This document shows, piece by piece, positions 1-64,000 of a stretch of 64,000 nt of DNA. Position 1 is the first letter of the stretch. Each line of letters opens with the position of its first letter. The DNA comes from Devosia sp. A16 (GTDB lineage: Bacteria > Pseudomonadota > Alphaproteobacteria > Rhizobiales > Devosiaceae): the NCBI RefSeq assembly GCF_001402915.1, contig NZ_CP012945.1, positions 2,023,501-2,087,500 of the forward strand. The letters are read 5' to 3'. The notes beneath the pieces are model-generated. The model made no database searches. It was not told the DNA's origin and was given only the letters and a program-made list of their open reading frames with translations. Both the position numbers and the translations under genes were made by a program.

Positions 1-1
1 C

Positions 2-1225
2 GTGGTCGATCACAACGTCCCCACCACCGACCGGTCGCTCCCCAATCCCGACCCGGAAAGCGCCATCCAGATCGCCGCCCTGGCCGAGAACACCAGGGAT
101 TTCGGCATTGAGTATTACGACCCCTTCGACAAGCGTCAGGGCATCGTGCACATCGTCGGCCCCGAGCAGGGCTTTACCCTGCCCGGCATGACCATCGTCT
201 GTGGCGACAGCCATACCTCGACGCATGGCGCGTTCGGGGCACTGGCGCACGGTATCGGCACTTCTGAGGTCGAGCACGTGCTCGCTACCCAGACGCTGAT
301 TCAGCAGAAGGCCAAGAACATGCTGGTGCGTGTCGATGGCCAGTTGCCCGAGGGCGTCACCGCCAAGGACATCATCCTCGCCATCATCGGTGAGATCGGC
401 ACTGCCGGGGGCACTGGCCACGTCATCGAGTTCGCCGGCGAAGCCATCCGCGCGCTGTCGATGGAAGGCCGCATGACGGTCTGCAACATGACCATCGAGG
501 GCGGCGCCCGCGCCGGTCTGATCGCTCCGGACGAGAAGACCTTCGAGTATGTGAAGGGTCGTCCGCGCGCTCCCAAGGGCGCCGCCTACGATCATGCGGT
601 CGAATACTGGAAGACCCTCTATTCCGATCCCGATGCGCATTACGACAAGGTGGTGATCCTCGACGCTGCCAAGCTGCCGCCGATCGTTTCCTGGGGCTCG
701 AGCCCCGAGGACGTGATCTCGGTCAACGGCGTCGTCCCCAACCCCGACGACATCCAGGACGCCAACAAGCGCGCCTCCAAGTGGCGGGCGCTCGAATATA
801 TGGGCCTCCAGCCGGGCACCAAGATCACCGACATCACCGTCGAGCGGGTGTTCCTCGGCTCGTGCACCAACGGTCGCATCGAAGACCTGCGCGCCGCCGC
901 CAAGGTGGTGGCCGGCAAGAAGGTCGCGGCCGGCGTCAACGCCATGGTGGTGCCGGGCTCGGGCCTCGTGAAGGAACAGGCGGAAGCCGAAGGTCTCGAC
1001 AAGATCTTCAAGGATGCCGGTTTCGAGTGGCGCGAGCCGGGCTGCTCGATGTGCCTCGCCATGAACCCCGACAAGCTGAAGCCGCACGAGCGCTGTGCCT
1101 CGACCTCGAACCGCAACTTCGAGGGCCGCCAGGGTTTCAAGGGCCGCACCCACCTCGTCTCGCCCGCCATGGCGGCGGCCGCGGCAGTCACCGGCCACTT
1201 CGTCGACATCCGCGAGTGGCAATGA
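2..1225 (+). CDS. leuC: 3-isopropylmalate dehydratase large subunit (5' truncated by window edge)
   Basis: Large subunit of isopropylmalate isomerase, which interconverts 2- and 3-isopropylmalate in leucine synthesis with a 4Fe-4S cluster. The frame is open at the left edge and begins at the conserved [11 protein letters not shown] segment, so roughly 60 N-terminal residues lie outside the window (the family is about 470 aa). Cluster cysteines are visible in FLGSCTNGR and in [11 protein letters not shown] near the C-terminus. The small subunit leuD (minus strand near 23 kb) and leuB (near 20 kb) are elsewhere in the window, so the leu genes are not one operon. The base before the first codon belongs to the missing part. 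Confidence 0.97.
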
Positions 1226-1229
1226 AATA

Positions 1230-1302
1230 CGGCAGTCGGCAGTCGGGACCAGGCAGTCGTTACGCTGCGCCTCTACTGCCGACCGCCGGTTGCCGACTGC
1301 CG
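1230..1302. repeat. GGCAGTCG-type palindromic intergenic element, copy 1
   Basis: Perfect 12-bp inverted arms, CGGCAGTCGGCA (1230-1241) and TGCCGACTGCCG (1291-1302), enclose further GGCAGTCG/CTGCCGAC units. The right arm ends two bases before the ATG of the metallopeptidase gene. That start has no separate Shine-Dalgarno sequence, so the hairpin could influence its translation. A related element follows the same gene. Confidence 0.75.
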
Positions 1303-1304
1303 CC

Positions 1305-1724
1305 ATGACCAATTCCTGGACCGATCGCCCGGCCCCCAGCCTCGACGATTTCGAACAGATCGCGGCGGCGGCTTTCGAGGCCCTGCCGCCCGAGTTCAAG
1401 GCGCTGGCCGGCAACGTCCCCTGCGTCGTCGCCGAATTCCCCGATGAAGAGACGATCCGCGAGATGGAGCTCGAAACCGAGTTCGACATCCTCGGGCTGT
1501 TCCGCGGCATCGGCCTGCCGCAGGGCGGCGCCACGCCGCAGACCGGGCAACTGCCCAACCAGGTCTGGCTCTACCGCCGCCCCATCCTCGACTACTGGGC
1601 CGAAAGCGATACGCAGGAAACCTTGGGCGAGATCATCACCCACGTACTGGTGCACGAGATCGGCCACCATTTCGGCTTTTCCGACGACGACATGGAAGCC
1701 ATCGAGGCGGCAGCGGATGAGTAA
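1305..1724 (+). CDS. Zincin-like metallopeptidase family protein
   Basis: A 139-residue acidic protein carrying the zinc metallopeptidase motif HEIGHHFGF near its C-terminus, followed by an acidic tail. Size and motif position match the minimal zincin family (metallopeptidase family of about 120-140 aa in alphaproteobacteria). The ATG at 1305 is chosen because upstream in-frame codons translate the palindrome and the leuC overlap. No signal peptide is seen, so it is probably cytoplasmic. Its substrate is not known to me. Palindromic repeats sit directly on both sides. Confidence 0.85.
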   Translation: MTNSWTDRPAPSLDDFEQIAAAAFEALPPEFKALAGNVPCVVAEFPDEETIREMELETEFDILGLFRGIGLPQGGATPQTGQLPNQVWLYRRPILDYWAESDTQETLGEIITHVLVHEIGHHFGFSDDDMEAIEAAADE

Positions 1725-1738
1725 GCCGTCATAGCAGC

Positions 1739-1784
1739 CGGCAGTCGAGGGGGCACTATTACGACTGCCTACTCCCGACTGCCG
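1739..1784. repeat. GGCAGTCG-type palindromic intergenic element, copy 2
   Basis: Inverted arms CGGCAGTCG (1739-1747) and CGACTGCCG (1776-1784) lie between the metallopeptidase stop and a convergent minus-strand gene. It is the same unit as the element at 1230-1302, with a shorter arm. It may serve as a bidirectional terminator here. Confidence 0.65.
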
Positions 1785-1798
1785 ATTGCCGTCACCGC

Positions 1799-2113
1799 TC
1801 AGTCCCGTTGGTTGCCGTCGCGGGGCACGAACTCATAGTAGTCGTCGAGCACGCCCGGTCGCTCGTCCTCGACCAGCAGCCCGTATTTCAGGCGGTCGAA
1901 CTCAGCGAACCATTCGTCCCAGGCGACGAGGTCGAGCCCGCCCGGCCGGTCGCCATACTGGTTCTCGCCGGCATTCAGTGCCTGCTGGTCGAACAGGATC
2001 CTCAGCACCGGCGGGCCGCCGACGCCGGTGGCGCGATCTTCCATCGCCGGGTTGCCGGAGCGCGCCGCCGCCCAGAGCCGGATATCCTCGTGCTTGGTGA
2101 GGACCTGAGTCAT
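1799..2113 (-). CDS. Small conserved hypothetical protein, paralogue of 3522-3809
   Basis: A 104-residue acidic protein with no signal peptide or membrane segment. The N-terminus (LTKHEDIRLWAAARSGNPAM) follows a His-x-x-Ile-x-x-Trp ... Ala-Arg-x-Gly-x-Pro-Ala pattern, also present in the 95-residue protein encoded at 3522-3809. The C-terminal halves share Trp/Asp/Arg-Leu positions and an aromatic-Glu-Phe-Val ending. Function unknown. It is convergent with the metallopeptidase gene and divergent from the GGDEF gene. Confidence 0.8.
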   Translation of the reverse strand: MTQVLTKHEDIRLWAAARSGNPAMEDRATGVGGPPVLRILFDQQALNAGENQYGDRPGGLDLVAWDEWFAEFDRLKYGLLVEDERPGVLDDYYEFVPRDGNQRD

Positions 2114-2293
2114 TTCGATGCCTTTCTGGTCGTCTTCAGTGCCGGGAGCTTAGCCCTAAATCCCTCATAGCTTAAGTGGTCGTGGCGCCTGCCGGTTCCA
2201 AGTCCGGGGCGCCTCATGGGCTGCCTGCTGTTAACCACTTCTTGTCGGCACGACCTTACTGTCGACAAGGCATCAGGGACGCGATTGCAGGGC

Positions 2294-3502
2294 ATGGCCG
2301 GAGCGAGCTTCATCCTCGCCATCAATCTATTCATTGCGGCGCTGTTCGCGCTCGCCTTTTTCCTCGTCGGTGTCTCCAACCGGGCCGACAAGGTCGCGCC
2401 GTTTTTCTCGCTCGCCTATGTGTTCGGGATTTTCTACATCGCGTCGGAATTCATCCTGCCGCTGCAGGATCACCCACAACTGGCCTACACCGCCGGTTTC
2501 GCCTTCTTTCATGGCGCCGTCACCGCGGTGACCCTCGGCGTCGCCCGCCGTTACCGGCCGAAGCTGCCCTGGACCGGTATCCTCGCCATCGCGGCCATCT
2601 CGATCGCCGCCAACTGGTTCGGCTACACCCTGCCGCACGACACGGTGGAGCGGAACCTCATCTACCAGGCCCCCTACGCCACATTGCAGGCCGCCGCCGC
2701 CTGGATCATCTTCGCCTCCCGTCGGCGCCAGCCCATCGATATCGGCCTGCTCGCGCTGTTCGCCTTGAGCGCCTTGCAGTTCCTGTCCAAGCCGCTCGCT
2801 GCCTTGGTGCTCGGCGGCTCCGGCGACAGTACCGCCACCTACCTTGCCACCACCTACGCGCTCTACTCCCAATCGCTGGGCGCCATCCTGCAGGTGGCGA
2901 CGGGGCTGCTGATGCTGATGCTGCTGGTGCGCGACATGCTGGTGGAGATCACGGCCCGTTCGGAAACCGACCCGCTGTCGTCCGTCTACAATCGCCGGGG
3001 CTTCGAGGAGCGCACCGCACCGTCGCTGCAGCACCCCGCCACCCCCACCGCGCTGGTGCTGGCCGACCTGGATGCCTTCAAGTCGATCAACGACAATTAC
3101 GGCCATGAGATAGGCGACCAGGTGATCATCGCCTTCGCCGCGCTGCTGCGCGACAGCGCGCCGCCCAAGGCGATTGTCGGGCGTATGGGCGGTGAGGAGT
3201 TCGCGGTGTTCCTGCCGGGCGCCAATCTCACCGTGGCCCGCCTCCTGGCCGAGACGCTGCGCGCCAGCTTTGCCACCCTGTCAGTGCCGGGCCTGCCGCC
3301 CCTCGTGCGCTGCACGGCGAGCTTCGGGGTTGCCGAACGGCTCGACGGTGAAAGCCTCTCCGGCCTCCGCCGTCGCGCCGATGCGGCGCTCTATACCGCA
3401 AAGCGAGATGGCCGCGACCGGGTGGTCTGCGCCAGCGACCCGCTGGCCGACGCCATGCCGGCACACCCGGTGGCCGGCACCTCGCTCGCCAGATCCGCCT
3501 GA
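2294..3502 (+). CDS. Membrane-anchored diguanylate cyclase (GGDEF domain)
   Basis: About seven hydrophobic membrane segments occupy roughly the first 220 residues, followed by a GGDEF domain making cyclic di-GMP. The catalytic motif is GGEEF at about residue 299, and the metal/substrate helix region (LVLADLDAFKSINDNYGHE) is intact, so activity is expected. The usual RxxD inhibitory I-site upstream of GGEEF is absent: the aligned residues read PPKA. The ATG at 2294 (MAGASFIL) is preferred over 2216, which adds a Cys-rich polar stretch before the first membrane helix. No EAL domain is present. Confidence 0.92.
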   Translation: MAGASFILAINLFIAALFALAFFLVGVSNRADKVAPFFSLAYVFGIFYIASEFILPLQDHPQLAYTAGFAFFHGAVTAVTLGVARRYRPKLPWTGILAIAAISIAANWFGYTLPHDTVERNLIYQAPYATLQAAAAWIIFASRRRQPIDIGLLALFALSALQFLSKPLAALVLGGSGDSTATYLATTYALYSQSLGAILQVATGLLMLMLLVRDMLVEITARSETDPLSSVYNRRGFEERTAPSLQHPATPTALVLADLDAFKSINDNYGHEIGDQVIIAFAALLRDSAPPKAIVGRMGGEEFAVFLPGANLTVARLLAETLRASFATLSVPGLPPLVRCTASFGVAERLDGESLSGLRRRADAALYTAKRDGRDRVVCASDPLADAMPAHPVAGTSLARSA

Positions 3503-3521
3503 CCGCTCTCGATCGGGCCGA

Positions 3522-3809
3522 CTAGTTCAGATCGCGCCGTTCGACGAACTCGAACGCCGTCTTGTCGCCAACCCTGAGCGCCAGATGCTGGCGGTCGAGT
3601 TCGGCGAGCCAGGCCGTCCACGAGCATGGGCTCATGCCGTCGTCTTGGCGCGGCGTTTCGGTGGGAGCGGCGGGGCGCGCGAATTTCAGCGCCAGCCGCG
3701 AGCGGACTTGCCCGCTGGGATCGGGAATCCGGCGCAGTGCCGGTTGCCCGTGCCGCGCCGTCACCCAGTTCTGGATGTCGCGATGTTCGGTGAGCGTGTT
3801 GGTATTCAT
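3522..3809 (-). CDS. Small conserved hypothetical protein, paralogue of 1799-2113
   Basis: A 95-residue soluble protein beginning MNTNTLTEHRDIQNWV and continuing with AR-x-G-x-PA, the same signature as the 104-residue protein on the other side of the diguanylate cyclase gene. The endings also correspond (FEFVERRD here, YEFVPRDG there). The stop lies 20 bp from the convergent GGDEF stop. The pattern resembles a common small alphaproteobacterial family usually annotated as hypothetical. Function unknown. Confidence 0.8.
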   Translation of the reverse strand: MNTNTLTEHRDIQNWVTARHGQPALRRIPDPSGQVRSRLALKFARPAAPTETPRQDDGMSPCSWTAWLAELDRQHLALRVGDKTAFEFVERRDLN

Positions 3810-4023
3810 CCTGGCCTCCCCTCAGATGCCGTAATTGAACCCCCAACGTCGATACGACGGTTCCGTTCCGCCCAGTTTCGGCTGCCTCCAACACGACAAT
3901 TATGACAGGTGGCGCGATGCCCTGCAGCCGATCTTCGTCGCCAGCCACTGAGCTTGTCATATTGACTTGGCCAAGCGGTTGATCGTGCGGGCAAGACGCA
4001 CGTTCCTCATTTCTGCAGCGGGG

Positions 4024-4647
4024 TCAGGCCCGGGCGCGCCGCAGCACTTTTTCCACACGCGTGCGCTTGGCGCTGGCCTCACTCGTGGCGAGACGCGCTT
4101 CCAGCAGGCGCACGAAGGCCGCCCGCTGCGCTGCGTCGATCACCGGCAGCGCCTGCTCGGCATACATCGGAAACTGGTTGGGCGCCGCGCCCTCGAGGCG
4201 CTCGAGAAGGATCGGCAGCACCTTGGCGCCACGGCCGGCCGCTGCCAGCTTGACCAGGATGGCGACCGCCTTGTCCTTGGCGATCACCGAGCCCTTGTCG
4301 GCCGCCACGATGATCCCGGGCAATTCGCCCAGCACCGCGTCGGGCTGCAAGGCGGTGATCGTCTCGATCGCCTGCAGCGCGCCCCAGACATTGCGGTTGT
4401 TCTTGCCGCCCAGCAGCGTCAGGAATGCCGTGGCGTGCGGCGCCACCAGTTCCGGCCTGCGCTGCCCGAGCTCGTACAGCACCTTGATGGCGTCGTTCGA
4501 TACCGCGGTGCTTCCGGTGGCCAGCGCCGCGGCGAGCTCGGCAATGGCGGCGACATCGGGCTTCGCGGCAAGCGCCTCGGCCAACTCGACATTGGGCTGC
4601 TCGTCGTTTCGTCCGAGCGCCGAAGCGAGCTTGCCGAGGACACTCAA
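4024..4647 (-). CDS. HEAT-repeat-like protein coupled to deoD
   Basis: A 207-residue, Ala/Leu-rich all-helical protein with repeated amphipathic helix pairs (VAAIAELAAALA, PELVAPHATAFLTLL, VLGELPGIIVAA), suggesting a HEAT/ARM-type scaffold. The chosen start is a TTG whose last bases form the deoD stop (TTGA overlap, 4647-4644), implying translational coupling. The longer reading from 4740 would overlap deoD by almost 100 bp. No catalytic motif is visible. It may bind protein or nucleic acid, but this is inference from the fold only. Confidence 0.75.
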   Translation of the reverse strand: MSVLGKLASALGRNDEQPNVELAEALAAKPDVAAIAELAAALATGSTAVSNDAIKVLYELGQRRPELVAPHATAFLTLLGGKNNRNVWGALQAIETITALQPDAVLGELPGIIVAADKGSVIAKDKAVAILVKLAAAGRGAKVLPILLERLEGAAPNQFPMYAEQALPVIDAAQRAAFVRLLEARLATSEASAKRTRVEKVLRRARA

Positions 4648-5357
4648 GCTCCGACCGCCGTATCGAGCGCCAGGGTGATCATCTCGCGCAGCGACGACTG
4701 CCGGTCCTCGGCGCTGAGTTCGGCGTGGGTGATCAGGCAATCGGTCATCGTGCAGATGGCGAGCGCCTGGCGTTCGAACCGCGCCGCCAGGGTGTAGAGC
4801 GCCGCCGCTTCCATCTCGACCCCGAGAATGCCGTGCGCCGGCAACCGGCCGTACCCGGTGAGGCCGGGCTCGATGTGATAGAAGATGTCGGACGAGAGCA
4901 TATTGCCCACGTGGTAGCGCATGCCGGCTTTCTCGGCTCGCTCAACGCTGTCGCGCAGCAGCGCGAAATCGGCGATCGGGGCGAAATTGAATGGCGCGAA
5001 GGCATCGCGCACGATGGCCGAATCGGTCGTCGCGCCCTGCGCGATGATCAGGTCACGCACCTTCACCTTGGCATTGAGCCCGCCGCAGGTGCCGACGCGG
5101 ATCAGCGTCTTGAGCCCGTAGACGTTGATCAGCTCGTGCACGTAGATCGACAGCGACGCCTGCCCCATGCCGGTCGCCTGCACCGAGACGGGCTTGCCCT
5201 TCCAGTTGCCGGTGTAACCGAGGCAGTTGCGCACCGAGTTCACCAGCTTGGCATCCTCGAAGAAATTCTCGGCAATCCATTTGGCGCGCAGCGGGTCGCC
5301 AGGCAGCAGCACCGCTTCGGCATAGTCACCGGGCTTGGCGTGATTGTGCGGGGTCAT
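4644..5357 (-). CDS. deoD: Purine nucleoside phosphorylase, DeoD type
   Basis: Phosphorolysis of purine (deoxy)nucleosides to base plus (deoxy)ribose-1-phosphate in salvage, cytoplasmic hexamer in the family. Diagnostic segments are LLPGDPLRAKWIAE near the N-terminus, the central RVGTCGGLNAKVKVRD, GVEMEAAALY, and the C-terminal TDCLITHAELSAEDRQ. It is 237 residues, normal length. The ATG at 5357 has a GAGAGG Shine-Dalgarno sequence; the 47-residue upstream extension translates a palindromic leader element and is rejected. The downstream HEAT-like gene starts inside its stop codon. Confidence 0.95.
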   Translation of the reverse strand: MTPHNHAKPGDYAEAVLLPGDPLRAKWIAENFFEDAKLVNSVRNCLGYTGNWKGKPVSVQATGMGQASLSIYVHELINVYGLKTLIRVGTCGGLNAKVKVRDLIIAQGATTDSAIVRDAFAPFNFAPIADFALLRDSVERAEKAGMRYHVGNMLSSDIFYHIEPGLTGYGRLPAHGILGVEMEAAALYTLAARFERQALAICTMTDCLITHAELSAEDRQSSLREMITLALDTAVGA

Positions 5358-5385
5358 TTTCGGCCTCTCGTAGTTTTGAGCGTGA

Positions 5386-5428
5386 GCGGCGTCAGGAAAA
5401 GTTGCGGACTTTTCCGGTTCGACGCCGC
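5386..5428. promoter_or_regulatory. Nested hairpin element in the deoD-argC divergent region
   Basis: Outer arms GCGGCGTC (5386-5393) and GACGCCGC (5421-5428) enclose inner arms GGAAAAGT (5395-5402) and ACTTTTCC (5408-5415) around a TGCGG loop. The same inner sequence and the same nested architecture recur at 12041-12082 upstream of an ABC exporter gene. It is 28 bases upstream of the deoD start and about 95 upstream of argC, so either transcript could carry it. Confidence 0.6.
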
Positions 5429-5523
5429 GAGAACGGAAAATCGCCACCATCCAAACCCTTTGCAGATGCCATGCGCAACCCCTATATGTCCGGCGCATTA
5501 ACCCCCTTTGCAGGGAGCCTCAC

Positions 5524-6474
5524 ATGGTCGCGAAAATCTTCATCGACGGCGAAGCCGGTACCACGGGTCTGCAGATCCGCGAGCGCCTCGCCGGCCGTCG
5601 CGACCTCGAGGTGATCTCCATCGCGCACGACAAGCGCAAGGATCTGGAGGAACGCAAGCGCCTCCTGAACCTTGCCGATGTGGCGATCCTCTGCCTGCCC
5701 GACGACGCGGCAAAGGAAAGCGTGTCGCTGATCGAGAACGACACCACCAAGGTGATCGACGCCTCGACCGCGCACCGCATCGCCGATGGCTGGGCCTATG
5801 GCTTTGCCGAGATGGACAAGACGCAATCGGCGGCCATCGCCGACGCCAAACGGGTCGGCAATCCCGGTTGCTGGCCGCAGGGCGCCATCGCGACGCTCCG
5901 GCCGCTGGTCGAGGCCGGCCTCGTGCCGGCTGATTTTCCCGTCACCGTCAACGGCATTTCCGGCTATTCCGGCGGCGGCCGCACCATGATCGAGGATTAT
6001 GAGCAGAAGGGCGAGGATGCCAACGAGTTCGCGCTCTACGGTCTCACCTTCAAGCACAAGCACCTGCCCGAGCTGCAGAAATACGCCAAGCTCCAGCACA
6101 CCCCGCTGTTCCAGCCCGCCGTCGGCAATTTCCGGCAGGGGATGATCACGGCCGTGCCGCTGCAGCTGTGGACGCTGAGCAAGGTGCCGACCGGCGCCCA
6201 ACTGCAGGCCGCCATCGCCGACCATTTTGCGGCGATCCCACAGAGCTTCGTCGATGTGGCGCCGCTCTCCGATCTCGAGCGCAGCCCGGAGCTCAACCCC
6301 GAGATTTACAACGACACCAACCGCATGCGGCTGCACGTCTTTGCCAATGATGCCAAGGCCCAGGCCCTGCTGGTCGCCGTCTACGACAATCTCGGCAAGG
6401 GCGCCTCGGGCGCCGCGGTGCAGAACCTCAACCTGATGCTCGGCGTCGCCGCGGACACCAGCTTGGCGGCTTGA
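5524..6474 (+). CDS. argC: N-acetyl-gamma-glutamyl-phosphate reductase, short type
   Basis: NADPH-dependent reduction of N-acetylglutamyl phosphate to the semialdehyde in arginine synthesis. The N-terminus MVAKIFIDGEAGTTGLQIR carries the nucleotide-binding loop. The catalytic Cys is in GNPGCWPQGAI, and SGYSGGGR follows. At 316 residues it matches the short (type 2) ArgC group common in alphaproteobacteria. It stands alone, divergent from deoD, and is followed by a mosaic palindromic repeat. Confidence 0.95.
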   Translation: MVAKIFIDGEAGTTGLQIRERLAGRRDLEVISIAHDKRKDLEERKRLLNLADVAILCLPDDAAKESVSLIENDTTKVIDASTAHRIADGWAYGFAEMDKTQSAAIADAKRVGNPGCWPQGAIATLRPLVEAGLVPADFPVTVNGISGYSGGGRTMIEDYEQKGEDANEFALYGLTFKHKHLPELQKYAKLQHTPLFQPAVGNFRQGMITAVPLQLWTLSKVPTGAQLQAAIADHFAAIPQSFVDVAPLSDLERSPELNPEIYNDTNRMRLHVFANDAKAQALLVAVYDNLGKGASGAAVQNLNLMLGVAADTSLAA

Positions 6475-6493
6475 CGTGTCCCGACTGCAACAG

Positions 6494-6612
6494 ACGGCCC
6501 CCTCCCATCCTCCCCCACAAGGGGGGAGGTGCCTCGCCGGTGCTTTGGGCACGATCCAGCCACAGCTCGACTCTTCACCTCCCCCTTATGGGGGAGGCCG
6601 GGAGGGGGCCGT
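6494..6612. repeat. Mosaic palindromic element (RIME-like), complete copy
   Basis: Perfect 13-bp outer arms, ACGGCCCCCTCCC (6494-6506) and GGGAGGGGGCCGT (6600-6612), enclose two hairpins, CCTCCCCC-acaa-GGGGGGAGG and CCTCCCCC-ttat-GGGGGAGG. It lies between the convergent ends of argC and a UbiH-family gene and may terminate both. Related copies occur near 15.9, 23.6, 33.1, 35.2, 40.2 and 53.0 kb. Confidence 0.8.
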
Positions 6613-6632
6613 CTCTCTCAGTAACGCAAAGC

Positions 6633-7847
6633 CTAGATCTGCAACCCGCGCAGCAGTTTCGGCCCGTTCCGATCGAGCCCCGCCGCACGGGCGATCAGCA
6701 GGTCCTTGACCGGCGGCAGCCGGTCGACCAGCCCCATGCCGAAATCGCGCAAAGCCCGCACCGGCGCCACGTCGTTCGAGAACAGCCGCACCATGCCGTC
6801 GGTCACCATCGCCATCAGCGCGGTGTCGAAGCGGCGCCAGTGCTGGTAGCGCTCGAGCACGTCGGCGGCGCCGTGATCCTGCCCGAGCCGGATCGCATCG
6901 ATCACCACCTCGGCCAGCGCCGCCACATCCTTGAGCCCCAGGTTGAGCCCCTGCCCGGCGACCGGATGCACCACATGCGCCGCATCGCCGATCAGCGCCA
7001 GCCGGGGCGCGACGAAACTCTTGGCCAGTTGCAACCGCAGCGGGAACGCCTGCAGGCCCTCTTCCAGCGTCACCGCCCCGAGGCTCGAGCCCATCACCGC
7101 CTCGATCTCGGCGGCAATCGCTTCGGGCGCCCAGCCTTTCAGCTCAGCCGCCCGTTCACTGCTCTCGGTCCACACCAGCGATGAGCGGCGCCCCGGCAGC
7201 GGCAGGCTGGCAAACGGCCCGGCCGGCCGGAAATGCTCGTACGCCGTGCCTTCGTGGTCGAGTTCATGCGTGATGGTGGTGACCAGCCCCGACTGCCGGT
7301 AGTCGTGCGAGATCACCTGGATGCCGGCCATTCGCCTGAGCGCCGACTGTGCGCCGTCCGAAGCAATGACCAGCGGCGCCGTGATGTTGCGGCCATCGGC
7401 AAGGCTCAGCCGCGCCATGCCGGGGTCGGCCGCAAAACCAGTGATCTCGACCGGCGCAATAATCTCGACGTCTTCGCCCAATGCCCCGAGCAGCGTCTCA
7501 GCGACGAGCTGGTTGGGAACCAGGTGCGCGAACGGCTCACCCGGCGCCACGTCGCCCATGAAGCTCAGGAACAGCGGTCGCGAAATATCCCCGCTGCCGG
7601 AATCCGTGATCTTCATCTGTTTGACCGGCTCGGCGCCGATCGCCATCGCGGTCCACACGCCCAGCTCGACGAAGATGCGTCGGACCCCGGCGGCGATGGC
7701 CGAAGCGCGCTGATCCTTGGGGACCGAGAACGGCCGGCGATCGAGCAGCGCGACGCGCAACCCCTTCATCGAGCGGGTCAGCGCCACCGCCATGGTGAGG
7801 CCCACTGGCCCGCCACCTACGATCACGATGTCAAAGCTGTCAGCCAT
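6633..7847 (-). CDS. UbiH/UbiF/COQ6-family FAD-dependent hydroxylase
   Basis: A 404-residue class A flavin monooxygenase of the type hydroxylating the ubiquinone ring precursor. The N-terminal dinucleotide motif is DIVIVGGGPVGLTMA. A central DG-type motif occurs in VIASDGAQSALRR, and the C-terminal FAD ribityl motif is ALIGDAAHVVHPVAGQGLNLGL. The ATG at 7847 has GGGAG upstream; the 33-residue extension before it is low-complexity and Arg-rich. The exact ring position (UbiH, UbiF or UbiL-like) cannot be assigned by eye. Confidence 0.9.
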   Translation of the reverse strand: MADSFDIVIVGGGPVGLTMAVALTRSMKGLRVALLDRRPFSVPKDQRASAIAAGVRRIFVELGVWTAMAIGAEPVKQMKITDSGSGDISRPLFLSFMGDVAPGEPFAHLVPNQLVAETLLGALGEDVEIIAPVEITGFAADPGMARLSLADGRNITAPLVIASDGAQSALRRMAGIQVISHDYRQSGLVTTITHELDHEGTAYEHFRPAGPFASLPLPGRRSSLVWTESSERAAELKGWAPEAIAAEIEAVMGSSLGAVTLEEGLQAFPLRLQLAKSFVAPRLALIGDAAHVVHPVAGQGLNLGLKDVAALAEVVIDAIRLGQDHGAADVLERYQHWRRFDTALMAMVTDGMVRLFSNDVAPVRALRDFGMGLVDRLPPVKDLLIARAAGLDRNGPKLLRGLQI

Positions 7848-8068
7848 GAGGAGAACTCCCGCTTGGCGGCTATGTCGACCTTCTGAGCGTCGCACGCAAG
7901 ACGGTCCTTTGCCGCGCCAGACGCTGCACAAAGCGTCAGCAGGCAATCAGATTCTGCTCAAATTCTATGCATGCATGTTGCGCGGCTGCGACCGCTGCAC
8001 GGCGTTCAGGCGCTAACCACGCGACTTTAATTAATGAAATCATACGCTTGGAGATTGCGGCCGCAGTT

Positions 8069-8083
8069 TGGCACGCGACTTGA
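8069..8083 (+). promoter_or_regulatory. Sigma-54 (RpoN) promoter of glnK-amtB
   Basis: TGGCACGCGACTTGA matches the -24/-12 consensus TGGCAC-N5-TTGC, with GG and TTG correctly spaced, 55 bases before the glnK start. The second ammonium transporter has the nearly identical TGGCACGCGGCTTGT upstream. This implies NtrC/RpoN nitrogen control of both transcripts. Confidence 0.85.
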
Positions 8084-8137
8084 GTCTGTATGTGCCGATT
8101 GGAGACCGTCCAAACCCACGTGTCGAAAGGGGCATCC

Positions 8138-8476
8138 ATGAAGCTGGTGATTGCAATCATCAAACCGTCGCGCCTGGAGGAGGTCCGCCAGGCCCTCAAC
8201 TCGCTCGACGTGCACGGCATGACCGTGACCGAAGTGAAGGGCTATGGCCGGCAGAAGGGCCATTCCGAGATCTATCGCGGCACCGAATATGCGGTGCACT
8301 TCCTGCCCAAGCTCAAGATCGAGATCGCCGTCGACGACGCCCAGTCCGACGCCATCGTCTCGGCCATCCGCGAGAGTGCCCAGACGGGCCGCATCGGCGA
8401 CGGCAAGATTTTCGTGCTCGACCTGTTGGCCGTCACCCGCATCCGCACCGGCGAAACCGGCGCGGCCGCGCTCTGA
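8138..8476 (+). CDS. glnK: PII nitrogen regulatory protein
   Basis: A 112-residue PII signal protein that senses 2-oxoglutarate and ATP/ADP and, in this gene pairing, usually gates the AmtB channel. The N-terminus MKLVIAIIKPSRLEEVRQAL is canonical. The T-loop contains the uridylylation tyrosine, Tyr51, in RGTEYAV, and the C-terminal LLAVTRIRTGETGAAAL is intact. The ATG at 8138 is preferred over an upstream in-frame codon because of the GAAAGGGG ribosome site and the family N-terminus. amtB follows 26 bp downstream in the same sigma-54 transcript. Confidence 0.96.
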   Translation: MKLVIAIIKPSRLEEVRQALNSLDVHGMTVTEVKGYGRQKGHSEIYRGTEYAVHFLPKLKIEIAVDDAQSDAIVSAIRESAQTGRIGDGKIFVLDLLAVTRIRTGETGAAAL

Positions 8477-8502
8477 TGCCGCTACCCTCTGGAGAAACAC
8501 CA

Positions 8503-9870
8503 ATGACAGACTTGAAGATGTCAAAAGTCCTGGGAGCTGCGGCATTGGCCTCGCTGGCTCTCGCCCTGCCTGCCTTCGCCCAGGATGCGGCAGCGCCGGC
8601 CGCCGCCGCAGCCGCCGAAGTCACTCCCATCATCGACAAGGGCGACACCGCCTGGATGCTGGTTTCGACCATGGTCGTCTTCGTGATGATCCTGCCGGGC
8701 CTGGCCCTGTTCTATGGCGGCCTGGTGCGCGCCAAGAACGTGCTTTCGATCCTCAGCCAGGTGCTGGGCGGGGTCGCCATGATCGCCCTGCTCTGGGTCG
8801 CCTACGGCTACTCGCTGGCCTTTGCCGGTTCCGAAGGCGGCCTGTCGGCCATCATCGGCGATTTCTCCAAGCTGTTCCTCTCGGGTGTGACGATCGAATC
8901 GACCGCTGCCACCTTCTCGGCCGGCTTCCAGCTGCCCGAACTGGTGTTCGTGGTGTTCCAGCTCACCTTCGCCTGCATCACCTCCACCCTCATCGTCGGC
9001 GGCATCGCCGAGCGCATGAAGTTCGGCGCCGTGATGCTGTTCCTCGCCATCTGGTTCACCTTCTCCTACCTGCCGATCGCCCACATGGTCTGGGCCGGCA
9101 CCGGTTACCTGTTCGGCCTCGGCGCCTATGACTTCGCCGGCGGCACCGTGGTGCACATCAACTCCGGTGTGGCCGCCCTCGTCGCCGCCATCGTCCTCGG
9201 CCCGCGCACCGGCTTCCTCAAGGAACCGATCCCGCCGCACAACCTGACCTTCGTCTTCATCGGCGCGGGCCTGCTGTGGTTCGGCTGGTTCGGCTTCAAT
9301 GCCGGCTCCAACCTCGAGGCCAACGGCCTCACCGCCCAGGCCTTCCTCAACACCATCACGGCTCCTGCCGCGGCGGCTCTCGCCTGGGGCCTGGCTGAGA
9401 AGTTCACCCGCGGCCATGCCTCGCTTCTCGGCTTCGCCTCGGGCGCCGTCGCCGGCCTCGTCGCCATCACTCCGGCCGCCGGCTTTGCCGGAACCGTCGG
9501 GGCGATCGTCCTCGGCGCTATCGCCGGTGTGGTCTGCCTGTGGGCCGTCGTGACGCTGAAGCCGATGTTCAAGTACGACGACTCGCTCGACGTGTTCGGC
9601 ATCCATGGCGTCGGCGGCATCGTCGGCGCGCTGGGCACCGCCTTCGTCGCCAACCCGGCGTTCGGCGGCTACCCGCTGGCCGACTATGAGATGTGGGGTC
9701 AGTTCTTCAAGCAGCTGACCGGCGTCGGAATCGCCATCGTCTGGTCGGCCGTGGTGGCCCTCATCGCCATGTTCATCGTCAAGGCAGTGTTCGGCGGCGC
9801 CCGCGTCACCGAGTCGGCCGAAAGCGACGGTCTCGACCTCTCGAGCCATGGCGAGCGTGCCTACAACTAG
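8503..9870 (+). CDS. amtB: Ammonium transporter AmtB
   Basis: A 455-residue inner-membrane ammonium channel. A cleavable-looking N-terminal segment ends ALPAFAQ, followed by an Ala-rich linker and about eleven membrane helices. Pore landmarks are present: AFYG-type FYGGLVRAKNVLS, the Asp of YDFAGGTVVHI, the first pore His in VVHINSG and the second in FGIHGVGGIVGAL. A GGAGA ribosome site precedes the ATG. Cotranscription with glnK is expected from the 26-bp gap. Confidence 0.96.
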   Translation: MTDLKMSKVLGAAALASLALALPAFAQDAAAPAAAAAAEVTPIIDKGDTAWMLVSTMVVFVMILPGLALFYGGLVRAKNVLSILSQVLGGVAMIALLWVAYGYSLAFAGSEGGLSAIIGDFSKLFLSGVTIESTAATFSAGFQLPELVFVVFQLTFACITSTLIVGGIAERMKFGAVMLFLAIWFTFSYLPIAHMVWAGTGYLFGLGAYDFAGGTVVHINSGVAALVAAIVLGPRTGFLKEPIPPHNLTFVFIGAGLLWFGWFGFNAGSNLEANGLTAQAFLNTITAPAAAALAWGLAEKFTRGHASLLGFASGAVAGLVAITPAAGFAGTVGAIVLGAIAGVVCLWAVVTLKPMFKYDDSLDVFGIHGVGGIVGALGTAFVANPAFGGYPLADYEMWGQFFKQLTGVGIAIVWSAVVALIAMFIVKAVFGGARVTESAESDGLDLSSHGERAYN

Positions 9871-10157
9871 GCGAGAGCGTCGCCACGACGCGACCGCCTG
9901 ACCGACGCGAGCGGAGACCTCCTCCCCTTCGCTCGCGTCCACCTCCGGAGAGCCGGGTTGCGGCTCGGCTCTCCGACCCCACGGAAACCGGGCCGCCCGG
10001 TTCCCGACCACCCCGCTGATCGCGGCGTGCAGCTCACGTACCTCTTGGCCCGCCACAGAGGCTTCCCACTCGCAAACCGCGTGGGCTGCACACCCCGATC
10101 AACGGCGTCCGGGCCCGGAAACGGAACCGGCACTCGTCCCGCCAGGCGATGCCGCAT

Positions 10158-10174
10158 TGCCCAGATTATGGGCA
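10158..10174. promoter_or_regulatory. Candidate NtrC-type enhancer site
   Basis: The inverted repeat TGCCCA-gatta-TGGGCA lies about 115 bases upstream of the sigma-54 promoter at 10289, a usual distance for an NtrC-type activator site. It is not a perfect match to the TGCACY...RGTGCA consensus, so identity is inferred from position and symmetry. Confidence 0.45.
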
Positions 10175-10288
10175 GAGCCGGGCCGTTGATCGCCCAAAAT
10201 CTGAGCACTTTGCCACCGGCGAAGCGCTTGGATTTGGCGCAAAGGCATAACCCGCTGAATCTCCGAGACTCTTTGCTCCCGCCCAAGC

Positions 10289-10304
10289 TGGCACGCGGCT
10301 TGTA
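10289..10304 (+). promoter_or_regulatory. Sigma-54 (RpoN) promoter of the second ammonium transporter
   Basis: TGGCACGCGGCTTGTA has the -24 GG and -12 TTG elements with correct spacing. It differs from the glnK promoter core at only two positions. It is about 55 bases upstream of the start codon, the same distance as for glnK, so the two transcripts are probably co-regulated. Confidence 0.85.
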
Positions 10305-10358
10305 TCCCGTGCCCCGAATTTACCCCGGATGCGAGCCGGGTTTGCTTGGGAGGCTTCA

Positions 10359-11558
10359 ATGGCTGAGTCCGCTGGGCTCGACGTGTTCTTTGTGCTGGTC
10401 GGCGCGATCCTGGTGTTCGCAATGCATGGCGGCTTCGCCTTCCTCGAACTGGGGACGGTGCGCGGCAAGAACCAGGTCAATGCCCTGGTCAAGATCCTGG
10501 TCGATTTCGCCTTCTCGACCCTGGCCTATTTCGTCATCGGCTATTCCATCGCCTACGGCGTGACCTTCTTCCACAACGCTGCAACGCTTTCAGGTGGCGG
10601 CGCCGGCTTTGCCCCGCAGGGCTTCAGCCTGGTGAAGTTCTTCTTCCTCGCCACCTTTGCCGCCGCCGTGCCGGCAATCATTTCCGGCGGCATTGCCGAG
10701 CGGGCCAAGTTCTGGCCGCAGGTGATCGCCGCCGCCATCATCGTCGGGCTGATCTATCCGTTCTCCGAAGGCATCGTCTGGAACGCCAATTACGGCATCC
10801 AGGCCTGGCTGGAGGCGAGCTTCGGCGCTCGTTTCCATGATTTCGCCGGCTCGATCCAGGTGCATGCGCTCGGGGGCTGGCTGGCGCTGGCCGCGGTATT
10901 GCGCATGGGCGCCCGGGTCGGCCGCTACGGTCCCAACGGCCGGCCGTTCGCCCCCTCCTCGATCCCTTGGCTGGCGCTCGGCACTTGGCTGCTCTGCATC
11001 GGCTGGTTCGGCTTCAACGTCATGTCGGCCCAGTCGGTCGCCGGTGTCTCCGGCCTCGTCGCCATCAACTCCCTGATGGCCATGGTCGGCGGCATCATCG
11101 CCGCGGTAGTGATCGGCCGCAACGATCCGGGCTTCACCCATAACGGCGCGCTGGCCGGCCTCGTCGCCGTCTGCGCCGGATCCGACCTCTACCATCCGCT
11201 GGCGGCGCTCGCCGTGGGCGCGGTGGCGGGCGCAATCTTCGTCAAAGGCTTCGTCTTCACCCAGGAAAGGCTCAAGGTCGACGACGTGCTCGGCGTGTGG
11301 CCGCTGCATGGCCTGTGCGGGCTGTGGGGCGGCGTCGCCGCCGGCATCTTCGGGCTCGAAGCGCTGGGAGGCATGGGTGGGGTGTCGTTCGTTACCCAGT
11401 TGCTGGGCTCGCTCGCCGTCTCGGCCTACGCCTTCGCCGCCGGCTACCTGCTCTACTGGCTGTCCAACCGCATTGCGCCCGTCCGGCTCAGCGACGAACA
11501 GCAGCGCCGCGGCGCCGACCTCTCGATCCACTCGATCGGCGCCGAACCCGAGTTCTGA
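10359..11558 (+). CDS. Second ammonium transporter (Amt family, divergent paralogue)
   Basis: A 399-residue polytopic membrane protein of the Amt/Rh family without the cleavable N-terminus of AmtB. Family landmarks are HGGFAFLELGTVRGKNQVN, ISGGIAERAKFWP, the pore Asp/His in HDFAGSIQVHALGGW and the second pore His in WPLHGLCGLWGG. Both pore histidines are therefore retained. The ATG at 10359 has a GGGAGG ribosome site. Having its own sigma-54 promoter and no attached PII gene suggests a transporter for a different ammonium range; that role is inference. Confidence 0.92.
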   Translation: MAESAGLDVFFVLVGAILVFAMHGGFAFLELGTVRGKNQVNALVKILVDFAFSTLAYFVIGYSIAYGVTFFHNAATLSGGGAGFAPQGFSLVKFFFLATFAAAVPAIISGGIAERAKFWPQVIAAAIIVGLIYPFSEGIVWNANYGIQAWLEASFGARFHDFAGSIQVHALGGWLALAAVLRMGARVGRYGPNGRPFAPSSIPWLALGTWLLCIGWFGFNVMSAQSVAGVSGLVAINSLMAMVGGIIAAVVIGRNDPGFTHNGALAGLVAVCAGSDLYHPLAALAVGAVAGAIFVKGFVFTQERLKVDDVLGVWPLHGLCGLWGGVAAGIFGLEALGGMGGVSFVTQLLGSLAVSAYAFAAGYLLYWLSNRIAPVRLSDEQQRRGADLSIHSIGAEPEF

Positions 11559-11611
11559 ACCGGGAACAGCTCCTTCCGCTGGACGTTATGTCCGCCGGAA
11601 GGAGATTTCCC

Positions 11612-11710
11612 ATGTCTCTCAAGGACAAGGCCAAGTTCATCGATTTTCCGGCGATCGCCCTGGTGGTCGCCATCATCTTCGTGCCCGTCGCGGTGGCATT
11701 GGCGGTTTAG
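11612..11710 (+). CDS. Small 32-residue single-span membrane protein
   Basis: MSLKDKAKFIDFPAIALVV begins a 32-residue protein: a short basic head followed by one hydrophobic helix rich in Val, Ile and Ala. A strong GGAAGGAG ribosome site sits 7 bases before the ATG, much better than many genes here. It is 53 bp downstream of the ammonium transporter stop, with a possible hairpin between them (TCCTTCCGC ... GCCGGAAGGA). It may be a small accessory subunit of the transporter or an unrelated membrane peptide. Confidence 0.6.
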   Translation: MSLKDKAKFIDFPAIALVVAIIFVPVAVALAV

Positions 11711-11946
11711 GCTGGATGATGGTCTCACCCATCCCCAAGTACCGGCCGTCCTTGCGGCGAAAGCCCATGGGCTAAGTCACGGTCGTGCCCCAACCACCGG
11801 CAACTGCCGGATGGCAAAGTCGCTGATGGGAAGGTGAGGGTTAGAGTCCATTCCCCTCACACCCGCCCCGATTCCCCTCCCGCTTGCCCCAAGCGAAAAA
11901 CCTCTCTATGAGTGACGGTCTTCGGCCAGCCACAGGGAGGCGCGAT

Positions 11947-12000
11947 ATGACAGCATTCCGACCTCGCCTCGCAGGGCTCACCTCCGGTTTTCACCGTTAG
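11947..12000 (+). CDS. Candidate 17-residue leader peptide
   Basis: MTAFRPRLAGLTSGFHR ends in TAG and is preceded by a GGGAGG ribosome site 7 bases upstream. It lies immediately before a series of hairpins ending in a terminator-like stem-loop upstream of an ABC exporter gene. This fits a leader peptide whose translation sets RNA folding. There is no run of one regulatory amino acid, so translation-inhibiting compounds rather than amino-acid starvation would be the likely signal. Functional assignment is inference. Confidence 0.4.
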   Translation: MTAFRPRLAGLTSGFHR

Positions 12001-12040
12001 GTTGCCCGCGGTCCACCTTTGTGGACCCACCGCCTGCAGA

Positions 12041-12082
12041 GCGCCACCGGGAAAAGTTGCAGACTTTTCCGTCCGGTGGCGC
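12041..12082. promoter_or_regulatory. Nested hairpin element in the ABC exporter leader
   Basis: Outer arms GCGCCACCGG (12041-12050) and CCGGTGGCGC (12073-12082) enclose inner arms GAAAAGT and ACTTTTC around a TGCAG loop. The inner core, GGAAAAGT-TGCRG-ACTTTTCC, is shared with the element upstream of deoD (5386-5428). Confidence 0.6.
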
Positions 12083-12095
12083 GGCTCTCGAACCC

Positions 12096-12114
12096 GCCGG
12101 TTTTCCGGCTTTTT
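12096..12114 (+). terminator. Intrinsic-terminator-like stem-loop inside the exporter leader
   Basis: The stem GCCGG/CCGGC with a TTTT loop is followed directly by TTTTT. It sits 27-60 bases upstream of the possible exporter start codons, so read-through must be allowed for expression, as in attenuation. Confidence 0.5.
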
Positions 12115-12173
12115 CAAGTTTTGCTCTTTTCCGGGAACGGATGGCTGCCCTTTGCGGCGTCCGGACGAACGAC

Positions 12174-13985
12174 ATGGCTTCTTCCAAGAAAAACCAGCGT
12201 GGCCAGGCCTATGGCAAAGTGCTCGGCTTCGCCGCCGGACACTGGCGCCGGCAACCCAGGCGCGTTGCCCTCATCATGGGTCTCTTCTTCCTCGAGACCA
12301 TCGCCGATATCCTGACCCCGTTCTTTGCCGGCCGTCTGGTCGAGGCGGTGGCAAGCGGCGCCGCCACCAACGAGATCGCCTGGAACGGCGCGATGACCGC
12401 CTTCTTCATCATCGTGGCGCTTGGCGCCGCCTCGGTGCTGGTGCGTCAGCTGGCCTTCCAGACCATCATCACGCTCACCCTGCGGATGATGAGCGATATC
12501 GCCCAGAACGCCTTCCACCGCGTACAGCGTTTCTCGTCGGACTGGCACGCCAACTCCTTTGCCGGCTCCACCGTGCGCAAGATCACGCGCGGCATGTGGG
12601 CGCTCGACAGCCTCAACGACGTGATCATGATGGCGCTGCTGCCCTCGCTGGTGATGCTGGTCGGCACCACGGTGATGCTGAGCCTGTTCTGGCCGGTCAT
12701 GGGCCTCGTCATCGGCGTCGGTTCGCTGATCTACATCGCCGTCACCGTCAGCCTCTCGACCCTCTGGGTGGCGCCGGCAGCGAGCCTCGCCAATGCCTGG
12801 GACACCCGCATGGGCGGCGCGCTGGCCGACGCGGTGAGCTGCAACATCGTGGTCAAGGGCTTCGGCGCTGAAGACCGCGAGGAGGCCCGCCTCGGCCACG
12901 TCGTCGACAAGTGGCGCCGCCGCACCTCGCGCACCTGGAACCGCGGCACGCTCAACGGCACCATCCAGAACACCATGCTCTGGGTGCTGCGCTGCGCCAT
13001 CATCGGCTCGGGCCTGCTGCTCTGGCAGAGCGGCGCCGCGACCGCCGGCGACGTGACCTTCGTCATCACCACCTTCCTGGTGTTGCAGGGTTACCTGCGC
13101 GACATCGGCCAGCACGTGCGCAACCTGCAGCGTGCGGTTAACGACATGGAAGAGCTGGTGGCGCTCGACGACCAGAAGCTCGGCATCGAAGACAAGCCCG
13201 GGGCCCGGCCCATGCAGGTCACGGCCGGCGCGATCGACTTCGAGCACGTCGACTTTCACTATGGCGTGCACCTGAAGCCGCTCTACCGCCAGCTCGACGT
13301 GCATATCGCCCCCGGCGAGAAGGTTGGCCTCGTCGGCCATTCCGGCTCGGGCAAGACCACCTTCGTCAAGCTGATCCAGCGCCTGCACGACGTCAGCGGT
13401 GGCCGCATCCTGATCGACGGCACCGACATCCGCGACGTGCAGCAGGCCTCGCTGCGCCAGCAGATCGCCATCGTGCAGCAGGAGCCGGTGCTGTTCCACC
13501 GCTCGCTGGCCGAGAACATCGCCTATGGCAAGCCCGGCGCCAGCCGTGCCGAGATCGAGGCGGCGGCGAAACTCGCCAATGCGCACGAGTTCATCTCGAA
13601 GCTTCCCAAGGGCTATGAGACGCTGGTGGGCGAGCGCGGCATCAAGCTGAGTGGCGGCGAGCGCCAGCGCGTCGCGATCGCCCGCGCCTTCCTGTCGGAT
13701 GCGCGTGTGCTGATCCTCGACGAGGCCACCTCCAGCCTCGACAGCGAAAGCGAGCTCCTGATCCAGCAGGCGATGGAGCGGCTGATGGTCGGCCGCACCA
13801 CCATCGTCATCGCGCACCGACTGTCGACGGTCCGGGCGCTCGATCGCCTCCTGGTATTCGACGGCGGCAAGGTGGTCGAGGAAGGCACGCACGAGCAACT
13901 GGTGAAGCGCGACGGCGGCATCTACCGTCGATTGTTCGAGCGCCAGGCGCTCGAGCTGATCAAGGGGCTGGAGGCTGCCGAGTAA
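12174..13985 (+). CDS. ABC exporter, fused membrane and ATPase domains (MsbA/multidrug type)
   Basis: A 603-residue half-transporter: an N-terminal six-helix exporter domain (about residues 25-320) followed by a nucleotide-binding domain. Walker A GHSGSGKTT is at about residue 388, the signature LSGGERQR at about 492, and Walker B VLILDEATSS just after, with the H-loop in IVIAHRLS. It would work as a dimer exporting lipid or drug substrates. The start at 12174 (MASSKKNQ) is chosen; 12141 is an alternative, and the longer frame translates the leader hairpin. Expression may be controlled by the leader attenuator. Confidence 0.9.
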   Translation: MASSKKNQRGQAYGKVLGFAAGHWRRQPRRVALIMGLFFLETIADILTPFFAGRLVEAVASGAATNEIAWNGAMTAFFIIVALGAASVLVRQLAFQTIITLTLRMMSDIAQNAFHRVQRFSSDWHANSFAGSTVRKITRGMWALDSLNDVIMMALLPSLVMLVGTTVMLSLFWPVMGLVIGVGSLIYIAVTVSLSTLWVAPAASLANAWDTRMGGALADAVSCNIVVKGFGAEDREEARLGHVVDKWRRRTSRTWNRGTLNGTIQNTMLWVLRCAIIGSGLLLWQSGAATAGDVTFVITTFLVLQGYLRDIGQHVRNLQRAVNDMEELVALDDQKLGIEDKPGARPMQVTAGAIDFEHVDFHYGVHLKPLYRQLDVHIAPGEKVGLVGHSGSGKTTFVKLIQRLHDVSGGRILIDGTDIRDVQQASLRQQIAIVQQEPVLFHRSLAENIAYGKPGASRAEIEAAAKLANAHEFISKLPKGYETLVGERGIKLSGGERQRVAIARAFLSDARVLILDEATSSLDSESELLIQQAMERLMVGRTTIVIAHRLSTVRALDRLLVFDGGKVVEEGTHEQLVKRDGGIYRRLFERQALELIKGLEAAE

Positions 13986-14039
13986 GGACCGACCTTACCG
14001 GGGGATCCGCCCTCCCCTCCCGATTGTTGCCATCATGCC

Positions 14040-14068
14040 GATTGGGCCCGCACAAGGCGGGCCCAATC
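14040..14068. terminator. Bidirectional terminator hairpin
   Basis: A perfect 12-bp stem, GATTGGGCCCGC/GCGGGCCCAATC with an ACAAG loop, lies between the convergent ABC exporter and fasciclin genes. Confidence 0.8.
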
Positions 14069-14076
14069 GAGCTCCG

Positions 14077-14634
14077 TCACTTTGGCAGGAGCACCTTGTT
14101 GATGACCTGGATCACACCGTTCGATTGATTCACGTCCTTGATGGTGATGCGCGCGATGCCACCGCTCTCGTCGACGATATAGACCCGACCGGCCTTTGCG
14201 ACGGCAGTGAGCGTGTCGCCACTCAGCGTCTTGAACGCCCAGCTGCCGCCCGCCTCCGTCGCCTTGGCCAGGAGGTCCTCATAGGACCAGGCGCCGGCTA
14301 CCACATGCGCGGTCAGTATCTTGACCAGGGTTTTCTTGTTCTCTGGCTTCAGCAAGCTGTCGACAGTGCCGGCCGGTAGCGCAGCGAAGGCGGCGTTGAC
14401 CGGGGCAAACACCGTGAACGGTCCGGGCCCGGACAGTGCCTCGACCAGACCGGCTGCCTTTACCGCCGCAACCAGCGTGGTGTGGTCTCTGGAGTTGACA
14501 GCGTTCTCGATGATGTTCTTGGTCTCGTACATCGCGGCGCCGCCCACCATCTTGGTGGCCGCAAGCGTCGGCAGCGTGGTGACGCCGAGCGCCAGAACGG
14601 ACACCGCCAGCAGCATCCTGAGGGTCTTGTGCAT
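14077..14634 (-). CDS. Secreted fasciclin-domain protein
   Basis: A 185-residue protein with a signal peptide (MHKTLRMLLAVSVLALGV, probable cleavage after PTLA) and one fasciclin (FAS1) domain. The H1-like motif is FTVFAPVNAAFAAL, and the H2-like end is GVIQVINKVLLPK. FAS1 domains are extracellular adhesion or matrix modules; its partner is unknown. The ATG at 14634 has GGGAG upstream. It stands alone between a terminator and a divergent oxidoreductase gene. Confidence 0.9.
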   Translation of the reverse strand: MHKTLRMLLAVSVLALGVTTLPTLAATKMVGGAAMYETKNIIENAVNSRDHTTLVAAVKAAGLVEALSGPGPFTVFAPVNAAFAALPAGTVDSLLKPENKKTLVKILTAHVVAGAWSYEDLLAKATEAGGSWAFKTLSGDTLTAVAKAGRVYIVDESGGIARITIKDVNQSNGVIQVINKVLLPK

Positions 14635-14805
14635 GATTGTCTCCCAAGGGCGGCCCCTTGCCACCCGCGAGGCAGAGCTACGAGTGACGGCGGGAATTAG
14701 TTTTGTTGGCTGTCGAATTGTGATCGGATAGCTTCATCGTCAACTGACGATGGATATTTCGTCGGCACGGTTGAATCCACGCCCGTTCCTCCCGACCTGA
14801 GCCCA

Positions 14806-15804
14806 ATGAGCATACTCCCCCTCTCCATTCTCGACCTCGCCCCTGTCTCCGAAGGCACCTCCACGCCTGACGCGCTCAGGCATATCGTCAGTCTTGCCAA
14901 ACTCGGCGACGAACTCGGCTTCACCCGGCTGTGGTATGCCGAGCATCACGGCATGCCCTCGATCGCCTCGTCTTCCCCGGAAGTGCTGATCGCCACCGCC
15001 GCCGCCAACACTGCGCGCATCCGCGTCGGCTCGGGGGGCGTCATGCTGCCCAACCACGTGCCGCTGCGCGTCGTCGAGACCTACCGCACTCTCAATGGCC
15101 TGAACCCTGGCCGCATCGACCTCGGCATCGGTCGCGCCGGCGGCAGCGACGGCCGGACGCTGTCGGCACTGCGCTCGGTGGGCGGCGAGTATTTCGCCCA
15201 GGAACTGGCCGAGATGCTGGCGTTCGAGGAGGGCAATTTCGCTCCCGACCACCCGTTCCACCAGGTAACGGTGGTCCCCGAACGGGTAGACCTGCCGCCC
15301 GTCTTTCTGCTCGGCTCGAGCGGCGCCAGCGCCCAGGCGGCTGGTCAGCTCGGGGTCGGCTATTCCTTCGCCGCGCACTTCAGCGCCACCCCGGCCGGCC
15401 CGGCCTTCGCTGCCTACCGCGCCGCCTTCACCCCGACCGAGGCGTTTCCGAAGCCGCATGCCATCATCGCCGTCTCGGCGCTGGTCGCACCCACCGACGA
15501 GGAAGCGCAGTTCCTCGCCCGCTCGCAGGAACTGATGTGGGCGCTGTTCCATTCGGGCCAGGTGCGCAAGCTGGTTTCACCCGAAGAGGCGGCGGCGCAC
15601 CACTACAACCCGCACGAAACCCGCATCATCGAGGGCCAGCGTCCGCTCTGGATCGTCGGCTCGCCGGCGACGGTGAAGGCGGCGATCGAAAGCAAGGTCG
15701 AGGAGTCCGGCGCCGACGAAGTGATGGTCACCACCACCATGTACGACTACGAACTGCGGCTCCGCTCCTTCCGCCTGCTGGCGGAGGCCTTTGGGCTGAG
15801 CTGA
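14806..15804 (+). CDS. LLM-class flavin-dependent oxidoreductase
   Basis: A 332-residue luciferase-like monooxygenase fold protein (FMN or F420 type). Family segments include LSILDLAPVSEGTS at the N-terminus, FTRLWYAEHHGMPSIAS, RIRVGSGGVMLPNHVPLRVVE and IDLGIGRAGGSD. These match the subgroup often annotated as alkanal monooxygenase-like MsnO8/YhbW. Substrate cannot be predicted. It is monocistronic, followed by a mosaic repeat and the IS110 element. Confidence 0.92.
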   Translation: MSILPLSILDLAPVSEGTSTPDALRHIVSLAKLGDELGFTRLWYAEHHGMPSIASSSPEVLIATAAANTARIRVGSGGVMLPNHVPLRVVETYRTLNGLNPGRIDLGIGRAGGSDGRTLSALRSVGGEYFAQELAEMLAFEEGNFAPDHPFHQVTVVPERVDLPPVFLLGSSGASAQAAGQLGVGYSFAAHFSATPAGPAFAAYRAAFTPTEAFPKPHAIIAVSALVAPTDEEAQFLARSQELMWALFHSGQVRKLVSPEEAAAHHYNPHETRIIEGQRPLWIVGSPATVKAAIESKVEESGADEVMVTTTMYDYELRLRSFRLLAEAFGLS

Positions 15805-15851
15805 TCGCCTGCATGGACGATCGCGGCCATAGCGAGCATCGCGCACGCTGC

Positions 15852-15953
15852 ACACCCCACCCCATCCCTCCCCGTCAAGGGGAGGGTGTACGCCGGTGAT
15901 CGTGGGGAGAACACGCCACAAGCTCGATGCTCACCTCCCCCTCGACGGGGGAG
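15852..15953. repeat. Mosaic palindromic element interrupted by IS110
   Basis: The left half (CACCCCATCCCTCCCC, gtcaa, GGGGAGGGTG) and a second hairpin CACCTCCCCCTCGACGGGGGAG resemble the complete element at 6494-6612. The expected right outer arm is missing here. A GGGGGTGTGC sequence that could be its remainder lies at 17117-17126, on the far side of the transposase gene. Confidence 0.6.
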
Positions 15954-15968
15954 CGACTGTGTTGCTGG

Positions 15969-16895
15969 TCAAGCGGTTTGCCATGGCTTGTTGTCCCGAA
16001 TGATGGCGTTGAGGATGGTGAGGAGTTTTCGAGCGCAGGCGATGAGGGCGACGCGTTTTGGTTTTCCGGCTTCGATGAGACGGTTGGTGAAGGCTTTGAA
16101 CACCGGGTTGTGACGGGCTGCGACGAGGGCGCCGATGAAGAGCGCGGCCCGGGGTTCGGGTCGGCCGCCTGCGATCATGCTATTGCCACGCCATCGACCG
16201 GACTGGCGGGTGAAGGGAGCCAGGCCGCACAGCGCTGCGATGGTGCGCCGATCGAGCTGGCCCAGTTCGGGCAGTTCGGCCATCAGCGTGCGGGAGATGA
16301 TCTTGCCGACGCCGGGAACCGACGCCAGCAGGTTCTCCTTATGGCGCCAGGCCGGCGAGCTGCGGATGGCGGTGTCGAGGTCGTCGTCGAGGGATGCCAG
16401 TTCGTCGTTCAGCGCCTTGATGATGCGAGCGATGCTGATTTTGATCCGGCCCGCAGCGCGGGCGTGTCGGTTCTTCTCGGCGACCAGCATGCCGACCAGT
16501 TGCCGGCGTCGCGCCATCAGTTCGCCGAGCAGTACCGTTTCGGCATCGGCCAGCGGGCGCAACTGGGGCTTGGTGGCGGCAAGGAACCGGGCGATCACCG
16601 CTGCGTCGATGCGATCGGTCTTGGCCCGCTTACCTTCCGCCTGTGCATAGTGCCGCACCTGCGCGGGGTTGAGCACCAGTACCGGCAACCCGGCCGCCGC
16701 CAGTTCGGCCACCGCCAGCTTCTCGAGCCCGCCGGTGCCTTCCAGCCCGATGCCGTCGGCTCCGATGGCCCGCAACCGCGCCACCAGCACCTCGATCCCG
16801 GCCGCCTCATTGTCCACGGCCAACCGTTCTCCGGACGGATGCACGAACACATCCAGCCGGTCCTTGCTCACGTCGATACCTACGGTGATCTCCAT
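15969..16895 (-). CDS. IS110-family transposase (DEDD recombinase)
   Basis: A 308-residue transposase with an N-terminal RuvC-like DEDD domain (Asp8 in GIDVSKDRLDV, Glu52 in LEGTGG, Asp94 and Asp97 in KTDRIDA). The C-terminal transposase domain holds the presumed catalytic Ser232 in FTRQSGRWRG, preceded by the helix-hairpin-helix-like SVPGVGKI. It appears full length and intact. The ATG at 16895 has a GGGAGG ribosome site; the longer frame upstream translates the non-coding end. Confidence 0.93.
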   Translation of the reverse strand: MEITVGIDVSKDRLDVFVHPSGERLAVDNEAAGIEVLVARLRAIGADGIGLEGTGGLEKLAVAELAAAGLPVLVLNPAQVRHYAQAEGKRAKTDRIDAAVIARFLAATKPQLRPLADAETVLLGELMARRRQLVGMLVAEKNRHARAAGRIKISIARIIKALNDELASLDDDLDTAIRSSPAWRHKENLLASVPGVGKIISRTLMAELPELGQLDRRTIAALCGLAPFTRQSGRWRGNSMIAGGRPEPRAALFIGALVAARHNPVFKAFTNRLIEAGKPKRVALIACARKLLTILNAIIRDNKPWQTA

Positions 16896-17115
16896 TGCCT
16901 CCCATCCTTGCGCAAACGGGCTCGCCAAGCGGCCCAAGCGACTGTTCGGGATCAATGGATCGAGCCGCAGCGAAACCCGCTCCCCCACGGGCTCCAACAC
17001 CCAGGCAAGCGTCGTACTGCTGCGGCTCACCGCACCTGGAACTTTATCAGATGCGGATGAGTCCAAGTTACAAGGCAAGCGGAGCTTGGGAGCGTAGCGA
17101 GCTAGCGTAGCTCGG
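16896..17115 (-). ncRNA. Candidate IS110 bridge RNA-encoding end
   Basis: This 220-bp non-coding end lies upstream of the transposase, where IS110-group elements encode the bridge RNA that pairs with target and donor DNA. It contains repeated short motifs (GCGTAGC twice around 17090-17110, with GAGCTAGCGTAGCTC symmetry) and several possible stems. Exact RNA boundaries and guide loops were not resolved by eye. Confidence 0.45.
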
Positions 17116-17155
17116 AGGGGGTGTGCCGAAGCCACGGAGTTTGCAGCAGGCCCAA

Positions 17156-17800
17156 TCACGCCGCCATTGCCTCGCGCGGCAGAACGTTGGCGGCCGGCTG
17201 GAACAGCATCTTCACGTAGTTGCGCGCCATCAGCAGTTGCTCGGGCAGCACGGTGGGGTCGCCGAGCGACTTGCCCATGATGATGCCGCCGTCGATAGCG
17301 CAGGCGATGTTGCGCGCCAGGCGTCCGGGATCCACGGGGTCGCGTGGCGGGTAGACCGCGACGATGTCCTCGATCATCAGCCGGAAGAAGGCGTTCCAGC
17401 CCTCGACGATCGAGGTGACGAGGCTGCGCACCTCGCGGTTGAACAGCTGGTCCTGGTAGCTCATCGTTGCGACGAGGCAGCCCGGGTGCCCACCCGGCAT
17501 CGCCGCCATGTGCTCGGCGAACAGCGTGAGCCCGATCAGCAGGCGCTGCAGCGGATCGTCGCTCAGTTCGGCCGCCCGCCCGAAGATCTCGGCCAGCAGT
17601 TGTTCGAGGCGGCCGCGGTAGCGCGACAGCAGCCCGCGTGCCAGCTCGTTCTTGTCGCGAAAGTGGTAGAAGAAGCCGGACTTGGTGATCCCGGCTTCGG
17701 CGATGATCTCGTCGATCGAGGTGACGCCGAAACCCTTGGCGAGCACGCCGGCTTCGGCAATGTCGAGGAGGCGTTCGCGCGTCTCGTTGCCTTTACGCAT
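17156..17800 (-). CDS. TetR/AcrR-family transcriptional regulator
   Basis: A 214-residue regulator. The N-terminal helix-turn-helix is canonical (LLDIAEAGVLAKGFGVTSID, then EAGITKSGFFYHFRDKNELA). The C-terminal ligand domain has the CLVATM segment typical of TetR_C proteins. The ATG at 17800 has GGAGGA upstream. The stop is about 40 bp from the IS110 end, so the gene is intact but IS sequence abuts its 3' end. Its target could be the divergent DUF1127 gene or something displaced by the IS. Confidence 0.9.
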   Translation of the reverse strand: MRKGNETRERLLDIAEAGVLAKGFGVTSIDEIIAEAGITKSGFFYHFRDKNELARGLLSRYRGRLEQLLAEIFGRAAELSDDPLQRLLIGLTLFAEHMAAMPGGHPGCLVATMSYQDQLFNREVRSLVTSIVEGWNAFFRLMIEDIVAVYPPRDPVDPGRLARNIACAIDGGIIMGKSLGDPTVLPEQLLMARNYVKMLFQPAANVLPREAMAA

Positions 17801-18011
17801 GCTGGTTCCTCCGCAAAACTGTACTGCCGGTGCGGTTCCCGGGCCGGCGAACCCTGGTCCCGATTTGGCCACCGATGCCGGCAGTCAACCTAAGGACCGG
17901 CAGCATCTCTCGAATCCTGCCGGCGCATGAACTGCACCACGCGCTCACTATCAATGGCCACCAAGTCATCATACCTTTTGCCGTAAGCGGGGCGCGCTGG
18001 AGACAAGGACG

Positions 18012-18260
18012 ATGACCACCTTCGACCTCGGCGAGCATGTGCTCGCCACCCGCCACAACACCGATGCCGGTTTCATCCGGCGGCTGCTGCGCCGCTGGGT
18101 CGAGCGGCGCCGGGAACGGGCCACACTGCTCGGTCTGAGCCGCATGCAGCCCTACCTGCTGGCCGACATGGGAATCGAGCCGGGGGAGATTTTGGAGGCG
18201 CTCGACGGCAAGCGCAGTTCGCCCCTGTCCAAGCCGAAGCGCCAGGCCGAGCATGGCTAG
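18012..18260 (+). CDS. DUF1127-domain small protein
   Basis: An 82-residue basic protein. Residues 30-60 (RRRERATLLGLSRMQPYLLADMGI) carry the Arg-rich amphipathic DUF1127/YjiS signature. In alphaproteobacteria such proteins are linked to RNA metabolism and phosphate or carbon stress, from general family knowledge. It is divergent from tetR. Its stop overlaps the 3' end of the convergent PLP decarboxylase by 4 bp. Confidence 0.85.
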   Translation: MTTFDLGEHVLATRHNTDAGFIRRLLRRWVERRRERATLLGLSRMQPYLLADMGIEPGEILEALDGKRSSPLSKPKRQAEHG

Positions 18261-19659
18261 CCCCTGACCTGTCGCCATGCCGCGATGATGGCATCGGCCG
18301 AAAGGTCGATATCGGCTTCTGTGGTGACGCCGGAGGTGACGGAGATCCGCATCACCCAGTCGCCATGCCACGCCGCGCCGCCGGCAAAGCACACGCCGCC
18401 GGACTGCACCGCTGAGATTACCGCCTCGGTCAGCCCCTTACGACGCGCCGCGTCACCCGCACCGAAATCGACGATCAGCTGGTTGATGGTGACCTTGTTG
18501 CGGATATTGATCCCCGGCTCGGCGCCGAGCCGCTGGGCCATCTGTCTGGTGAGTGCCACATGCCGCTCGACCAGCTCCGCTACCCCCTGCCGCCCCAAGG
18601 TCTTGAGCATCGCCCAGACCGGCGTGCCGCGGGCTCGGCGTGACAGTTCCGGCACGAAGGCGGACGGCACCCGGTCGGTGGGGCTGATGGTCGGCAGGTA
18701 ACTCGCCCACTGCGTCATGGCGCGCTGGTGCGCCTCGCGGTCGCGCACGATGGCAAAACCGGAATCGTACGGCACCTGCAGCCATTTGTGCCCGTCGGTA
18801 ACCCACGAATCTGCCGCCTCGATGCCTGATGTCAGGTACTTGAGCGATGGCGTGGCGCGGGCCCAGAGCCCGAATGCCCCATCGACGTGCACCCAGGCGC
18901 CGGCGGCATGGGCGATCGGAATGATCTCCTCGAACCGATCATAGGCGCCGGTATTGATCTGCCCGGCCTGGGCGATGACGATCTTGGGGCCGCTCAGCCC
19001 GTTGAGCGCCGCATCGAGCGCCGCCGCGCTCATCCGGCCCTGGTCGTCGGTGGCGACGCGGATCAGCCGGCGATAGCCGAAACCGATCAGTTGCAGCGCC
19101 GAGAACATCGAGGAATGGGCGTCGTCGCCGATCAGCACATGCACCGGCGGCGCGCCGAACAGCCCGTCGGCATCGGGGTCCCAGCCGGCGTCGAGCAGCA
19201 CCCGGGTGCGCGCGGCGGCAAGCCCTACGGCGCCGGCGACGGTAGCGCCGGTGGTAAAGCCGACCGAACTCTGGCGCGGCAGGTCGAGGATCTCGAGCAG
19301 CCAGCGTTCCGCCACCTCCTCCATCGCGGCAGCGGCGGGGGTCGGCGTGTGATAGCCCGCATTCTGCCCCAGGCGCTGACCAGCCAGTCGGCAGCGACGC
19401 CGGCCGGATGCGAGGCCCCCATCACCCAGCCGAAAAAGCGCGGCCCGGTGATCGGCATCAGCCCACCTTCGCTGCGCCTCACCAGTTCTTCGAGCACCTC
19501 GAGCGGCGCGGCGCCCTGCTCGGGCAGCGCCTCGCTGAGCCGCTCGCGCATTTCGGCGTAGCTGTGGTCCGGGCGGCCGGCATGTTGGTTGAGCGAAGCA
19601 CGATAATCGACGGCGTGGTCGACCGCGCGGTTCAGCAGTGTGCGTAAATCGTAAGTCAT
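18257..19659 (-). pseudogene. PLP-dependent group II decarboxylase, frameshifted
   Basis: The N-terminal part reads from ATG 19659 (MTYDLRTLLNRAVDHAVDYR; GGGAGG ribosome site) to FFGWVMGASHPAGVAADWLVSAWG. The protein then continues only in another frame as QNAGYHTPTPAAAAMEEVAE through to the stop at 18257. One base appears lost at about 19366-19371, in a run of C. Downstream, the PLP-binding Lys motif SWVTDGHKWLQVPYDSG is intact. The family includes aromatic-amino-acid and related decarboxylases. With the base restored the protein would be about 467 residues. It could be a true pseudogene or a sequencing error. Confidence 0.85.
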
Positions 19660-19770
19660 AATATGACCTCCCCGATGCGCCGGAGAAATCACAGCGCACC
19701 TGAAGCGCAGATGAACGAAGGCCCAGTCCCCTCCCGGGCACCGGGCCTCGTCAAGTTAGTACGTCGGCTG

Positions 19771-20868
19771 TCAGGCAGCGAGCTTCTTGAGGATGGCGGC
19801 GCCCATTTCCTCGGTGCCGACAGTCTTCCTGTTGTCCTGCGCGATATCGCCGGTGCGCAGCCCATCTGCGAGCACGCTGGAGATCGCCGCTTCCAGCCGG
19901 TCGGCCAGCGCCACCAGGTTGAACGAATAGCGCAGCGCCATGGCGAACGAGGCCAGCATGGCGATCGGGTTGGCAATGCCCTGGCCGGCGATGTCGGGGG
20001 CCGAACCGTGCACCGGCTCGTACAGCGCCTTGCGCTTGCCGGTCACCGCGTCGGGCGCGCCCAGCGAGGCCGAGGGCAGCATGCCGAGCGAGCCGGTCAG
20101 CATCGCCGCCGCATCGGACAGGATGTCGCCGAACAGGTTGTCGGTGACCATCACGTCGAACTGCTTTGGGTTGCGCACCAGCTGCATCGCCGCGTTGTCG
20201 GCAAGGATGTGGTGGAATTCGATGTCGGGATAGTCCTTGGCCACCGCCTGGGCAACCTCATCCCACAGCACGCCCGACTTCATGACGTTCTTCTTGTCGG
20301 CCGAGTGCACCTTGTTCTTGCGGGTGCGGGCGAGATCCATGGCAACCCGCACGATGCGGTCGATTTCATAGGTCTCGTAGACCTGCGTATCGATGGCGCG
20401 CTTCTGGCCGTTGCCGAGGTCGGTAATGGTCTTGGGCTCGCCGAAATAGACGCCGCCGGTCAGCTCGCGCACGATCAGGATGTCGAGGCCCTCGACCAAC
20501 TCGCGCTTCAGCGATGATGCGTCGGCCAAGGCCGGGTAGCAGATCGCCGGACGGAGGTTGGCGAACAGCTTCAGGTCCTTGCGCAGCCGGAGCAGGCCCG
20601 CCTCCGGGCGCTTCTCATAGGGCACCTTGTCCCATTTCGGCCCGCCGACCGCACCGAAGATTACCGCATCGGCGGCGAGCGCCTTCTGCATGTCCTCTTC
20701 CGAGATCGCCTCGCCATGTGCATCATAGGCGCACCCGCCGACGAGGCCCGTGTCGAAGGTGAAATCCGTCTCACCCTGGCTGTTGAGCCAGGCGATCACC
20801 TTCTCGACCTCCTTCATGATCTCGGTGCCGATGCCGTCGCCGGGGAGAAGGAAGAGTTTCTGGGCCAT
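19771..20868 (-). CDS. leuB: 3-isopropylmalate dehydrogenase
   Basis: NAD-dependent oxidative decarboxylation of 3-isopropylmalate in leucine synthesis. It has 365 residues, normal length. Key segments are [11 protein letters not shown], the substrate Arg region [30 protein letters not shown], the catalytic Tyr in QVYETYEI, the Lys/Asp sites ([21 protein letters not shown]) and [16 protein letters not shown]. It lies downstream of the gdh-ridA-leuD group on the same strand, about 115 bp after the dehydrogenase. Confidence 0.97.
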
Positions 20869-20985
20869 GGGTGATCCTCGCTTGCAGGATGGTGCTGGCG
20901 CGGGACTTATCGCTACTTGCCCCGCGCCTGCAAGGCCGACGAACGCCTAGGCGTCCAGTCCGGCTCGGCTGCCGGCGCCTGAACG

Positions 20986-22251
20986 TCAGCTGGTGAAGAA
21001 CGGCTGCGTGCCATGCGCCTCGATAGCGGTGGCGAGGCGCGACAGCGCATGCACATAGGCAGCGGTACGCATTGTGGTCTTGCGATCCTTCGCGATATCC
21101 CACACCGCGCGTCCCTCGCGCTCCATGATGCGCAGCAGCCGGGCGTGGATCTCCTCGACGTCCCAGTAGAACCCCTGCCGGTTCTGCACCCACTCGAAAT
21201 AGGAGACGGTGACGCCGCCGGCATTGGCGAGAATATCTGGCAGCACGGTGATGCCGCGCGCTTCGAGCAGCTTGTCGGCATCCGGCGTCACCGGCCCGTT
21301 GGCGAGCTCCAGCAGCACCCTGGCCTTGATCGAACCGGCGTTGTCGACGGTGATCATGTCCTCGAGCGCCGCCGGCACCAGGAGGTCGCAATCGACCCCG
21401 ATCAATGCCTCGGCGGCGATCAGCTGGGCGCCGAGCTCGGCCGCCAGTTCGGCGACGTGCCTGCCCGCCAGCTTGCCGGCGATCAGCTTGCCCACATCCA
21501 GTCCCTCAGCCCGCTGGATGGCGCCGGTCGAGTCCGATACGGCGACGATCTTGTGCCCATCGGCGCCCGCCAGCTGCGCATAATACTGCCCGGCATTGCC
21601 GAACCCCTGGATGGCGACGCGCATGCCGGCGCCGAGGCCCAGCTCGCCGGCGAGGTGCCGCACCAGGTAGTAGCCGCCGCGGGCCGTCGCGTCGTTGCGC
21701 CCGAGCGAACCGCCCAGCGCGATCGGCTTGCCGGTGATCACCGCCGGGCTCAGTTCACCGACGATCTGGCTGTACTCGTCGGCCATCCAGCCCATGATCA
21801 TGGCATTGGTGTAGACGTCCGGCGCCGGGATATCGCGATCCGGCCCGACCACGCGCGCGAAGGCCTGCATATAGGCGCGCGACAGCCGCTCCAGCTCCGA
21901 CTTGGACAACGTGCGCGGGTCGACCCGCACGGCGCCTTTGCCGCCGCCATAGGGCAGGTTCATCACCGCGCACTTGAAGGTCATCCAGAAGGCCAGCGTT
22001 TCCACCTCCTCGATGGTGGAGTCCGGGTGGAAGCGGATGCCGCCCTTGGTCGGCCCGCGGGTGTCGTCATAGCGGCAGCGCCAGGCGAGGAAGGATTTGC
22101 GCGAGCCGTCATCCATGCGGATCATCAGTCGCATCTTGGTGGTTTCGCGCGGGTATTTCAGCTTCTCGATGACGTCCTGGTCGATCCTCAGATGGCTGGC
22201 GGCCTCGTCGAGGCGGGTGAGGGCGCGGTCGAGCAACGTGTCGTCGGACAT
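20986..22251 (-). CDS. Glu/Leu/Phe/Val dehydrogenase (glutamate dehydrogenase)
   Basis: A 421-residue amino-acid dehydrogenase interconverting glutamate and 2-oxoglutarate plus ammonium. Hallmarks are KGGIRFHP, MTFKCAVMNLPYGGGKGAVRVDP with the catalytic Lys, DIPAPDVYTNAMIMGWM with the catalytic Asp, and the nucleotide motif VAIQGFGNAGQY. The ATG at 22251 is chosen over an Arg-rich extension. Coenzyme preference is not assigned. The location beside leuB and leuD may indicate a branched-chain substrate, but sequence alone favours glutamate. Confidence 0.92.
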   Translation of the reverse strand: MSDDTLLDRALTRLDEAASHLRIDQDVIEKLKYPRETTKMRLMIRMDDGSRKSFLAWRCRYDDTRGPTKGGIRFHPDSTIEEVETLAFWMTFKCAVMNLPYGGGKGAVRVDPRTLSKSELERLSRAYMQAFARVVGPDRDIPAPDVYTNAMIMGWMADEYSQIVGELSPAVITGKPIALGGSLGRNDATARGGYYLVRHLAGELGLGAGMRVAIQGFGNAGQYYAQLAGADGHKIVAVSDSTGAIQRAEGLDVGKLIAGKLAGRHVAELAAELGAQLIAAEALIGVDCDLLVPAALEDMITVDNAGSIKARVLLELANGPVTPDADKLLEARGITVLPDILANAGGVTVSYFEWVQNRQGFYWDVEEIHARLLRIMEREGRAVWDIAKDRKTTMRTAAYVHALSRLATAIEAHGTQPFFTS

Positions 22252-22366
22252 GGGTCTTCCTGGATTTGAACGTGAACGAAATCCGGCGGCCGCTCTGCCC
22301 TTCACCAGGGTCGGAGACGCGAGCGCCGTTCATGGGTATGGGCGTGCGAGGGCCGCCTGCTGCCGA

Positions 22367-22510
22367 TCAGGGCGGGGGTGAGGCCGGAGCGGTGAGGTGC
22401 TGTTGCACCACGCGCCGATACCCGCTGCTGAGGCCCTGCAGCCGCGCAGTGGTGGCAAAGCCGACCGTCATCGCGGCAAGGCTGAGCTCTGGCAGGTCGG
22501 CGAAATCCAT
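22367..22510 (-). CDS. Small hypothetical protein overlapping the RidA-like gene
   Basis: A 47-residue reading frame starting MDFADLPELSLAAMTVGFA, whose ATG overlaps the preceding stop (ATGA at 22510-22507), suggesting translational coupling. No domain is recognisable, and it ends in a Pro-rich tail. It may be a real small gene or a chance ORF; the coupled start is the only positive sign. Confidence 0.35.
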   Translation of the reverse strand: MDFADLPELSLAAMTVGFATTARLQGLSSGYRRVVQQHLTAPASPPP

Positions 22511-22899
22511 CAGCGTCCGTGGGCGCCGAAGCGGGCGGTGACTTCGATCTCGAGCTTCATCTCGGGGCGGGTCAGCCCGCACACCACCATGGTGGCGGCC
22601 GGCCGGATATCGGCGAACACCTCGCCCGCCACCGCCACCAGCGCCTCGTAATGCGCCATGTCGGTGATGTAGTAGCGGACGCGCACCGTATCCTTGATGG
22701 TGCCGCCGGCCTCCTCGAGCGCCTGCGCGATGGTGGCGAAGGCGTTGCGCGCCTGCTCGGCGGCGCTCTCGGGCATCACCATGGTCTTGTAGTCGTAGCC
22801 GGTGGTGCCCGAGACATAGGCCATGTTGCCGTCGATCACGGCGCGCGAATAGCCGATCTTGGCTTCGAACGGCGAACCCGAGGAGATGTGGAGGACCAT
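22510..22899 (-). CDS. RidA-like (YjgF/YER057c/UK114) protein lacking the catalytic Arg
   Basis: A 129-residue Rid-superfamily trimer-forming fold (MVLHISSGSPFEAKIGYSRA, YVSGTTGYDY, RPAATMVVCGLTRPEMKLEIEV). In imine deaminase RidA proteins the equivalent of PAAT reads PAR[ST], where the Arg binds the substrate carboxylate. Here it is Ala, so classic 2-aminoacrylate deaminase activity is doubtful. Ten bp separate it from leuD upstream, so it is probably cotranscribed. Confidence 0.88.
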   Translation of the reverse strand: MVLHISSGSPFEAKIGYSRAVIDGNMAYVSGTTGYDYKTMVMPESAAEQARNAFATIAQALEEAGGTIKDTVRVRYYITDMAHYEALVAVAGEVFADIRPAATMVVCGLTRPEMKLEIEVTARFGAHGR

Positions 22900-22909
22900 C
22901 GCCCGCGCC

Positions 22910-23515
22910 TCAGAGCCAGGGCCGGTCCTGGCCCATCTTCTTCTCGAAGCCGGCGATCGCCGGATCGGACTTCAGCGTCGTCGCGATGTCGTCGAGTCCT
23001 TCGAGCAGCACGTGCTTGCGCGCCGGATCGATGTCGAAATGGATCGAACCGCCGTCCGGCCCCTTGATCGTCTGGGCCTCGAGGTCGACGCTGATGGTGG
23101 CGTTCGAGCCGCGCTCGGCATCGTCCTGCAGCAGCGCCAGCTGCTCGGGGGTCACCACGATCGGCAGGATGCCGTTCTTGAAGCAGTTATTGTAGAAGAT
23201 GTCGGCAAAGCTAGTGGAGATCACGCAGCGGATGCCGAAATCGAGCAGCGCCCACGGCGCATGCTCACGCGACGAGCCGCAGCCGAAATTGTCGCCGGCG
23301 ACGATGATCTTGGCCTGCCGGTAGGCGGGCTTGTTGAGCACGAAATCCGGGTTCTCGGTGCCATCTTCATTGTAGCGCATCTCGGAGAACAGGGCGGTGC
23401 CGAGCCCGGTGCGCTTGATGGTCTTGAGGTACTGCTTGGGAATGATCATGTCCGTGTCGATGTTGATGATCGGCAGCGGCGCGGCGACGCCAGTGAGGGT
23501 CGTGAACTTGTCCAT
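22910..23515 (-). CDS. leuD: 3-isopropylmalate dehydratase small subunit
   Basis: Swivelling small subunit of isopropylmalate isomerase, partner of LeuC. It has 201 residues. Conserved segments are [57 protein letters not shown] and [17 protein letters not shown]. The ATG at 23515 has AAGGGG upstream. It heads a minus-strand group leading to the RidA-like protein and glutamate dehydrogenase, with leuB further on. Confidence 0.97.
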
Positions 23516-23588
23516 GGCAATACCCCTTTCGGTGCGGCTGTAATGAAGCAATGGCGGCGGGGAATCAAGTCGTTCGCAAGTGGCGGCG

Positions 23589-23612
23589 ACCCCCTCCCCT
23601 CAAGGGGGAGGG
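23589..23612. repeat. Half mosaic palindrome
   Basis: ACCCCCTCCCC-tcaa-GGGGGAGGG forms a single hairpin resembling one half of the mosaic elements elsewhere in the window. It lies between the leuD promoter region and the Trm112-like stop and may terminate the latter transcript. Confidence 0.55.
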
Positions 23613-23660
23613 AAGCGATCGCATCTCGCCGCGTGTGTGTATCGTCGTCCGATCGTGGCG

Positions 23661-23909
23661 CTAGCCCAGCCGCGGCAGGTTGCGGCCCATGTCGCCCTCG
23701 TCGATCTCGCGCGCCTCGTCGAGGCTGAGCATCGGCACGCCCGCGCGGATCGGGAACGCCAGATGCGCCGCCACCGAGATCAGCTCGGTGCCGTCGGCGG
23801 AGAGCGTCAGCCGGGTCTTGGTCAATGGGCAGACCAGCAGCTCGAGCGTCTTCACATCCACCACATGGCGGAGGTTGGCTGCCGCCTGTGCCGGGCCCGG
23901 CTCGGTCAA
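23661..23909 (-). CDS. Trm112-family small protein
   Basis: A protein of about 82 residues with the Trm112/DUF343 signature [17 protein letters not shown], then [18 protein letters not shown]. Trm112 proteins activate methyltransferases. The second zinc Cys of the usual CPxCK motif is Thr here, as in many alphaproteobacterial members. A TTG start at 23909 sharing bases with the LON-gene stop (TTGA) is chosen; a GTG nearer to DVKTLELL is an alternative. It is coupled to the LON-domain gene upstream. Confidence 0.82.
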
Positions 23910-24571
23910 TTGAGCGGCGACGCCCGGTCGCCGCCGGTGGCCATCTCGAACTCGGCCATCGCGATCAGCGTCTCGGCGCGGGTTTCGAGCGTATCGGCCT
24001 CGAGCAGTGCCTGCTTCTCGGCAGCACCATAGGGCGAGACCATGGCGCAGAAGTTGACCAGGTCGGCCGTGCCGGTCTTTTCGATCTCGTCCCAGTTGAG
24101 GTCGAAATTGCCGAACTCGGCATAGTCGCGCATCATCTTGAGGAAGCGCGGACGATCCACGGCCTCCTCGCCGAACTCGCGGTCGAAATCGGAAGCGAAC
24201 ATGTCGGTGGCGATCATGCCGCGCCGGAACGGCGTCATGGTCGGCATTTCCTTGACCAGTTCGAACCGGCACAGCCCTTCGAGAATGACGAAGTAGCGCG
24301 CCTCCTCGACTTCCTCGAAATGGCTGATTCGCCCCACTGTGCCGATGCGCTGCAGCGGCGCCCGGCCCTTCGGGCTTTCCTCCGAAGTGTCGCGCGGCTG
24401 GATCAGTCCGATCAGCCGGTCGCCCTTCAGCGCGTGGTCGACCATCTCGACATAGCGGGGCTCGAAGATATTGAGCGGCCGCCGCGCATAGGGCAGCAGC
24501 AAGGCGCCCATCAGCGGGAACAACGGCACGCTGGCGGGCAGGTCGGCAGGAGAAGTGGGTCGCTTCAACAC
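23906..24571 (-). CDS. LON peptidase substrate-binding-domain protein
   Basis: A 221-residue protein consisting of the N-terminal LON substrate-binding domain without ATPase or protease parts: [26 protein letters not shown] at the start, then [15 protein letters not shown] and [16 protein letters not shown]. Such stand-alone proteins are common in alphaproteobacteria beside a thioredoxin-like chaperone, as here. Role in proteostasis is inferred. It lies 25 bp downstream of cnoX and overlaps the Trm112-like start. Confidence 0.9.
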
Positions 24572-24596
24572 TTGGGCGCCTCCTTGGGCGCGTAAC

Positions 24597-25544
24597 TTAG
24601 CTGAACAGCAGCGCCGACAGCAGTCGGCGGCCCTTCAGCGTGGCAGGATCCTTCGGACCCCAGGCTTCAAACAGCTCGAGCAGCTTCTTGCGCGCGCCGT
24701 CCTCGTTCCAGCTCCGGTCGCGGCGCATCAGCGCCACCAGCGCCTCGGCGGCTTCGAGCCGCTTGCCTTCGGCATTGTATTTCACCGCGAGGTCGAACCG
24801 CGCCTGGTGGTCGTCGGGGTTCCTCTCGAGCTGCGCCGCGAGCTCATCGGTCTCGCTGAGCTCGGCCGCCTCGCCCAGGAGCTTCAGCGCCGCCAGCGTC
24901 GACGTGTACTCCTCGCCCTTGCGGCCCTCTTCCGGCATGGTGTCGAGCACCGCCTGGGCCTGGTCCGGCTCGCCAGCGGCGAGGAACACCTTGGCCATAC
25001 CGACGATCGCCGGCGCGTTCTCCGGCTGGTGCTGCAGCACCATGCCATAGATCTGCGCCGCCTGGTTGAGGTCGCCCACCTTGAGCGCGTCGCCGGCGGC
25101 GGTGAGCGCATTGGCGATTTCTTCCTCGATCGAACCCGCCTGCGGCTGGCCGGCCGGCGCGGCCGAGATCACCTTGTCGGCAAAACGCCGCACCTCGCTC
25201 TCGGGAATCGCCCCGAGAAAGGCATCGACCGGGCGGCCGCCGGCAAAGGCGAACACGGCGGGAATCGACTGGATGCCCAGTTGCCCGGCGACACCTGGAT
25301 TCTCGTCGATATTGATCTTCACCAGCCGGATCTTGCCGGCCTTCTCGTTGATCACCTTCTCGAGGTTGGGCGTCAGCTGCCGGCAGGGGCCGCACCACGG
25401 CGCCCAGAAATCCACCAGCACCGGAGCCTCGAGCGACGCGTCGATCACGTCCGCCTTGAAGGCACGATCGGTCGAATCCTTGATCAGGGCGCCCGCCGGG
25501 GGCGCAGAATTTTGTGGGGCCGGGTTGAGGTCGTTGAGGGACAT
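24597..25544 (-). CDS. cnoX: Thioredoxin-fold co-chaperone CnoX (YbbN-like)
   Basis: A 315-residue protein with an N-terminal thioredoxin domain (active site FWAPWCGPCRQL) and a C-terminal TPR region (EEIANALTAAGDALKVGDL onward). This architecture is CnoX/YbbN, which protects substrates from oxidative aggregation and hands them to GroEL/DnaK. Unlike E. coli YbbN, which has lost one Cys, both active-site Cys are present, so it should be redox active. A GACGGGCC/GGCCCGTC hairpin lies just upstream at 25564-25586. Confidence 0.92.
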   Translation of the reverse strand: MSLNDLNPAPQNSAPPAGALIKDSTDRAFKADVIDASLEAPVLVDFWAPWCGPCRQLTPNLEKVINEKAGKIRLVKINIDENPGVAGQLGIQSIPAVFAFAGGRPVDAFLGAIPESEVRRFADKVISAAPAGQPQAGSIEEEIANALTAAGDALKVGDLNQAAQIYGMVLQHQPENAPAIVGMAKVFLAAGEPDQAQAVLDTMPEEGRKGEEYTSTLAALKLLGEAAELSETDELAAQLERNPDDHQARFDLAVKYNAEGKRLEAAEALVALMRRDRSWNEDGARKKLLELFEAWGPKDPATLKGRRLLSALLFS

Positions 25545-25755
25545 GCTGTGCTTTTCCTGCCGCGACGGGCCACTGAGAGGCCCGTCTTTCCTTGGTTTCT
25601 TGCGCTCCGATGCGGTCCGGACGCAAGCTTTTTCCCGGGCGTGATGAGACCAGAATTATGGGTTGCAAACCCGCTTTCGATTGGGCATATAGGCGCGCGG
25701 TTCGGCGCTGCCAAGTTTCCCACGGGAACGAAGCATCGTAAAGGGCCGATGGAGT

Positions 25756-25830
25756 GCGGGTGTAGCTCAGGGGTAGAGCATAACCTTGCCAAGGTTAGGG
25801 TCGAGGGTTCGAATCCCTTCGCCCGCTCCA
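25756..25830 (+). tRNA. tRNA-Gly (GCC anticodon)
   Basis: Cloverleaf: acceptor GCGGGTG pairs with CGCCCGC, D arm GCTC/GAGC, anticodon stem AACCT/AGGTT with loop TTGCCAA giving GCC, T arm AGGGTTCGAATCCCT, and encoded CCA at 25828-25830. It is followed by an intrinsic terminator. Confidence 0.97.
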
Positions 25831-25859
25831 ATATCCTCCCTGGATTGCAGGGATGCGAC

Positions 25860-25886
25860 AAAGGCCGGGCCTGGTGCCCGGCCTTT
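25860..25886 (+). terminator. Terminator of tRNA-Gly
   Basis: A perfect 11-bp stem AAAGGCCGGGC/GCCCGGCCTTT with CTGGT loop, 30 bases after the tRNA, ending in a short T run. Confidence 0.85.
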
Positions 25887-26059
25887 CGCATTTCCGAGCC
25901 CCCCTGCCTTTTGATCGGTGGGGTCCCGCCTGGCCAGGCTGATCTGCTCCCGCCCGTTTCGCTAACGCGCTGTCCGCCCCGGCCTGCGATTGTCGGATTT
26001 TTGCAATCTCTCCGCGGCCCCTCCCCGTAGCCTCATCCCATCGAACACGGAGATGAGAA

Positions 26060-27268
26060 ATGAACCGCCGGCAGTTTTCCAAGACCCTTGCAGCCTCGGC
26101 CCTGCTCGCAGGCTTTGCCGTCAAATCCATTCATGCAGAGGAGGACGCAGTGACCGCTCCCACCGCTTTCCAGATCGCCATCCCCGAGGCGCAGCTCGCC
26201 GATCTCAAGTACCGGCTCGTGCATACCCGCTGGCCCGATCAACCGGCCGATGCCGGTTGGACTATCGGCACCAATCTCGAGTACCTGAAGCAGCTGACCG
26301 ACTACTGGATCAACGACTACGACTGGCGGCGCGCCGAAGCCGAACTCAATGCACTGGGCAACTTCAAGGTCGAGCTCGACGGGATCGGGCTGCATTTCGT
26401 CCACCGGCCGTCGAGCAACCCCGACGCCGTCCCGTTGCTGCTGCTGCACGGTTGGCCGGATTCGTTCTACCGCTATCACCGGGTCATCGAGGCGCTGTCG
26501 CAGGATTTCCACGTCGTCGTCCCGTCCATTCCCGGCACCGGCTTTTCCGGACGGACCGCCCTGCCGATGGACAAGGTCGCCGACCTCTTCGCTCGCCTGA
26601 TGACCGAGACCCTCGGCTACGGCAAGTTCATCGCCGCCGGCGGCGACGGCGGCTCGATCATTTCCATGTCGCTGGCGCAGCGCCATCCAGAAGTCCTGCT
26701 CGGCTATCACGTGACCGATGTCGGCTATCCCGACCAGAGCACCGATTTCGCCGCTCTGACGCCCCCGGAACAGGCCTATGCGGGTGCCATCCAGCAGTGG
26801 TTCTTCGCCCATGGCGCCTTCAACCTGGTGCACGCGACCAAGCCGCAGAGCCTGGCCTTCGCCATGAACGACTCGCCGGTGGGGCTGGCCGCGTGGATCA
26901 TGAGCTTCATGGGCGGCATGGGCGTCGGCGACGAAGCCGATGCGCGGTTCGGCCGCGACGCGCTGCTCACCAACATCATGATCTATTGGCTGACCGAGAC
27001 CGCGGGGTCGTCGTTCCGCATCTACAACCAGAACGCCATGCAGCCGCCGACCATCACCGGCGCCAATACCCACATCCCGGTGGCGGTGGCGACCGAGCGG
27101 CCGATCCCGGGCGGCGTACGCCTGCCGCGCGAATGGGCGGATCGCCAGACCGCCGGCAACGTCGTGCAGTTCCACGACATGCAGAACGCCGGACACTTCG
27201 CGGCCTGGGAGGATCCCGAGTTCTTCGCCGGCGACCTCCGCGAGTTCGCCGGGCTGCTCAGGAGCTGA
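26060..27268 (+). CDS. Exported epoxide hydrolase-family alpha/beta hydrolase
   Basis: A 402-residue protein with a twin-arginine-like leader (MNRRQFSKTLAAS, cleavage near HAE), an epoxide-hydrolase N-terminal domain (IPEAQLADLKYRLVHTRWPD) and an alpha/beta hydrolase core. The oxyanion motif is LLLHGWPDSF. The nucleophile is probably Asp196 in AAGGDGGSI, and the catalytic His is His379 in NAGHFAAWEDPE. Tat export to the periplasm is inferred. It is monocistronic, with a strong terminator behind it. Confidence 0.9.
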   Translation: MNRRQFSKTLAASALLAGFAVKSIHAEEDAVTAPTAFQIAIPEAQLADLKYRLVHTRWPDQPADAGWTIGTNLEYLKQLTDYWINDYDWRRAEAELNALGNFKVELDGIGLHFVHRPSSNPDAVPLLLLHGWPDSFYRYHRVIEALSQDFHVVVPSIPGTGFSGRTALPMDKVADLFARLMTETLGYGKFIAAGGDGGSIISMSLAQRHPEVLLGYHVTDVGYPDQSTDFAALTPPEQAYAGAIQQWFFAHGAFNLVHATKPQSLAFAMNDSPVGLAAWIMSFMGGMGVGDEADARFGRDALLTNIMIYWLTETAGSSFRIYNQNAMQPPTITGANTHIPVAVATERPIPGGVRLPREWADRQTAGNVVQFHDMQNAGHFAAWEDPEFFAGDLREFAGLLRS

Positions 27269-27286
27269 CCGCACCGAAGCATGGCA

Positions 27287-27315
27287 AAGCGCCGGGCAAC
27301 GTTGGCCCGGCGCTT
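27287..27315. terminator. Bidirectional terminator between convergent genes
   Basis: A perfect 11-bp stem AAGCGCCGGGC/GCCCGGCGCTT with a 7-base loop lies between the epoxide hydrolase and epimerase-like genes. Confidence 0.8.
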
Positions 27316-27338
27316 CAGTCCGATGCGGCTCGCGAGGC

Positions 27339-28325
27339 CTAGCGCCCGAGGGCCGCCTGCTCTGAAGTGATCCGGTCCATCAGCGGATCGAGTTCCATGT
27401 TGACCGGCGCGTTGGCCGCGAGGCGCTGCTTCAGGAAGCCGATCGACTCTTCCAGCACCTCATCGAGATCCTCCGAGCAGGTGAAGTCGCCGGCCACCCG
27501 TTTGACCTTCGAATTGTCGAACAGCGCCGACCAGGTCTTGTCGCCGATCAGCGGCCCTTCCCAGGCCTTGTTGTAGGCGACCAGCGTATCGGACGGCACG
27601 TGCACGATCCTGGGGGTGAGCCCGACGCCGCGGCCGATCGCCTTGTAGATGTCGTCCCAGCTGTAGCCGCGGTCCGAGGTGATGTGGAAGATCTCGCTCA
27701 GCGCTGCGGCCTTGCCGAACAGGTTGACGAACGGCACGGCGAAATCCTTCGACCGGGTCAGCGTCCACGGCGAGGTGCCGTCGCCGGCGACGATCACGGG
27801 CTTGCCCTGCTGCATGCGGCGGATGACGATGTCGCCCTCCCCCATCATCGTCGGCAGCCCGGTGCGCACCGTGTGGCTCGGCCGGACGATGGTCCAAGGC
27901 AGGTCCTTCGCCTCGGCCAGCAGCTTCTCGCAGGCGATCTTGGCCTGGCTGTAGCCCCAGTACGGGTTCACCGCCGGGGTCTTCTCGGTGATGATGTAGT
28001 GCCGCGCCGGCTTCTCGTAGACCGAGGCCGATGAGATGAAGATGTACTGTCTGGTGTTGCCGGCGAAGGTGGCGATGTCCTCGGCCATTTGCTCGGGGGT
28101 GAACACCATGAACTGCGCCACCACGTCGAACTGCATGGCGCCGAGCTTCCGGTAGGCGGCCGGGTCCTTCATGTCCCCGACGATTGAGGTCACCCCCGCC
28201 GGCAGCGCCGCATCGCGCTGTCCGCGGTTGAACACACTGACCTTGTGCCCCTGGCTGACCGCATATTCGACGCACGGCAGCGAAATCTGCCCGGTGCCTC
28301 CAACGAACAACACGTTGAGACTCAT
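27339..28325 (-). CDS. NAD-dependent epimerase/dehydratase-family protein
   Basis: A 328-residue extended-SDR protein. The N-terminal nucleotide motif is LNVLFVGGTGQISLPCV, and the active-site region has SSASVYEKPARHY with WGYSQAKIACEKLL further on (Tyr-x-x-x-Lys present as YSQAK). This is the sugar-nucleotide epimerase or mRNA-binding-like group that acts on reductase/epimerase substrates. The specific reaction is not clear. The ATG at 28325 gives a clean Rossmann N-terminus. It follows the BMP transporter operon on the same strand but belongs to a different pathway group. Confidence 0.85.
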   Translation of the reverse strand: MSLNVLFVGGTGQISLPCVEYAVSQGHKVSVFNRGQRDAALPAGVTSIVGDMKDPAAYRKLGAMQFDVVAQFMVFTPEQMAEDIATFAGNTRQYIFISSASVYEKPARHYIITEKTPAVNPYWGYSQAKIACEKLLAEAKDLPWTIVRPSHTVRTGLPTMMGEGDIVIRRMQQGKPVIVAGDGTSPWTLTRSKDFAVPFVNLFGKAAALSEIFHITSDRGYSWDDIYKAIGRGVGLTPRIVHVPSDTLVAYNKAWEGPLIGDKTWSALFDNSKVKRVAGDFTCSEDLDEVLEESIGFLKQRLAANAPVNMELDPLMDRITSEQAALGR

Positions 28326-28386
28326 GAGTTCCTCTCCCTCGTACTGATGGGCGTACCTCATCACCCGGCGGGGGTTATTTCAACCG

Positions 28387-29325
28387 TTAGCCGCCGCCCT
28401 TTTCGTAGGGCTGGCCGAGGGCTGCCGGCGCCCCGCTGCGGGTCGCCGAGACCGCCAGCACCACGATGGTCAGCACATAGGGCAGCATGATCAGGAACTG
28501 CAGCGGCACGCCGACCGGCAGCAGCTGCGCCCTGAGTTGCAACGCTTCCGCCGCCCCGAACAGCAGCGCCGCCACCATCACGCCGAAGGGGTGCCGCCGG
28601 CCGAGGATCAGGATGGCGAGCGCGATGTAGCCGCGGCCGGCGGTCATGTTGTCGAGGAACACGCCCGTCGCGCTGATCGACAGGAACGCTCCGCCGAGTC
28701 CGGCCAGCGCGCCGCTCACTGCCACTGCGGCATAGCGGATGGCAATCGGATCGAGCCCCAGCGTTTCGGCGGCTTCCGGATGCTCGCCCACCGCCTTGAT
28801 CGAGAGCCCGATGGTCGAGCGCTGCATCACCAGCCAGCCGGCGATTACCAGCCCCAGCGACAGGTAGGTCAGGGGATCGTGCTGGAACAGCAGCGGTCCG
28901 AGGATGGGGATCTGCCCGAGCGCCCCGAAATCGAGCGGCGCAAACGGCGTAATCCGCGGCGCCGCCGTGCCGGAGCCGAAGGCGAGGCGGAAGAAATAGG
29001 CCGAAACCCCGAGCATCAGGAGGTTGAAGGCGATCCCCACCACCACCTGATTGGACCTGAGCGTCACCGCGTAGAACGCCAGCCCCAGCCCGGCGATGGC
29101 GCCGACCAGCACCGCGACGCCGGCGCCCAGCCACAGGTTGCCGCTCCAATGGACGGTGATGAAGCCCATGAAGCACCCGATCAGCATCATGCCCTCGAGC
29201 CCGATATTCAGCACCCCGGACTTCTCGGCGAACATGCCGCCCAAGGCGGCGAGGAGGATGGGGATCGAGAGCCGGACGCTGGCGGCGATGAACCCTGCCA
29301 GTACCGGATCGGCAAGCAGTTCCAT
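28387..29325 (-). CDS. BMP-type ABC importer permease 2
   Basis: A 312-residue inner-membrane permease with about eight or nine helices and the conserved loop FAEKSGVLNIGLEGMMLIG, diagnostic for the simple-sugar/nucleoside (YufQ/NupQ-like) permease family. The EAA-type coupling region AVGEHPEAAETLGLD is present. It is the last gene of the operon BmpA - ATPase - permease 1 - permease 2, 3 bp after permease 1. Confidence 0.93.
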   Translation of the reverse strand: MELLADPVLAGFIAASVRLSIPILLAALGGMFAEKSGVLNIGLEGMMLIGCFMGFITVHWSGNLWLGAGVAVLVGAIAGLGLAFYAVTLRSNQVVVGIAFNLLMLGVSAYFFRLAFGSGTAAPRITPFAPLDFGALGQIPILGPLLFQHDPLTYLSLGLVIAGWLVMQRSTIGLSIKAVGEHPEAAETLGLDPIAIRYAAVAVSGALAGLGGAFLSISATGVFLDNMTAGRGYIALAILILGRRHPFGVMVAALLFGAAEALQLRAQLLPVGVPLQFLIMLPYVLTIVVLAVSATRSGAPAALGQPYEKGGG

Positions 29326-29328
29326 GGC

Positions 29329-30408
29329 TCAGCTCCCGCTCACGGCGCGCCGGCGGACCAGGCGCGGCAGCGCGTTCTGCCCGATCAGCAGCAGCACCAC
29401 CAGGGCCTGGATCACTGTGGTCAAGGCGCTCGGCACCCCGGCCGCCGATTCCATGGTGGTCGAGCCGATCTGCAGCGCCGCGAACAGCACCGCTGCCGCC
29501 AGCACGCCGAGCGGATTGGTCTGGCCGAGCAGCGCCACGATGATGGCGGTATAGCCGAAGCCCGGCGACAGGTTCTCGATCATTCGCCGCTGGACGCCGG
29601 CAACTTCGGAGAAGCCGGCCAGCCCCGCCAGCGCGCCGCAGACCAGGAACCCGGTCCACAGCGCCGCCTTGACGTTCATCCCGGTATTCTCTGCCGCTCG
29701 CGCATTATGGCCCACGGCCCTGAGCCGGAAGCCCGCCACCGAGCGCCACAGGAACAGCTGCGCGACGATCGCCACGATGACCACCAGCAGCAGCCCGGCA
29801 TGCAGCCGCGTGCCCTCGAGCAGCATCGGCAGCCGCGCCTCGGCGGCAAGCCGGGCCGTACGCGCCAAAGGCGAGCCCGGATCCTGCAGCGGTCCATGCA
29901 GCAGGTAACCGACGAAGTAGATGGCGATATAGTTGAGCATGATGGTGGTGATCAGCTCGTCCGCCCGGAATTTGAGCTTCAGCACCCCGGCGACTGCCGA
30001 CCAAGCCGCGCCGGCCACTGCGGCCGCAACGCCCATCGCCGGCAGCACCAGCCATTGCGGCTGCCCGCCGAGCTGCAGCCCGACCCAGGCGGCCGCCACG
30101 CCGCCGATGAACAGCTGCCCCTCGGCCCCGACATTGAACACCCCGGCGCGGAAGGCCAGTGCGATGCCGATGCCGCAGAACGCCAGCGGCACGGTGCGGA
30201 TGGCCGTCTCGGCAAGGCCGTTGGTGCTGCCCAGCGATGCTTCGAACAGGCTGAGATAGGCCAACGCCGGATCACGCCCGATCGCCGCGATCAGCAGCGC
30301 CCCGATGGCGAACGCGGCCACCACGCACAGGACGCCCGACAGCACCGAACGCGGCAACAGCCAGCGCCTGGCGAGGCCGACCGCGGCCTCAGATGCACTC
30401 TCGCTCAC
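29329..30408 (-). CDS. BMP-type ABC importer permease 1
   Basis: A 359-residue permease (YufP/NupP-like). FRAGVFNVGAEGQLFIGGVAA is the family motif, and the coupling loop is AVGHNARAAENTGMN. It overlaps the ATPase stop by 4 bp, indicating translational coupling. With permease 2 it forms the heterodimeric channel. Confidence 0.93.
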   Translation of the reverse strand: MSESASEAAVGLARRWLLPRSVLSGVLCVVAAFAIGALLIAAIGRDPALAYLSLFEASLGSTNGLAETAIRTVPLAFCGIGIALAFRAGVFNVGAEGQLFIGGVAAAWVGLQLGGQPQWLVLPAMGVAAAVAGAAWSAVAGVLKLKFRADELITTIMLNYIAIYFVGYLLHGPLQDPGSPLARTARLAAEARLPMLLEGTRLHAGLLLVVIVAIVAQLFLWRSVAGFRLRAVGHNARAAENTGMNVKAALWTGFLVCGALAGLAGFSEVAGVQRRMIENLSPGFGYTAIIVALLGQTNPLGVLAAAVLFAALQIGSTTMESAAGVPSALTTVIQALVVLLLIGQNALPRLVRRRAVSGS

Positions 30409-31928
30409 GTCGTCCTCCCCGCCATCAGCAGGCCCAGTTTCTCGACGCTGAAATCGGCGCGCGTCACCACGCCGGTCACCTGCCCCTTGAACAGCACGAC
30501 GATCCGGTCGGCAAGCGCCATGACTTCGTCGAGCTCGGTCGAAATCAAGAGCACCGCGGCGCCCGCGGCGCGGCGCTTCAGCAATTGGCTTTGCAGGAAG
30601 GCCGTCGCCCCGATGTCGAGCCCGCGCGTCGGCTGCACCGCCACTACGAGGCGCGGGTCGCGGCTCAGCGCCCGCCCCAGCACCACCTTCTGCTGGTTGC
30701 CGCCCGAGAGCGAGCCGATGGGCTGCTCGACCGTTCCGAGCCGAACATCGAATTCGGCGACCAGCTGCTCGGCAAAGGCGCGCGTCTCGCGCCGACGCCT
30801 CAGCCCCCAGCGGGCAAAGCGCGGTCGCCCGGCTTCCTCGGCCACGGCGTTGTCGGTGACCGACATCTTCTCGAAGATCGCCCGCTTGTGCCGGTCTTCC
30901 GGAATATGCGCCAGTCCCGCTGCGATCCGCTCGGCCACCGGCCGGTGCGTCATCTCGATGCCGTCGATCAGCACGCGCCCGCCATCCGGCCGTTGCAGGC
31001 CGACGATCGCCTCGGCCAGTTCCTGCTGGCCGTTGCCGTCGACCCCCGCCACCGCGACGATCTCGCCGGCGCCGACCACCAGGCTCACGTCGGCCAGCCG
31101 TCGCACCCCGCGCCCATCCGTCAGGTCCAGCCGATCGACCTGCAACAGCGGCCGCCCTGCGCCCGGCACGCCCTCGAGTTGCGGCAAGGCCACTTCGCCG
31201 CCCACCATTAGGCGCGCAATCTCGCGCGGCTCGGTCTCGGCCGTGCGAAGCGATCCCGCCACCTTGCCGCGCCGCAGCACGGTGATGCGGTCGGTTACCG
31301 CCATCACCTCGTTGAGCTTGTGCGAGATGAAGACGATCGCGGTGCCGGCTTCCGCCAGCGCCCGCAGCACTGGGAACAGTGCGGCCGCCTCCTGCGGCGT
31401 CAGCACGGCCGTCGGCTCGTCCAGCACCAGGATCCTGGCGCCGCGATAGAGCGCCTTGACGATCTCCACCCGCTGCTGGCTCGCCACCGACAATTCGCCC
31501 GCCAGGGCCCGCGCATTCACCGCCAACCCGTAACGCGCGCCCAGTGCGTCGATCTCGTCCGCCAGCTTGTCGAGCCGCGGAAACCAGGTCCTGACTTCCC
31601 TGAGCCCCAGGGCGATGTTTTCCGCCACGGTCAGCGTCGGGACCAGCATGAAGTGCTGGTGCACCATGCCGATGCCGAGCCGCCGCGCCTCGAGCGGCCC
31701 GTCGATGCTGACCGGCTGCCCGTCGATCTCGATCGCGCCGGCCTGCGGTTGCAGCAGCCCGGCCAGCGCGCGCATCAGCGTGGTCTTGCCGGCCCCGTTC
31801 TCGCCAAGCAGCGCGTGGATTTCTCCCGGCTGTACGGCGAAGCTCACATCGTCATTGGCCAGCACCGGGCCGAAGGCGACGCGGATGTTCCGCATCGCCA
31901 CCGCCGCGGCTTGGTTGAGTTGCGGCAC
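30405..31928 (-). CDS. BMP-type ABC importer ATPase (two nucleotide-binding domains)
   Basis: A 507-residue tandem ATPase (YufO/NupO-like). The first domain has Walker A LLGENGAGKTTLM and Walker B ILVLDEPTAVL. Its signature is LSVASQQRVEI, with Ala-Ser where LSVGQ/M is usual. The second domain has a degenerate Walker A (GVDGNGQQEL), normal for the family, but an intact LSGGNQQKVVLG. So the pair of ATP sites is asymmetric. It starts 7 bp after bmpA. Confidence 0.93.
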   Translation of the reverse strand: MPQLNQAAAVAMRNIRVAFGPVLANDDVSFAVQPGEIHALLGENGAGKTTLMRALAGLLQPQAGAIEIDGQPVSIDGPLEARRLGIGMVHQHFMLVPTLTVAENIALGLREVRTWFPRLDKLADEIDALGARYGLAVNARALAGELSVASQQRVEIVKALYRGARILVLDEPTAVLTPQEAAALFPVLRALAEAGTAIVFISHKLNEVMAVTDRITVLRRGKVAGSLRTAETEPREIARLMVGGEVALPQLEGVPGAGRPLLQVDRLDLTDGRGVRRLADVSLVVGAGEIVAVAGVDGNGQQELAEAIVGLQRPDGGRVLIDGIEMTHRPVAERIAAGLAHIPEDRHKRAIFEKMSVTDNAVAEEAGRPRFARWGLRRRRETRAFAEQLVAEFDVRLGTVEQPIGSLSGGNQQKVVLGRALSRDPRLVVAVQPTRGLDIGATAFLQSQLLKRRAAGAAVLLISTELDEVMALADRIVVLFKGQVTGVVTRADFSVEKLGLLMAGRTT

Positions 31929-31935
31929 CTTCCGC

Positions 31936-32925
31936 TTACTGCACTTCGCTCGTATCGAGCGGCACTTCGAAGGTGCCGGCCTTGATCGCCGCGATCTTGT
32001 CGTCGACCGCCTTCAGCACGACCGGATCGACATTCTTGTCGAGCCCATGGAAATCGGCGAGCCCAACCGAGTTGGCGGCAACGCCATACGACCAGTTCTC
32101 GCTCTTCCAGGTGCCGTCGATCACCGCCTGGCCGACCGCCGTCACCAGCGGGCCCAGATCCCAGGTGACGCTGGTCAGCACCGTCTCCGGCCCGAGATGG
32201 TTCTGGTCGGTCATGGCGCCCAGCGCGAAGACCTTCTTGGCGATCGCCGCGTCGATCACGCCCACGCCCTGCGCGCTCAGCACGTCGGCGCCCTGCTCGA
32301 CCTGCGCGATAGCGGCTTCCTTGGCCTTGGGCGGATCGAACCACGAGCCGATGAAGGTGTGCAGCACCTTGATCTCGGGTTTCACCTCCTTGGCCCCGGC
32401 TTCGTAGGCGTGAAGGTTGGCCAGCATGTTGGGCGCCGGCATGCCGCCGACCCAGCCGACCCAGCCGGTCTTGGAGGTGCCTGCCGCCAGCATGCCGGCG
32501 AGGTAGGCGCCCTGGTAGTCGGGGTTGGAATAGGTGCCCAGGTTCGGCGCCAGTTCGGCGGCCGTGCCGGCCATGAAGGTGGTGTCGGGGAACTCCTCGG
32601 CGGCGTTGAGCGCCGCATCGCCGAACGAGAAGCTGTGTGCAAAGATCAGCTTGTAGCCGCGCTCGGCGAAATCGCGCAGCAAGCGCTCGGCATCCGCATC
32701 GGTGACGTTCTCCACATAGGCGACTTCGGCGCCCAGCGCCTTGCCGGCGGCCTGCAGCCCGTTATAGCCCACCGAGTTCCAGTCATTGTCGGTGATCGGA
32801 CCGGGCAGGATCATCGCGATCTTGAGGTCGGCCGCCAGTACCGGCGTGCTCAACGCCGTGGTGGCGACGAGCAGCAGCGCCGCCTGCGCGAAGCGCCGGC
32901 GCGAGAGTGTCATGTGGGATGTCAT
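31936..32925 (-). CDS. BMP-family substrate-binding protein
   Basis: A 329-residue periplasmic binding protein (BmpA/TmpC/PnrA family, purine nucleosides in characterised members). A Tat-like or Sec leader (MTLSRRRFAQAALLLVATTA) cleaves near LAADLK. LPGPITDNDWNSVGYNGLQA and IFAHSFSFGDAALNAAEEFP are family segments. It is the first gene of the importer operon, with AGGAGA before the ATG. Nucleosides are the likely cargo, which would link functionally to deoD at 5 kb; this link is inference. Confidence 0.92.
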   Translation of the reverse strand: MTSHMTLSRRRFAQAALLLVATTALSTPVLAADLKIAMILPGPITDNDWNSVGYNGLQAAGKALGAEVAYVENVTDADAERLLRDFAERGYKLIFAHSFSFGDAALNAAEEFPDTTFMAGTAAELAPNLGTYSNPDYQGAYLAGMLAAGTSKTGWVGWVGGMPAPNMLANLHAYEAGAKEVKPEIKVLHTFIGSWFDPPKAKEAAIAQVEQGADVLSAQGVGVIDAAIAKKVFALGAMTDQNHLGPETVLTSVTWDLGPLVTAVGQAVIDGTWKSENWSYGVAANSVGLADFHGLDKNVDPVVLKAVDDKIAAIKAGTFEVPLDTSEVQ

Positions 32926-33133
32926 TGCTTGTTCTCCTGTATCGTGCGCTGCGCGAGAGAAGGGGCCGCCATCCCGTCATCCCCTCGCATTCGGGATCAC
33001 AGCGCGCCGGGATCGTACTGCCGACAACGTTGTCGTCAATCGTCACAAAGACGTGTGGATGACAGGCGGGCTGTGCGTTGGGTGCATGGCGAACAGGTCC
33101 TGCAATCGCATGTCGCGCAGCTGTCACCGTCTT

Positions 33134-33158
33134 GCCTTCTCCCCTAGTGGGAGAAGGC
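33134..33158. repeat. Hairpin repeat GCCTTCTCCC
   Basis: GCCTTCTCCC-cctag-GGGAGAAGGC type stem between the bmpA promoter region and the end of the permease gene. It resembles a half unit of the mosaic palindromes and may terminate the permease transcript. Confidence 0.55.
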
Positions 33159-33182
33159 ACTCACTCCACCATCGCGCCTAAC

Positions 33183-33995
33183 CTAGTCCCGCTTCACCTT
33201 GCGGATCGCCCCGGCCTGCGGATCATAGCCGCGCGCCGCCAGGAGGAATGCCACCGCCGCGCAGCCGGCCACCACCCCGAGCGAAGTGAGGTTGAGCTGC
33301 CCGTACATGGCGAAGCGGATCAGTTCCACCGCATGGGTGAAGGGGTTCACCACGCTCAGCCAGTAGACGATCTCGGCGCCGGACTCCCTGAGCTTCCACA
33401 GCGGGTAGAGCGCGGAGGAAAGAAAGAACATCGGGAACACCACGAAGTTCATCATCCCGGCAAAGTTCTCGATCTGCGGCGTATAGACCGAGACCAGCAA
33501 CCCGATCGATCCCAGCATCAGTCCGGCGAGAATGATCGCCGGAATGGCGGTGAGGTAGCCGAAATCCGGCACCCCGTAGCCGACGAGCCTGGCGACGATC
33601 AGGAAGGCATAAGCCTGCAGCAGCGCCAGGATGGTGGCGCCGGTGATCTTGGCGAACAACAGGAAGCCGCGCGGCAGCGGCGTCACCAGCATCACCCGCA
33701 TCACCCCCGCTTCGCGGTCATAGACCATCGACAGCGCCGACTGCATGCACTGGAACAGGATGACGATGCCGACCAGCCCGGGCAGGATGTATTCCTGGTA
33801 GGGCGTATAGGTCTGATAGGGCGGGACGATCGAAACCCCGAGCAGATCGTGCAGGCCCGTCGCAAACACCAATAGCCACAGGGCCGGCCGCACCAGGGCC
33901 GAAAGCAGCCGTTCGGTCTGCCGCAGGAACTTGGCGATCTCCCGCCAGGTGATCGCGTAGACCCCCAGCCACAGGTGCTGCGCGCTTACTGACAC
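33183..33995 (-). CDS. ABC-2-type permease of PQQ-associated transporter (PedC-like)
   Basis: A 270-residue ABC-2 permease with six hydrophobic helices. YQTYTPYQEYILPGLVGIVIL and MVYDREAGVMRVMLVTPLPRG are typical of the family called PQQ-dependent alcohol dehydrogenase-associated permease. A GTG start at 33995, 10 bp inside the upstream gene and preceded by GGAG, is chosen; the longer frame is a shadow. Its ATPase partner is most likely the gene at 39425-40177 on the other strand. Related transporters elsewhere are implicated in lanthanide or alcohol-oxidation physiology. Confidence 0.85.
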   Translation of the reverse strand: MSVSAQHLWLGVYAITWREIAKFLRQTERLLSALVRPALWLLVFATGLHDLLGVSIVPPYQTYTPYQEYILPGLVGIVILFQCMQSALSMVYDREAGVMRVMLVTPLPRGFLLFAKITGATILALLQAYAFLIVARLVGYGVPDFGYLTAIPAIILAGLMLGSIGLLVSVYTPQIENFAGMMNFVVFPMFFLSSALYPLWKLRESGAEIVYWLSVVNPFTHAVELIRFAMYGQLNLTSLGVVAGCAAVAFLLAARGYDPQAGAIRKVKRD

Positions 33996-35161
33996 TTGTG
34001 CTCCGGTTCGTCCGTGCCGAGCGTATCGAGCACGTTGGTCTGGTGCAGGAAGCCCTCGAGCGGTGCCTCGGCGATGACGGCATTGTGCGTTGCGAGCACG
34101 ATGGGGAACCGCATCTGACCGTCCCACGGCCGGAAGTTGAGCTGCACCCCCTTGGCGCCGTCGATCTTCAGCCGGTTGCCGCGGATATAGTCGGCGGTCT
34201 TCTGGTATTCCCCGGTACGCGCCTTGGCATAGGCGGTGACGATCGCCTTGGCAGCGATCCAGGTCGACCAGTCCTGCCCGGTCATCCGCCGCCCCTTGGT
34301 CAGCGTCTCGAACCGCGAGGTGACCTGGGTCGAGCCGTCGCGGTCCCAGCTCCACTGCCATTCCGAGGCGACGAGGCCGGTCGAGCCGACCACCAGCCGG
34401 GGCAGCTGCGTATCATAGGGCAGGTAGCGCGAGAACTCGCCCTGGTGGTCGGCGACGAACACCACGTCGTAGTCGGCATTGCCGGTGATCAGCAGCGAGT
34501 TGTTGCGCTCGCGGTTCGCCGGATCGGTGGCGAGGGTGAACTCGCGCTCGTCGACGATGTTGAAGCGCTGCCGCTCGGCCGAGGCGCGAAACGCCGCCGT
34601 CATCGCCTTGTCGCGCGGTTCGGCGCCGGTGAGCATCAGCACCTTGGTCCAGTTGCGGGTGCGCAGCAACTGCACCATGGCGTCCGACAGCATGCGGTCC
34701 GACGCTGCGGTATGCAACAGGTTCGGGTAGCAGCGCTGGCGCAGGTAGTCCTCCGGCGCCGTGGCATTGAGCAGCGTCACCGGCCACTCGCGCGTTTGCC
34801 CCGCCACCTGGTCGACCAGTTCGGCCGGCAGGTCGAGAATGACGAACTGCTCGCCCGCCTTCACCATCGCGTCGAGCTTGGCCACCAGCGTGGCCGCATC
34901 GGTCGCCTCCTGGTGATCCAGCACCACCTGCTGGTCCACCGCGTCGGACACCACCTTCATCTCCTCGACGCCCATCGTCGCCCCATCGATGGGGTTGCCG
35001 CCGGGGGCAATCTCGATGCGGGTATAGACGAGGTCGGGATGGTACCGCGGATCGTCCTTCAGCCCGAGATAGCCGATCTTGATCTCGGCAGAAAATGCGG
35101 GGGCGCAAAGGAGCAGCGACGCCGCCAGGGGGAGGAGGCCGAGAAGTCGTCTTGATTTCAT
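33986..35161 (-). CDS. Periplasmic binding protein of PQQ-associated ABC system
   Basis: A 391-residue protein with a signal peptide (MKSRRLLGLLPLAASLLL, cleavage after AFSA) and a type I binding-protein fold: AEIKIGYLGLKDDPRYHP, then ATLVAKLDAMV, VTLLNATAPEDYLRQRCYPN and NRLKIDGAKGVQLNFRPWDGQMR. This matches the substrate-binding family tied to PQQ alcohol dehydrogenase gene clusters (LutA/PedA-like by recollection). The ATG at 35161 is preferred because the 55-residue extension translates a mosaic repeat. It is cotranscribed with the permease. Confidence 0.87.
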   Translation of the reverse strand: MKSRRLLGLLPLAASLLLCAPAFSAEIKIGYLGLKDDPRYHPDLVYTRIEIAPGGNPIDGATMGVEEMKVVSDAVDQQVVLDHQEATDAATLVAKLDAMVKAGEQFVILDLPAELVDQVAGQTREWPVTLLNATAPEDYLRQRCYPNLLHTAASDRMLSDAMVQLLRTRNWTKVLMLTGAEPRDKAMTAAFRASAERQRFNIVDEREFTLATDPANRERNNSLLITGNADYDVVFVADHQGEFSRYLPYDTQLPRLVVGSTGLVASEWQWSWDRDGSTQVTSRFETLTKGRRMTGQDWSTWIAAKAIVTAYAKARTGEYQKTADYIRGNRLKIDGAKGVQLNFRPWDGQMRFPIVLATHNAVIAEAPLEGFLHQTNVLDTLGTDEPEHKCQ

Positions 35162-35180
35162 CCGGCGGCGCCCCAGCGTT

Positions 35181-35294
35181 CCCTCTCCCTCGGGGGAGAG
35201 GGTCAGGGTGAGGGGGCCTTGCCCCAAACACAGTGCGGAGGAAGCCCCCCTCACCCGGCGCTGCGCGCCGACCTCTCCCCCGAAGGGAGAGGTG
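35181..35294. repeat. Mosaic palindromic element between operon genes
   Basis: Two hairpins, CCCTCTCCCTCGGGGGAGAGGG (35181-35202) and ACCTCTCCCCCGAAGGGAGAGG (35271-35292), are separated by a region containing GTGAGGGGG and CCCCCCTCAC, which pair with each other. Unlike other copies it sits inside an apparent operon, so it could set differential expression. Confidence 0.7.
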
Positions 35295-35318
35295 ACGCCC
35301 GCTGCGAGTTCGCGCCAC

Positions 35319-36308
35319 CTAGTCATCGATCACCACCGAATGCGGCACGCGTCCCACCGGTACCGACTGGATCGGTTTCATCGACGCCATGTCGATCACC
35401 GTGATGTCGTCCGACAGCCCGTTCGCCACATAGGCCCGTGTCTCATCGCTCGACAGATCCACCGACCAGGCCCGCTTGCCTACCAGCACATATTGCAGCA
35501 CGGCGTGGGTCTTGCCGTCGATGATCGCCACGTGGTTGGCGCGTCCCAGGCTGAGCAGGACTTTCGAGCCGTCCCGGGTGACCGCCATGCCGACCGGGGT
35601 CACATCCTCCTCGCGGAAGCCCGGCGGCACGAAGATCAGGCTGTCGCCCTTGATCTCGTTGGTCGCCGTGTCGATGATGTAGATCTCGCTCGACAGCTCG
35701 CAGCTCACCCACAGTTCGGTTTGATCCGGCGTGAGGATGAAGCGGCGCGGCCGGGTGCCGACGAGGATGTTCTTGGTCACCGCGCCGGTCGCGGTGTCGA
35801 CCACGTGCACCATGTCGGCGACTTCCGACGTGACATAGGCGGTCTTGCCGTCCGGCGTCACCAGCACCCCCTCGGGCTCGGCGCCGGTCGGGATGTCCTG
35901 GATCGACACCCGCGTCTCCATGTCGATCGCCTCGAGCCGGGAGTCCTCCTCGTTGGAGACGTAGATCACCTTCTCGTCGGGTGAGAAGGCGAACACTTCC
36001 GGCGACGGACCAGTGGGGATCGAATCCACCACCTCGAGGCTCGCCACGTCGATCACGTCGATCGCATCGTCGTCGCCGCAGGCGACGTACAGCAGTTCCC
36101 TGGCGGCATTGAAGTGCATGTCGCGCGGCCGGCGCGAGGTGGCGATGCGCTTGACCACGGCCAGCGACTGGTCGAGCACCACAACTTCATTGCCCTTCTC
36201 GGTAGACACGAAGATCATCCCCGTGCCCTTGGCGACGGCACGCGGCACCGCGCTCGCAGCGAGCAAGGCGGTCGCCGTCGCGACGAATGTCCGTCGGGTG
36301 AGCCTCAT
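35319..36308 (-). CDS. PQQ-associated YVTN-type beta-propeller protein
   Basis: A 329-residue exported protein (leader MRLTRRTFVATATALLAASA, Tat-like RRTF) built of about seven repeats with YVTN/YVSN and VIDVAS/VVDTAT-type blades (IYVSNEEDSRLEAIDM, AYVTSEVADMVHVVDT, AYVANGLSDDITVIDM). This is the PQQ-catabolism-associated beta-propeller family. It overlaps the preceding gene by 4 bp. A role as periplasmic partner of the transporter or dehydrogenase is inferred. Confidence 0.9.
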   Translation of the reverse strand: MRLTRRTFVATATALLAASAVPRAVAKGTGMIFVSTEKGNEVVVLDQSLAVVKRIATSRRPRDMHFNAARELLYVACGDDDAIDVIDVASLEVVDSIPTGPSPEVFAFSPDEKVIYVSNEEDSRLEAIDMETRVSIQDIPTGAEPEGVLVTPDGKTAYVTSEVADMVHVVDTATGAVTKNILVGTRPRRFILTPDQTELWVSCELSSEIYIIDTATNEIKGDSLIFVPPGFREEDVTPVGMAVTRDGSKVLLSLGRANHVAIIDGKTHAVLQYVLVGKRAWSVDLSSDETRAYVANGLSDDITVIDMASMKPIQSVPVGRVPHSVVIDD

Positions 36309-36718
36309 TTGACGATGAACTTCCCCTTCAGCCCGCGGTTCTCGTAACCCGGCACATAGATCTCATACTCGCCCGGCCGGATCGGCACGAAACTGATGTT
36401 GAAGGTGCCGGCATCGTCGAACTCCACCGAATAAAGGCCATAGCTCTTCACTTCTAGGTCGTTGACGACGATCTGGTTGATCCAGGAATTGCGGAACAGC
36501 TCGGGGGCCACCACGGCGATCTCCTCGTTGCCGTCGGAGGTAATGTCGAACTTGTAGTATTTTCCGGTTTCCAGCTCCCACACATCCTGGCTGAACTTGA
36601 GGTCGACGGTGTTGATCTCGAGTTTCAGGTCGGTGCCGTTCGCCGCGAGATTGCCTTCGGCCTGCGCCGCTCCGGCCAGCATCAGCACGGCGGTTGCAGC
36701 AGCGAAAATGGTCTTCAT
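36305..36718 (-). CDS. Periplasmic cupredoxin-like protein, apparently without copper ligands
   Basis: A 137-residue protein with a signal peptide (MKTIFAAATAVLMLAGAAQA) and a Greek-key-like sequence (YYKFDITSDGNEEIAVVAPE, FNISFVPIRPGEYEIYVPG). The pattern is cupredoxin-like, but the usual Cys and the His-x-x-x-x-Met ligand loop are absent; no Cys or His is visible in the mature chain. It may bind another metal or be structural. It is the first gene of the minus-strand transporter operon, divergent from the importer at 36890. Confidence 0.75.
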   Translation of the reverse strand: MKTIFAAATAVLMLAGAAQAEGNLAANGTDLKLEINTVDLKFSQDVWELETGKYYKFDITSDGNEEIAVVAPELFRNSWINQIVVNDLEVKSYGLYSVEFDDAGTFNISFVPIRPGEYEIYVPGYENRGLKGKFIVK

Positions 36719-36889
36719 GATTGTGGCCCCCATAGGCAGTTTCGATCGGTGTTATCGCAATTTACAATCTGCTGTCCCGATGCGCGCCAGCAACCCGCGG
36801 GCCTCAATACATGATATAGCAAAGCCCAATGATCCCGGGTGCTAGCGCTGCACCCACCACTCGAATTCACGCGTTCCCAGGGAGGAACC

Positions 36890-37885
36890 ATGCGCAAGAT
36901 TCTACAGGCCGTTCTGCTGGGAATGATCCTCGCGATCGGCTTCACCTCCGGTGCCTTCGCCCAGCATGGCGAACCGGAAAAACTGTCGCTCGGCGTGCAG
37001 GCGACCGGCACGGTGAAATGGGAGCTCGCCGCCATGCAGGCGCTCGAGCTCGACAAGAAGCATCACCTGAAGCTCGAAATCCGCGACGTCGCCGACAGTA
37101 AGGCCGGCCAGATCGCGCTGCAGGCCAAGGAAGTGGACGTCATCCTGTCCGATTTCGTCTGGGTGTCGATCCAGCGCCACCAGGGCAACATGGTCACCAT
37201 GGTGCCGCACTCGCTGACCGTCGGCGGGTTGATGGTCGATCCGGCCGCCGGCATTGCCAGCGTCGCCGATCTCAAGGGCAAGACCCTCGCCGTATCCGGC
37301 AGCCCGGTCGACAAGAGCTATGTCATCCTCGCTGCCGAGTACAACAAGCTGACCGGCGGCAACCTCACCGAGGATGCCGAGGCCAAGTTCGGCGCGCCGC
37401 CGCTCGTCAACGAACTGATCACCGGCGGCCAGGCCCAGGCGGCGCTCAACCTCTGGAACTGGAATTCGCGCGCCAAGCTGGCGGGCAAGACCGAGCTGAT
37501 CTCGGTTGCCGCCATGCTCGCCGACCTCGGCGTTTCCGAAACCCCGCCCCTGCTCGGCTGGGCCTTCTTCGACGAGACCGGCCGCACCAAGAAGGCCGCC
37601 ATCAAGGGCTTCCTCGATGCCAGCTTCGAGACCAAGCAGGCGCTGCTCACCGATGATGCGCTGTGGGACAAGATTCGCGACGTGATGAATGTCGGCGATG
37701 ACGACAAGCTGTTCGCCCAGCTGCGTGACGACTATCGCGCCGGCATCGTCACCAAATACTCCGCCTCCAACATGAAGCCGGCCGAGGAATCCTTCGCCGT
37801 GATGGCCAAGTTCGGCGGCCCCGACGTCGTCGGAGACTCGACCGAGCTGGCCGATGGCACCTTCTGGAAAGGCTATCGCAAATAG
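36890..37885 (+). CDS. NitT/TauT-type ABC substrate-binding protein
   Basis: A 331-residue periplasmic protein: signal peptide (MRKILQAVLLGMILAIGF, cleavage after AFAQ) and the SsuA/NMT1-like fold (ALELDKKHHLKLEIRDVAD, GQIALQAKEVDVILSDFVWV, VADLKGKTLAVSGSPVDKSY). A strong GGGAGGAA ribosome site marks the ATG at 36890. It heads the plus-strand operon with permease 37945 and ATPase 38694. Ligand is unknown; location in a quinoprotein island suggests a metal complex, cofactor or alcohol-related substrate rather than sulfonate. Confidence 0.88.
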   Translation: MRKILQAVLLGMILAIGFTSGAFAQHGEPEKLSLGVQATGTVKWELAAMQALELDKKHHLKLEIRDVADSKAGQIALQAKEVDVILSDFVWVSIQRHQGNMVTMVPHSLTVGGLMVDPAAGIASVADLKGKTLAVSGSPVDKSYVILAAEYNKLTGGNLTEDAEAKFGAPPLVNELITGGQAQAALNLWNWNSRAKLAGKTELISVAAMLADLGVSETPPLLGWAFFDETGRTKKAAIKGFLDASFETKQALLTDDALWDKIRDVMNVGDDDKLFAQLRDDYRAGIVTKYSASNMKPAEESFAVMAKFGGPDVVGDSTELADGTFWKGYRK

Positions 37886-37944
37886 CCGTTGAACTGCGCG
37901 ACGGCAGGACCGCAGCCGTAACTCCCGACCGGCAGCAGCAGCGC

Positions 37945-38697
37945 GTGGCGAGGCGAGGCATCCCCCTCGAGCTCGTCAGCCTGCTGCTGTTGCTGTCCGC
38001 ATGGCAGGTGCTAGCCATGCTGTTCCCGTCGCGGCTGTTCCCAACGCCCATCGATGTCGGCGCCCACGTCTGGACGCTGGCGACGACAGGCAAGCTCCTG
38101 CCGGACCTGGGCAAGACCCTGACCCGCGCCGTCATCGCCTTCATCATCGCCATGGCGCTGGGCACCGCCATCGGCATCGGGCTCGGCCGCTCGCGCGTCG
38201 CCGATCGGCTGTTCTCGGCTTGGGTGGTGGTCGGGCTCAACGTCCCGGCCATCGTCATCGCCATTGTGCTTTACATCTGGCTGGGGCTTACCGAGTTCGC
38301 GCTGATCCTCGCCGTGGTGCTCAACAAGCTGCCGCTGGTCATCGCCACCATTCGCGAGGGGGTGCGCAGCTTCGATCCGGCCTATGACGATCTCGGTCGC
38401 GCCTTCCGCATGCCGTTCCTGCGCCAGCTGCGGTTGATTTCCGTGCCACAGCTGATGCCGTTCGTGCTGGCGGCGGCCCGCACCGGGCTGAGTCTCATCT
38501 GGAAGATCGTCCTCGTTTTCGAGGTGCTGGGCTCGGATGGCGGCGTCGGTTTCCGCATCTCGGTGTTCTTCCAGTTCTTCGATATCAAGGGCATCTTCGC
38601 CTACACCACCGCCTTCATCCTGGTGGTCTTCGTCTTCGAATACCTGATCCTCCGCCCGCTCGAGCGGCGGGTGCTGAGATGGCGGCAGCCCCGATGA
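37945..38697 (+). CDS. NitT/TauT-type ABC permease
   Basis: A 250-residue inner-membrane permease with about six helices and the EAA loop DDLGRAFRMPFLRQLRLISVPQ. The family is SsuC/TauC-like. A GTG start at 37945 is used because no ATG, GTG or TTG lies upstream in frame, though the frame is open further back. The stop overlaps the ATPase start. Confidence 0.88.
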   Translation: MARRGIPLELVSLLLLLSAWQVLAMLFPSRLFPTPIDVGAHVWTLATTGKLLPDLGKTLTRAVIAFIIAMALGTAIGIGLGRSRVADRLFSAWVVVGLNVPAIVIAIVLYIWLGLTEFALILAVVLNKLPLVIATIREGVRSFDPAYDDLGRAFRMPFLRQLRLISVPQLMPFVLAAARTGLSLIWKIVLVFEVLGSDGGVGFRISVFFQFFDIKGIFAYTTAFILVVFVFEYLILRPLERRVLRWRQPR

Positions 38698-39428
38698 GTG
38701 GTCCCCGTCTCGATATCGCCATCGAAGGCAAGCGCTTCGACTTCCTGCCCGCCCCGCTGCTCGAGCGCTTCGAGCTGGCGGTCGAGCCCTCCTCGGTGGT
38801 GGCGCTGGTCGGCCCCTCCGGCGTCGGCAAATCCACCCTGCTGCGCATGGTCGGCGGCATCGACACGCTGTTCTCCGGCACCGTGCTGGTCGACGGCGTC
38901 CCCGCCGCGGCGGCGCCGCCCGCCGGCTTCGTGTTCCAGGATGCCCGGCTCCTCCCCTGGCTCACCGCGCTCGACAATATCCGTGCCGTCCGTCCCGAGA
39001 CCAGTGCCGCCGATGCCGGCGAGATGCTGCGCCGGGTGGGGCTGGGTGGCTTCGAGCACTATTTCCCGCACGAGCTCTCGGGCGGCATGCAGCGCCGGGT
39101 CGCCCTGGCGCGAGCCTTCTCGGTCAACCCGCGCCTGCTGCTGCTCGACGAGCCCTTCGTTTCGCTCGACCGCACGCTGGTCCGCGAGATGGAGGAGGTG
39201 CTGTTCGCGCTGATCGAGACCAACCACCCTACCGTGCTGTTGGTCACCCACCTGCCCGAGGATGCCGCCATGCTGGCCGACCGCGCCATCGTGCTGTCGG
39301 GCCGCCCGGCCCGCATCGCCGCCGACTACCGTTTCGACGTGCCGCGCGGCGCCCGCAGCCCTGCCGAGCGCGAAGCCATCGCCAACCGGATCGCTGCCTC
39401 GGTCGGCGCCAGGGAGCCCACCTCATGA
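38694..39428 (+). CDS. NitT/TauT-type ABC ATPase
   Basis: A 244-residue ATPase. Walker A is LVGPSGVGKSTLLR, the Q-loop FVFQDARLLPW, the signature LSGGMQRRVALARA, Walker B LLLLDEPFVSLD and the H-loop LLVTHLPEDA. The ATG at 38694 overlaps the permease stop (ATGA); an in-frame ATG at 38679 is an alternative. It completes an importer with the two genes before it. Confidence 0.9.
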   Translation: MSGPRLDIAIEGKRFDFLPAPLLERFELAVEPSSVVALVGPSGVGKSTLLRMVGGIDTLFSGTVLVDGVPAAAAPPAGFVFQDARLLPWLTALDNIRAVRPETSAADAGEMLRRVGLGGFEHYFPHELSGGMQRRVALARAFSVNPRLLLLDEPFVSLDRTLVREMEEVLFALIETNHPTVLLVTHLPEDAAMLADRAIVLSGRPARIAADYRFDVPRGARSPAEREAIANRIAASVGAREPTS

Positions 39429-40177
39429 CCAACCCCGTGCTGGCGCTTGCCGAGGTGCGAAAATCCTATGGCAGCAACGAAGCGCTGAAAGGCATCTCCC
39501 TCGACATCGCGCCCGGCGAGATCGTCGGCCTGCTCGGTCCGAACGGCGCCGGTAAGTCCACCCTGTTCCAGATCTGCTCCGGCCTGTTCTCGCCCGACGG
39601 CGGCACGGTTCGGCTGTTCGGCATGAGCTACCGGGACAAGGCGTCGGAGATCCTGAAGCGCCTCGGGGTGGTGTTCCAGTCCCGCTCGCTCGACCTCGAC
39701 ATGAGCGTGCGGGCCAACCTGAAATTCCACGGCAACCTGTTCGGCCTCTCCGGCAAGCTGCTCAACGAGCGGATCGACACCGCCGCGACGTTCTTCGCCG
39801 TCACCGACTTGATCGACAAGCCGGTGCGCACCCTCTCAGGCGGCAACCAGCGCCGCATCGAGATCGTCCGCGCCACCCTCAACATGCCGTCGCTGCTGCT
39901 GATGGATGAGCCTTCGGTCGGCCTCGACCCGACCACCCGAAAACTGCTCGGCCAGCACATCCGCGGCCTCCGCGACACGCACCAGACCTCGATCCTGTGG
40001 GCCACCCATCTGGTCGAGGAGGTGGAACACGCCGACCGCATCGCCCTGATCGTTGGCGGCAGGATCATCCGGGTCGGCACCCCGGCCGAGATCATCGCCG
40101 CGGCCGGAACGTCAACGCTGGGCGAGGCCTATATCGCGCTGACCGGGGTGAAGCCGGTGGCGGCTGGGGTGGAGTAG
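39425..40177 (+). CDS. ABC ATPase of PQQ-associated ABC-2 transporter
   Basis: A 250-residue ATPase of the export/ABC-2 type: Walker A GLLGPNGAGKSTLFQ, signature LSGGNQRRIEIVRA, Walker B LLLMDEPSVGLDP and H-loop LWATHLVEEVEHADR. It matches the ATP-binding family associated with PQQ alcohol dehydrogenase systems. Its partner permease is probably at 33183-33995 in the divergent operon. It overlaps the importer ATPase by 4 bp (ATGA), so the two transporters are co-expressed. Confidence 0.88.
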   Translation: MTNPVLALAEVRKSYGSNEALKGISLDIAPGEIVGLLGPNGAGKSTLFQICSGLFSPDGGTVRLFGMSYRDKASEILKRLGVVFQSRSLDLDMSVRANLKFHGNLFGLSGKLLNERIDTAATFFAVTDLIDKPVRTLSGGNQRRIEIVRATLNMPSLLLMDEPSVGLDPTTRKLLGQHIRGLRDTHQTSILWATHLVEEVEHADRIALIVGGRIIRVGTPAEIIAAAGTSTLGEAYIALTGVKPVAAGVE

Positions 40178-40200
40178 CTACTACGGCTGTTGGCTGTGGA

Positions 40201-40301
40201 CCCCCACCCTTGATCCCTCCCCGCAAGGGGGAGGGAGACGCATACTGAGAAGCCAGTGTTTGGTCTCCCTCCCCCTTGCGGGGAGGGGACAGGGGTGGGG
40301 G
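40201..40301. repeat. Mosaic palindromic element between convergent operons
   Basis: Outer arms CCCCCACCC (40201-40209) and GGGTGGGGG (40293-40301) enclose two hairpins of the type CCCTCCCC-gcaa-GGGGGAGGG. It separates the plus-strand transporter operon from the minus-strand dehydrogenase operon and may terminate both. Confidence 0.75.
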
Positions 40302-40336
40302 GCGGCCGCCACCGGCGTATCGGTCATCACCGGCAG

Positions 40337-40840
40337 TTAACGATAGTTCCTCGGATCGGTCTTCCTGAATTCCCACGGCGCATCGATCTTCGCGCCCGGC
40401 TGGAACACCCCGATCTGGGCCGCCTTGGCTTCCTCTTCCTCGGCCAGGTAGTCGTCACCCTGCTCGACGAAAGCCCGGGCCATCCCCTGCCGCACCAGCT
40501 CGGCGCCGATATCCTTGCCCGCCGAGGTGCAGACGCCGTAACGGCGATTGAACTTGTCGGGCTCGCCCGGAGTGAGCGTGCAGCTCGCCTCGCCCGAGCC
40601 GATCAGCTCGCCCAGCGCCTGGCGCGCTGCGCCGTAGCAATCCCACAGGAGCTCGCCGACATAGCATTTCTGCGGCCGCTCCGGCGCATCGACGGCCCAC
40701 AGGATCACCCGCTGCTTGTCCACCATGATGATGTCGGCATCGACCACCTTGGCTGCGCCGCTCACCACTTCCTCGGCCGCGGCGCCCGACACCAGCAGCG
40801 TCAGCGCCAGCGCCGCAAGGCTCAGTCTGCTCTTCATCAT
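40337..40840 (-). CDS. Secreted thermonuclease-family (SNase) protein
   Basis: A 167-residue protein with a signal peptide (MMKSRLSLAALALTLLVS, cleavage near GAAAEE) and an SNase-like domain: VVDADIIMVDKQRVILWAVDAPE, then KFNRRYGVCTSAGKDIGAEL and GMARAF. Arg, Glu and second Arg positions of the nuclease active site appear present, though the usual DGDT motif reads DADI. Such genes recur in alphaproteobacterial gene clusters without clear nuclease function. Its ATG overlaps the stop of the pentapeptide gene (ATGA). Confidence 0.82.
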   Translation of the reverse strand: MMKSRLSLAALALTLLVSGAAAEEVVSGAAKVVDADIIMVDKQRVILWAVDAPERPQKCYVGELLWDCYGAARQALGELIGSGEASCTLTPGEPDKFNRRYGVCTSAGKDIGAELVRQGMARAFVEQGDDYLAEEEEAKAAQIGVFQPGAKIDAPWEFRKTDPRNYR

Positions 40841-41595
40841 TGCGTCTCCTGCACCCGCCCGTCCGGCAGGATGTTGCGTATGTAGGTTGCCGCGGCGAGC
40901 TGCTCGAGCTTCAGCCGGGCACGGGTGAAGCGGTTGTCGCTCAGCACCGCGCCGGCAAAATCGGCATTGTTGAGCGAAGCGCCATAGAAGTCGGTCAGCG
41001 ACACCTTCGCGTGCTTGAAGCTCGCCCCCGGCGCGCTCGCCTCGAGGAAGCCGGCGCTGGTGATGGTGGCGCCGTCGAACCTGGTACGGCCCAGGCTCGC
41101 CTTCTCGAAGTTGGTGCGCTCCAGCGAGGCCCCTGAGAGATCGGCATTGTTGAGCCGCACCTCCTTCATCACCGCCCAGTCGAGATCGGCGCCGCTCAGG
41201 TCGGCGCCGGTCAGCCGGGCGTGCTGCATGCGCGTCGCGGTGAGATCGGCGTGGCTGAACCTGGCGCCCGACAGCTGCGCCTCGTAGAACATCGCGTCCT
41301 TGAAGTGCCCGCCGCTCAGGTCGGCCCCGGCCAGGTCGGCGAGGTTGAAGTTGGCCCCTTCCGCCATCACCCCTGAAAGGTTGGCGCCTTTGAGGTTGGC
41401 GCGGTGGAAGCTGGCATTGCTGAGATTGGCGCCGCTCAGGTCGACACCGGCAAGATCGAGCTTCTTGAAGCTCTCATTGCTGAGGTCGCAGCCGCGGCAC
41501 TCCTGACGCGTCCCGCTGCGCAGCTCGTCCGCCGGGCTCGCCAGCGCCGCGCCCGGCGCCAGCATCAGGAGCGCCAACAGCGTCTTTCGCATCAT
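40837..41595 (-). CDS. Secreted pentapeptide-repeat protein
   Basis: A 252-residue protein with a signal peptide (MRKTLLALLMLAPGAALA) and about 30 A(D/N)LSG-type pentapeptides (VDLSGANLSNASFHRANLKG and onward), forming a right-handed beta-helix. A short Cys pair (CRGC) precedes the repeats. The start at 41595 (MMRKTL) follows GAGGGG; 41592 is equally possible. The much longer upstream frame is a shadow of the next gene. Function within the quinoprotein operon is unknown. Confidence 0.88.
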   Translation of the reverse strand: MMRKTLLALLMLAPGAALASPADELRSGTRQECRGCDLSNESFKKLDLAGVDLSGANLSNASFHRANLKGANLSGVMAEGANFNLADLAGADLSGGHFKDAMFYEAQLSGARFSHADLTATRMQHARLTGADLSGADLDWAVMKEVRLNNADLSGASLERTNFEKASLGRTRFDGATITSAGFLEASAPGASFKHAKVSLTDFYGASLNNADFAGAVLSDNRFTRARLKLEQLAAATYIRNILPDGRVQETQ

Positions 41596-41612
41596 CTGTA
41601 TGCCCCTCACCT

Positions 41613-42365
41613 TCAGCGCACCGGCCGGGTATCCGGCTCGTAGGGTTTCTGCACCACTTCGAGCCGGGTTGCCGACTGGAAGTAGTTCTTGTTGACCTGC
41701 TGGGTCTCGAGGTTGATCGAAGTCTGACCCTTCTTGCGGAAATAGGTGGCCTCGAGCCGCATTCGCGCGTCGCCCTCCGGACTGTCGGCCGTGCAGATCT
41801 CGTGGACGAAGATCTTGCCCACTGGCAGCTGTCCGTCGGTCGGCGGCAAATCCTCGCAGCTCTGCGCCCAGCGTCCGTAACGCGACTTGAGGTTGCGCGA
41901 CAGCGTCATCGCCACCCGCCGCTCGCGGTCGCTTGCCCGTTCGTCGGTGACCACCCGGATACCGCGGGCGATGCCGCCGGCATCGATCAGCACCGAGAAC
42001 ACGACGGGGTGGGCATAGATCGAGTTGCCGCCCTGCATGACGCGGTACTCGGTCTCCAGTGCCTTGGCGATGGTGTCGGCCTCGTCGTCGTTGGTGAAGT
42101 AGACCTCGTGCAGCCCGCTCGGCTCCGCCGCGCACTTTTCGAACTCGGCGAAGCTCTTGAGCGGCGTGGAGGGCGGCCCGCCATTGGTGCCGCAGGCGAT
42201 CTCGGCGATCTCGGCGGGCGGAATCTGGCTGATCGGCTCACCGAACTTGATGTCCCAGATGGTGTATCTGGGCACGAGGTTCGCATCGAACTGCGCCAGT
42301 GCCGGCGGGGTCGCCGCCAGCACGCCGCACAAGACGATGGAGAGCGGCAGAAGACCGAGCCGCAT
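41613..42365 (-). CDS. Conserved secreted protein of the quinoprotein operon
   Basis: A 250-residue protein with a signal peptide (MRLGLLPLSIVLCGVLAA, cleavage after ALAQ). The body has paired Cys positions (EIACGTNGG, EKCAAEP, QSCEDL, EICTAD) that may form disulfides. No domain is recognised. It lies 3 bp downstream of the cytochrome c gene and 17 bp before the pentapeptide gene, so it is part of the dehydrogenase operon. Confidence 0.8.
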   Translation of the reverse strand: MRLGLLPLSIVLCGVLAATPPALAQFDANLVPRYTIWDIKFGEPISQIPPAEIAEIACGTNGGPPSTPLKSFAEFEKCAAEPSGLHEVYFTNDDEADTIAKALETEYRVMQGGNSIYAHPVVFSVLIDAGGIARGIRVVTDERASDRERRVAMTLSRNLKSRYGRWAQSCEDLPPTDGQLPVGKIFVHEICTADSPEGDARMRLEATYFRKKGQTSINLETQQVNKNYFQSATRLEVVQKPYEPDTRPVR

Positions 42366-42368
42366 GGC

Positions 42369-42974
42369 CTACTTCTTCAGGAACGCGCAGGACTTCTCGG
42401 CCGAGGCGCCGAAGTAGAACGCACAATCCTCGTAGGTCGCCTTCGGCTGACCCTGGATGTGGGTCTGGATGTAGGCGACGAGGCTGATGATGTCTTCCTT
42501 CTTCAGCGACTTGCCCTTGTGCGGCATCTGGCCGGCCTCGAAATCGGCTGCCTTCATGCCGTAGCAGCGGTCATCCTTGTAGGCCTGCGCATCGTGATAG
42601 GGCATCGCCGTGCCCGGGATGCCGCAGCTGATGATTTCGATGAAGCCCTGCGCATCGAGGCCGGAGTCACGCAGCAGCGCCGCGTTGCCTTCCGAGCGCG
42701 GGTTCTTGCCCAACCCGTTGCCATCCCAGCCGTGGCAGGAGACGCAGTTGCCGCCGCGGCTGCCATAGACGATGACGCCGCGGTTGACATCGGCGCCCGC
42801 CAGCAACGGATCGAGTTCGGCCGCGGCTGCGTCGGCCGCAGGAGCCTGCGGGGCGGCCGCCTCGGCGGCGGGCGCAGCGGCCGGCGACTGGGCGGCGAGG
42901 ATCGCCAGCGGCGTGGCGGCGAAGAGGCCTGCCGCGAGCAGCAGTGCCACGGATTTCCGGGACAGGAACGACAT
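42369..42974 (-). CDS. Cytochrome c paired with the quinoprotein dehydrogenase
   Basis: A 201-residue periplasmic class I cytochrome c. A signal peptide (to about ILAA) is followed by an Ala/Pro-rich linker of about 30 residues. The haem site is GGNCVSCHGWDG, and the axial Met is probably in AGQMPHKG. Additional Cys (IISCGIPG, DDRCYGM, YEDCAF, EKSCAF) could make disulfides. Placed 84 bp after the dehydrogenase gene, it is the expected electron acceptor (XoxG-like role, inferred). Confidence 0.9.
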   Translation of the reverse strand: MSFLSRKSVALLLAAGLFAATPLAILAAQSPAAAPAAEAAAPQAPAADAAAAELDPLLAGADVNRGVIVYGSRGGNCVSCHGWDGNGLGKNPRSEGNAALLRDSGLDAQGFIEIISCGIPGTAMPYHDAQAYKDDRCYGMKAADFEAGQMPHKGKSLKKEDIISLVAYIQTHIQGQPKATYEDCAFYFGASAEKSCAFLKK

Positions 42975-43058
42975 CTCTCGAGTTTCTTTCTTCAATGAGC
43001 TGTGCCGGGCGGTGGAACCGCCCGGCATCTGACTATCGGCGATGCTCTCGGCCCGCTG

Positions 43059-44807
43059 TCAGAGCGAGAACACGTAGAGGACGTTGGCCGCAGGACGATT
43101 GGCGAGTTCAGGGTATCCGAAGGTCGTCACCGGGCTGCCGCCGGCGGCGATCGCGATATACTCCTTGTCGCCGATCTTGAAGGCGATCGGCGGGGCGCTG
43201 AACGTGCCACCCATGTTGATCGACCACTTCTGCTCGAGCGTCTTGGCGTCATAAGCGCCGAACGTGCCATCCATCTCGCCGGTCCACACCAGGCCCGGAG
43301 TGGTCATCACGCCGGCATAGTTCGGATACGGACGCTCGATCTTGGCCACCTGCTTGCCGGTGGTGACGTCGAACGAGAAGATCGCACCGGTCTGCGCACC
43401 CGAGGCAGCGGCCGCGCCGCCGGTGAAGGTGCTGGCGCCCGGCGCCACGTCTTCCGGCGACTTGGCTTCGACCGTCAGGTCGGAGCAGCCTTCGATGCCG
43501 GCGCCGTAGGCGATGTTGCTCGAGCTGTCGACGGCCGGAGGCCAGAAGTTCATGCCACCCTGGATGTTCGGGCAGGTATTCACCGTCTCGCCGCCGCGAC
43601 GCATCGTGCCGTTGGCATAGACCTGCAACGGCTTGGACGCATCATACTCGACCGGCTTGCCGGTCTTGGGGTCGATGCCCTTGGTCCAGTTCAGCTTCGA
43701 CACATAGGGGTTGGCGGCAATGAACGAGCCATTGGTACGGTCGAGCGTGTAGAAGATGCCGTTGCGCCCGAAATGCGCCAGCACCTTGCGGTCTTCGCCA
43801 TCGACCTTGGCATCGACGAGCAGCTGCGCGCCGACTTCGTCATAGTCCATGTAGTCGCCCGGGGTGTACTGGAAGTGCCACTTCAGCTCGCCGGTGTCAG
43901 CGTCGAGCGCCACGGTCGAGTTGGAGTAGAGGTTGTCACCCGGACGATATTCCGGATCGTACATCGGCACCGGGTTGCCCGTGCCCCAATAGGTGGTGTT
44001 GGAGGCTTCGTCGTAGGAGCCCGTCACCCAGGTCGCGGCGCCGCCGGTCTTCCAGCAATCGGGGTTGCCGGACTGGTCGCAGAGCCAGGTTTCGGAACCC
44101 GGCTGGCCGGGCTCGGGAACGGTGTAGAAACGCCACACCTCTTCGCCGGTCTTGGCGTCGAGCGCCGCCACCCAGCCGCGCGTCGCCCAGTCGCCATAGG
44201 ACTGGCCGACGAGGATCTTGTCCTTGATCACCAGCGGCGCGTTGGTGAAGCCTTCACCCGGCTCCTTGCCGACCTGCTGGTCCCAGACCACGTCGCCGGT
44301 CTCGTCGTCGAACGCCATGACGCGGCCATCGTTGAGCGCGGTGATCACCAGGTTGTCGACCAGCGCCAGACCGCGCGAGGCGAGCAGGATGCCGCGGCTC
44401 GGATCCTTGTCGACGCCGGTATCGCCGACCCACACGGTCTTGCCCTGCTTGCCGTCCGAAGCGTCGATCTTGTAGGGCGTGCCCCACGGGTCGGTGATGT
44501 AGAGGAAGCCGTCTTTGGCGAGCGGGGTCGCTTCCATCGAGCCGGCGCCGAACCCGGCAGGCTCCGAACCGCCGAGCGGCACGGCGAAGGCAAGCTTCAG
44601 CCCCGAGACGTTCTCCGCAGTGATTTCGCTCAGCGGCGAATAGCGATGCGCGTCATAGGTGCGGTGCACCATCAGCCAGTTGCCGGCTTCCGCTTCGCTG
44701 CCTGCGGCGGAAAGCCGCGCGGCGGTCACGTCCGCAGCCAGGGCCATCCCCGGCAGGACCAGCATGCTGCCCGCCAACATGACGGACATCAGGTGTTTCA
44801 GGTGCAT
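43059..44807 (-). CDS. PQQ-dependent methanol/ethanol-family dehydrogenase, lanthanide type
   Basis: A 582-residue periplasmic quinoprotein (signal peptide to MALA) with eight-blade propeller tryptophan-docking repeats. The presumed catalytic Asp321 and the extra Asp323 form DYD in TPGDYMDYDEVG; Asp at the second position marks lanthanide-using enzymes (XoxF/ExaF/PedH), where calcium enzymes have Ala or Ser. Asn278 in GTGNPVP and Arg348 in GRNGIFYTLDR match active-site positions. Two oddities: the vicinal Cys-Cys pair usual after KDP is absent (ILLASRGLAL), and the metal-binding Glu position appears to be Asp206 (SYGDWATRG). So it is a divergent family member; substrate not assigned. Confidence 0.9.
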   Translation of the reverse strand: MHLKHLMSVMLAGSMLVLPGMALAADVTAARLSAAGSEAEAGNWLMVHRTYDAHRYSPLSEITAENVSGLKLAFAVPLGGSEPAGFGAGSMEATPLAKDGFLYITDPWGTPYKIDASDGKQGKTVWVGDTGVDKDPSRGILLASRGLALVDNLVITALNDGRVMAFDDETGDVVWDQQVGKEPGEGFTNAPLVIKDKILVGQSYGDWATRGWVAALDAKTGEEVWRFYTVPEPGQPGSETWLCDQSGNPDCWKTGGAATWVTGSYDEASNTTYWGTGNPVPMYDPEYRPGDNLYSNSTVALDADTGELKWHFQYTPGDYMDYDEVGAQLLVDAKVDGEDRKVLAHFGRNGIFYTLDRTNGSFIAANPYVSKLNWTKGIDPKTGKPVEYDASKPLQVYANGTMRRGGETVNTCPNIQGGMNFWPPAVDSSSNIAYGAGIEGCSDLTVEAKSPEDVAPGASTFTGGAAAASGAQTGAIFSFDVTTGKQVAKIERPYPNYAGVMTTPGLVWTGEMDGTFGAYDAKTLEQKWSINMGGTFSAPPIAFKIGDKEYIAIAAGGSPVTTFGYPELANRPAANVLYVFSL

Positions 44808-44878
44808 TCGTCTCCCCCTTCAGGATCGGTTCTTGTTGGCACTCCGGCGCCACATAAGACCGATGCGCGGGGAAGTTT

Positions 44879-44890
44879 GCCTATGTCATC
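44879..44890. promoter_or_regulatory. Repeated 12-mer upstream of the dehydrogenase gene
   Basis: GCCTATGTCATC, 71 bases upstream of the quinoprotein start and touching the LysR stop. The identical 12-mer occurs upstream of the LysR gene at 45961-45972. Candidate LysR operator or shared promoter element. Confidence 0.5.
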
Positions 44891-45939
44891 TATTGGAAAT
44901 TCTGTTGCACCCCGGCGGCGACGCGCAGCCCGGCGACCTCCTTGTCGGCGCGGACGCGTTCCGGCACCGGCAGCTCCAGTACGGTATCGGCGGGGACGTT
45001 CTGGGCATATTCATGCCGGCAGAAGTCGGTGAGCCGCCTGAAGATGTTCGCGTAACCCGGCAGCGTCATCAGGTGCTTGGGCATGGCGAGCACGATGGAG
45101 CGATCCATTCCGCCCAGCGTGTAGATCCTGATGCGTGAGCGGACCGAGTTGGGCAGGCTCGGCACCAGCGACAGCGGCACATGCGTCGTCGCGAGGCCCT
45201 CGGCCACGATGTCGGTCGCCGCCACATAGGTCATCGCCGAGAAGGCCGGCGTCGCATAGGGCAGGTTGGCGCGATACCAGGCATCCGAGACCGGCCGCAT
45301 CGGCACATTGGCGCTGATCTCGACATAGCGGGTCAGCGAATGGTCGAGCTGGCTCGCCTTCACTCCTTTGGCCAGCGCCTTCTCCACCATCCCGGGCGGC
45401 AGTTCCGCCGGCACCAGCAGCACCATCGGATCGCGGAACAGCAACGCGGTGGCGAAGCTCGACCGGTCTTCGGCCAGCGCATCGTCGTTGACGATCACGC
45501 AGTTGAGCTGATGCAGCCGCAATTGCTCCACCAGTTCGCTGCTGGTGGTCGAGTAGCTGACCTCGAACTTGGCAAAGCCCTGTTCTTCGCTGGCGATGCG
45601 CGCCGCGGCCGACAGAAACCGGCCGCGCAGGGTCGGGCTGAGCCCGATCCTCAGGAACACCCGGCTGTCGACATAGCGCTTTTCATGCTCGTCGATCGCC
45701 TGGTCGAACTTTCTGAGCACCTCGTCGGAAAACTTGAACCAGTACTCGCCCGACGGCGTCAGGCTGACGGTTCCGGTGCGGTTGCGATTGATCAGCTGCG
45801 TGCCCAGCCGCTCCTCGAGCTTGGCCAGTTGCTGGCTGATCGAGGGCTGGCTCAGCCCGACGCGCCGCGACGCCTTGGTGATCGATCCTGCGATCACCAC
45901 GGCGCGGAAAATCTGCATCTGCTTGAGGGTGATATCCAT
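44890..45939 (-). CDS. LysR-family transcriptional regulator
   Basis: A 349-residue LysR protein. The N-terminal winged helix reads MDITLKQMQIFRAVVIAGS then LSQPSISQQLAKLEERLGTQL, with a C-terminal effector domain (RIGLSPTLRGRFLSAA onward). It is longer than usual by a charged C-terminal tail of about 25 residues. It lies just upstream of the quinoprotein operon on the same strand and shares a 12-bp upstream motif with it, suggesting autoregulation and control of the operon. The ATG at 45939 is chosen; no strong ribosome site is seen. Confidence 0.9.
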   Translation of the reverse strand: MDITLKQMQIFRAVVIAGSITKASRRVGLSQPSISQQLAKLEERLGTQLINRNRTGTVSLTPSGEYWFKFSDEVLRKFDQAIDEHEKRYVDSRVFLRIGLSPTLRGRFLSAAARIASEEQGFAKFEVSYSTTSSELVEQLRLHQLNCVIVNDDALAEDRSSFATALLFRDPMVLLVPAELPPGMVEKALAKGVKASQLDHSLTRYVEISANVPMRPVSDAWYRANLPYATPAFSAMTYVAATDIVAEGLATTHVPLSLVPSLPNSVRSRIRIYTLGGMDRSIVLAMPKHLMTLPGYANIFRRLTDFCRHEYAQNVPADTVLELPVPERVRADKEVAGLRVAAGVQQNFQ

Positions 45940-45960
45940 TGTGGCCCTGGAATGGTGGGC

Positions 45961-45972
45961 GCCTATGTCATC
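45961..45972. promoter_or_regulatory. Repeated 12-mer upstream of the LysR gene
   Basis: GCCTATGTCATC, identical to 44879-44890, 22 bases upstream of the LysR start in the same orientation. Candidate autoregulatory site. Confidence 0.5.
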
Positions 45973-46032
45973 ACAATACGACACATTCGATAAGGCAATA
46001 TAAGGTCGCATACCCCCCATTTGCGGGGGATG

Positions 46033-46065
46033 AAAAACGCCCTCCCCGTTTCCGGAGAGGGCGTT
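46033..46065 (-). terminator. Intrinsic terminator of the cytochrome c gene
   Basis: On the minus strand, stem AACGCCCTC/GAGGGCGTT is followed by five T, 22 bases after the stop of the cytochrome c gene at 46087. It insulates LysR from that gene. Confidence 0.85.
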
Positions 46066-46086
46066 GATAACGCTGTCAGATTCGAC

Positions 46087-46539
46087 TTACTGCGCCGCGG
46101 GTGCGGCCGGGGCAGCGCCATCGGTCGCCGCCGGAGCGGCAGCTTCGCCAGCCGCCGGGGCGGTGGAGAAGGTCTGCAGATAGGCCACCAGGTTGTCGAT
46201 GTCGGCCTGCTCCTTGAGCCCCGGGAAGCTCATCTTGGTGCCCTTCACGAAGTCCTTGGGCTTGGTGAGGAACTGGTGCAGCGTCTCGGATGTCCAGACG
46301 AGGCCGCCGGCGCCGGCATCGGTCATCGCCTGCGAGTACTTGAAGTCGGGCGCCGTGCCGGCGACCCGGCCGAACAGCTCGTTGAGCTCCGGACCGACCT
46401 TGTTCTTGGCGCCTTCTCCCACCGCGTGGCAGGAGGCGCACTTCTTGAACACGTTGGCGCCCGCCGCCGCGTCACCCTGGGCAAAGGCCGATCCCGCGAG
46501 CAGGGCCGACATCACCAAACCAAGAGCCAGAACTTTCAT
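46087..46539 (-). CDS. Class I cytochrome c (c550/c2 type)
   Basis: A 150-residue periplasmic cytochrome: signal peptide MKVLALGLVMSALLAGSAFA, haem site FKKCASCHAVGEGAKNKVGP, axial Met in TKMSFPGLKEQADIDNLVAYL. A 25-residue Ala/Pro-rich tail follows the haem domain. This is the general soluble electron carrier type of alphaproteobacteria; it could pass electrons from the quinoprotein system to an oxidase. It has its own terminator. Confidence 0.93.
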   Translation of the reverse strand: MKVLALGLVMSALLAGSAFAQGDAAAGANVFKKCASCHAVGEGAKNKVGPELNELFGRVAGTAPDFKYSQAMTDAGAGGLVWTSETLHQFLTKPKDFVKGTKMSFPGLKEQADIDNLVAYLQTFSTAPAAGEAAAPAATDGAAPAAPAAQ

Positions 46540-46760
46540 TCGTATTCCTCCAAACAGCCGCGGGACGCGCCCGCGGGCTCAGTCACATGGGCCAATCTCT
46601 GGCGGGCACAAAGGTTGCAAGTCAAGCGACTGCACGTCGCAGGGGGCTGAAAACCACGCTCACGCCGGCCCCGCCGAGCGCCGGTGGCACATGGCTTGCT
46701 TGATCCTCTCTCGCCGGACCGGCAGAGCCGATGGCGAGGACCGCGACCTGCAGTCGGCAT

Positions 46761-48008
46761 TTACGAATGCCGGCTCCGTAACCTGCGGATCCCCATGAAC
46801 ACCAGCAACACCACCACTGGCGCCGAGACCGCCAGCATCTCGCCCTTGGTGAAGGGCAGCACCTCGTGCAGCCCTTCGAAGATATAGCCCAGGATTCCCA
46901 GCGCGTAATATGAGATGGCGATGATCGACAGCCCTTCGACCGTCAGCTGCAACCGATACTGGCTGCGGCCGGTCTGGCTGATGGCGTCGAGCACCGAGCG
47001 GTTCTGCGTCTGGATCGACAGGGTGATCCGCGCATCGAGCAGTTCGATCGACCGCCGCACCTTGTCGGTCAGCGCGCTGAGGCGCTTCTCCATCGCCTTG
47101 CAGGTGGCGAGCGCCGGCTGCACCCGGTTGTTGAGGAAGCGCTCGATGGTGGTGAATTCCCCGATCGCATGCTCGCGCAGCCGGGTCAGCCGTTCGGCCA
47201 GGACCTCGCCATAGGCCTGCGTCGCGGCGAAGCGGAAGCTTGTCTCCTCGACGGTGCGGCTGATATCGAGGCTGAGCTTGTGCAGCGCCGCCAGCGATTG
47301 CTGGTGATCCTCGGCGCTGTCGCTGCCCTCGCCCACCCCGAGCATGATCCCGGCCAGCTGCCGCTCATAGTCCGACACCCGGCCGCCTGCCTCGCGCGCC
47401 AGCGGCAGCCCGATCAGCGCCATCGTCCGGTAAGTCTCGATCTCCAGCAACCGCCGTACGATCACGCCGATTCTGAGCGCGCCGCTTCGCCCGGCCGCCA
47501 CCTCGAAGCGGGTAAAGCCGTCCTGGTCGAGGTGAAAATCGGTCGCCGCCTGCGCTCCGTCATCGAAGATCGACGAATAGCAGAGGCTCAGCGGGTTGAA
47601 GCCGGCGAGCGCCGCCTCGGCGATCGTCTCAGTCGGCATCACGTCGATGCGGGTGGCGAACACCAGCAGCAGCTTCTCATGCAGCTCCAGCCCGATCCCC
47701 GCGGGCCTCGCCTCCCAATCGTCGGTCGGCCCGCTCCAGGTGATGGTGGCGAATTCGTTGTGCAGCTCCCAGGTCACCTGCCGGCCCTCGCGCTCGAACG
47801 CCAGTTGCCGGGCCCAGGCCGGCCCCTCTTCGGCCACGCCCGCCACCCGGGCCATCTCGACATGCACCGCCCTGAGGTCGCTGCCGCCATCGGCGCTCAT
47901 GAAGGCCAGGCGCCGGATGCGGATCGGCGGGGTCATTCCCAGCACCGGCCGGGCATGCGTCTCCGCATCGATCAGCCGCCGATATCTGTGCTCGCGCCAC
48001 TCAGTCAC
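46761..48008 (-). CDS. DUF3422-family membrane protein
   Basis: A 415-residue protein. The N-terminus (HRYRRLIDAETHARPVLGM) is the DUF3422 signature, and two hydrophobic helices close the C-terminus (IAISYYALGILGYIFEGL and MLAVSAPVVVLLVFMGI) before a basic tail. The central region is helical, possibly coiled. The family is widespread in proteobacteria with no established function. It is divergent from the proton-channel-like module at 48243, separated by 234 bp. Confidence 0.88.
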   Translation of the reverse strand: MTEWREHRYRRLIDAETHARPVLGMTPPIRIRRLAFMSADGGSDLRAVHVEMARVAGVAEEGPAWARQLAFEREGRQVTWELHNEFATITWSGPTDDWEARPAGIGLELHEKLLLVFATRIDVMPTETIAEAALAGFNPLSLCYSSIFDDGAQAATDFHLDQDGFTRFEVAAGRSGALRIGVIVRRLLEIETYRTMALIGLPLAREAGGRVSDYERQLAGIMLGVGEGSDSAEDHQQSLAALHKLSLDISRTVEETSFRFAATQAYGEVLAERLTRLREHAIGEFTTIERFLNNRVQPALATCKAMEKRLSALTDKVRRSIELLDARITLSIQTQNRSVLDAISQTGRSQYRLQLTVEGLSIIAISYYALGILGYIFEGLHEVLPFTKGEMLAVSAPVVVLLVFMGIRRLRSRHS

Positions 48009-48242
48009 TGCCCGCTACCTCTCAACTGTCCCCGAGGGGGATCCGCCCATGCCGCCAGCCTGAACGCTGTCGGCTGGCGCAGCAATCGCCACTTTGTCGC
48101 GCCGGCGTCGACCGACGTTGGCATTTCCAATGCGATGCATAGGCAGAGGCGATTGGCGCGCCATGCTAGCGGTGGCGGCAACCTGAATGAATGCGCTCAC
48201 CGTCCCGGACGAGGCGAGCCGCCCGGGTCTGGAGGAAGGGTT

Positions 48243-49028
48243 TTGGACGACGTTAAGTCCGCGGTCATCGGACCGCCTGTCGAACGGCGCGACTACAACC
48301 CCGTATTGCGCTGGCTGATCGTCAACGTGCTGGTGGCCATCGGGCTGCTGACCCTGTGGCAGCTCGGCTTCCTCGGCTCGGTGCTCGAATCCGACCACAC
48401 CCGCATTTCGCTGCTGATCTTCGCCATCTTCGTCATTACCAGCCTGCATTGCCTGGTGCAGGCGATCGACATCAGCCGCGAACTGATCGCCGCGCGCCGC
48501 GCCCGCGCCGTCATCGAAGCCGAGGGGGCTTCCGGCTTCCGTCTCGCCGGCAACAACGTGCTGACCGGCGCCGGCACCCTGCTGGCGCCCGGCGTTTTCA
48601 CCACTCACGTCGGCAACCTGGTGAGGAAGGCCGAGATGCGCGGGCAGGGTCGGCTCGACCAGACCCTGTTGCTGCGCTCGGTCGCCGACAAGCTGCGGGC
48701 CCGCGAGAAGATCGGCCTGTTCGTCTCCGAGGGCCTGCTGCGCCTGGCGCTGCTCGGCACCGCCATCGGCTTCATCCTGATGCTGATCCCGATTGCCGGC
48801 CTCAGCTCGTTCGATGCCGAGACGCTGCGCGGCGCGCTGAGCGGCATGACCGGCGGCATGGCGGTGGCGCTCAACGTTACCGTCGCCGGCATCGGCACCG
48901 CACTGATCCTCAAGTTCCAGTATTTCCAGCTCGACGGCGCCATCGGCGAGCTGTTCTCGGGCATCGCCGAAGTCTCCGAAATCTACGTCGTTCCGGCGAT
49001 CGAGCGGAGCCACGATGGACGGGCCTAG
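48243..49028 (+). CDS. MotA/TolQ/ExbB-like membrane protein
   Basis: A 261-residue inner-membrane protein. A TTG start at 48243 is chosen for the strong GGAGGAAGG ribosome site just before it. There are two helices near the N-terminus (LIVNVLVAIGLLTLWQLGFL; ISLLIFAIFVITSLHCLV), a cytoplasmic segment, then two helices near the C-terminus (LALLGTAIGFILMLIPIAGL; MTGGMAVALNVTVAGIGTALIL). The last pair has the LGTxxGF and ALxxTxxG pattern of ExbB/TolQ/MotA proton channels. The next gene, overlapping by 14 bp, encodes an ExbD-like partner. Confidence 0.82.
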   Translation: MDDVKSAVIGPPVERRDYNPVLRWLIVNVLVAIGLLTLWQLGFLGSVLESDHTRISLLIFAIFVITSLHCLVQAIDISRELIAARRARAVIEAEGASGFRLAGNNVLTGAGTLLAPGVFTTHVGNLVRKAEMRGQGRLDQTLLLRSVADKLRAREKIGLFVSEGLLRLALLGTAIGFILMLIPIAGLSSFDAETLRGALSGMTGGMAVALNVTVAGIGTALILKFQYFQLDGAIGELFSGIAEVSEIYVVPAIERSHDGRA

Positions 49029-49638
49029 CCTCTTCACCGGCGGCGAGAGCGACGACGGCACGTTCGTCCCCTTCACCGATATCCTGTTCAACGTGCTGCT
49101 CGGCTTCACCATGATGGTGTTCGTCGCCTTCGCGCTGATCCGGCCGGACGCCAAGTCGGGCATCATCGATACCAATGCCGAGTTCATCATCACCACCACC
49201 TGGCCCGATGACAACGACGACGACATCGACACCTATGTGCAGGACCCCACCGGCAACGTCGTCTGGTACCACTCGATGCAGAAGGGCTTCGTCACGCTAG
49301 ATCGTGACGATCGCGGCAACTACCTCGACGAAGTCACCGTCAACGGCGTCACCCACCACATCGCGCTGAACCAGGAGACGGTGTCGATCCGCGGCATCGT
49401 CCCCGGCGACTACGCGGTCAACATCTATCACTTCACCAACCCCTCGGCTGCCGCGGTGCCGGTGACGGTCAAGCTCGAAAAGATCAATCCCAAGCTGTCG
49501 GTAGTCTATTACGACACGCTGGTTCTCGATCACAAAGGCGACGAGAAGACCGTGGTCCGCTTCACCCTCGACAAGGACGGCACGGTCAGCAACATCAATA
49601 CCGTGCCGGTCTCGCTGATCCAGGCGGTCCGCAAGTGA
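49015..49638 (+). CDS. ExbD/MotB-like partner with a periplasmic beta domain
   Basis: A 207-residue protein with one N-terminal membrane helix (FVPFTDILFNVLLGFTMM). Asp22 at its start fits the proton-carrying Asp of ExbD/TolR/MotB. The periplasmic part is acidic (WPDDNDDDIDTYVQDPTGNV) and beta-rich, with no OmpA-like peptidoglycan-binding motif, so it differs from MotB. It overlaps its neighbours on both sides, indicating a three-gene unit. Confidence 0.8.
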   Translation: MDGPSLFTGGESDDGTFVPFTDILFNVLLGFTMMVFVAFALIRPDAKSGIIDTNAEFIITTTWPDDNDDDIDTYVQDPTGNVVWYHSMQKGFVTLDRDDRGNYLDEVTVNGVTHHIALNQETVSIRGIVPGDYAVNIYHFTNPSAAAVPVTVKLEKINPKLSVVYYDTLVLDHKGDEKTVVRFTLDKDGTVSNINTVPVSLIQAVRK

Positions 49639-50252
49639 GCCCGCTGGTCATCGTCGGGGCGATCGCGCTGTTCCTGCTGCTGGCGCTGCTGCTGCTCAGC
49701 CTCAATCTCACCTCGTTGTGGAAGTGGTGGATCAAGGCGGGCGCCATCGTCGTGACGCTGGGCGCCGTCCTGGTGCTCTATTTCACCATGACCGGGCTGG
49801 TCGGCTGGGCCAGCTCCGGCGCCATGCCGAAGCGCTTCAGCCTGCTCGCCACCCGCATCGTCGAGCCCGACAAGCTCAACAACCTGCCCGGCGCCATTTA
49901 CCTGTGGGTCGAGGAAGTCGACGATCGCCAGATCGTCATCAGTCCGCCCCGCGCCTTTGAAGTGCCCTACAAGGTCGAGATCGCCACCGAGGTCGCGTCG
50001 GCCCAGCAGCAGATCGAGGGCGGCGGCAAGGTGCTCGGCCAGTTCGCTGCCACCGGCAACGCCGAGACCAACGCCGCGCAGACCGCTCAGCAGCAGGGTA
50101 AGGGCGCCATCAACACCGACGGCAACGCCAACCTCTCGGCCGGCGGTGGCGGCGAAGGCGCCGAAAAGATCGGCGACCCCAGCGCCCTCACCTTCTCCGA
50201 AATGCCCCCCGTCGCACTGCCCGACAAAGCCGTCATCCGGATGGGCCAGTAG
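49635..50252 (+). CDS. Two-TM hypothetical protein of the proton-channel-like module
   Basis: A 205-residue protein with two N-terminal hydrophobic helices (VIVGAIALFLLLALLLLSLN; AGAIVVTLGAVLVLYFTMTG). A soluble region follows (FSLLATRIVEPDKLNNLPGA, IYLWVEEVDDRQIVISPPRA), ending in a Gln/Gly/Asn-rich low-complexity stretch. A GTG start overlaps the previous stop by 4 bp. No family recognised. It is probably the third subunit of the system. Confidence 0.75.
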   Translation: MSPLVIVGAIALFLLLALLLLSLNLTSLWKWWIKAGAIVVTLGAVLVLYFTMTGLVGWASSGAMPKRFSLLATRIVEPDKLNNLPGAIYLWVEEVDDRQIVISPPRAFEVPYKVEIATEVASAQQQIEGGGKVLGQFAATGNAETNAAQTAQQQGKGAINTDGNANLSAGGGGEGAEKIGDPSALTFSEMPPVALPDKAVIRMGQ

Positions 50253-50291
50253 CCGGCGAGCCGGCACCGCCACAGCCGTTGAGCAGGGCCC

Positions 50292-50621
50292 TCAGGCTTT
50301 GCTCAACGCGTCGGCCGCATAGGTGAGCGCGTGCTCGACGGCGCGGATCTCGACCACCAGCGGCGCCACCTTGGGATCGGACTCCCAGGCCGAAAAGCCG
50401 CGCTGCCTCGCCAGTTCGGTGAGATCGGCCGCCCGCTGCCCAACAATGCCCGCCGCGGTGCGCGCTTCGCCCAAGGCGTCGGCCCGTACCGAGTCGGGCG
50501 TCTGCGGGTTATTGGCGAGGCCCTGCAGCCGCTTGGCGTTGATCTTCCACTGCCGCGCGAACTCCTCCGCCCGCTTCAGGCGGAACGAGATCACCGTATC
50601 GCTGAGTGCTGCCTCTCCCAT
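50292..50621 (-). CDS. Hypothetical helical protein
   Basis: A 109-residue, charged helical protein (MGEAALSDTVISFRLKRAEE; AAGIVGQRAADLTELARQRG; VVEIRAVEHALTYAADALSK). No signal peptide or recognised domain. The start at 50621 follows a GGGGGG stretch; 50633 is an alternative. It is convergent with the three-gene module. Confidence 0.65.
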   Translation of the reverse strand: MGEAALSDTVISFRLKRAEEFARQWKINAKRLQGLANNPQTPDSVRADALGEARTAAGIVGQRAADLTELARQRGFSAWESDPKVAPLVVEIRAVEHALTYAADALSKA

Positions 50622-50786
50622 GCCCCCCACCATTGATTCGGGTCGTTGCGGTGTCAATTCGGCACGCCGATTTTGATCGCCAGATGGCAACGGCGAGGGC
50701 TCGCACAGGAAAGACGCCCTGGAGCGTTCACGGCCAGGTTGATCGGCCGGGGAGAGCGAGGGACCTCAGCACCACCTTACCGGCCC

Positions 50787-50866
50787 ATCACCGGGTCATC
50801 CCGCGAAAGCGGGGACCTCCGTTTGCCATGGTGCGTCGGGCAAAACAGAGGGAATGACCCGGTGAT
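50787..50866. repeat. Intergenic inverted-repeat element with GTCATCCCGCGAAAGCGGG core
   Basis: Perfect 13-bp outer arms ATCACCGGGTCAT (50787-50799) and ATGACCCGGTGAT (50854-50866) enclose the stem CCCGC-gaaa-GCGGG (50800-50813). It is a different sequence class from the CCTCCCC mosaic elements but built the same way. It lies in a 300-bp gap with no gene. Confidence 0.7.
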
Positions 50867-50927
50867 TAGGCACGGGGGCGGGCCAACCCCTGGGGTCCGT
50901 GTCTTCGCAGCTCCGACGGACGATCAG

Positions 50928-52313
50928 TCAGGCCGGCGGTGAAATGCCCTGGTGCAGCGGTTGGAGATCGGCGAGCAGGGTGGGCACCAGTTCGCTCACC
51001 GTGGGGTGCACGTGCATGGTGCCGATGATGGTGTCGACCGTGACCCCCGCCGCCATGGCTTCGAGCAGCGACTGCATCACCTCGTCGCCTTCGATCCCCA
51101 ACAGCGCCACCCCGAGGATCTGCCGCGTCTCGGCATCGGCGAACACTTTCATGAAGCCGAGATTTTCCGCCCGCTCGTTGGCCCGGCTCACCCGCGTCAT
51201 CGGCCGCACCGCCACCAGCGCCGGTCGGCCCGAGGTGCGCACCTCGGCCTCGTTCATCCCCGCCCGCCCCAGTGGCGGATCGATGTAGAGCCCATAGGCC
51301 GGCACCCGTTCGCTCACCTTGCGATCGGCGCCGTCGAGCAGGTTCTGCGACACGATCTCGAAGTCGTTGTACGAGGTATGGGTGAAGGCGCCGCGCCCGT
51401 TCACGTCGCCGAGCGCATAAATGTGCGGCTGGTTGGTCGTGAGTCGTTCGTCCACCGCGATGTAGCCTTCGGCATCGAGCGCCACGCCGGCCCTATCCAG
51501 CGCAAGATCCTCGACATTGGGCACCCGGCCGACCGCCAGCAGCAGGTGGCTGCCTTCCACCGTTGCGCTGCCGGCGCGATAGCTGACGGCCACCCCGTCC
51601 CCGCGCCGCTCGGCCGCCATGCAGCTCGCCTCGGTGATCACCCGGATGCCTTCGCCCTCGAGGATCTCGCGGATGGTCCGCGAGATGTCGGCATCCTCCT
51701 TGCCGGCCAGCTGCGCGCCACGCGCCAGCACCGTCACCTCGGCGCCGAAGCGGCGATACATCTGCGCGAATTCGAGCCCGATATACGATCCGCCCACGAT
51801 CAGCAGGTGCTTGGGCAGCGTAGCGAGTTCGAGGATCGAGGTGTTGGTCAGATAGGGCACCTGCGCCGCCCAGTCCGGCACCACCGGCCGGGCTCCGGTA
51901 TTGAGGAAGAACTGCCGGCCCTCCAGCCGCTCGCCATTCACCTCTACCGCATGGGGCGAGACGAATGCCGCCGAGCCGCGCAGCACCGTCAGCCCCTCGG
52001 TCGAACCCATCCAGTCGTCAAGCCCCTGGCGCGAAGCCAGCACCACCTTGTCCTTGCGCGCCTTGACCGCCGCCATGTCGACGCGCACCGGCCCGGTCAG
52101 CACGCCGAAATCCGCGGCCCGCCGCGCCAGCCACGCCACCCGTGCGCTCGCCACCAGCGTCTTGGTCGGCTGGCACCCGTCATTGACGCAGGTGCCGCCC
52201 ATATGCCGGCGCTCGATCAGCGCCACCTGCCGACCCGCCGCCGCCAGCCGCGCCGCGAGGAACGGCCCCGCCTGCCCACCCCCAATGACGATGGCGTCGA
52301 ACGATCGGTTCAT
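50928..52313 (-). CDS. Pyridine nucleotide-disulfide oxidoreductase (mercuric reductase-like)
   Basis: A 461-residue class I flavoprotein. FAD motif IVIGGGQAGPFLAARLAAAG, redox disulfide GGTCVNDGCQPTKTLV, NAD motif LLIVGGSYIGLEFAQMYRRFG, and the C-terminal dimer His region MHVHPTVSEL. The N-terminal heavy-metal domain of MerA and the C-terminal vicinal Cys are absent. This fits the FAD-containing oxidoreductase group rather than true mercuric reductase or lipoamide dehydrogenase. Physiological substrate unknown. Confidence 0.9.
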   Translation of the reverse strand: MNRSFDAIVIGGGQAGPFLAARLAAAGRQVALIERRHMGGTCVNDGCQPTKTLVASARVAWLARRAADFGVLTGPVRVDMAAVKARKDKVVLASRQGLDDWMGSTEGLTVLRGSAAFVSPHAVEVNGERLEGRQFFLNTGARPVVPDWAAQVPYLTNTSILELATLPKHLLIVGGSYIGLEFAQMYRRFGAEVTVLARGAQLAGKEDADISRTIREILEGEGIRVITEASCMAAERRGDGVAVSYRAGSATVEGSHLLLAVGRVPNVEDLALDRAGVALDAEGYIAVDERLTTNQPHIYALGDVNGRGAFTHTSYNDFEIVSQNLLDGADRKVSERVPAYGLYIDPPLGRAGMNEAEVRTSGRPALVAVRPMTRVSRANERAENLGFMKVFADAETRQILGVALLGIEGDEVMQSLLEAMAAGVTVDTIIGTMHVHPTVSELVPTLLADLQPLHQGISPPA

Positions 52314-52509
52314 GGCAACACTCCGCTGGCTGGGGCGGAGACCTTAGCGGCAGGCTCGGTCCGGGGGAACTGCGCCGCCCGGAGCTTCGTTCATAGCTCG
52401 CCTGCATCGACGGCCCTTCGCCTCGGCCGCACAGGCTGCTAGGCTCACCTGGTCTGCAATCAGGGTTGGCGCGCCATCCCGGTCGCGCCCCATGGCTCGG
52501 GGAATGACA

Positions 52510-52854
52510 ATGCCCGCCAAATCGAAACCAGCCGACGCCGCCGCGATGGTCAGCGAGGACGCCATCCGGCAGCGCGCCTACTACATGTGGGAAGCCGACG
52601 GTCGGCCCGACGGCAAGCACGACCACTACTGGTCGCGCGCCCATCAGGAGGCCACCCAGGCCTATGCCGAAGCCACTGCCAAGGGCGTAGCCAAGGCCGG
52701 CAAGGGCAAGAGCCCTGGCGCCATTCCCGAAGCGGTGAAGTCGAAAACCCCGAAGGAAGGGAAATCGCTCAAGGCCAAGGCGGAAGCCAAGCCGACGAAG
52801 AAAGCGGCCACCAAGCCGCGCGCGGCGGCGGTGGCGGCCAGGCAGGCGAAGTAG
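52510..52854 (+). CDS. DUF2934-domain protein with Lys/Ala-rich tail
   Basis: A 114-residue protein. Residues 14-50 match DUF2934 (EDAIRQRAYYMWEADGRPDG ... HYWSRAHQEA). The C-terminal half is a Lys/Ala/Pro-rich, histone H1-like tail that could bind DNA. The ATG at 52510 has CGGGGA at good spacing; 52492 and 52504 are alternatives. Confidence 0.8.
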   Translation: MPAKSKPADAAAMVSEDAIRQRAYYMWEADGRPDGKHDHYWSRAHQEATQAYAEATAKGVAKAGKGKSPGAIPEAVKSKTPKEGKSLKAKAEAKPTKKAATKPRAAAVAARQAK

Positions 52855-53216
52855 AGGTTGTCGCGCCGGCTCATTTCCCGCGAAAACGCGGTAACTTGCG
52901 TTTGCGGCGCAGCCGAGGGAACCAGCGAACCCGCTTAGCGGGTAAACGACCTGTCGGCGTGGGAGAGGATGGTGGTCGGATGAGCTGGTGCCCGTACCCC
53001 TCACCCGTCCCGGCTTCGCCGGTCCACCCTCTCCCCGACGGGGAGAGGACTAGAGGTGATCGCCGCGCTCTCCGGATTCTTCTCCCCGTCGGGGAGAAGG
53101 TGGCCCGAAGGGCCGGATGAGGGGTAAGCCACGATCATCGAGGCGAACAGCAGCGACAATCCCAGCTCGCCGGCGATAGCTAGCGCCAATGCCCTTCGCG
53201 CGCGGGGGCCGTTGGC
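52855..53216. other. 362-bp gap holding a mosaic palindromic repeat
   Basis: No gene is seen. The main content is the repeat at 52995-53126; the rest is unstructured apart from a short CCCGCGAAAACGCGG stem near 52880. Confidence 0.7.
52995..53126. repeat. Mosaic palindromic element, complete copy
   Basis: Outer arms TACCCCTCA (52995-53003) and TGAGGGGTA (53118-53126) enclose CCTCTCCCCGACGGGGAGAGG, CTTCTCCCCGTCGGGGAGAAG and smaller GGCTTCGCC and GGCCCGAAGGGCC stems. The most elaborate copy in the window. Confidence 0.8.
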
Positions 53217-53567
53217 TCAGTCCTTGGCTGCGATGGCGATGATTTCGACCTTCAGCGAGGGATGCGCCAGCCGCGCTTCGATGCAGGCGCGCGCCGGCGG
53301 GTTGGCCGGGTCGATCCAGGCGTCGTAGACGCTGTTCATCGCCGCAAAGTCGCTGATGTTGTTGAGGATCACCTGGCAGAACAGCACCTTCGACTTGCTG
53401 GTGCCGGCCTCGGCCAGCAGCTTGTCGATGGTCGCCAGCACCTCGCCGGTCTGCTTCTCGATCGTGCCGTCATAGTCGGTCGCGACCTGCCCGGCGAGAT
53501 AGACGGTGTTGCCGTGGACCACGGACATGCTCATGCGCTTGCCGGGCTGGTGACGGGTGATGCTCAT
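53217..53567 (-). CDS. RidA-family protein
   Basis: A 116-residue Rid-superfamily protein (MSITRHQPGKRMSMSVVHGN, VYLAGQVATDYDG, MNSVYDAWIDPANPPARACI). The PAR motif keeps the Arg used to bind the imine carboxylate, in contrast to the other RidA-like protein at 22510. A GAGGAG ribosome site supports the ATG at 53567. Enamine/imine deaminase activity is plausible. Confidence 0.9.
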   Translation of the reverse strand: MSITRHQPGKRMSMSVVHGNTVYLAGQVATDYDGTIEKQTGEVLATIDKLLAEAGTSKSKVLFCQVILNNISDFAAMNSVYDAWIDPANPPARACIEARLAHPSLKVEIIAIAAKD

Positions 53568-53650
53568 CGAATGCTCCTCAAAGAATGGCGGAGCCTCTGT
53601 AGCGGCTGCGTCCCGCGGTAGGAAGCAGAACTTCCGCCGCACCTGCTTGC

Positions 53651-54033
53651 TCAGACCTCGGGTCCGGCCCAGCCCGGCAGATATGACGCATGCGGCGCAT
53701 GCGCCAGCTGCAGCGCCGCGGACTTGTCGCCGCGGGTAGTCGGCCCAGAGGAATTCTGCGCAGGCATGCTGCCCTTGGCGTAGCCCCCGGCACGCCGCAG
53801 CTCCCCGGCCAGCGAGCGATAGGGGTCGTCGGCCGGGTCCTCGATATGTCTGGGGTTCCCCCATAGGGTTGGTGCCGGCCATGCGCCTCGAACGGATGCA
53901 GCCAGTTCCGGTTATCCATGAAGGTCCGGAAGGCGGGACGCTCCAGCTCGCTCAGGTCCGCCACGAGATTGACCAGCACGTGCTCCCCCCCTCTTACGAT
54001 CTCCACCTGCTGCCCGCGCTCATCGCTGCATCC
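53651..54033 (-). pseudogene. Decayed ParB-like nuclease (ParBc_2-type) gene
   Basis: Coding remnants lie in three frames on the minus strand. HVLVNLVADLSELERPAFRT then FMDNRNWLHPFEAHG comes in one frame, EDPADDPYRSLAGELRRAGGY in a second, CAEFLWADYPRRQVR in a third, and ASYLPGWAGPEV back in the second before a TGA at 53651. In order these match the chromosome-partitioning-nuclease-like ParBc_2 proteins as I know them. At least three frameshifts and no intact 5' end indicate a pseudogene. The rest of the 739-bp gap (to 54306) shows no other gene. Confidence 0.75.
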
Positions 54034-54306
54034 GACTGTTCTGCTCACAAGCTTGCCGTTCGCCCGTCGAGGCAACCACCTCCATCCAGCAGCGGTGTGC
54101 TTTGCGCGATGAAACGACGCTCTGTCGCCAATACTGACACGCGCTGTCAGGGTTAGTGGTGTAGCGAGACTTATGCGTGCCAGCCGCCTCCTCACTGTTC
54201 CGATGATCACAAGACCCGGGTGCGGACCGGCGCGGCGATGCCGGCCGGCGGTTTCCGTTGGCGCCGAAATGCGTTACCCATTCACCCTCCAACCCTCCGG
54301 TTCCCC

Positions 54307-55641
54307 ATGAGCCCCTTCCACCAGATCCTCGGCAACAACCTCGTTGCCAACGTCACCAACTTCACGGTGTGGTTCGCGCTGACCTTCTGGGTCTATCTCG
54401 AGACCCATTCGGTGTTCGCCACCGGCATGATCGCCGGCGTCTACCTGGTGTTCACCGCCGCGTTCGGCATCTGGTTCGGCTCGATCGTCGACCACAATTC
54501 CAAGAAGCTGGCGATGCTGGGCTCGAGCGTCGTCTCCGCCATCTTCTACGCCCTGGCTCTGGCCGTGCTGCTGCTGGCGCCGCCTCGGAGCTTCACCAAT
54601 CCCTACGATGCGTTGCTGTGGGTCTTCGTCTTGCTCGTCATGCTCGGCGTCATCGCCGGCAATATCCGCTCGATCGCGCTCCCCACCCTCGTCACCGTGC
54701 TCATCCCCGAGGATCGCCGCGACAAGGCCAACGGCCTCGTCGGCATGGTCAGCGGTATCGGCTTTCTCACCACCTCGGTGATCTCGGGCTTCCTCGTCGC
54801 CTGGGGCGGCATGCTGGCGGTGATGGTGCTGGCGCTGGTGGCAACGGCGCTGGTCTTCGTTCACCTGAGCCTGGTCAGGATCGACGAGGGCCGGGCCGAG
54901 CCCGACCCCGAAACGCCGGCCGAGCCGAAGCGGGTGGATCTCAAGGGCACCATCAAGGTGATCGGCGCCGTCCCCGGCCTGTTCGCGCTGATCCTGTTCG
55001 CGACCTTCAACAACTTCCTCGGCGGCATCTTCATGGCGCTGCTCGATGCCTACGGCCTGTCGCTCGTCTCGGTGGAAGTCTGGGGCCTGCTGTTCGGCGT
55101 GCTCTCCACCGCCTTCATCATCTCCGGCCTGGTCATCGCCAGGACCGGGCTGGGCAAGAAGCCGCTTCGTACCCTGCTGCTGGTGAACCTCGTCAGTTGG
55201 TCGGTGTGCTGCGTCTTCACGCTGCAACCCTCGATCTGGCTGCTTGGCGCCGGCATGTTCGTCTGGATGCTGCTCGGTCCCTATGCCGAGGCGGCCGAGC
55301 ACACCACGTTGCAGAAGGTGGTGCCGCCGGAGCGGCAGGGCCGCGTCTTCGGCTTCGCCCAGTCCGTCGAGCAGGCCGCCTCGCCGCTCACCGCCTTCCT
55401 GATCGGACCGCTCGCCGAGTTCGTCTTCATCCCGTTCATGACCGTCGGGCTCGGCGCCGAACTGATCGGCAGCTGGTTCGGCACCGGCCCGGCCCGCGGC
55501 ATCGCCCTGGTCTTCACCCTCGCCGGCATACTCGGCGTGGTGATCACCATCATCGCCTTCCGTTCGAAATACTATCGCCAGCTTTCCGAAGTCTATTCCC
55601 GCCCCAGCGAAGGCGAACCCGAAGCCGCGCCGGCGCAATAG
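54307..55641 (+). CDS. Major facilitator superfamily transporter
   Basis: A 444-residue protein with 12 predicted helices. MSPFHQILGNNLVANVTNFT opens the first helix, and the loop after helix 2 (FGSIVDHNSKKLAM) is a variant of the MFS D-x-x-G-R-R/K motif. A central polar loop (DEGRAEPDPETPAEPKRVDL) divides the two halves. It resembles drug or metabolite exporters of the EntS/YfiS group. Start at 54307 is preferred over an upstream Arg-rich extension. It is followed at 33 bp by an OMPDC-family gene. Confidence 0.88.
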   Translation: MSPFHQILGNNLVANVTNFTVWFALTFWVYLETHSVFATGMIAGVYLVFTAAFGIWFGSIVDHNSKKLAMLGSSVVSAIFYALALAVLLLAPPRSFTNPYDALLWVFVLLVMLGVIAGNIRSIALPTLVTVLIPEDRRDKANGLVGMVSGIGFLTTSVISGFLVAWGGMLAVMVLALVATALVFVHLSLVRIDEGRAEPDPETPAEPKRVDLKGTIKVIGAVPGLFALILFATFNNFLGGIFMALLDAYGLSLVSVEVWGLLFGVLSTAFIISGLVIARTGLGKKPLRTLLLVNLVSWSVCCVFTLQPSIWLLGAGMFVWMLLGPYAEAAEHTTLQKVVPPERQGRVFGFAQSVEQAASPLTAFLIGPLAEFVFIPFMTVGLGAELIGSWFGTGPARGIALVFTLAGILGVVITIIAFRSKYYRQLSEVYSRPSEGEPEAAPAQ

Positions 55642-55674
55642 GCGGCGCTTCCCGAACGAGGATCCGACAGCACC

Positions 55675-56451
55675 ATGCCCACGCCCGCCTCCACGCGCGT
55701 CATCGACCGCCTGAAGACCGACCTGAGCTTCCAGATCTCGGTCGATACCGACAACTTGCCGCTGGGTCTGGCGGTCGCCGAGGCGGCGCTCGATGCCGGC
55801 GTCGACCTCGTCGAGATGGGCACCCCGCTGCTGAAGACCGAGGGGGTAAGGCACGTCGTTCCCGCCTTCCGCGCCCGCTTCCCCGAGGCCCTGCTGCTCG
55901 CCGACATGAAGACCATGGATGGCGGCAGCTTCGAGGCCCGCTCGGTGTTCGAGGGCGGCGGCAACATCATCGACTTCCTCGCCATTGCCGGCGAGGCGAG
56001 CGCCCGTGGTATCTGCGCCGTCCGCGACGAATACCGGCGAGCCAACCCGGAACTGCCGCGCCTGGTGTTCGCCGATATCCTGTTGCCGCACCAGGGTCCG
56101 GCCGACAAAGCCGTCGAAGTGGCGCTGCGCATGCTCGATGCGGGTGTCGACGGCATCGGCGCCCACCTGCAGCTCGATGCTCGCCGCGCCGACCCCAGCC
56201 TGTTCCACTCGAGCTATCTCGCCGACACGGTTGCGGCGGTCCATCAGCGGGTTGGCGCCGTCGCCTCGGTGCAGGTGGTCGGCGGCCTCTACCTCGAGCA
56301 GGCCATCGCGCTCGCCAAGGCCGGCCTCCGCGCCTTCGTCATCAGCGGCAACCTCGGCCTCCCGGACGCTCAGGCGCGCTATGCCGACCCGCCGGGCGAG
56401 ATTCGCGACCATATCGCCGCCTTCATCGCCGGGGTTAAGGCCGCCGTATGA
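55675..56451 (+). CDS. OMPDC-superfamily enzyme, 3-hexulose-6-phosphate synthase-like
   Basis: A 258-residue TIM-barrel protein. LADMKTMDGGSFEA matches the D-x-K-T-x-D catalytic motif of 3-hexulose-6-phosphate synthase and 3-keto-L-gulonate-6-phosphate decarboxylase. Other segments are FQISVDTDNLPLGLAVAEAA, VEMGTPLLKTEGVRHV and VQVVGGLYLEQAIAL. No hexulose-phosphate isomerase gene is adjacent, so formaldehyde fixation is not supported by context. Probably cotranscribed with the MFS gene. Confidence 0.85.
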   Translation: MPTPASTRVIDRLKTDLSFQISVDTDNLPLGLAVAEAALDAGVDLVEMGTPLLKTEGVRHVVPAFRARFPEALLLADMKTMDGGSFEARSVFEGGGNIIDFLAIAGEASARGICAVRDEYRRANPELPRLVFADILLPHQGPADKAVEVALRMLDAGVDGIGAHLQLDARRADPSLFHSSYLADTVAAVHQRVGAVASVQVVGGLYLEQAIALAKAGLRAFVISGNLGLPDAQARYADPPGEIRDHIAAFIAGVKAAV

Positions 56452-56654
56452 GCAAGCGGATGTCGAAGACCCTGGCGGCCGAAATCGCGACCCGCACCCT
56501 CGAAGTGATCAACCCGGCCAATCGGACCGTCGCAATGGCCGCGACGCTGCGGCGTCACGGCTTCGATCCGAACGTCACCGAGCTGCCGGCTAACCCGGCC
56601 GACCGCGCGGAGCTGATCGCCTGGCTGCTCGCGACCTACGCGCCGCGCGAATGA
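56448..56654 (+). CDS. Small hypothetical protein coupled to the OMPDC-family gene
   Basis: A 68-residue helical protein (MSKTLAAEIATRTLEVINPA, then TLRRHGFDPNVTELPANPAD and a hydrophobic C-terminus). The ATG overlaps the previous stop (ATGA); a second ATG at 56460 is possible. No family recognised. Confidence 0.65.
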   Translation: MSKRMSKTLAAEIATRTLEVINPANRTVAMAATLRRHGFDPNVTELPANPADRAELIAWLLATYAPRE

Positions 56655-56673
56655 TCGCCGTGGGCGGCGAGGC

Positions 56674-59600
56674 TCAGCTTGCCGCCAGCAGCGCTTTGAT
56701 GGCGGCGCGCGCCTTGGGGCCAAGCTCGCCGTCGATCGGGCCGTCATAGCGACCGACATTGCTGAGAACCAGCTGGACCACCTGGCGCGTCTCGAGCGAC
56801 AGTCTGGCCGCCCGCTCGATCAGCACGGGCTCGGAGAACTGCCTGCTTTCGACCAGCTCCATGAAAAGCCAGCCGGCGCGGGCGCTGTTGCGTGGTGTGC
56901 CCAGCCCCTCGTCGTAGATCTCGACCAGCCGCCAGCCGGCGCTGGTTCTGCCACCCTCATAAGCCTTTTGCGCCCATGTCCGCGCCTTCACCGGATCGGC
57001 ATCGCCACCGCTTCCCTCCAGCAGATAGCCCGAGACAATCTCCATCGCTGCGTAGGATCCCATCTCGGCCGCCTTGAGATACATGGCGTTGCGCCGCACC
57101 GGATCGACCTCCCCGTCGGAGCTCTCGACATAGAGCCGCGCCAGGTTGTAGGCGGCCAGAGAGCTGTCGTTCTCGATCCCCTGCTGCAGCCACTCCCTGG
57201 CCTTGGCGAGGTCGGCCTCGACCCCCTGCCCGTTCTCATAGAGGCCGCCCATCATCGCATAGGCATCCTTCTCGCCCTGCTCGATCGCCTTTTCGAACAG
57301 GCTGCGGGCTCGTTCGTAGTCCCGGGGGCCGCCCTGTCCGTCGCGACACAGCAACCCCAGCCGCATGAAGGCTTTGCCGCGATCCCAATCTCCGTTGATG
57401 GCGAGCTCGAGGTACTTGCGGGCCTGCGCGTAGTCCTGCTCGACCCCCCGCCCCCACTGATAGAGCCAGGCGAGGCTGATCGCTGCGCTGTCGTCCTTGA
57501 GCTCGAGCGCCCGCTCCAGCCATTTGCGGGCCTGTACGTAGTCGCGCGGGCCACTGCCCTCCATGAAGTCCCGGCCCGTCGACGCCAGTCCGAAGGTCGA
57601 CTCGTTGAGCACCGCGTAGCGCACCTGCCATTCCAGCGCGGCATCGTAGTCGACAGGCACGAAGGTGCCTGCCAGATACGCGTTGGCGATCGCATAGATC
57701 GCCTGCTTGTCGTTCCACCCAGCCGCCTTGAAGTAGAGTTCCCTGGCTTTTTCCGGATCGGGATCGGCAGCGCCGGCATAGGAGTCGGCGAGGCGCACCA
57801 CGGCGCTGCGATCTCCCATGTCTGCCGCGAATTGCAACAGTTGGCGGGCCTGCTCGCGCTCGTCGTAGACGCTGCCCAGTTCGCTGGCGAAGTCGTAATA
57901 GGTGGCATCGAACCACCAGCCATTGTCCAACGCCCGGCGATAAAGCGTCAGCCCCGCATCGAAGTCCCCCGGCCGATCGATGCCGGCAATGGCGGACCGC
58001 GCCAGCTTCGACATCGCTTCGCTGCTGCCGGCCCTGGCCGCGTCCTCATACCATCGGTTGCCGGCCGCGTAATCGTACGCGGCCCCGTCCGGTACGCCAT
58101 AGCCATACTCGAAATAGAGGTCACCCAGCTTGACCTTGGCGTCGATGCGCCCCTGTTCGGCAGCCTTGCTGAGCCATTGGTAGGCGAGATCCGGTTCGCC
58201 GCCGATCTCGTTCGAGCCGACCCACACCATGGCGTCGAGCTGACCCGCTTCAGCCGCCATCATGTAATAGCGGGTCGCCTCGTTGTAGCGCTCGGCCTCC
58301 TCGTTGAACCGGCCGAGGTCGCGCATCGCGGACGGTTCGCCCGCGGCAACGGCCTCCTTCAGCAGTTTTTCCGCGCGGACCTTGTCCGAGGGACCGCCCA
58401 GCCCGCGCCACAGCATCCCGGCCAGGTTGGTGTAGCCGAGCGAGTATCCCGCTGCGACGGCGCGCTCGAACCACTTGCGGGCCTCTTCGGGGGATTGCTT
58501 CAGCCGCCCGCCGTCGCGGTAGGCAAGGCCGAGCTCCACCATGGCCGGAGCCGCTCCGGCATCGGCGGCCTGAACCAGGTACTCGGTGGCCTTTGCCTTG
58601 TCCCGCGGCTCACCGAGCCCCCAAGAGGAGACGACTCCCAGTCCGTTGATCCCTTCCGGATCTCCCGCATCAGCGGCCTGCCGGAAATAGCCGCGCGCAT
58701 CGCGCCCACGTCCGGCGCTGCGATGGATCCACCCCATCGCAACCATCAGTCTGGTGTCGGTGGGGTTGCGCCGCAGCGCGTCCGTGCAGATCGGCTGAGC
58801 CTTCTCCACGTCGATGGCGTAGCGATAGACCCCCTGGTAGTCGTCGCGCATGTCGTAGATGTCGGCGGTGAGCTTGAGGCAATCGTCGGCGGCCTCCCTG
58901 CCCGCCCGCGTCGCGGCCCCGCTGCTTGCCCCGATCGCGGGAGGATTGCTGGGGTCGATCGGACCGAAGATCAGGTCGCCATTGCTGCCGCGCGGCACGA
59001 CGCCGAACTCCGGATTCTGCGGATAGAGGTCGCGATATTGCGGCATGTTGGCATTGACGAAGCCCATCACCTCGCTGCCGGTGATGTACTGGTCGTCATT
59101 GAGGTCGGCCTTGGGCGAGTCGAGCGCCGAGACCAGCAGCGCGCTGAACGCCGCGTCGGCAGGGATCTCCTGCAGCTCGTTGCCGGCGGTGAGGTATTGG
59201 CGAACCGGAGACTGCAGCGCGTCGCTGAGCAGGTAGCCAAGTGGATTGGGCTTGGGCGGCGCCGACAGCGTGGCGATCAGCTTGCCGGCCTCGCATGCCT
59301 CGAAGGCAAAGAACGCGTGCTTGACCCCCATCGTCTCGACCATGCCGACCAGCGACGCCGCCGAAACGGCCTTGCGGACGAACGCCTCCTCGTCCCACCT
59401 CCCCGGCGCATCGGTCGGCACCAGGTAGAGTTGCTGTCCGGCCGGGTCATCGACCGCACCGACGGTCGTGGCATGCCCGAAGTAATAGAAGAAGAATCGC
59501 GAGTTCTGGATCCGGCCATAGCTCTCGAACACCTCGGGCAGCACGTTGCGGAACTCCGCCTTGGTCAGGTCGCGCCAAACCATGACGTGGAAGCCGCGCG

Positions 59601-59898
59601 CCTCCAGCTTCTGGCGCAGCAGCGCTTCGCTCTTGTCGGCGCCCTCCTGCGCCGATTGCCAGCCGGAGCCCGAGTAATCGCCCTGTACGATCAGCACGGC
59701 GTGGCTTTCGGAGTACATCGTCCGGACCGTGCCGCCCTCATCGCGGATCGTCATCGCGGTGCCTTCCGCCCGCGGCGGCGTCTCGTAGTCCGGAGCGACC
59801 GTCCAGTCGACCTCGATGGCCCTTGCCGCGCCGGATGTCAGCCCCATCAGGCCGCCCATCACCAGACCAGTCAGAACAATCCATAACGATCGATACAT
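56674..59898 (-). CDS. Secreted caspase-fold protein with Sel1 repeats and a peptidoglycan-binding-like C-terminus
   Basis: A 1074-residue exported protein. After the signal peptide (MYRSLWIVLTGLVMGG ... GAARA) comes a peptidase C14-like domain (about 60-300) with presumed dyad His142 in YYFGHATT and Cys202 in FAFEACEAGKL. Then about 18 Sel1-like TPR units (GYFRQAADAGDPEGINGLGV type, about 350-1000) follow, and a final 40-residue segment (GRYDGPIDGELGPKARAAIK) like a peptidoglycan-binding domain. The ATG at 59898 follows a poly-G ribosome site. The unusual EACEAG replaces the common DACxSG. It is divergent from a CHAP-type hydrolase gene. Confidence 0.88.
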   Translation of the reverse strand: MYRSLWIVLTGLVMGGLMGLTSGAARAIEVDWTVAPDYETPPRAEGTAMTIRDEGGTVRTMYSESHAVLIVQGDYSGSGWQSAQEGADKSEALLRQKLEARGFHVMVWRDLTKAEFRNVLPEVFESYGRIQNSRFFFYYFGHATTVGAVDDPAGQQLYLVPTDAPGRWDEEAFVRKAVSAASLVGMVETMGVKHAFFAFEACEAGKLIATLSAPPKPNPLGYLLSDALQSPVRQYLTAGNELQEIPADAAFSALLVSALDSPKADLNDDQYITGSEVMGFVNANMPQYRDLYPQNPEFGVVPRGSNGDLIFGPIDPSNPPAIGASSGAATRAGREAADDCLKLTADIYDMRDDYQGVYRYAIDVEKAQPICTDALRRNPTDTRLMVAMGWIHRSAGRGRDARGYFRQAADAGDPEGINGLGVVSSWGLGEPRDKAKATEYLVQAADAGAAPAMVELGLAYRDGGRLKQSPEEARKWFERAVAAGYSLGYTNLAGMLWRGLGGPSDKVRAEKLLKEAVAAGEPSAMRDLGRFNEEAERYNEATRYYMMAAEAGQLDAMVWVGSNEIGGEPDLAYQWLSKAAEQGRIDAKVKLGDLYFEYGYGVPDGAAYDYAAGNRWYEDAARAGSSEAMSKLARSAIAGIDRPGDFDAGLTLYRRALDNGWWFDATYYDFASELGSVYDEREQARQLLQFAADMGDRSAVVRLADSYAGAADPDPEKARELYFKAAGWNDKQAIYAIANAYLAGTFVPVDYDAALEWQVRYAVLNESTFGLASTGRDFMEGSGPRDYVQARKWLERALELKDDSAAISLAWLYQWGRGVEQDYAQARKYLELAINGDWDRGKAFMRLGLLCRDGQGGPRDYERARSLFEKAIEQGEKDAYAMMGGLYENGQGVEADLAKAREWLQQGIENDSSLAAYNLARLYVESSDGEVDPVRRNAMYLKAAEMGSYAAMEIVSGYLLEGSGGDADPVKARTWAQKAYEGGRTSAGWRLVEIYDEGLGTPRNSARAGWLFMELVESRQFSEPVLIERAARLSLETRQVVQLVLSNVGRYDGPIDGELGPKARAAIKALLAAS

Positions 59899-60044
59899 GA
59901 TACGCCGCCCCCCCATGGCCCGTATCGACTATACAGATGAGCTGAATTCTCACAATTGACCCCGAACGATTTGTGGTTGCGGATCACTTGTTGAGTAACA
60001 CGGGCTTGCATAGACTATTCGACTGGATCGGTTTGGAGGGAACC

Positions 60045-60773
60045 ATGCTGTCGCGTCGAACTGTCCTGGGTGCTGCACTCGCCTGGTCGGCACTTCCTCG
60101 GCTGGCGCATGCCGAACTCTCACCCGATGAGGTGTTGCGGCAGGCGATCGCATTGGAGGCGTCCAATCCGGTGTTCCTGGGTGCCACGCCACTTCCCGAG
60201 GACGATGCACGCTGGGCCGAGGCGCGGGCATATCTCGACGCCGCCCCGACCGGGACATTTCCGCATAAGGTCGCGCGCTACTTCGACCAGGCCGTACCGG
60301 AGAGCTTCCAGGAGCGCTGGCCGGACGCCTACGCCAACCCGTTGATCGTCTGGTTCTTCCTCGAGACGAGGACCAAGCCGGAGGGCGACCTCACCGCCTG
60401 GTGCGCAGCCTTCGTCAGTTGGTGCCTCGAGCGTTCCGGTGTAGCGAGCGCCAGAAGCGCCGCGTCAGCCGCTTACCGCAGCTGGGGAGAGGCCGCCTGG
60501 AGCAACGGCGAAGCTCTGCCGGGCAAGGCGCAGCCGGGCGACATCGCAGTGTTCAGGCAATTGTCCGATCCCGCCCACGGCCATGTCGGCTTCTTCATGG
60601 GCGTGGATCCGCAATCTGACGGCCGCATCATGGTGCTGGGCGGCAACCAGCGGACCCAGGGCGCAGTGCGCAAGAGTCACGCCGTCACCCATGTCAGCAT
60701 GCGGACCACCGGCAATCTGGAACTGCACAGCATCCGCACGGCGCCCGGGCTGCGCCCGGCCGCTACATCGTGA
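60045..60773 (+). CDS. Exported CHAP/NlpC-like (TIGR02594-type) hydrolase
   Basis: A 242-residue protein with a Tat-like leader (MLSRRTVLGAALAWSALP, cleavage near AHA). The catalytic region is DLTAWCAAFVSWCLERSG with Cys in WCAAF, and the His is in AHGHVGFFMG, as in CHAP or TIGR02594 peptidoglycan amidase-like proteins. The ATG at 60045 has GGAGGG upstream. It starts about 150 bp from the divergent caspase-fold gene, suggesting joint cell-envelope action (inferred). Its 3' end overlaps the convergent SDR gene by 11 bp. Confidence 0.87.
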   Translation: MLSRRTVLGAALAWSALPRLAHAELSPDEVLRQAIALEASNPVFLGATPLPEDDARWAEARAYLDAAPTGTFPHKVARYFDQAVPESFQERWPDAYANPLIVWFFLETRTKPEGDLTAWCAAFVSWCLERSGVASARSAASAAYRSWGEAAWSNGEALPGKAQPGDIAVFRQLSDPAHGHVGFFMGVDPQSDGRIMVLGGNQRTQGAVRKSHAVTHVSMRTTGNLELHSIRTAPGLRPAATS

Positions 60774-61515
60774 TCCCGCCATCCACCACGAAATTGGACC
60801 CCGTCGCGTAAGCGCTCTCGTCGCTGGCGAGGTACACCAGCAGGTGCGCGATTTCTTCCGGTTGTGCCATGCGGCCCATCGGCTGGCGGGCGATGAAGGT
60901 CTTCCATACCTCGTCGTGGTCACCAAGCGCGTGCGCCCGCTCGTGCAGCGACGGCGAGTCGACGCTGCCGGGGCAGATGGTGTTGGCCCGGATGCCATTC
61001 TTCATGTAGTCGAACGCCACCGACTTGGTGAAGCCGATCACCGCCGCCTTCGACGACATATAGCTCACCCGGTTTGGCACCCCCTTCATCGAAGAGGCGA
61101 CCGAAGCGACGTTGATGATGTTGGCGCCGCCCTGCGCGATGAAGGCGGGCAGGAACGCCTGGGTCAGGACGAACATCGGCGTCACGTTGATATCGAAGCT
61201 GAGCTGCCACTCCTCCAGCGTCGTCGTCCCCAGCATCCCCTGATGCACCCAGCCGGCGCCGTTATAGAGCACGTTGACGCCCTGGTGCCGGGCGGCCGCT
61301 TCGCGCAGCGCCAGATGGTCGGTGACGTCGAGCGCGTAGGTCTCGTGCCCAGCCGAGATTGCCTTCAGCTCCTCGCCCTTGCGAGCGATCCCCTCGGCGT
61401 CGCGGTCGGTGGCGATGACCCGTGCCCCCTCACGGGCAAAGGCCGTCGCCGCCGCGCCGCCGATACCCGCGGCCGCCGCCGTCATGAAGATGGTCTTCCC
61501 CTCGAGCCGTCCCAT
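60763..61515 (-). CDS. SDR-family oxidoreductase (ketodeoxy-sugar-acid dehydrogenase-like)
   Basis: A 250-residue classical SDR. The nucleotide motif is FMTAAAAGIGGAAATAF, a variant of TGxxxGIG, then NGAGWVHQG, catalytic Ser in VASVASSMKG, YMSSK, and CPGSVDSP. The N-terminus and overall pattern resemble 2-keto-3-deoxy-L-fuconate dehydrogenase and DHRS6/BDH2-type enzymes. A GGGAG ribosome site is present. It is divergent from the phosphotransferase/enolase-like operon with a palindrome between them. Confidence 0.87.
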   Translation of the reverse strand: MGRLEGKTIFMTAAAAGIGGAAATAFAREGARVIATDRDAEGIARKGEELKAISAGHETYALDVTDHLALREAAARHQGVNVLYNGAGWVHQGMLGTTTLEEWQLSFDINVTPMFVLTQAFLPAFIAQGGANIINVASVASSMKGVPNRVSYMSSKAAVIGFTKSVAFDYMKNGIRANTICPGSVDSPSLHERAHALGDHDEVWKTFIARQPMGRMAQPEEIAHLLVYLASDESAYATGSNFVVDGGITM

Positions 61516-61588
61516 TTTCTCCCTTTCCGTCCAGTTGCTTCAGCGACCAAAGCCCTAGCCGCCCGGTCGTTGTTCCATTCCCCCCGTG

Positions 61589-61601
61589 TGGTACCATACC
61601 A
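61589..61601. promoter_or_regulatory. GntR-type operator palindrome
   Basis: TGGTACCATACCA, arms TGGTA/TACCA, lies midway between the divergent SDR and phosphotransferase starts. It has the TGGT...ACCA form bound by FadR-type GntR regulators. No such regulator gene is inside the window. Confidence 0.6.
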
Positions 61602-61624
61602 GGACTATCGAGGGGACCCGCACT

Positions 61625-62638
61625 ATGGATGACTTGACCTGGGAAGCATTGCTTCCCCCGATCTTTGCGTCTGCCGGCATCGACGCCGGCGGAACACTGG
61701 AGATCGCCCCGCTCACCGGCGGGGTTTCATCGGACATTGTGCGGATCCGCCTCCCCGATGGCCGGCAATACTGCGCCAAGCGCGCCTTGGGTAAGCTCAA
61801 GGTCGCCACCGACTGGCAGGCGCCGCTCGAGCGCAATCAGTATGAGGTGGCCTGGCTGCGCCGCGCCAATGCCATCATCCCCGGCGCCGCCCCCGAGGTG
61901 ATCGGCGAGGATCGGGCACACGGCATCGCGCTGCTCGAGTACCTGCCGGCCGAGGACTATGTGCTGTGGAAGGCCGAACTGCTGGCCGGTCGCGCCGATC
62001 CGGCGGTACCGGTTGCCGTTGCCGAAGCGCTCGGCCGCATCCATGCCGCAACGCTGAACGATCCCACCGCCGCCGCCGAGTTTCCGACCGACCACCTGAT
62101 CGACGCCCTGCGGCTCGACCCCTACCTGCGCTTCACCGCCGGCCGCCATCCCGAATTGAGCGCGCAGATTCTCGCCGTGCTCGCGACGACCGCGAACACC
62201 CGACTGGCCCTCGTCCACGGCGATGTCAGCCCCAAGAACATCCTGATCTCGAAACGCGACGGCCGCCCGGTGCTGCTCGATGCCGAATGCGCCTGGTATG
62301 GCGATCCCGCCTTCGATGCCGCGTTCTGCCTCAATCACCTGGTGCTGAAATCCATCCACCTGCCGGCTCTCGGCGACCGGCTGCTCGATCAGGCGGCGGC
62401 TTTCACCACCACTTGGCTCAGGCATTTTCCGGGCGAGCTGCGCGCCGACACCGAGGCGCGAGTCGCCGCCCTGCTGCCCTGCCTGATGCTGGCACGCGTC
62501 GACGGCAAATCGCCGGTCGAATACCTGAGCGACGCCAGTCGTCAGCAGGTGCGCGACCGCGCCATCCCGCATATTCGGCAGGCCCCGGCAACCATCGCGG
62601 CGCTGCTTGCCGACCTTAGTTCTCATCGAGGTAGATAG
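61625..62638 (+). CDS. Phosphotransferase of the aminoglycoside/choline kinase fold
   Basis: A 337-residue small-molecule kinase. LTGGVSSDIVRIRL forms the nucleotide loop, YCAKRALGKLKV holds the ATP-binding Lys, the catalytic loop is VHGDVSPKNIL, and the metal Asp is in VLLDAECAWYGDPAFD. The family phosphorylates hydroxyl groups of small metabolites; an antibiotic target is not indicated. It lies 6 bp before an enolase-like gene, suggesting it makes the phosphorylated substrate for that enzyme (inferred). Confidence 0.87.
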   Translation: MDDLTWEALLPPIFASAGIDAGGTLEIAPLTGGVSSDIVRIRLPDGRQYCAKRALGKLKVATDWQAPLERNQYEVAWLRRANAIIPGAAPEVIGEDRAHGIALLEYLPAEDYVLWKAELLAGRADPAVPVAVAEALGRIHAATLNDPTAAAEFPTDHLIDALRLDPYLRFTAGRHPELSAQILAVLATTANTRLALVHGDVSPKNILISKRDGRPVLLDAECAWYGDPAFDAAFCLNHLVLKSIHLPALGDRLLDQAAAFTTTWLRHFPGELRADTEARVAALLPCLMLARVDGKSPVEYLSDASRQQVRDRAIPHIRQAPATIAALLADLSSHRGR

Positions 62639-62644
62639 CTCGCT

Positions 62645-63931
62645 ATGTCAGGCATCAAGACTGTTCTCGGCCGCCAGGTGTGGGACTCGCGCGGCCGCCC
62701 CACCGTCGAAGTCGAGGTCACCCTCGAGAGCGGCGCGACCGGCCGCGCCATCGCGCCTTCGGGCGCCTCCACCGGCAGCCGCGAAGCGCTCGACCGGCGC
62801 GATGGCGGCAAGCGGCTGGGCGGCTACGGCGTCAACGGAGCGCTCGCGGCAGTGAACGGCGAGATTGCGGGCCGCTTGCAGGGTCTGGACGCACTCGACC
62901 AGGCTGGCGTCGATGCGGCCATGATCGCGTTGGACGGTACGCCGCAGAAGACCCGGCTGGGAGGCAACGCCATCGTCGCCACCTCCTCGGCCGTGGCGTG
63001 GGCCGCCGCGGCCGAGCAGCGCATCCCGCTGTGGCGGCACTTGCGGCGGCTCGGCAGGCTCGATCCCGAGACCCAGCATATCCCCGCTCCGATGATCCAG
63101 ATCTTCGGCGGCGGCCGCCATGCCGGCAATCGCATCGACATCCAGGATTTCCTCATCCTCGCCGTCGGCGCGAAGAGTTTCGCCGCCGCGACCGAGCAGA
63201 TCGCCGAAGTCTACATGGCGGCCAGCAAGGCGATGGTGCAGCAGGGCAAACTCAACGGCGTCGCCGACGAGGGCGGCGTCTGGCCCGACTTCACCGCCAA
63301 CGAGGACGGGCTCGAGTTGCTCACCCGCGCCATCGAGAGTGCGGGCCTCAAGCCCGGCACCGATATCGGCATCGCCCTCGACGTCGCCGCCACGTCGTTC
63401 TTCGCCGATGGCGCTTATCGCCTGGCGCTCGAGGGACGGCAGCTGTCGACGCTGCAGCTGATCGAACTGCTGCAATCCTGGGTCGCCGCCTACCCCATCG
63501 TCTCGCTCGAAGACCCCCTCGCCGAGGATGACGACGCCGGCTTCGCCGAAATCACCCGACGCCTCGGCAAGTCCATCCAAATCGTCGGTGACGATTATCT
63601 GACCACCTCGGAGTCCCGTATTGCCCTTGCGGCAGAACAGGGATGCTGCAATTCGGTGTTGCTCAAATCGAATCAGTGCGGCACCCTGACGGAACTGATC
63701 GAAGCAAGCACGCGCGCCCGCGCCGCCGGCTGGAATACCATCCAGTCGGGCCGCTCCGGCGAAAGTGAAGATGTGACGCTCAGTCATCTGGCCGTCGGCT
63801 TGATGTCTGACCAGATCAAGGTCGGCTCGATGACGCGCTCGGAGCGGACTGCGAAGTGGAATGAAGTGATCCGCATCGAGGATTACTGCGTGACGCCGCG
63901 CTACTGGCGTTTCACCATTCCGCGGCTGTAG
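62645..63931 (+). CDS. Enolase paralogue with altered active site
   Basis: A 428-residue enolase-family protein (VLGRQVWDSRGRPTVEVEV, APSGASTGSREAL). Metal ligands Asp246, Glu289 and Asp316, catalytic Glu209 (ADEGG) and Lys341 (LLKSNQCG), and Lys392 (QIKVGS) are kept. However, the E. coli His373 position (ISHRSGE) is Gly369 here (IQSGRSGE), Glu168 of DIQEF is Asp168, and GGEHA reads GGRHA. These positions bind or protonate 2-phosphoglycerate, so a different phosphorylated substrate is likely. It is in an operon with a kinase, so it is probably not the housekeeping eno. Confidence 0.87.
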   Translation: MSGIKTVLGRQVWDSRGRPTVEVEVTLESGATGRAIAPSGASTGSREALDRRDGGKRLGGYGVNGALAAVNGEIAGRLQGLDALDQAGVDAAMIALDGTPQKTRLGGNAIVATSSAVAWAAAAEQRIPLWRHLRRLGRLDPETQHIPAPMIQIFGGGRHAGNRIDIQDFLILAVGAKSFAAATEQIAEVYMAASKAMVQQGKLNGVADEGGVWPDFTANEDGLELLTRAIESAGLKPGTDIGIALDVAATSFFADGAYRLALEGRQLSTLQLIELLQSWVAAYPIVSLEDPLAEDDDAGFAEITRRLGKSIQIVGDDYLTTSESRIALAAEQGCCNSVLLKSNQCGTLTELIEASTRARAAGWNTIQSGRSGESEDVTLSHLAVGLMSDQIKVGSMTRSERTAKWNEVIRIEDYCVTPRYWRFTIPRL

Positions 63932-64000
63932 TCGAATGCAGGGCAGTTTGGGGGAGACAGTTGGGGGACGCAGACAGACTGAGGGGCGCGGGCCGGCCGG

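Follow-up and report, generated by a model that had tools for sequence, protein, structure and literature searches.

The window (the whole stretch of Devosia DNA that was analyzed, 64,000 nucleotides in length) lies in a genome that consists of a single contig of 5.03 Mb. Toward its end, an enolase paralogue follows a kinase gene on the same strand, and a gene for a short-chain oxidoreductase (SDR) runs in the opposite direction (Table 1). An earlier, sequence-only reading of this DNA had described the kinase as an APH-fold protein encoded 6 bp upstream of the enolase and the SDR gene as divergent from it. Both statements agree with our coordinates; the kinase frame ends at 62638 and the enolase frame opens at 62645, which leaves a gap of 6 bases. 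The kinase could also start at a GTG at 61586. Among 12 Devosia-type loci, 10 have an SDR that is 76 to 98% identical. The IlvD/EDD dehydratase, which lies beyond the window, passes two subfamily cutoffs. On the far side of the SDR gene, its 3′ end is overlapped by the 3′ end of a gene for a CHAP-domain protein (59973-60773, plus strand; Pfam CHAP, with TIGR02594 slightly under its cutoff). Next to this is a gene for a 1080-aa protein (56674-59916, minus strand), which, by eye, appears to carry a caspase-like domain and then many Sel1 repeats.

Table 1. Coordinates of genes and sites at the Devosia kinase-enolase locus
Feature	Position	Strand	Basis or remark
Enolase paralogue, 428 aa	62645-63931	+	Intact ORF, profile matches, alignment
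Asp168 codon (position of yeast Glu168)	63146-63148	+	Alignment
Gly369 codon (position of yeast His373; Ala in most relatives)	63749-63751	+	Alignment
APH-fold kinase, methylthioribose-kinase branch, 337 aa from ATG 61625	61625-62638	+	
Classical SDR oxidoreductase, 250 aa, divergent from kinase	60763-61515	-	
TGGTACCATACCA	61589-61601	+	Probable part of a promoter
LacI-family regulator gene, start at window edge	63961-64000; full gene L003:4461-5486	+	Start codon uncertain
IlvD/EDD dehydratase beyond window, after LacI gene	L003:5653-7464 = window position 65153-66964		

Promoter and regulator

The element TGGTACCATACCA had been taken for a GntR-type palindrome, an assignment that we could not sustain. 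Its exact copy occurs once in the genome and recurs in only 3 of the 12 Devosia-type loci (L035, L036, and L037, whose enolases are 90 to 92% identical to that of the window); it is absent from the other nine, so that the conservation expected of an operator was not found in relatives of the locus. By eye, the window site reads TTGTTC - 16 - TACCAT, which is sigma-70-like, and four divergent loci (L038, L041, L042, and L047) keep TTGTT[C/G] - 17 - TA[C/A]CAT (also by eye). The outer halves of the palindrome are not retained in these four, which speaks against a GntR operator. Because it is the -35/-10-like pair that persists there, we read TGGTACCATACCA as a -10 region, and on this comparison it is more likely to be the -10 part of a kinase-enolase promoter than a GntR operator. 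The adjoining regulator is of the LacI type. Its closest NCBIfam model is a gluconate-type LacI repressor named GntR (273 bits; cutoff, 400), this being a LacI-family name distinct from the GntR family of the earlier assignment. The downstream LacI gene is the likelier regulator of the kinase-enolase promoter.

The enolase paralogue and its active site

The paralogue has the domain content of an enolase, with Pfam Enolase_N at residues 4 to 133 (158.5 bits; cutoff, 35) followed by Enolase_C at residues 145 to 413 (280 bits; cutoff, 21.5). It also exceeds the cutoff of TIGR01060 for phosphopyruvate hydratase (453.4 bits against 300), and the automatic name "eno" thus fails to separate the clade described below. 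MR_MLE_C was matched at 34.8 bits (cutoff, 29.4), far under Enolase_C; judged by score, this is a distant superfamily match, and the MR/MLE dehydratases are not the main family of the protein. Identity to full-length canonical enolases of the same order is 43 to 49%, and a canonical eno, 47% identical to the paralogue, is indeed present elsewhere in the Devosia genome.

Alignment to yeast enolase bore out the central observation of the sequence-only reading, namely, that Glu168 is replaced by Asp (Asp168) and His373 by Gly (Gly369), so that the paralogue lacks both residues expected of a glycolytic enolase. It was likewise correct that the metal ligands (Asp246, Glu295, and Asp320, to which we add Ser39) and both lysines (the base Lys345 and Lys396) are retained; also kept are His159, Glu211, Arg374, and Ser375. 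A third proposed change, from Glu-His-Ala to Arg-His-Ala, is present but carries little meaning, because the residue that precedes His159 is A, E, K, Q, S, or V in canonical enolases; Arg158 was set aside as a candidate for this reason. In most of the wider clade, Ser36 (the first Ser of PSGAST) is Ala, and Ser39 is kept. That the gene is a pseudogene is countered by its intact frame, by conservation across phyla, and by the invariant metal and Lys residues.

A separate clade of enolases

Relatives were gathered in two samples. The first came from a pattern scan of 84,980 species genomes, from which the best 80 of 126 relatives' loci were kept; its patterns cover neither residue 168 nor residue 369, and one of them (ERTAKWNE) spans positions 405 and 407. 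The second sample, which is independent of that pattern, comprised 35 loci drawn regardless of the query, 2 of which are common to the first (L178 = L109; L179 = L065). The canonical comparison set consisted of 38 enolases from related and carrier genomes. Truncated or split sequences (L044, L047, L048, and L063) and a duplicate (L003) were left out of the residue alignment, and L052 was additionally left out when switched positions were compared (76 paralogue rows against 38 canonical rows).

Asp168 together with Ala or Gly at 369 was found in 76 of 77 paralogue rows of the first sample (window included), and Asp168 with Ala369 was found in all 35 loci of the second. All 38 canonical enolases carry Glu168 and His373, and the paired substitutions were thus seen in none of the glycolytic enolases compared, as far as these were tested. 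Gly369 is a mark of the Devosia group; the remaining paralogues have Ala369. Ten positions are switched and near invariant within each group (N152Q, N155G, E168D, G207A, A213W, L279W, H369A/G, T393V, Y405W, and Q407E), several of them within active-site motifs, and these hold in 34 or 35 of the 35 second-sample loci (W405 in 35 and E407 in 34). The metal ligands, Lys345, Lys396, Glu211, Arg374, and Ser375 are kept in the paralogues compared, one degenerate copy excepted. As judged from the alignments, the switches are remodeling rather than decay. In a maximum-likelihood tree (119 rows, quick method), the 38 canonical rows fell on one side of a branch with an SH-aLRT support of 100 and the paralogue did not group with them. 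Tree and residue pattern together uphold the earlier suspicion that this is an enolase cluster of its own.

The degenerate copy (L052:8001-9308, from a metagenome-assembled genome [MAG]) has Glu168 and Ala369, with its catalytic Lys345 replaced by Thr and Glu211 by Gln, and lacks the kinase; from these residues, it is likely decayed or a pseudoenzyme. On a contig labeled Afipia (L047:6984-9281), the locus is of the Devosia type (SDR/kinase/enolase/LacI/IlvD), and its kinase and enolase are each broken up among several reading frames, reflecting a decayed copy, sequencing errors, or misbinning.

Named carriers belong to the Pseudomonadota, Actinomycetota, Bacillota, Planctomycetota, and Spirochaetota, with one Binatota MAG; they include many MAG contigs, some of which may be misbinned. 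In two even samples that both contain the Devosia genome, and that supplied the 35 loci of the second sample, a copy was found in at least 9 of 398 genomes for the phylum and at least 30 of 385 for the class, these being lower bounds because the threshold used (E ≤ 1e-120) misses more divergent members. At least 343 plasmid records were matched, and in annotated plasmid records the paralogue bears the name "phosphopyruvate hydratase"; 12 regions among those listed were fetched and 11 were profile scanned, with one (L237, 47% identical and apparently canonical) excluded from the scan. When the clade profile was compared with the PDB, all entries among the 60 of 67 matches listed (up to 534 bits) were named enolase or phosphopyruvate hydratase, and in the alignment with 4mks, the one inspected, His occupies the position of residue 369.

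The partner kinase

The tight pairing of kinase and enolase that had been noted in Devosia recurs in most relatives. After dereplication at 85% identity (106 loci reduced to 87), the kinase was found directly upstream on the same strand in 78 of the 85 paralogue loci with at least 1.1 kb of upstream sequence, and the two genes overlap by 4 bases in 45 of the 70 loci measured. A kinase occurs in the scanned flanks of 30 of 35 second-sample loci, compared with 0 of 38 canonical enolase loci. The only Pfam domain of the window's kinase is PF01636 (APH); neither of the domains that mark glycerate 2-kinases (PF02595, GarK; PF05161, MOFRL) is present. It falls in the same fold branch as methylthioribose kinase and retains its catalytic motifs.

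Neighboring genes across lineages

Families encoded within 6 kb were scored by profile searches on stop-to-stop frames at 69 dereplicated paralogue loci (at least 3 kb on each side) and 20 canonical enolase loci. A D-2-hydroxyacid dehydrogenase was found at 25 paralogue loci, an SDR at 24, LacI at 19, IlvD at 8, TRAP at 7, and UxuA at 4, each compared with 0 of 20 canonical loci, and FAH (15 of 69) and MHS transporters (5 of 69) were each seen at a single canonical locus, a contrast that is partly by construction because the family models were built from the paralogue loci themselves. At 21 of the 69 loci, no tested family beyond kinase, SDR, or LacI was matched.

The arrangement varies with lineage. 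In sphingomonads (L061, L093, and L108), the order is kinase-enolase-FAH-SDR, and annotated plasmids of Paracoccus and Roseibium have these genes plus sugar ABC transporters. Rhodospirillales (L058, L065, and L100) show dehydrogenase-kinase-enolase-FAH with TRAP, and Phytobacter and Enterobacter (L059 and L074) show kinase-enolase-MHS-dehydrogenase followed by MhpD-like and HpaI-like genes. Actinomycetes (L088, L096, L113, and L114) have SDR, UxuA, and lactonase-like genes around the pair, with FAH variable; unlike in the other three, no lactonase-like gene was matched in L114, and L088 also has KDG-kinase-like and KDPG-aldolase-like genes (both named by eye). A Selenomonadales MAG (L104) has the order kinase-enolase-dehydrogenase-RraA-GarR. 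In a Devosia MAG (L046:497-5783), two large GH38 alpha-mannosidase-like genes (named by eye) lie upstream of the pair, a hint of a carbohydrate source.

2-Keto-3-deoxy acids can be consumed by FAH proteins, aldolases, and KDG enzymes. Against the model for 2,4-didehydro-3-deoxy-l-rhamnonate hydrolase (cutoff, 500), the FAH proteins of L093 and L227 scored 352 and 173 bits, respectively, which by score is a likeness at the family level only. That hydrolase acts on 2-keto-3-deoxy acids oxidized by an SDR, and l-rhamnose and l-fucose are the sugars for which such a route of SDR and hydrolase has been described (PMC11199699).

In the Rhizobium plasmid clusters L227 (2922-20713), L228, and L240, genes for the paralogue and the kinase are accompanied by those for a D-2-hydroxyacid dehydrogenase, PEP carboxylase, a VOC protein, a cupin, a protein of the FAH family, and an ABC importer of the amino acid type. 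The VOC protein of L227 is an HpaD-like extradiol dioxygenase, L228 also includes a P450 system, and L240 has a formaldehyde-glutathione gene close by; these contents hint at an aromatic substrate.

Putative reaction of the pair

In canonical enolase, two Mg2+ ions hold the 2-phospho acid, Lys345 takes the C2 proton, and Glu211 aids departure of the hydroxide, with Ser39 being the only residue that directly binds the second Mg2+ (PMC4450660). The same paper lists Glu165, Glu206, Lys338, Arg367, and Ser368 as 2-PGA contacts in Chloroflexus enolase (PMC4450660), which we take to be yeast Glu168, Glu211, Lys345, Arg374, and Ser375. From the residues kept in the paralogue, proton abstraction and elimination are predicted to proceed as in the canonical enzyme, with a 2-phospho acid of like configuration, and from the two shortened side chains and the other switches, a changed C3 end is predicted. 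His373 of yeast enolase holds water jointly with Glu168 and Glu211, and residues 168 and 369 sit near the leaving hydroxide in canonical enolase, according to yeast structures.

We consider it an even bet that kinase and paralogue form a two-step module for acid catabolism, phosphorylation followed by elimination, whose substrate would probably be an aldonate instead of 2-phosphoglycerate. The kinase, a methylthioribose-kinase-like enzyme, would phosphorylate the C2 hydroxyl of a (2R)-2,3-dihydroxy acid that, in many lineages, may come from the adjoining D-2-hydroxyacid dehydrogenase. The paralogue would then bind the 2-phospho acid via two Mg2+ ions, Lys396, Arg374, and Ser375; Lys345 would abstract the C2 proton and Glu211 expel the C3 hydroxyl to give a PEP-type enol phosphate. 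Replacement of Glu168 by Asp and of His373 by Ala or Gly, along with the other switches, would reshape and probably enlarge the C3 end, from which we infer a substrate other than 2-phosphoglycerate, probably an acid of more than three carbons. Loss or transfer of the phosphate by a putative further enzyme would yield a 2-keto-3-deoxy acid, which could enter one of the routes encoded beside the pair in different lineages (an SDR together with an FAH-type hydrolase, an aldolase, or a KDG kinase). A C3-substituted acid (an aldonate) gives the best fit to most of the informative neighbors.

The proposal is at its weakest beyond the enol phosphate, because no phosphate-removing enzyme was found in the scanned flanks; relatives of pyruvate kinase and PPDK, considered for this role, were absent from those of 117 paralogue loci (not dereplicated), and the single pyruvate kinase match fell in a control locus (L207). 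A more specific version, in which the pair would act as a phosphorylative dehydratase for aldonates, with ATP activation at C2 leading to a 2-phosphoenol-3-deoxy acid and the phosphate being returned to ADP in the manner of pyruvate kinase, must be called speculative and is probably wrong. The sequence-only reading had pictured a catabolic route of oxidation, phosphorylation, and elimination. The setting does look catabolic, and phosphorylation followed by elimination is the likeliest scheme, but the place given to the SDR as the first step did not find support: its model matches in only about a third of the loci counted above, and in several lineages it adjoins an FAH-type hydrolase, which makes a downstream role more likely.

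Counting against an aldonate is the presence of PEP carboxylase within ca. 3 kb of dehydrogenase and kinase in five Rhizobium-type loci (L227, L228, and L240 by annotation; L229 and L182 by similarity), an arrangement in keeping with PEP itself being formed; the extradiol-dioxygenase-like gene in one Rhizobium cluster is also unlike sugar-acid catabolism. The pair may instead belong to a dedicated branch from D-glycerate to PEP, serine-cycle-like or GarK-like, in which the dehydrogenase would convert hydroxypyruvate to D-glycerate, the kinase would represent a glycerate 2-kinase of a new type, and the paralogue would be a pathway-specific 2-phosphoglycerate enolase. Consistent with this, the paralogue retains the residues with which enolase binds its substrate, and in L104 the pair has beside it genes for an RraA-type protein and a tartronate-semialdehyde reductase (521 bits; cutoff, 397). 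Both of the dehydrogenases that were scanned are similar to phosphoglycerate dehydrogenase and to glyoxylate/hydroxypyruvate reductases, with scores below the cutoffs of those models. However, a full canonical enolase is present in 25 of 26 carrier genomes (the 26th, G065, has only a 26-residue fragment beside its paralogue) and a known glycerate kinase family in 24 of 26 (MOFRL in 13 and GarK type in 12, one genome having both), so that the ordinary glycerate-to-PEP route is already there; Devosia itself has a MOFRL kinase and canonical eno, with no GarK-type kinase found in its genome. Such a branch also leaves E168D, H373A/G, and the other invariant switches unexplained, and we regard it as a possible but doubtful explanation.

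PEP could also arise by loss of a group other than hydroxide, from a C2-phosphorylated 3-substituted lactate whose bulkier leaving group would occupy the C3 pocket. The shortening of residues 168 and 369, the PEP carboxylase of the Rhizobium-type loci, and the D-2-hydroxyacid dehydrogenase would all fit, yet no neighbor indicates a particular leaving group and Glu211, which serves as the acid when hydroxide is lost, is retained, so that we think this improbable. That the paralogue is a former enolase with a regulatory or scaffolding role strikes us as very improbable indeed, given that the remaining catalytic and metal positions do not vary in any of the 27 members aligned, that it is strictly paired with a kinase that retains catalytic motifs, and that yeast His373 variants reportedly keep up to ca. 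10% of activity (about a tenth for H373N). A noncatalytic role would sit well with L052, which lacks the catalytic Lys, Glu211, and the kinase, and with the loss of His373, which PMC5237310 cites as required for yeast enolase activity.

Significance and relation to known systems

In the open-licence literature, we found no description of such a clade, its pathway, or its relatives, and one may be in print elsewhere. True enolases are usually regarded as a one-reaction family. Within the true enolases, the clade is a subfamily distinguished by its constant kinase partner and by a putative reaction, and the occurrence of the pair across several phyla suggests an unrecognized step in the breakdown of sugar-type acids, in which phosphate is added and water is then removed. 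What makes this worth pursuing is that a coherent multiphylum clade passes the curated eno cutoff even though its active site has been rebuilt and its kinase partner is constant. If the paralogue acts on another acid, then pathway maps lack a part of sugar-acid or hydroxy-acid metabolism, and some of the eno annotations in metagenomes and in metabolic models are in error. Were it an aldonate dehydratase, true enolases would have a second reaction, one that does the job of a sugar-acid dehydratase by the logic of lower glycolysis and has been hidden in databases under "eno." The question is directly testable, because both genes are short, overlap in most cases, and lend themselves to assay.

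With glycolytic enolase (TIGR01060), the paralogues share a family, but they form a separate clade marked by E168D, H373A/G, N152Q, N155G, G207A, A213W, and other switches, and they are paired with a kinase. That kinase, in turn, is only 16 to 18% identical to methylthioribose kinase (MtnK) and reaches 46 bits against TIGR01767, well short of the cutoff of 275. The nonphosphorylating routes of the l-rhamnose/l-fucose type, in which a sugar-acid dehydratase is followed by an SDR and then a hydrolase (PMC11199699), resemble the loci of several lineages in having SDR and FAH hydrolase genes together; here, however, it is the kinase-enolase pair that adjoins them. Devosia and some actinomycete loci also have an IlvD/EDD- or UxuA-type dehydratase, and the pair is thus not a simple replacement there. 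As for the GarK-type and serine-cycle routes from glycerate to PEP, a 2-hydroxyacid reductase, a kinase, an enolase, and, in one lineage, PEP carboxylase are held in common, whereas the kinase is of another fold, the enolase active site is changed, and the carriers mostly have known glycerate kinases.
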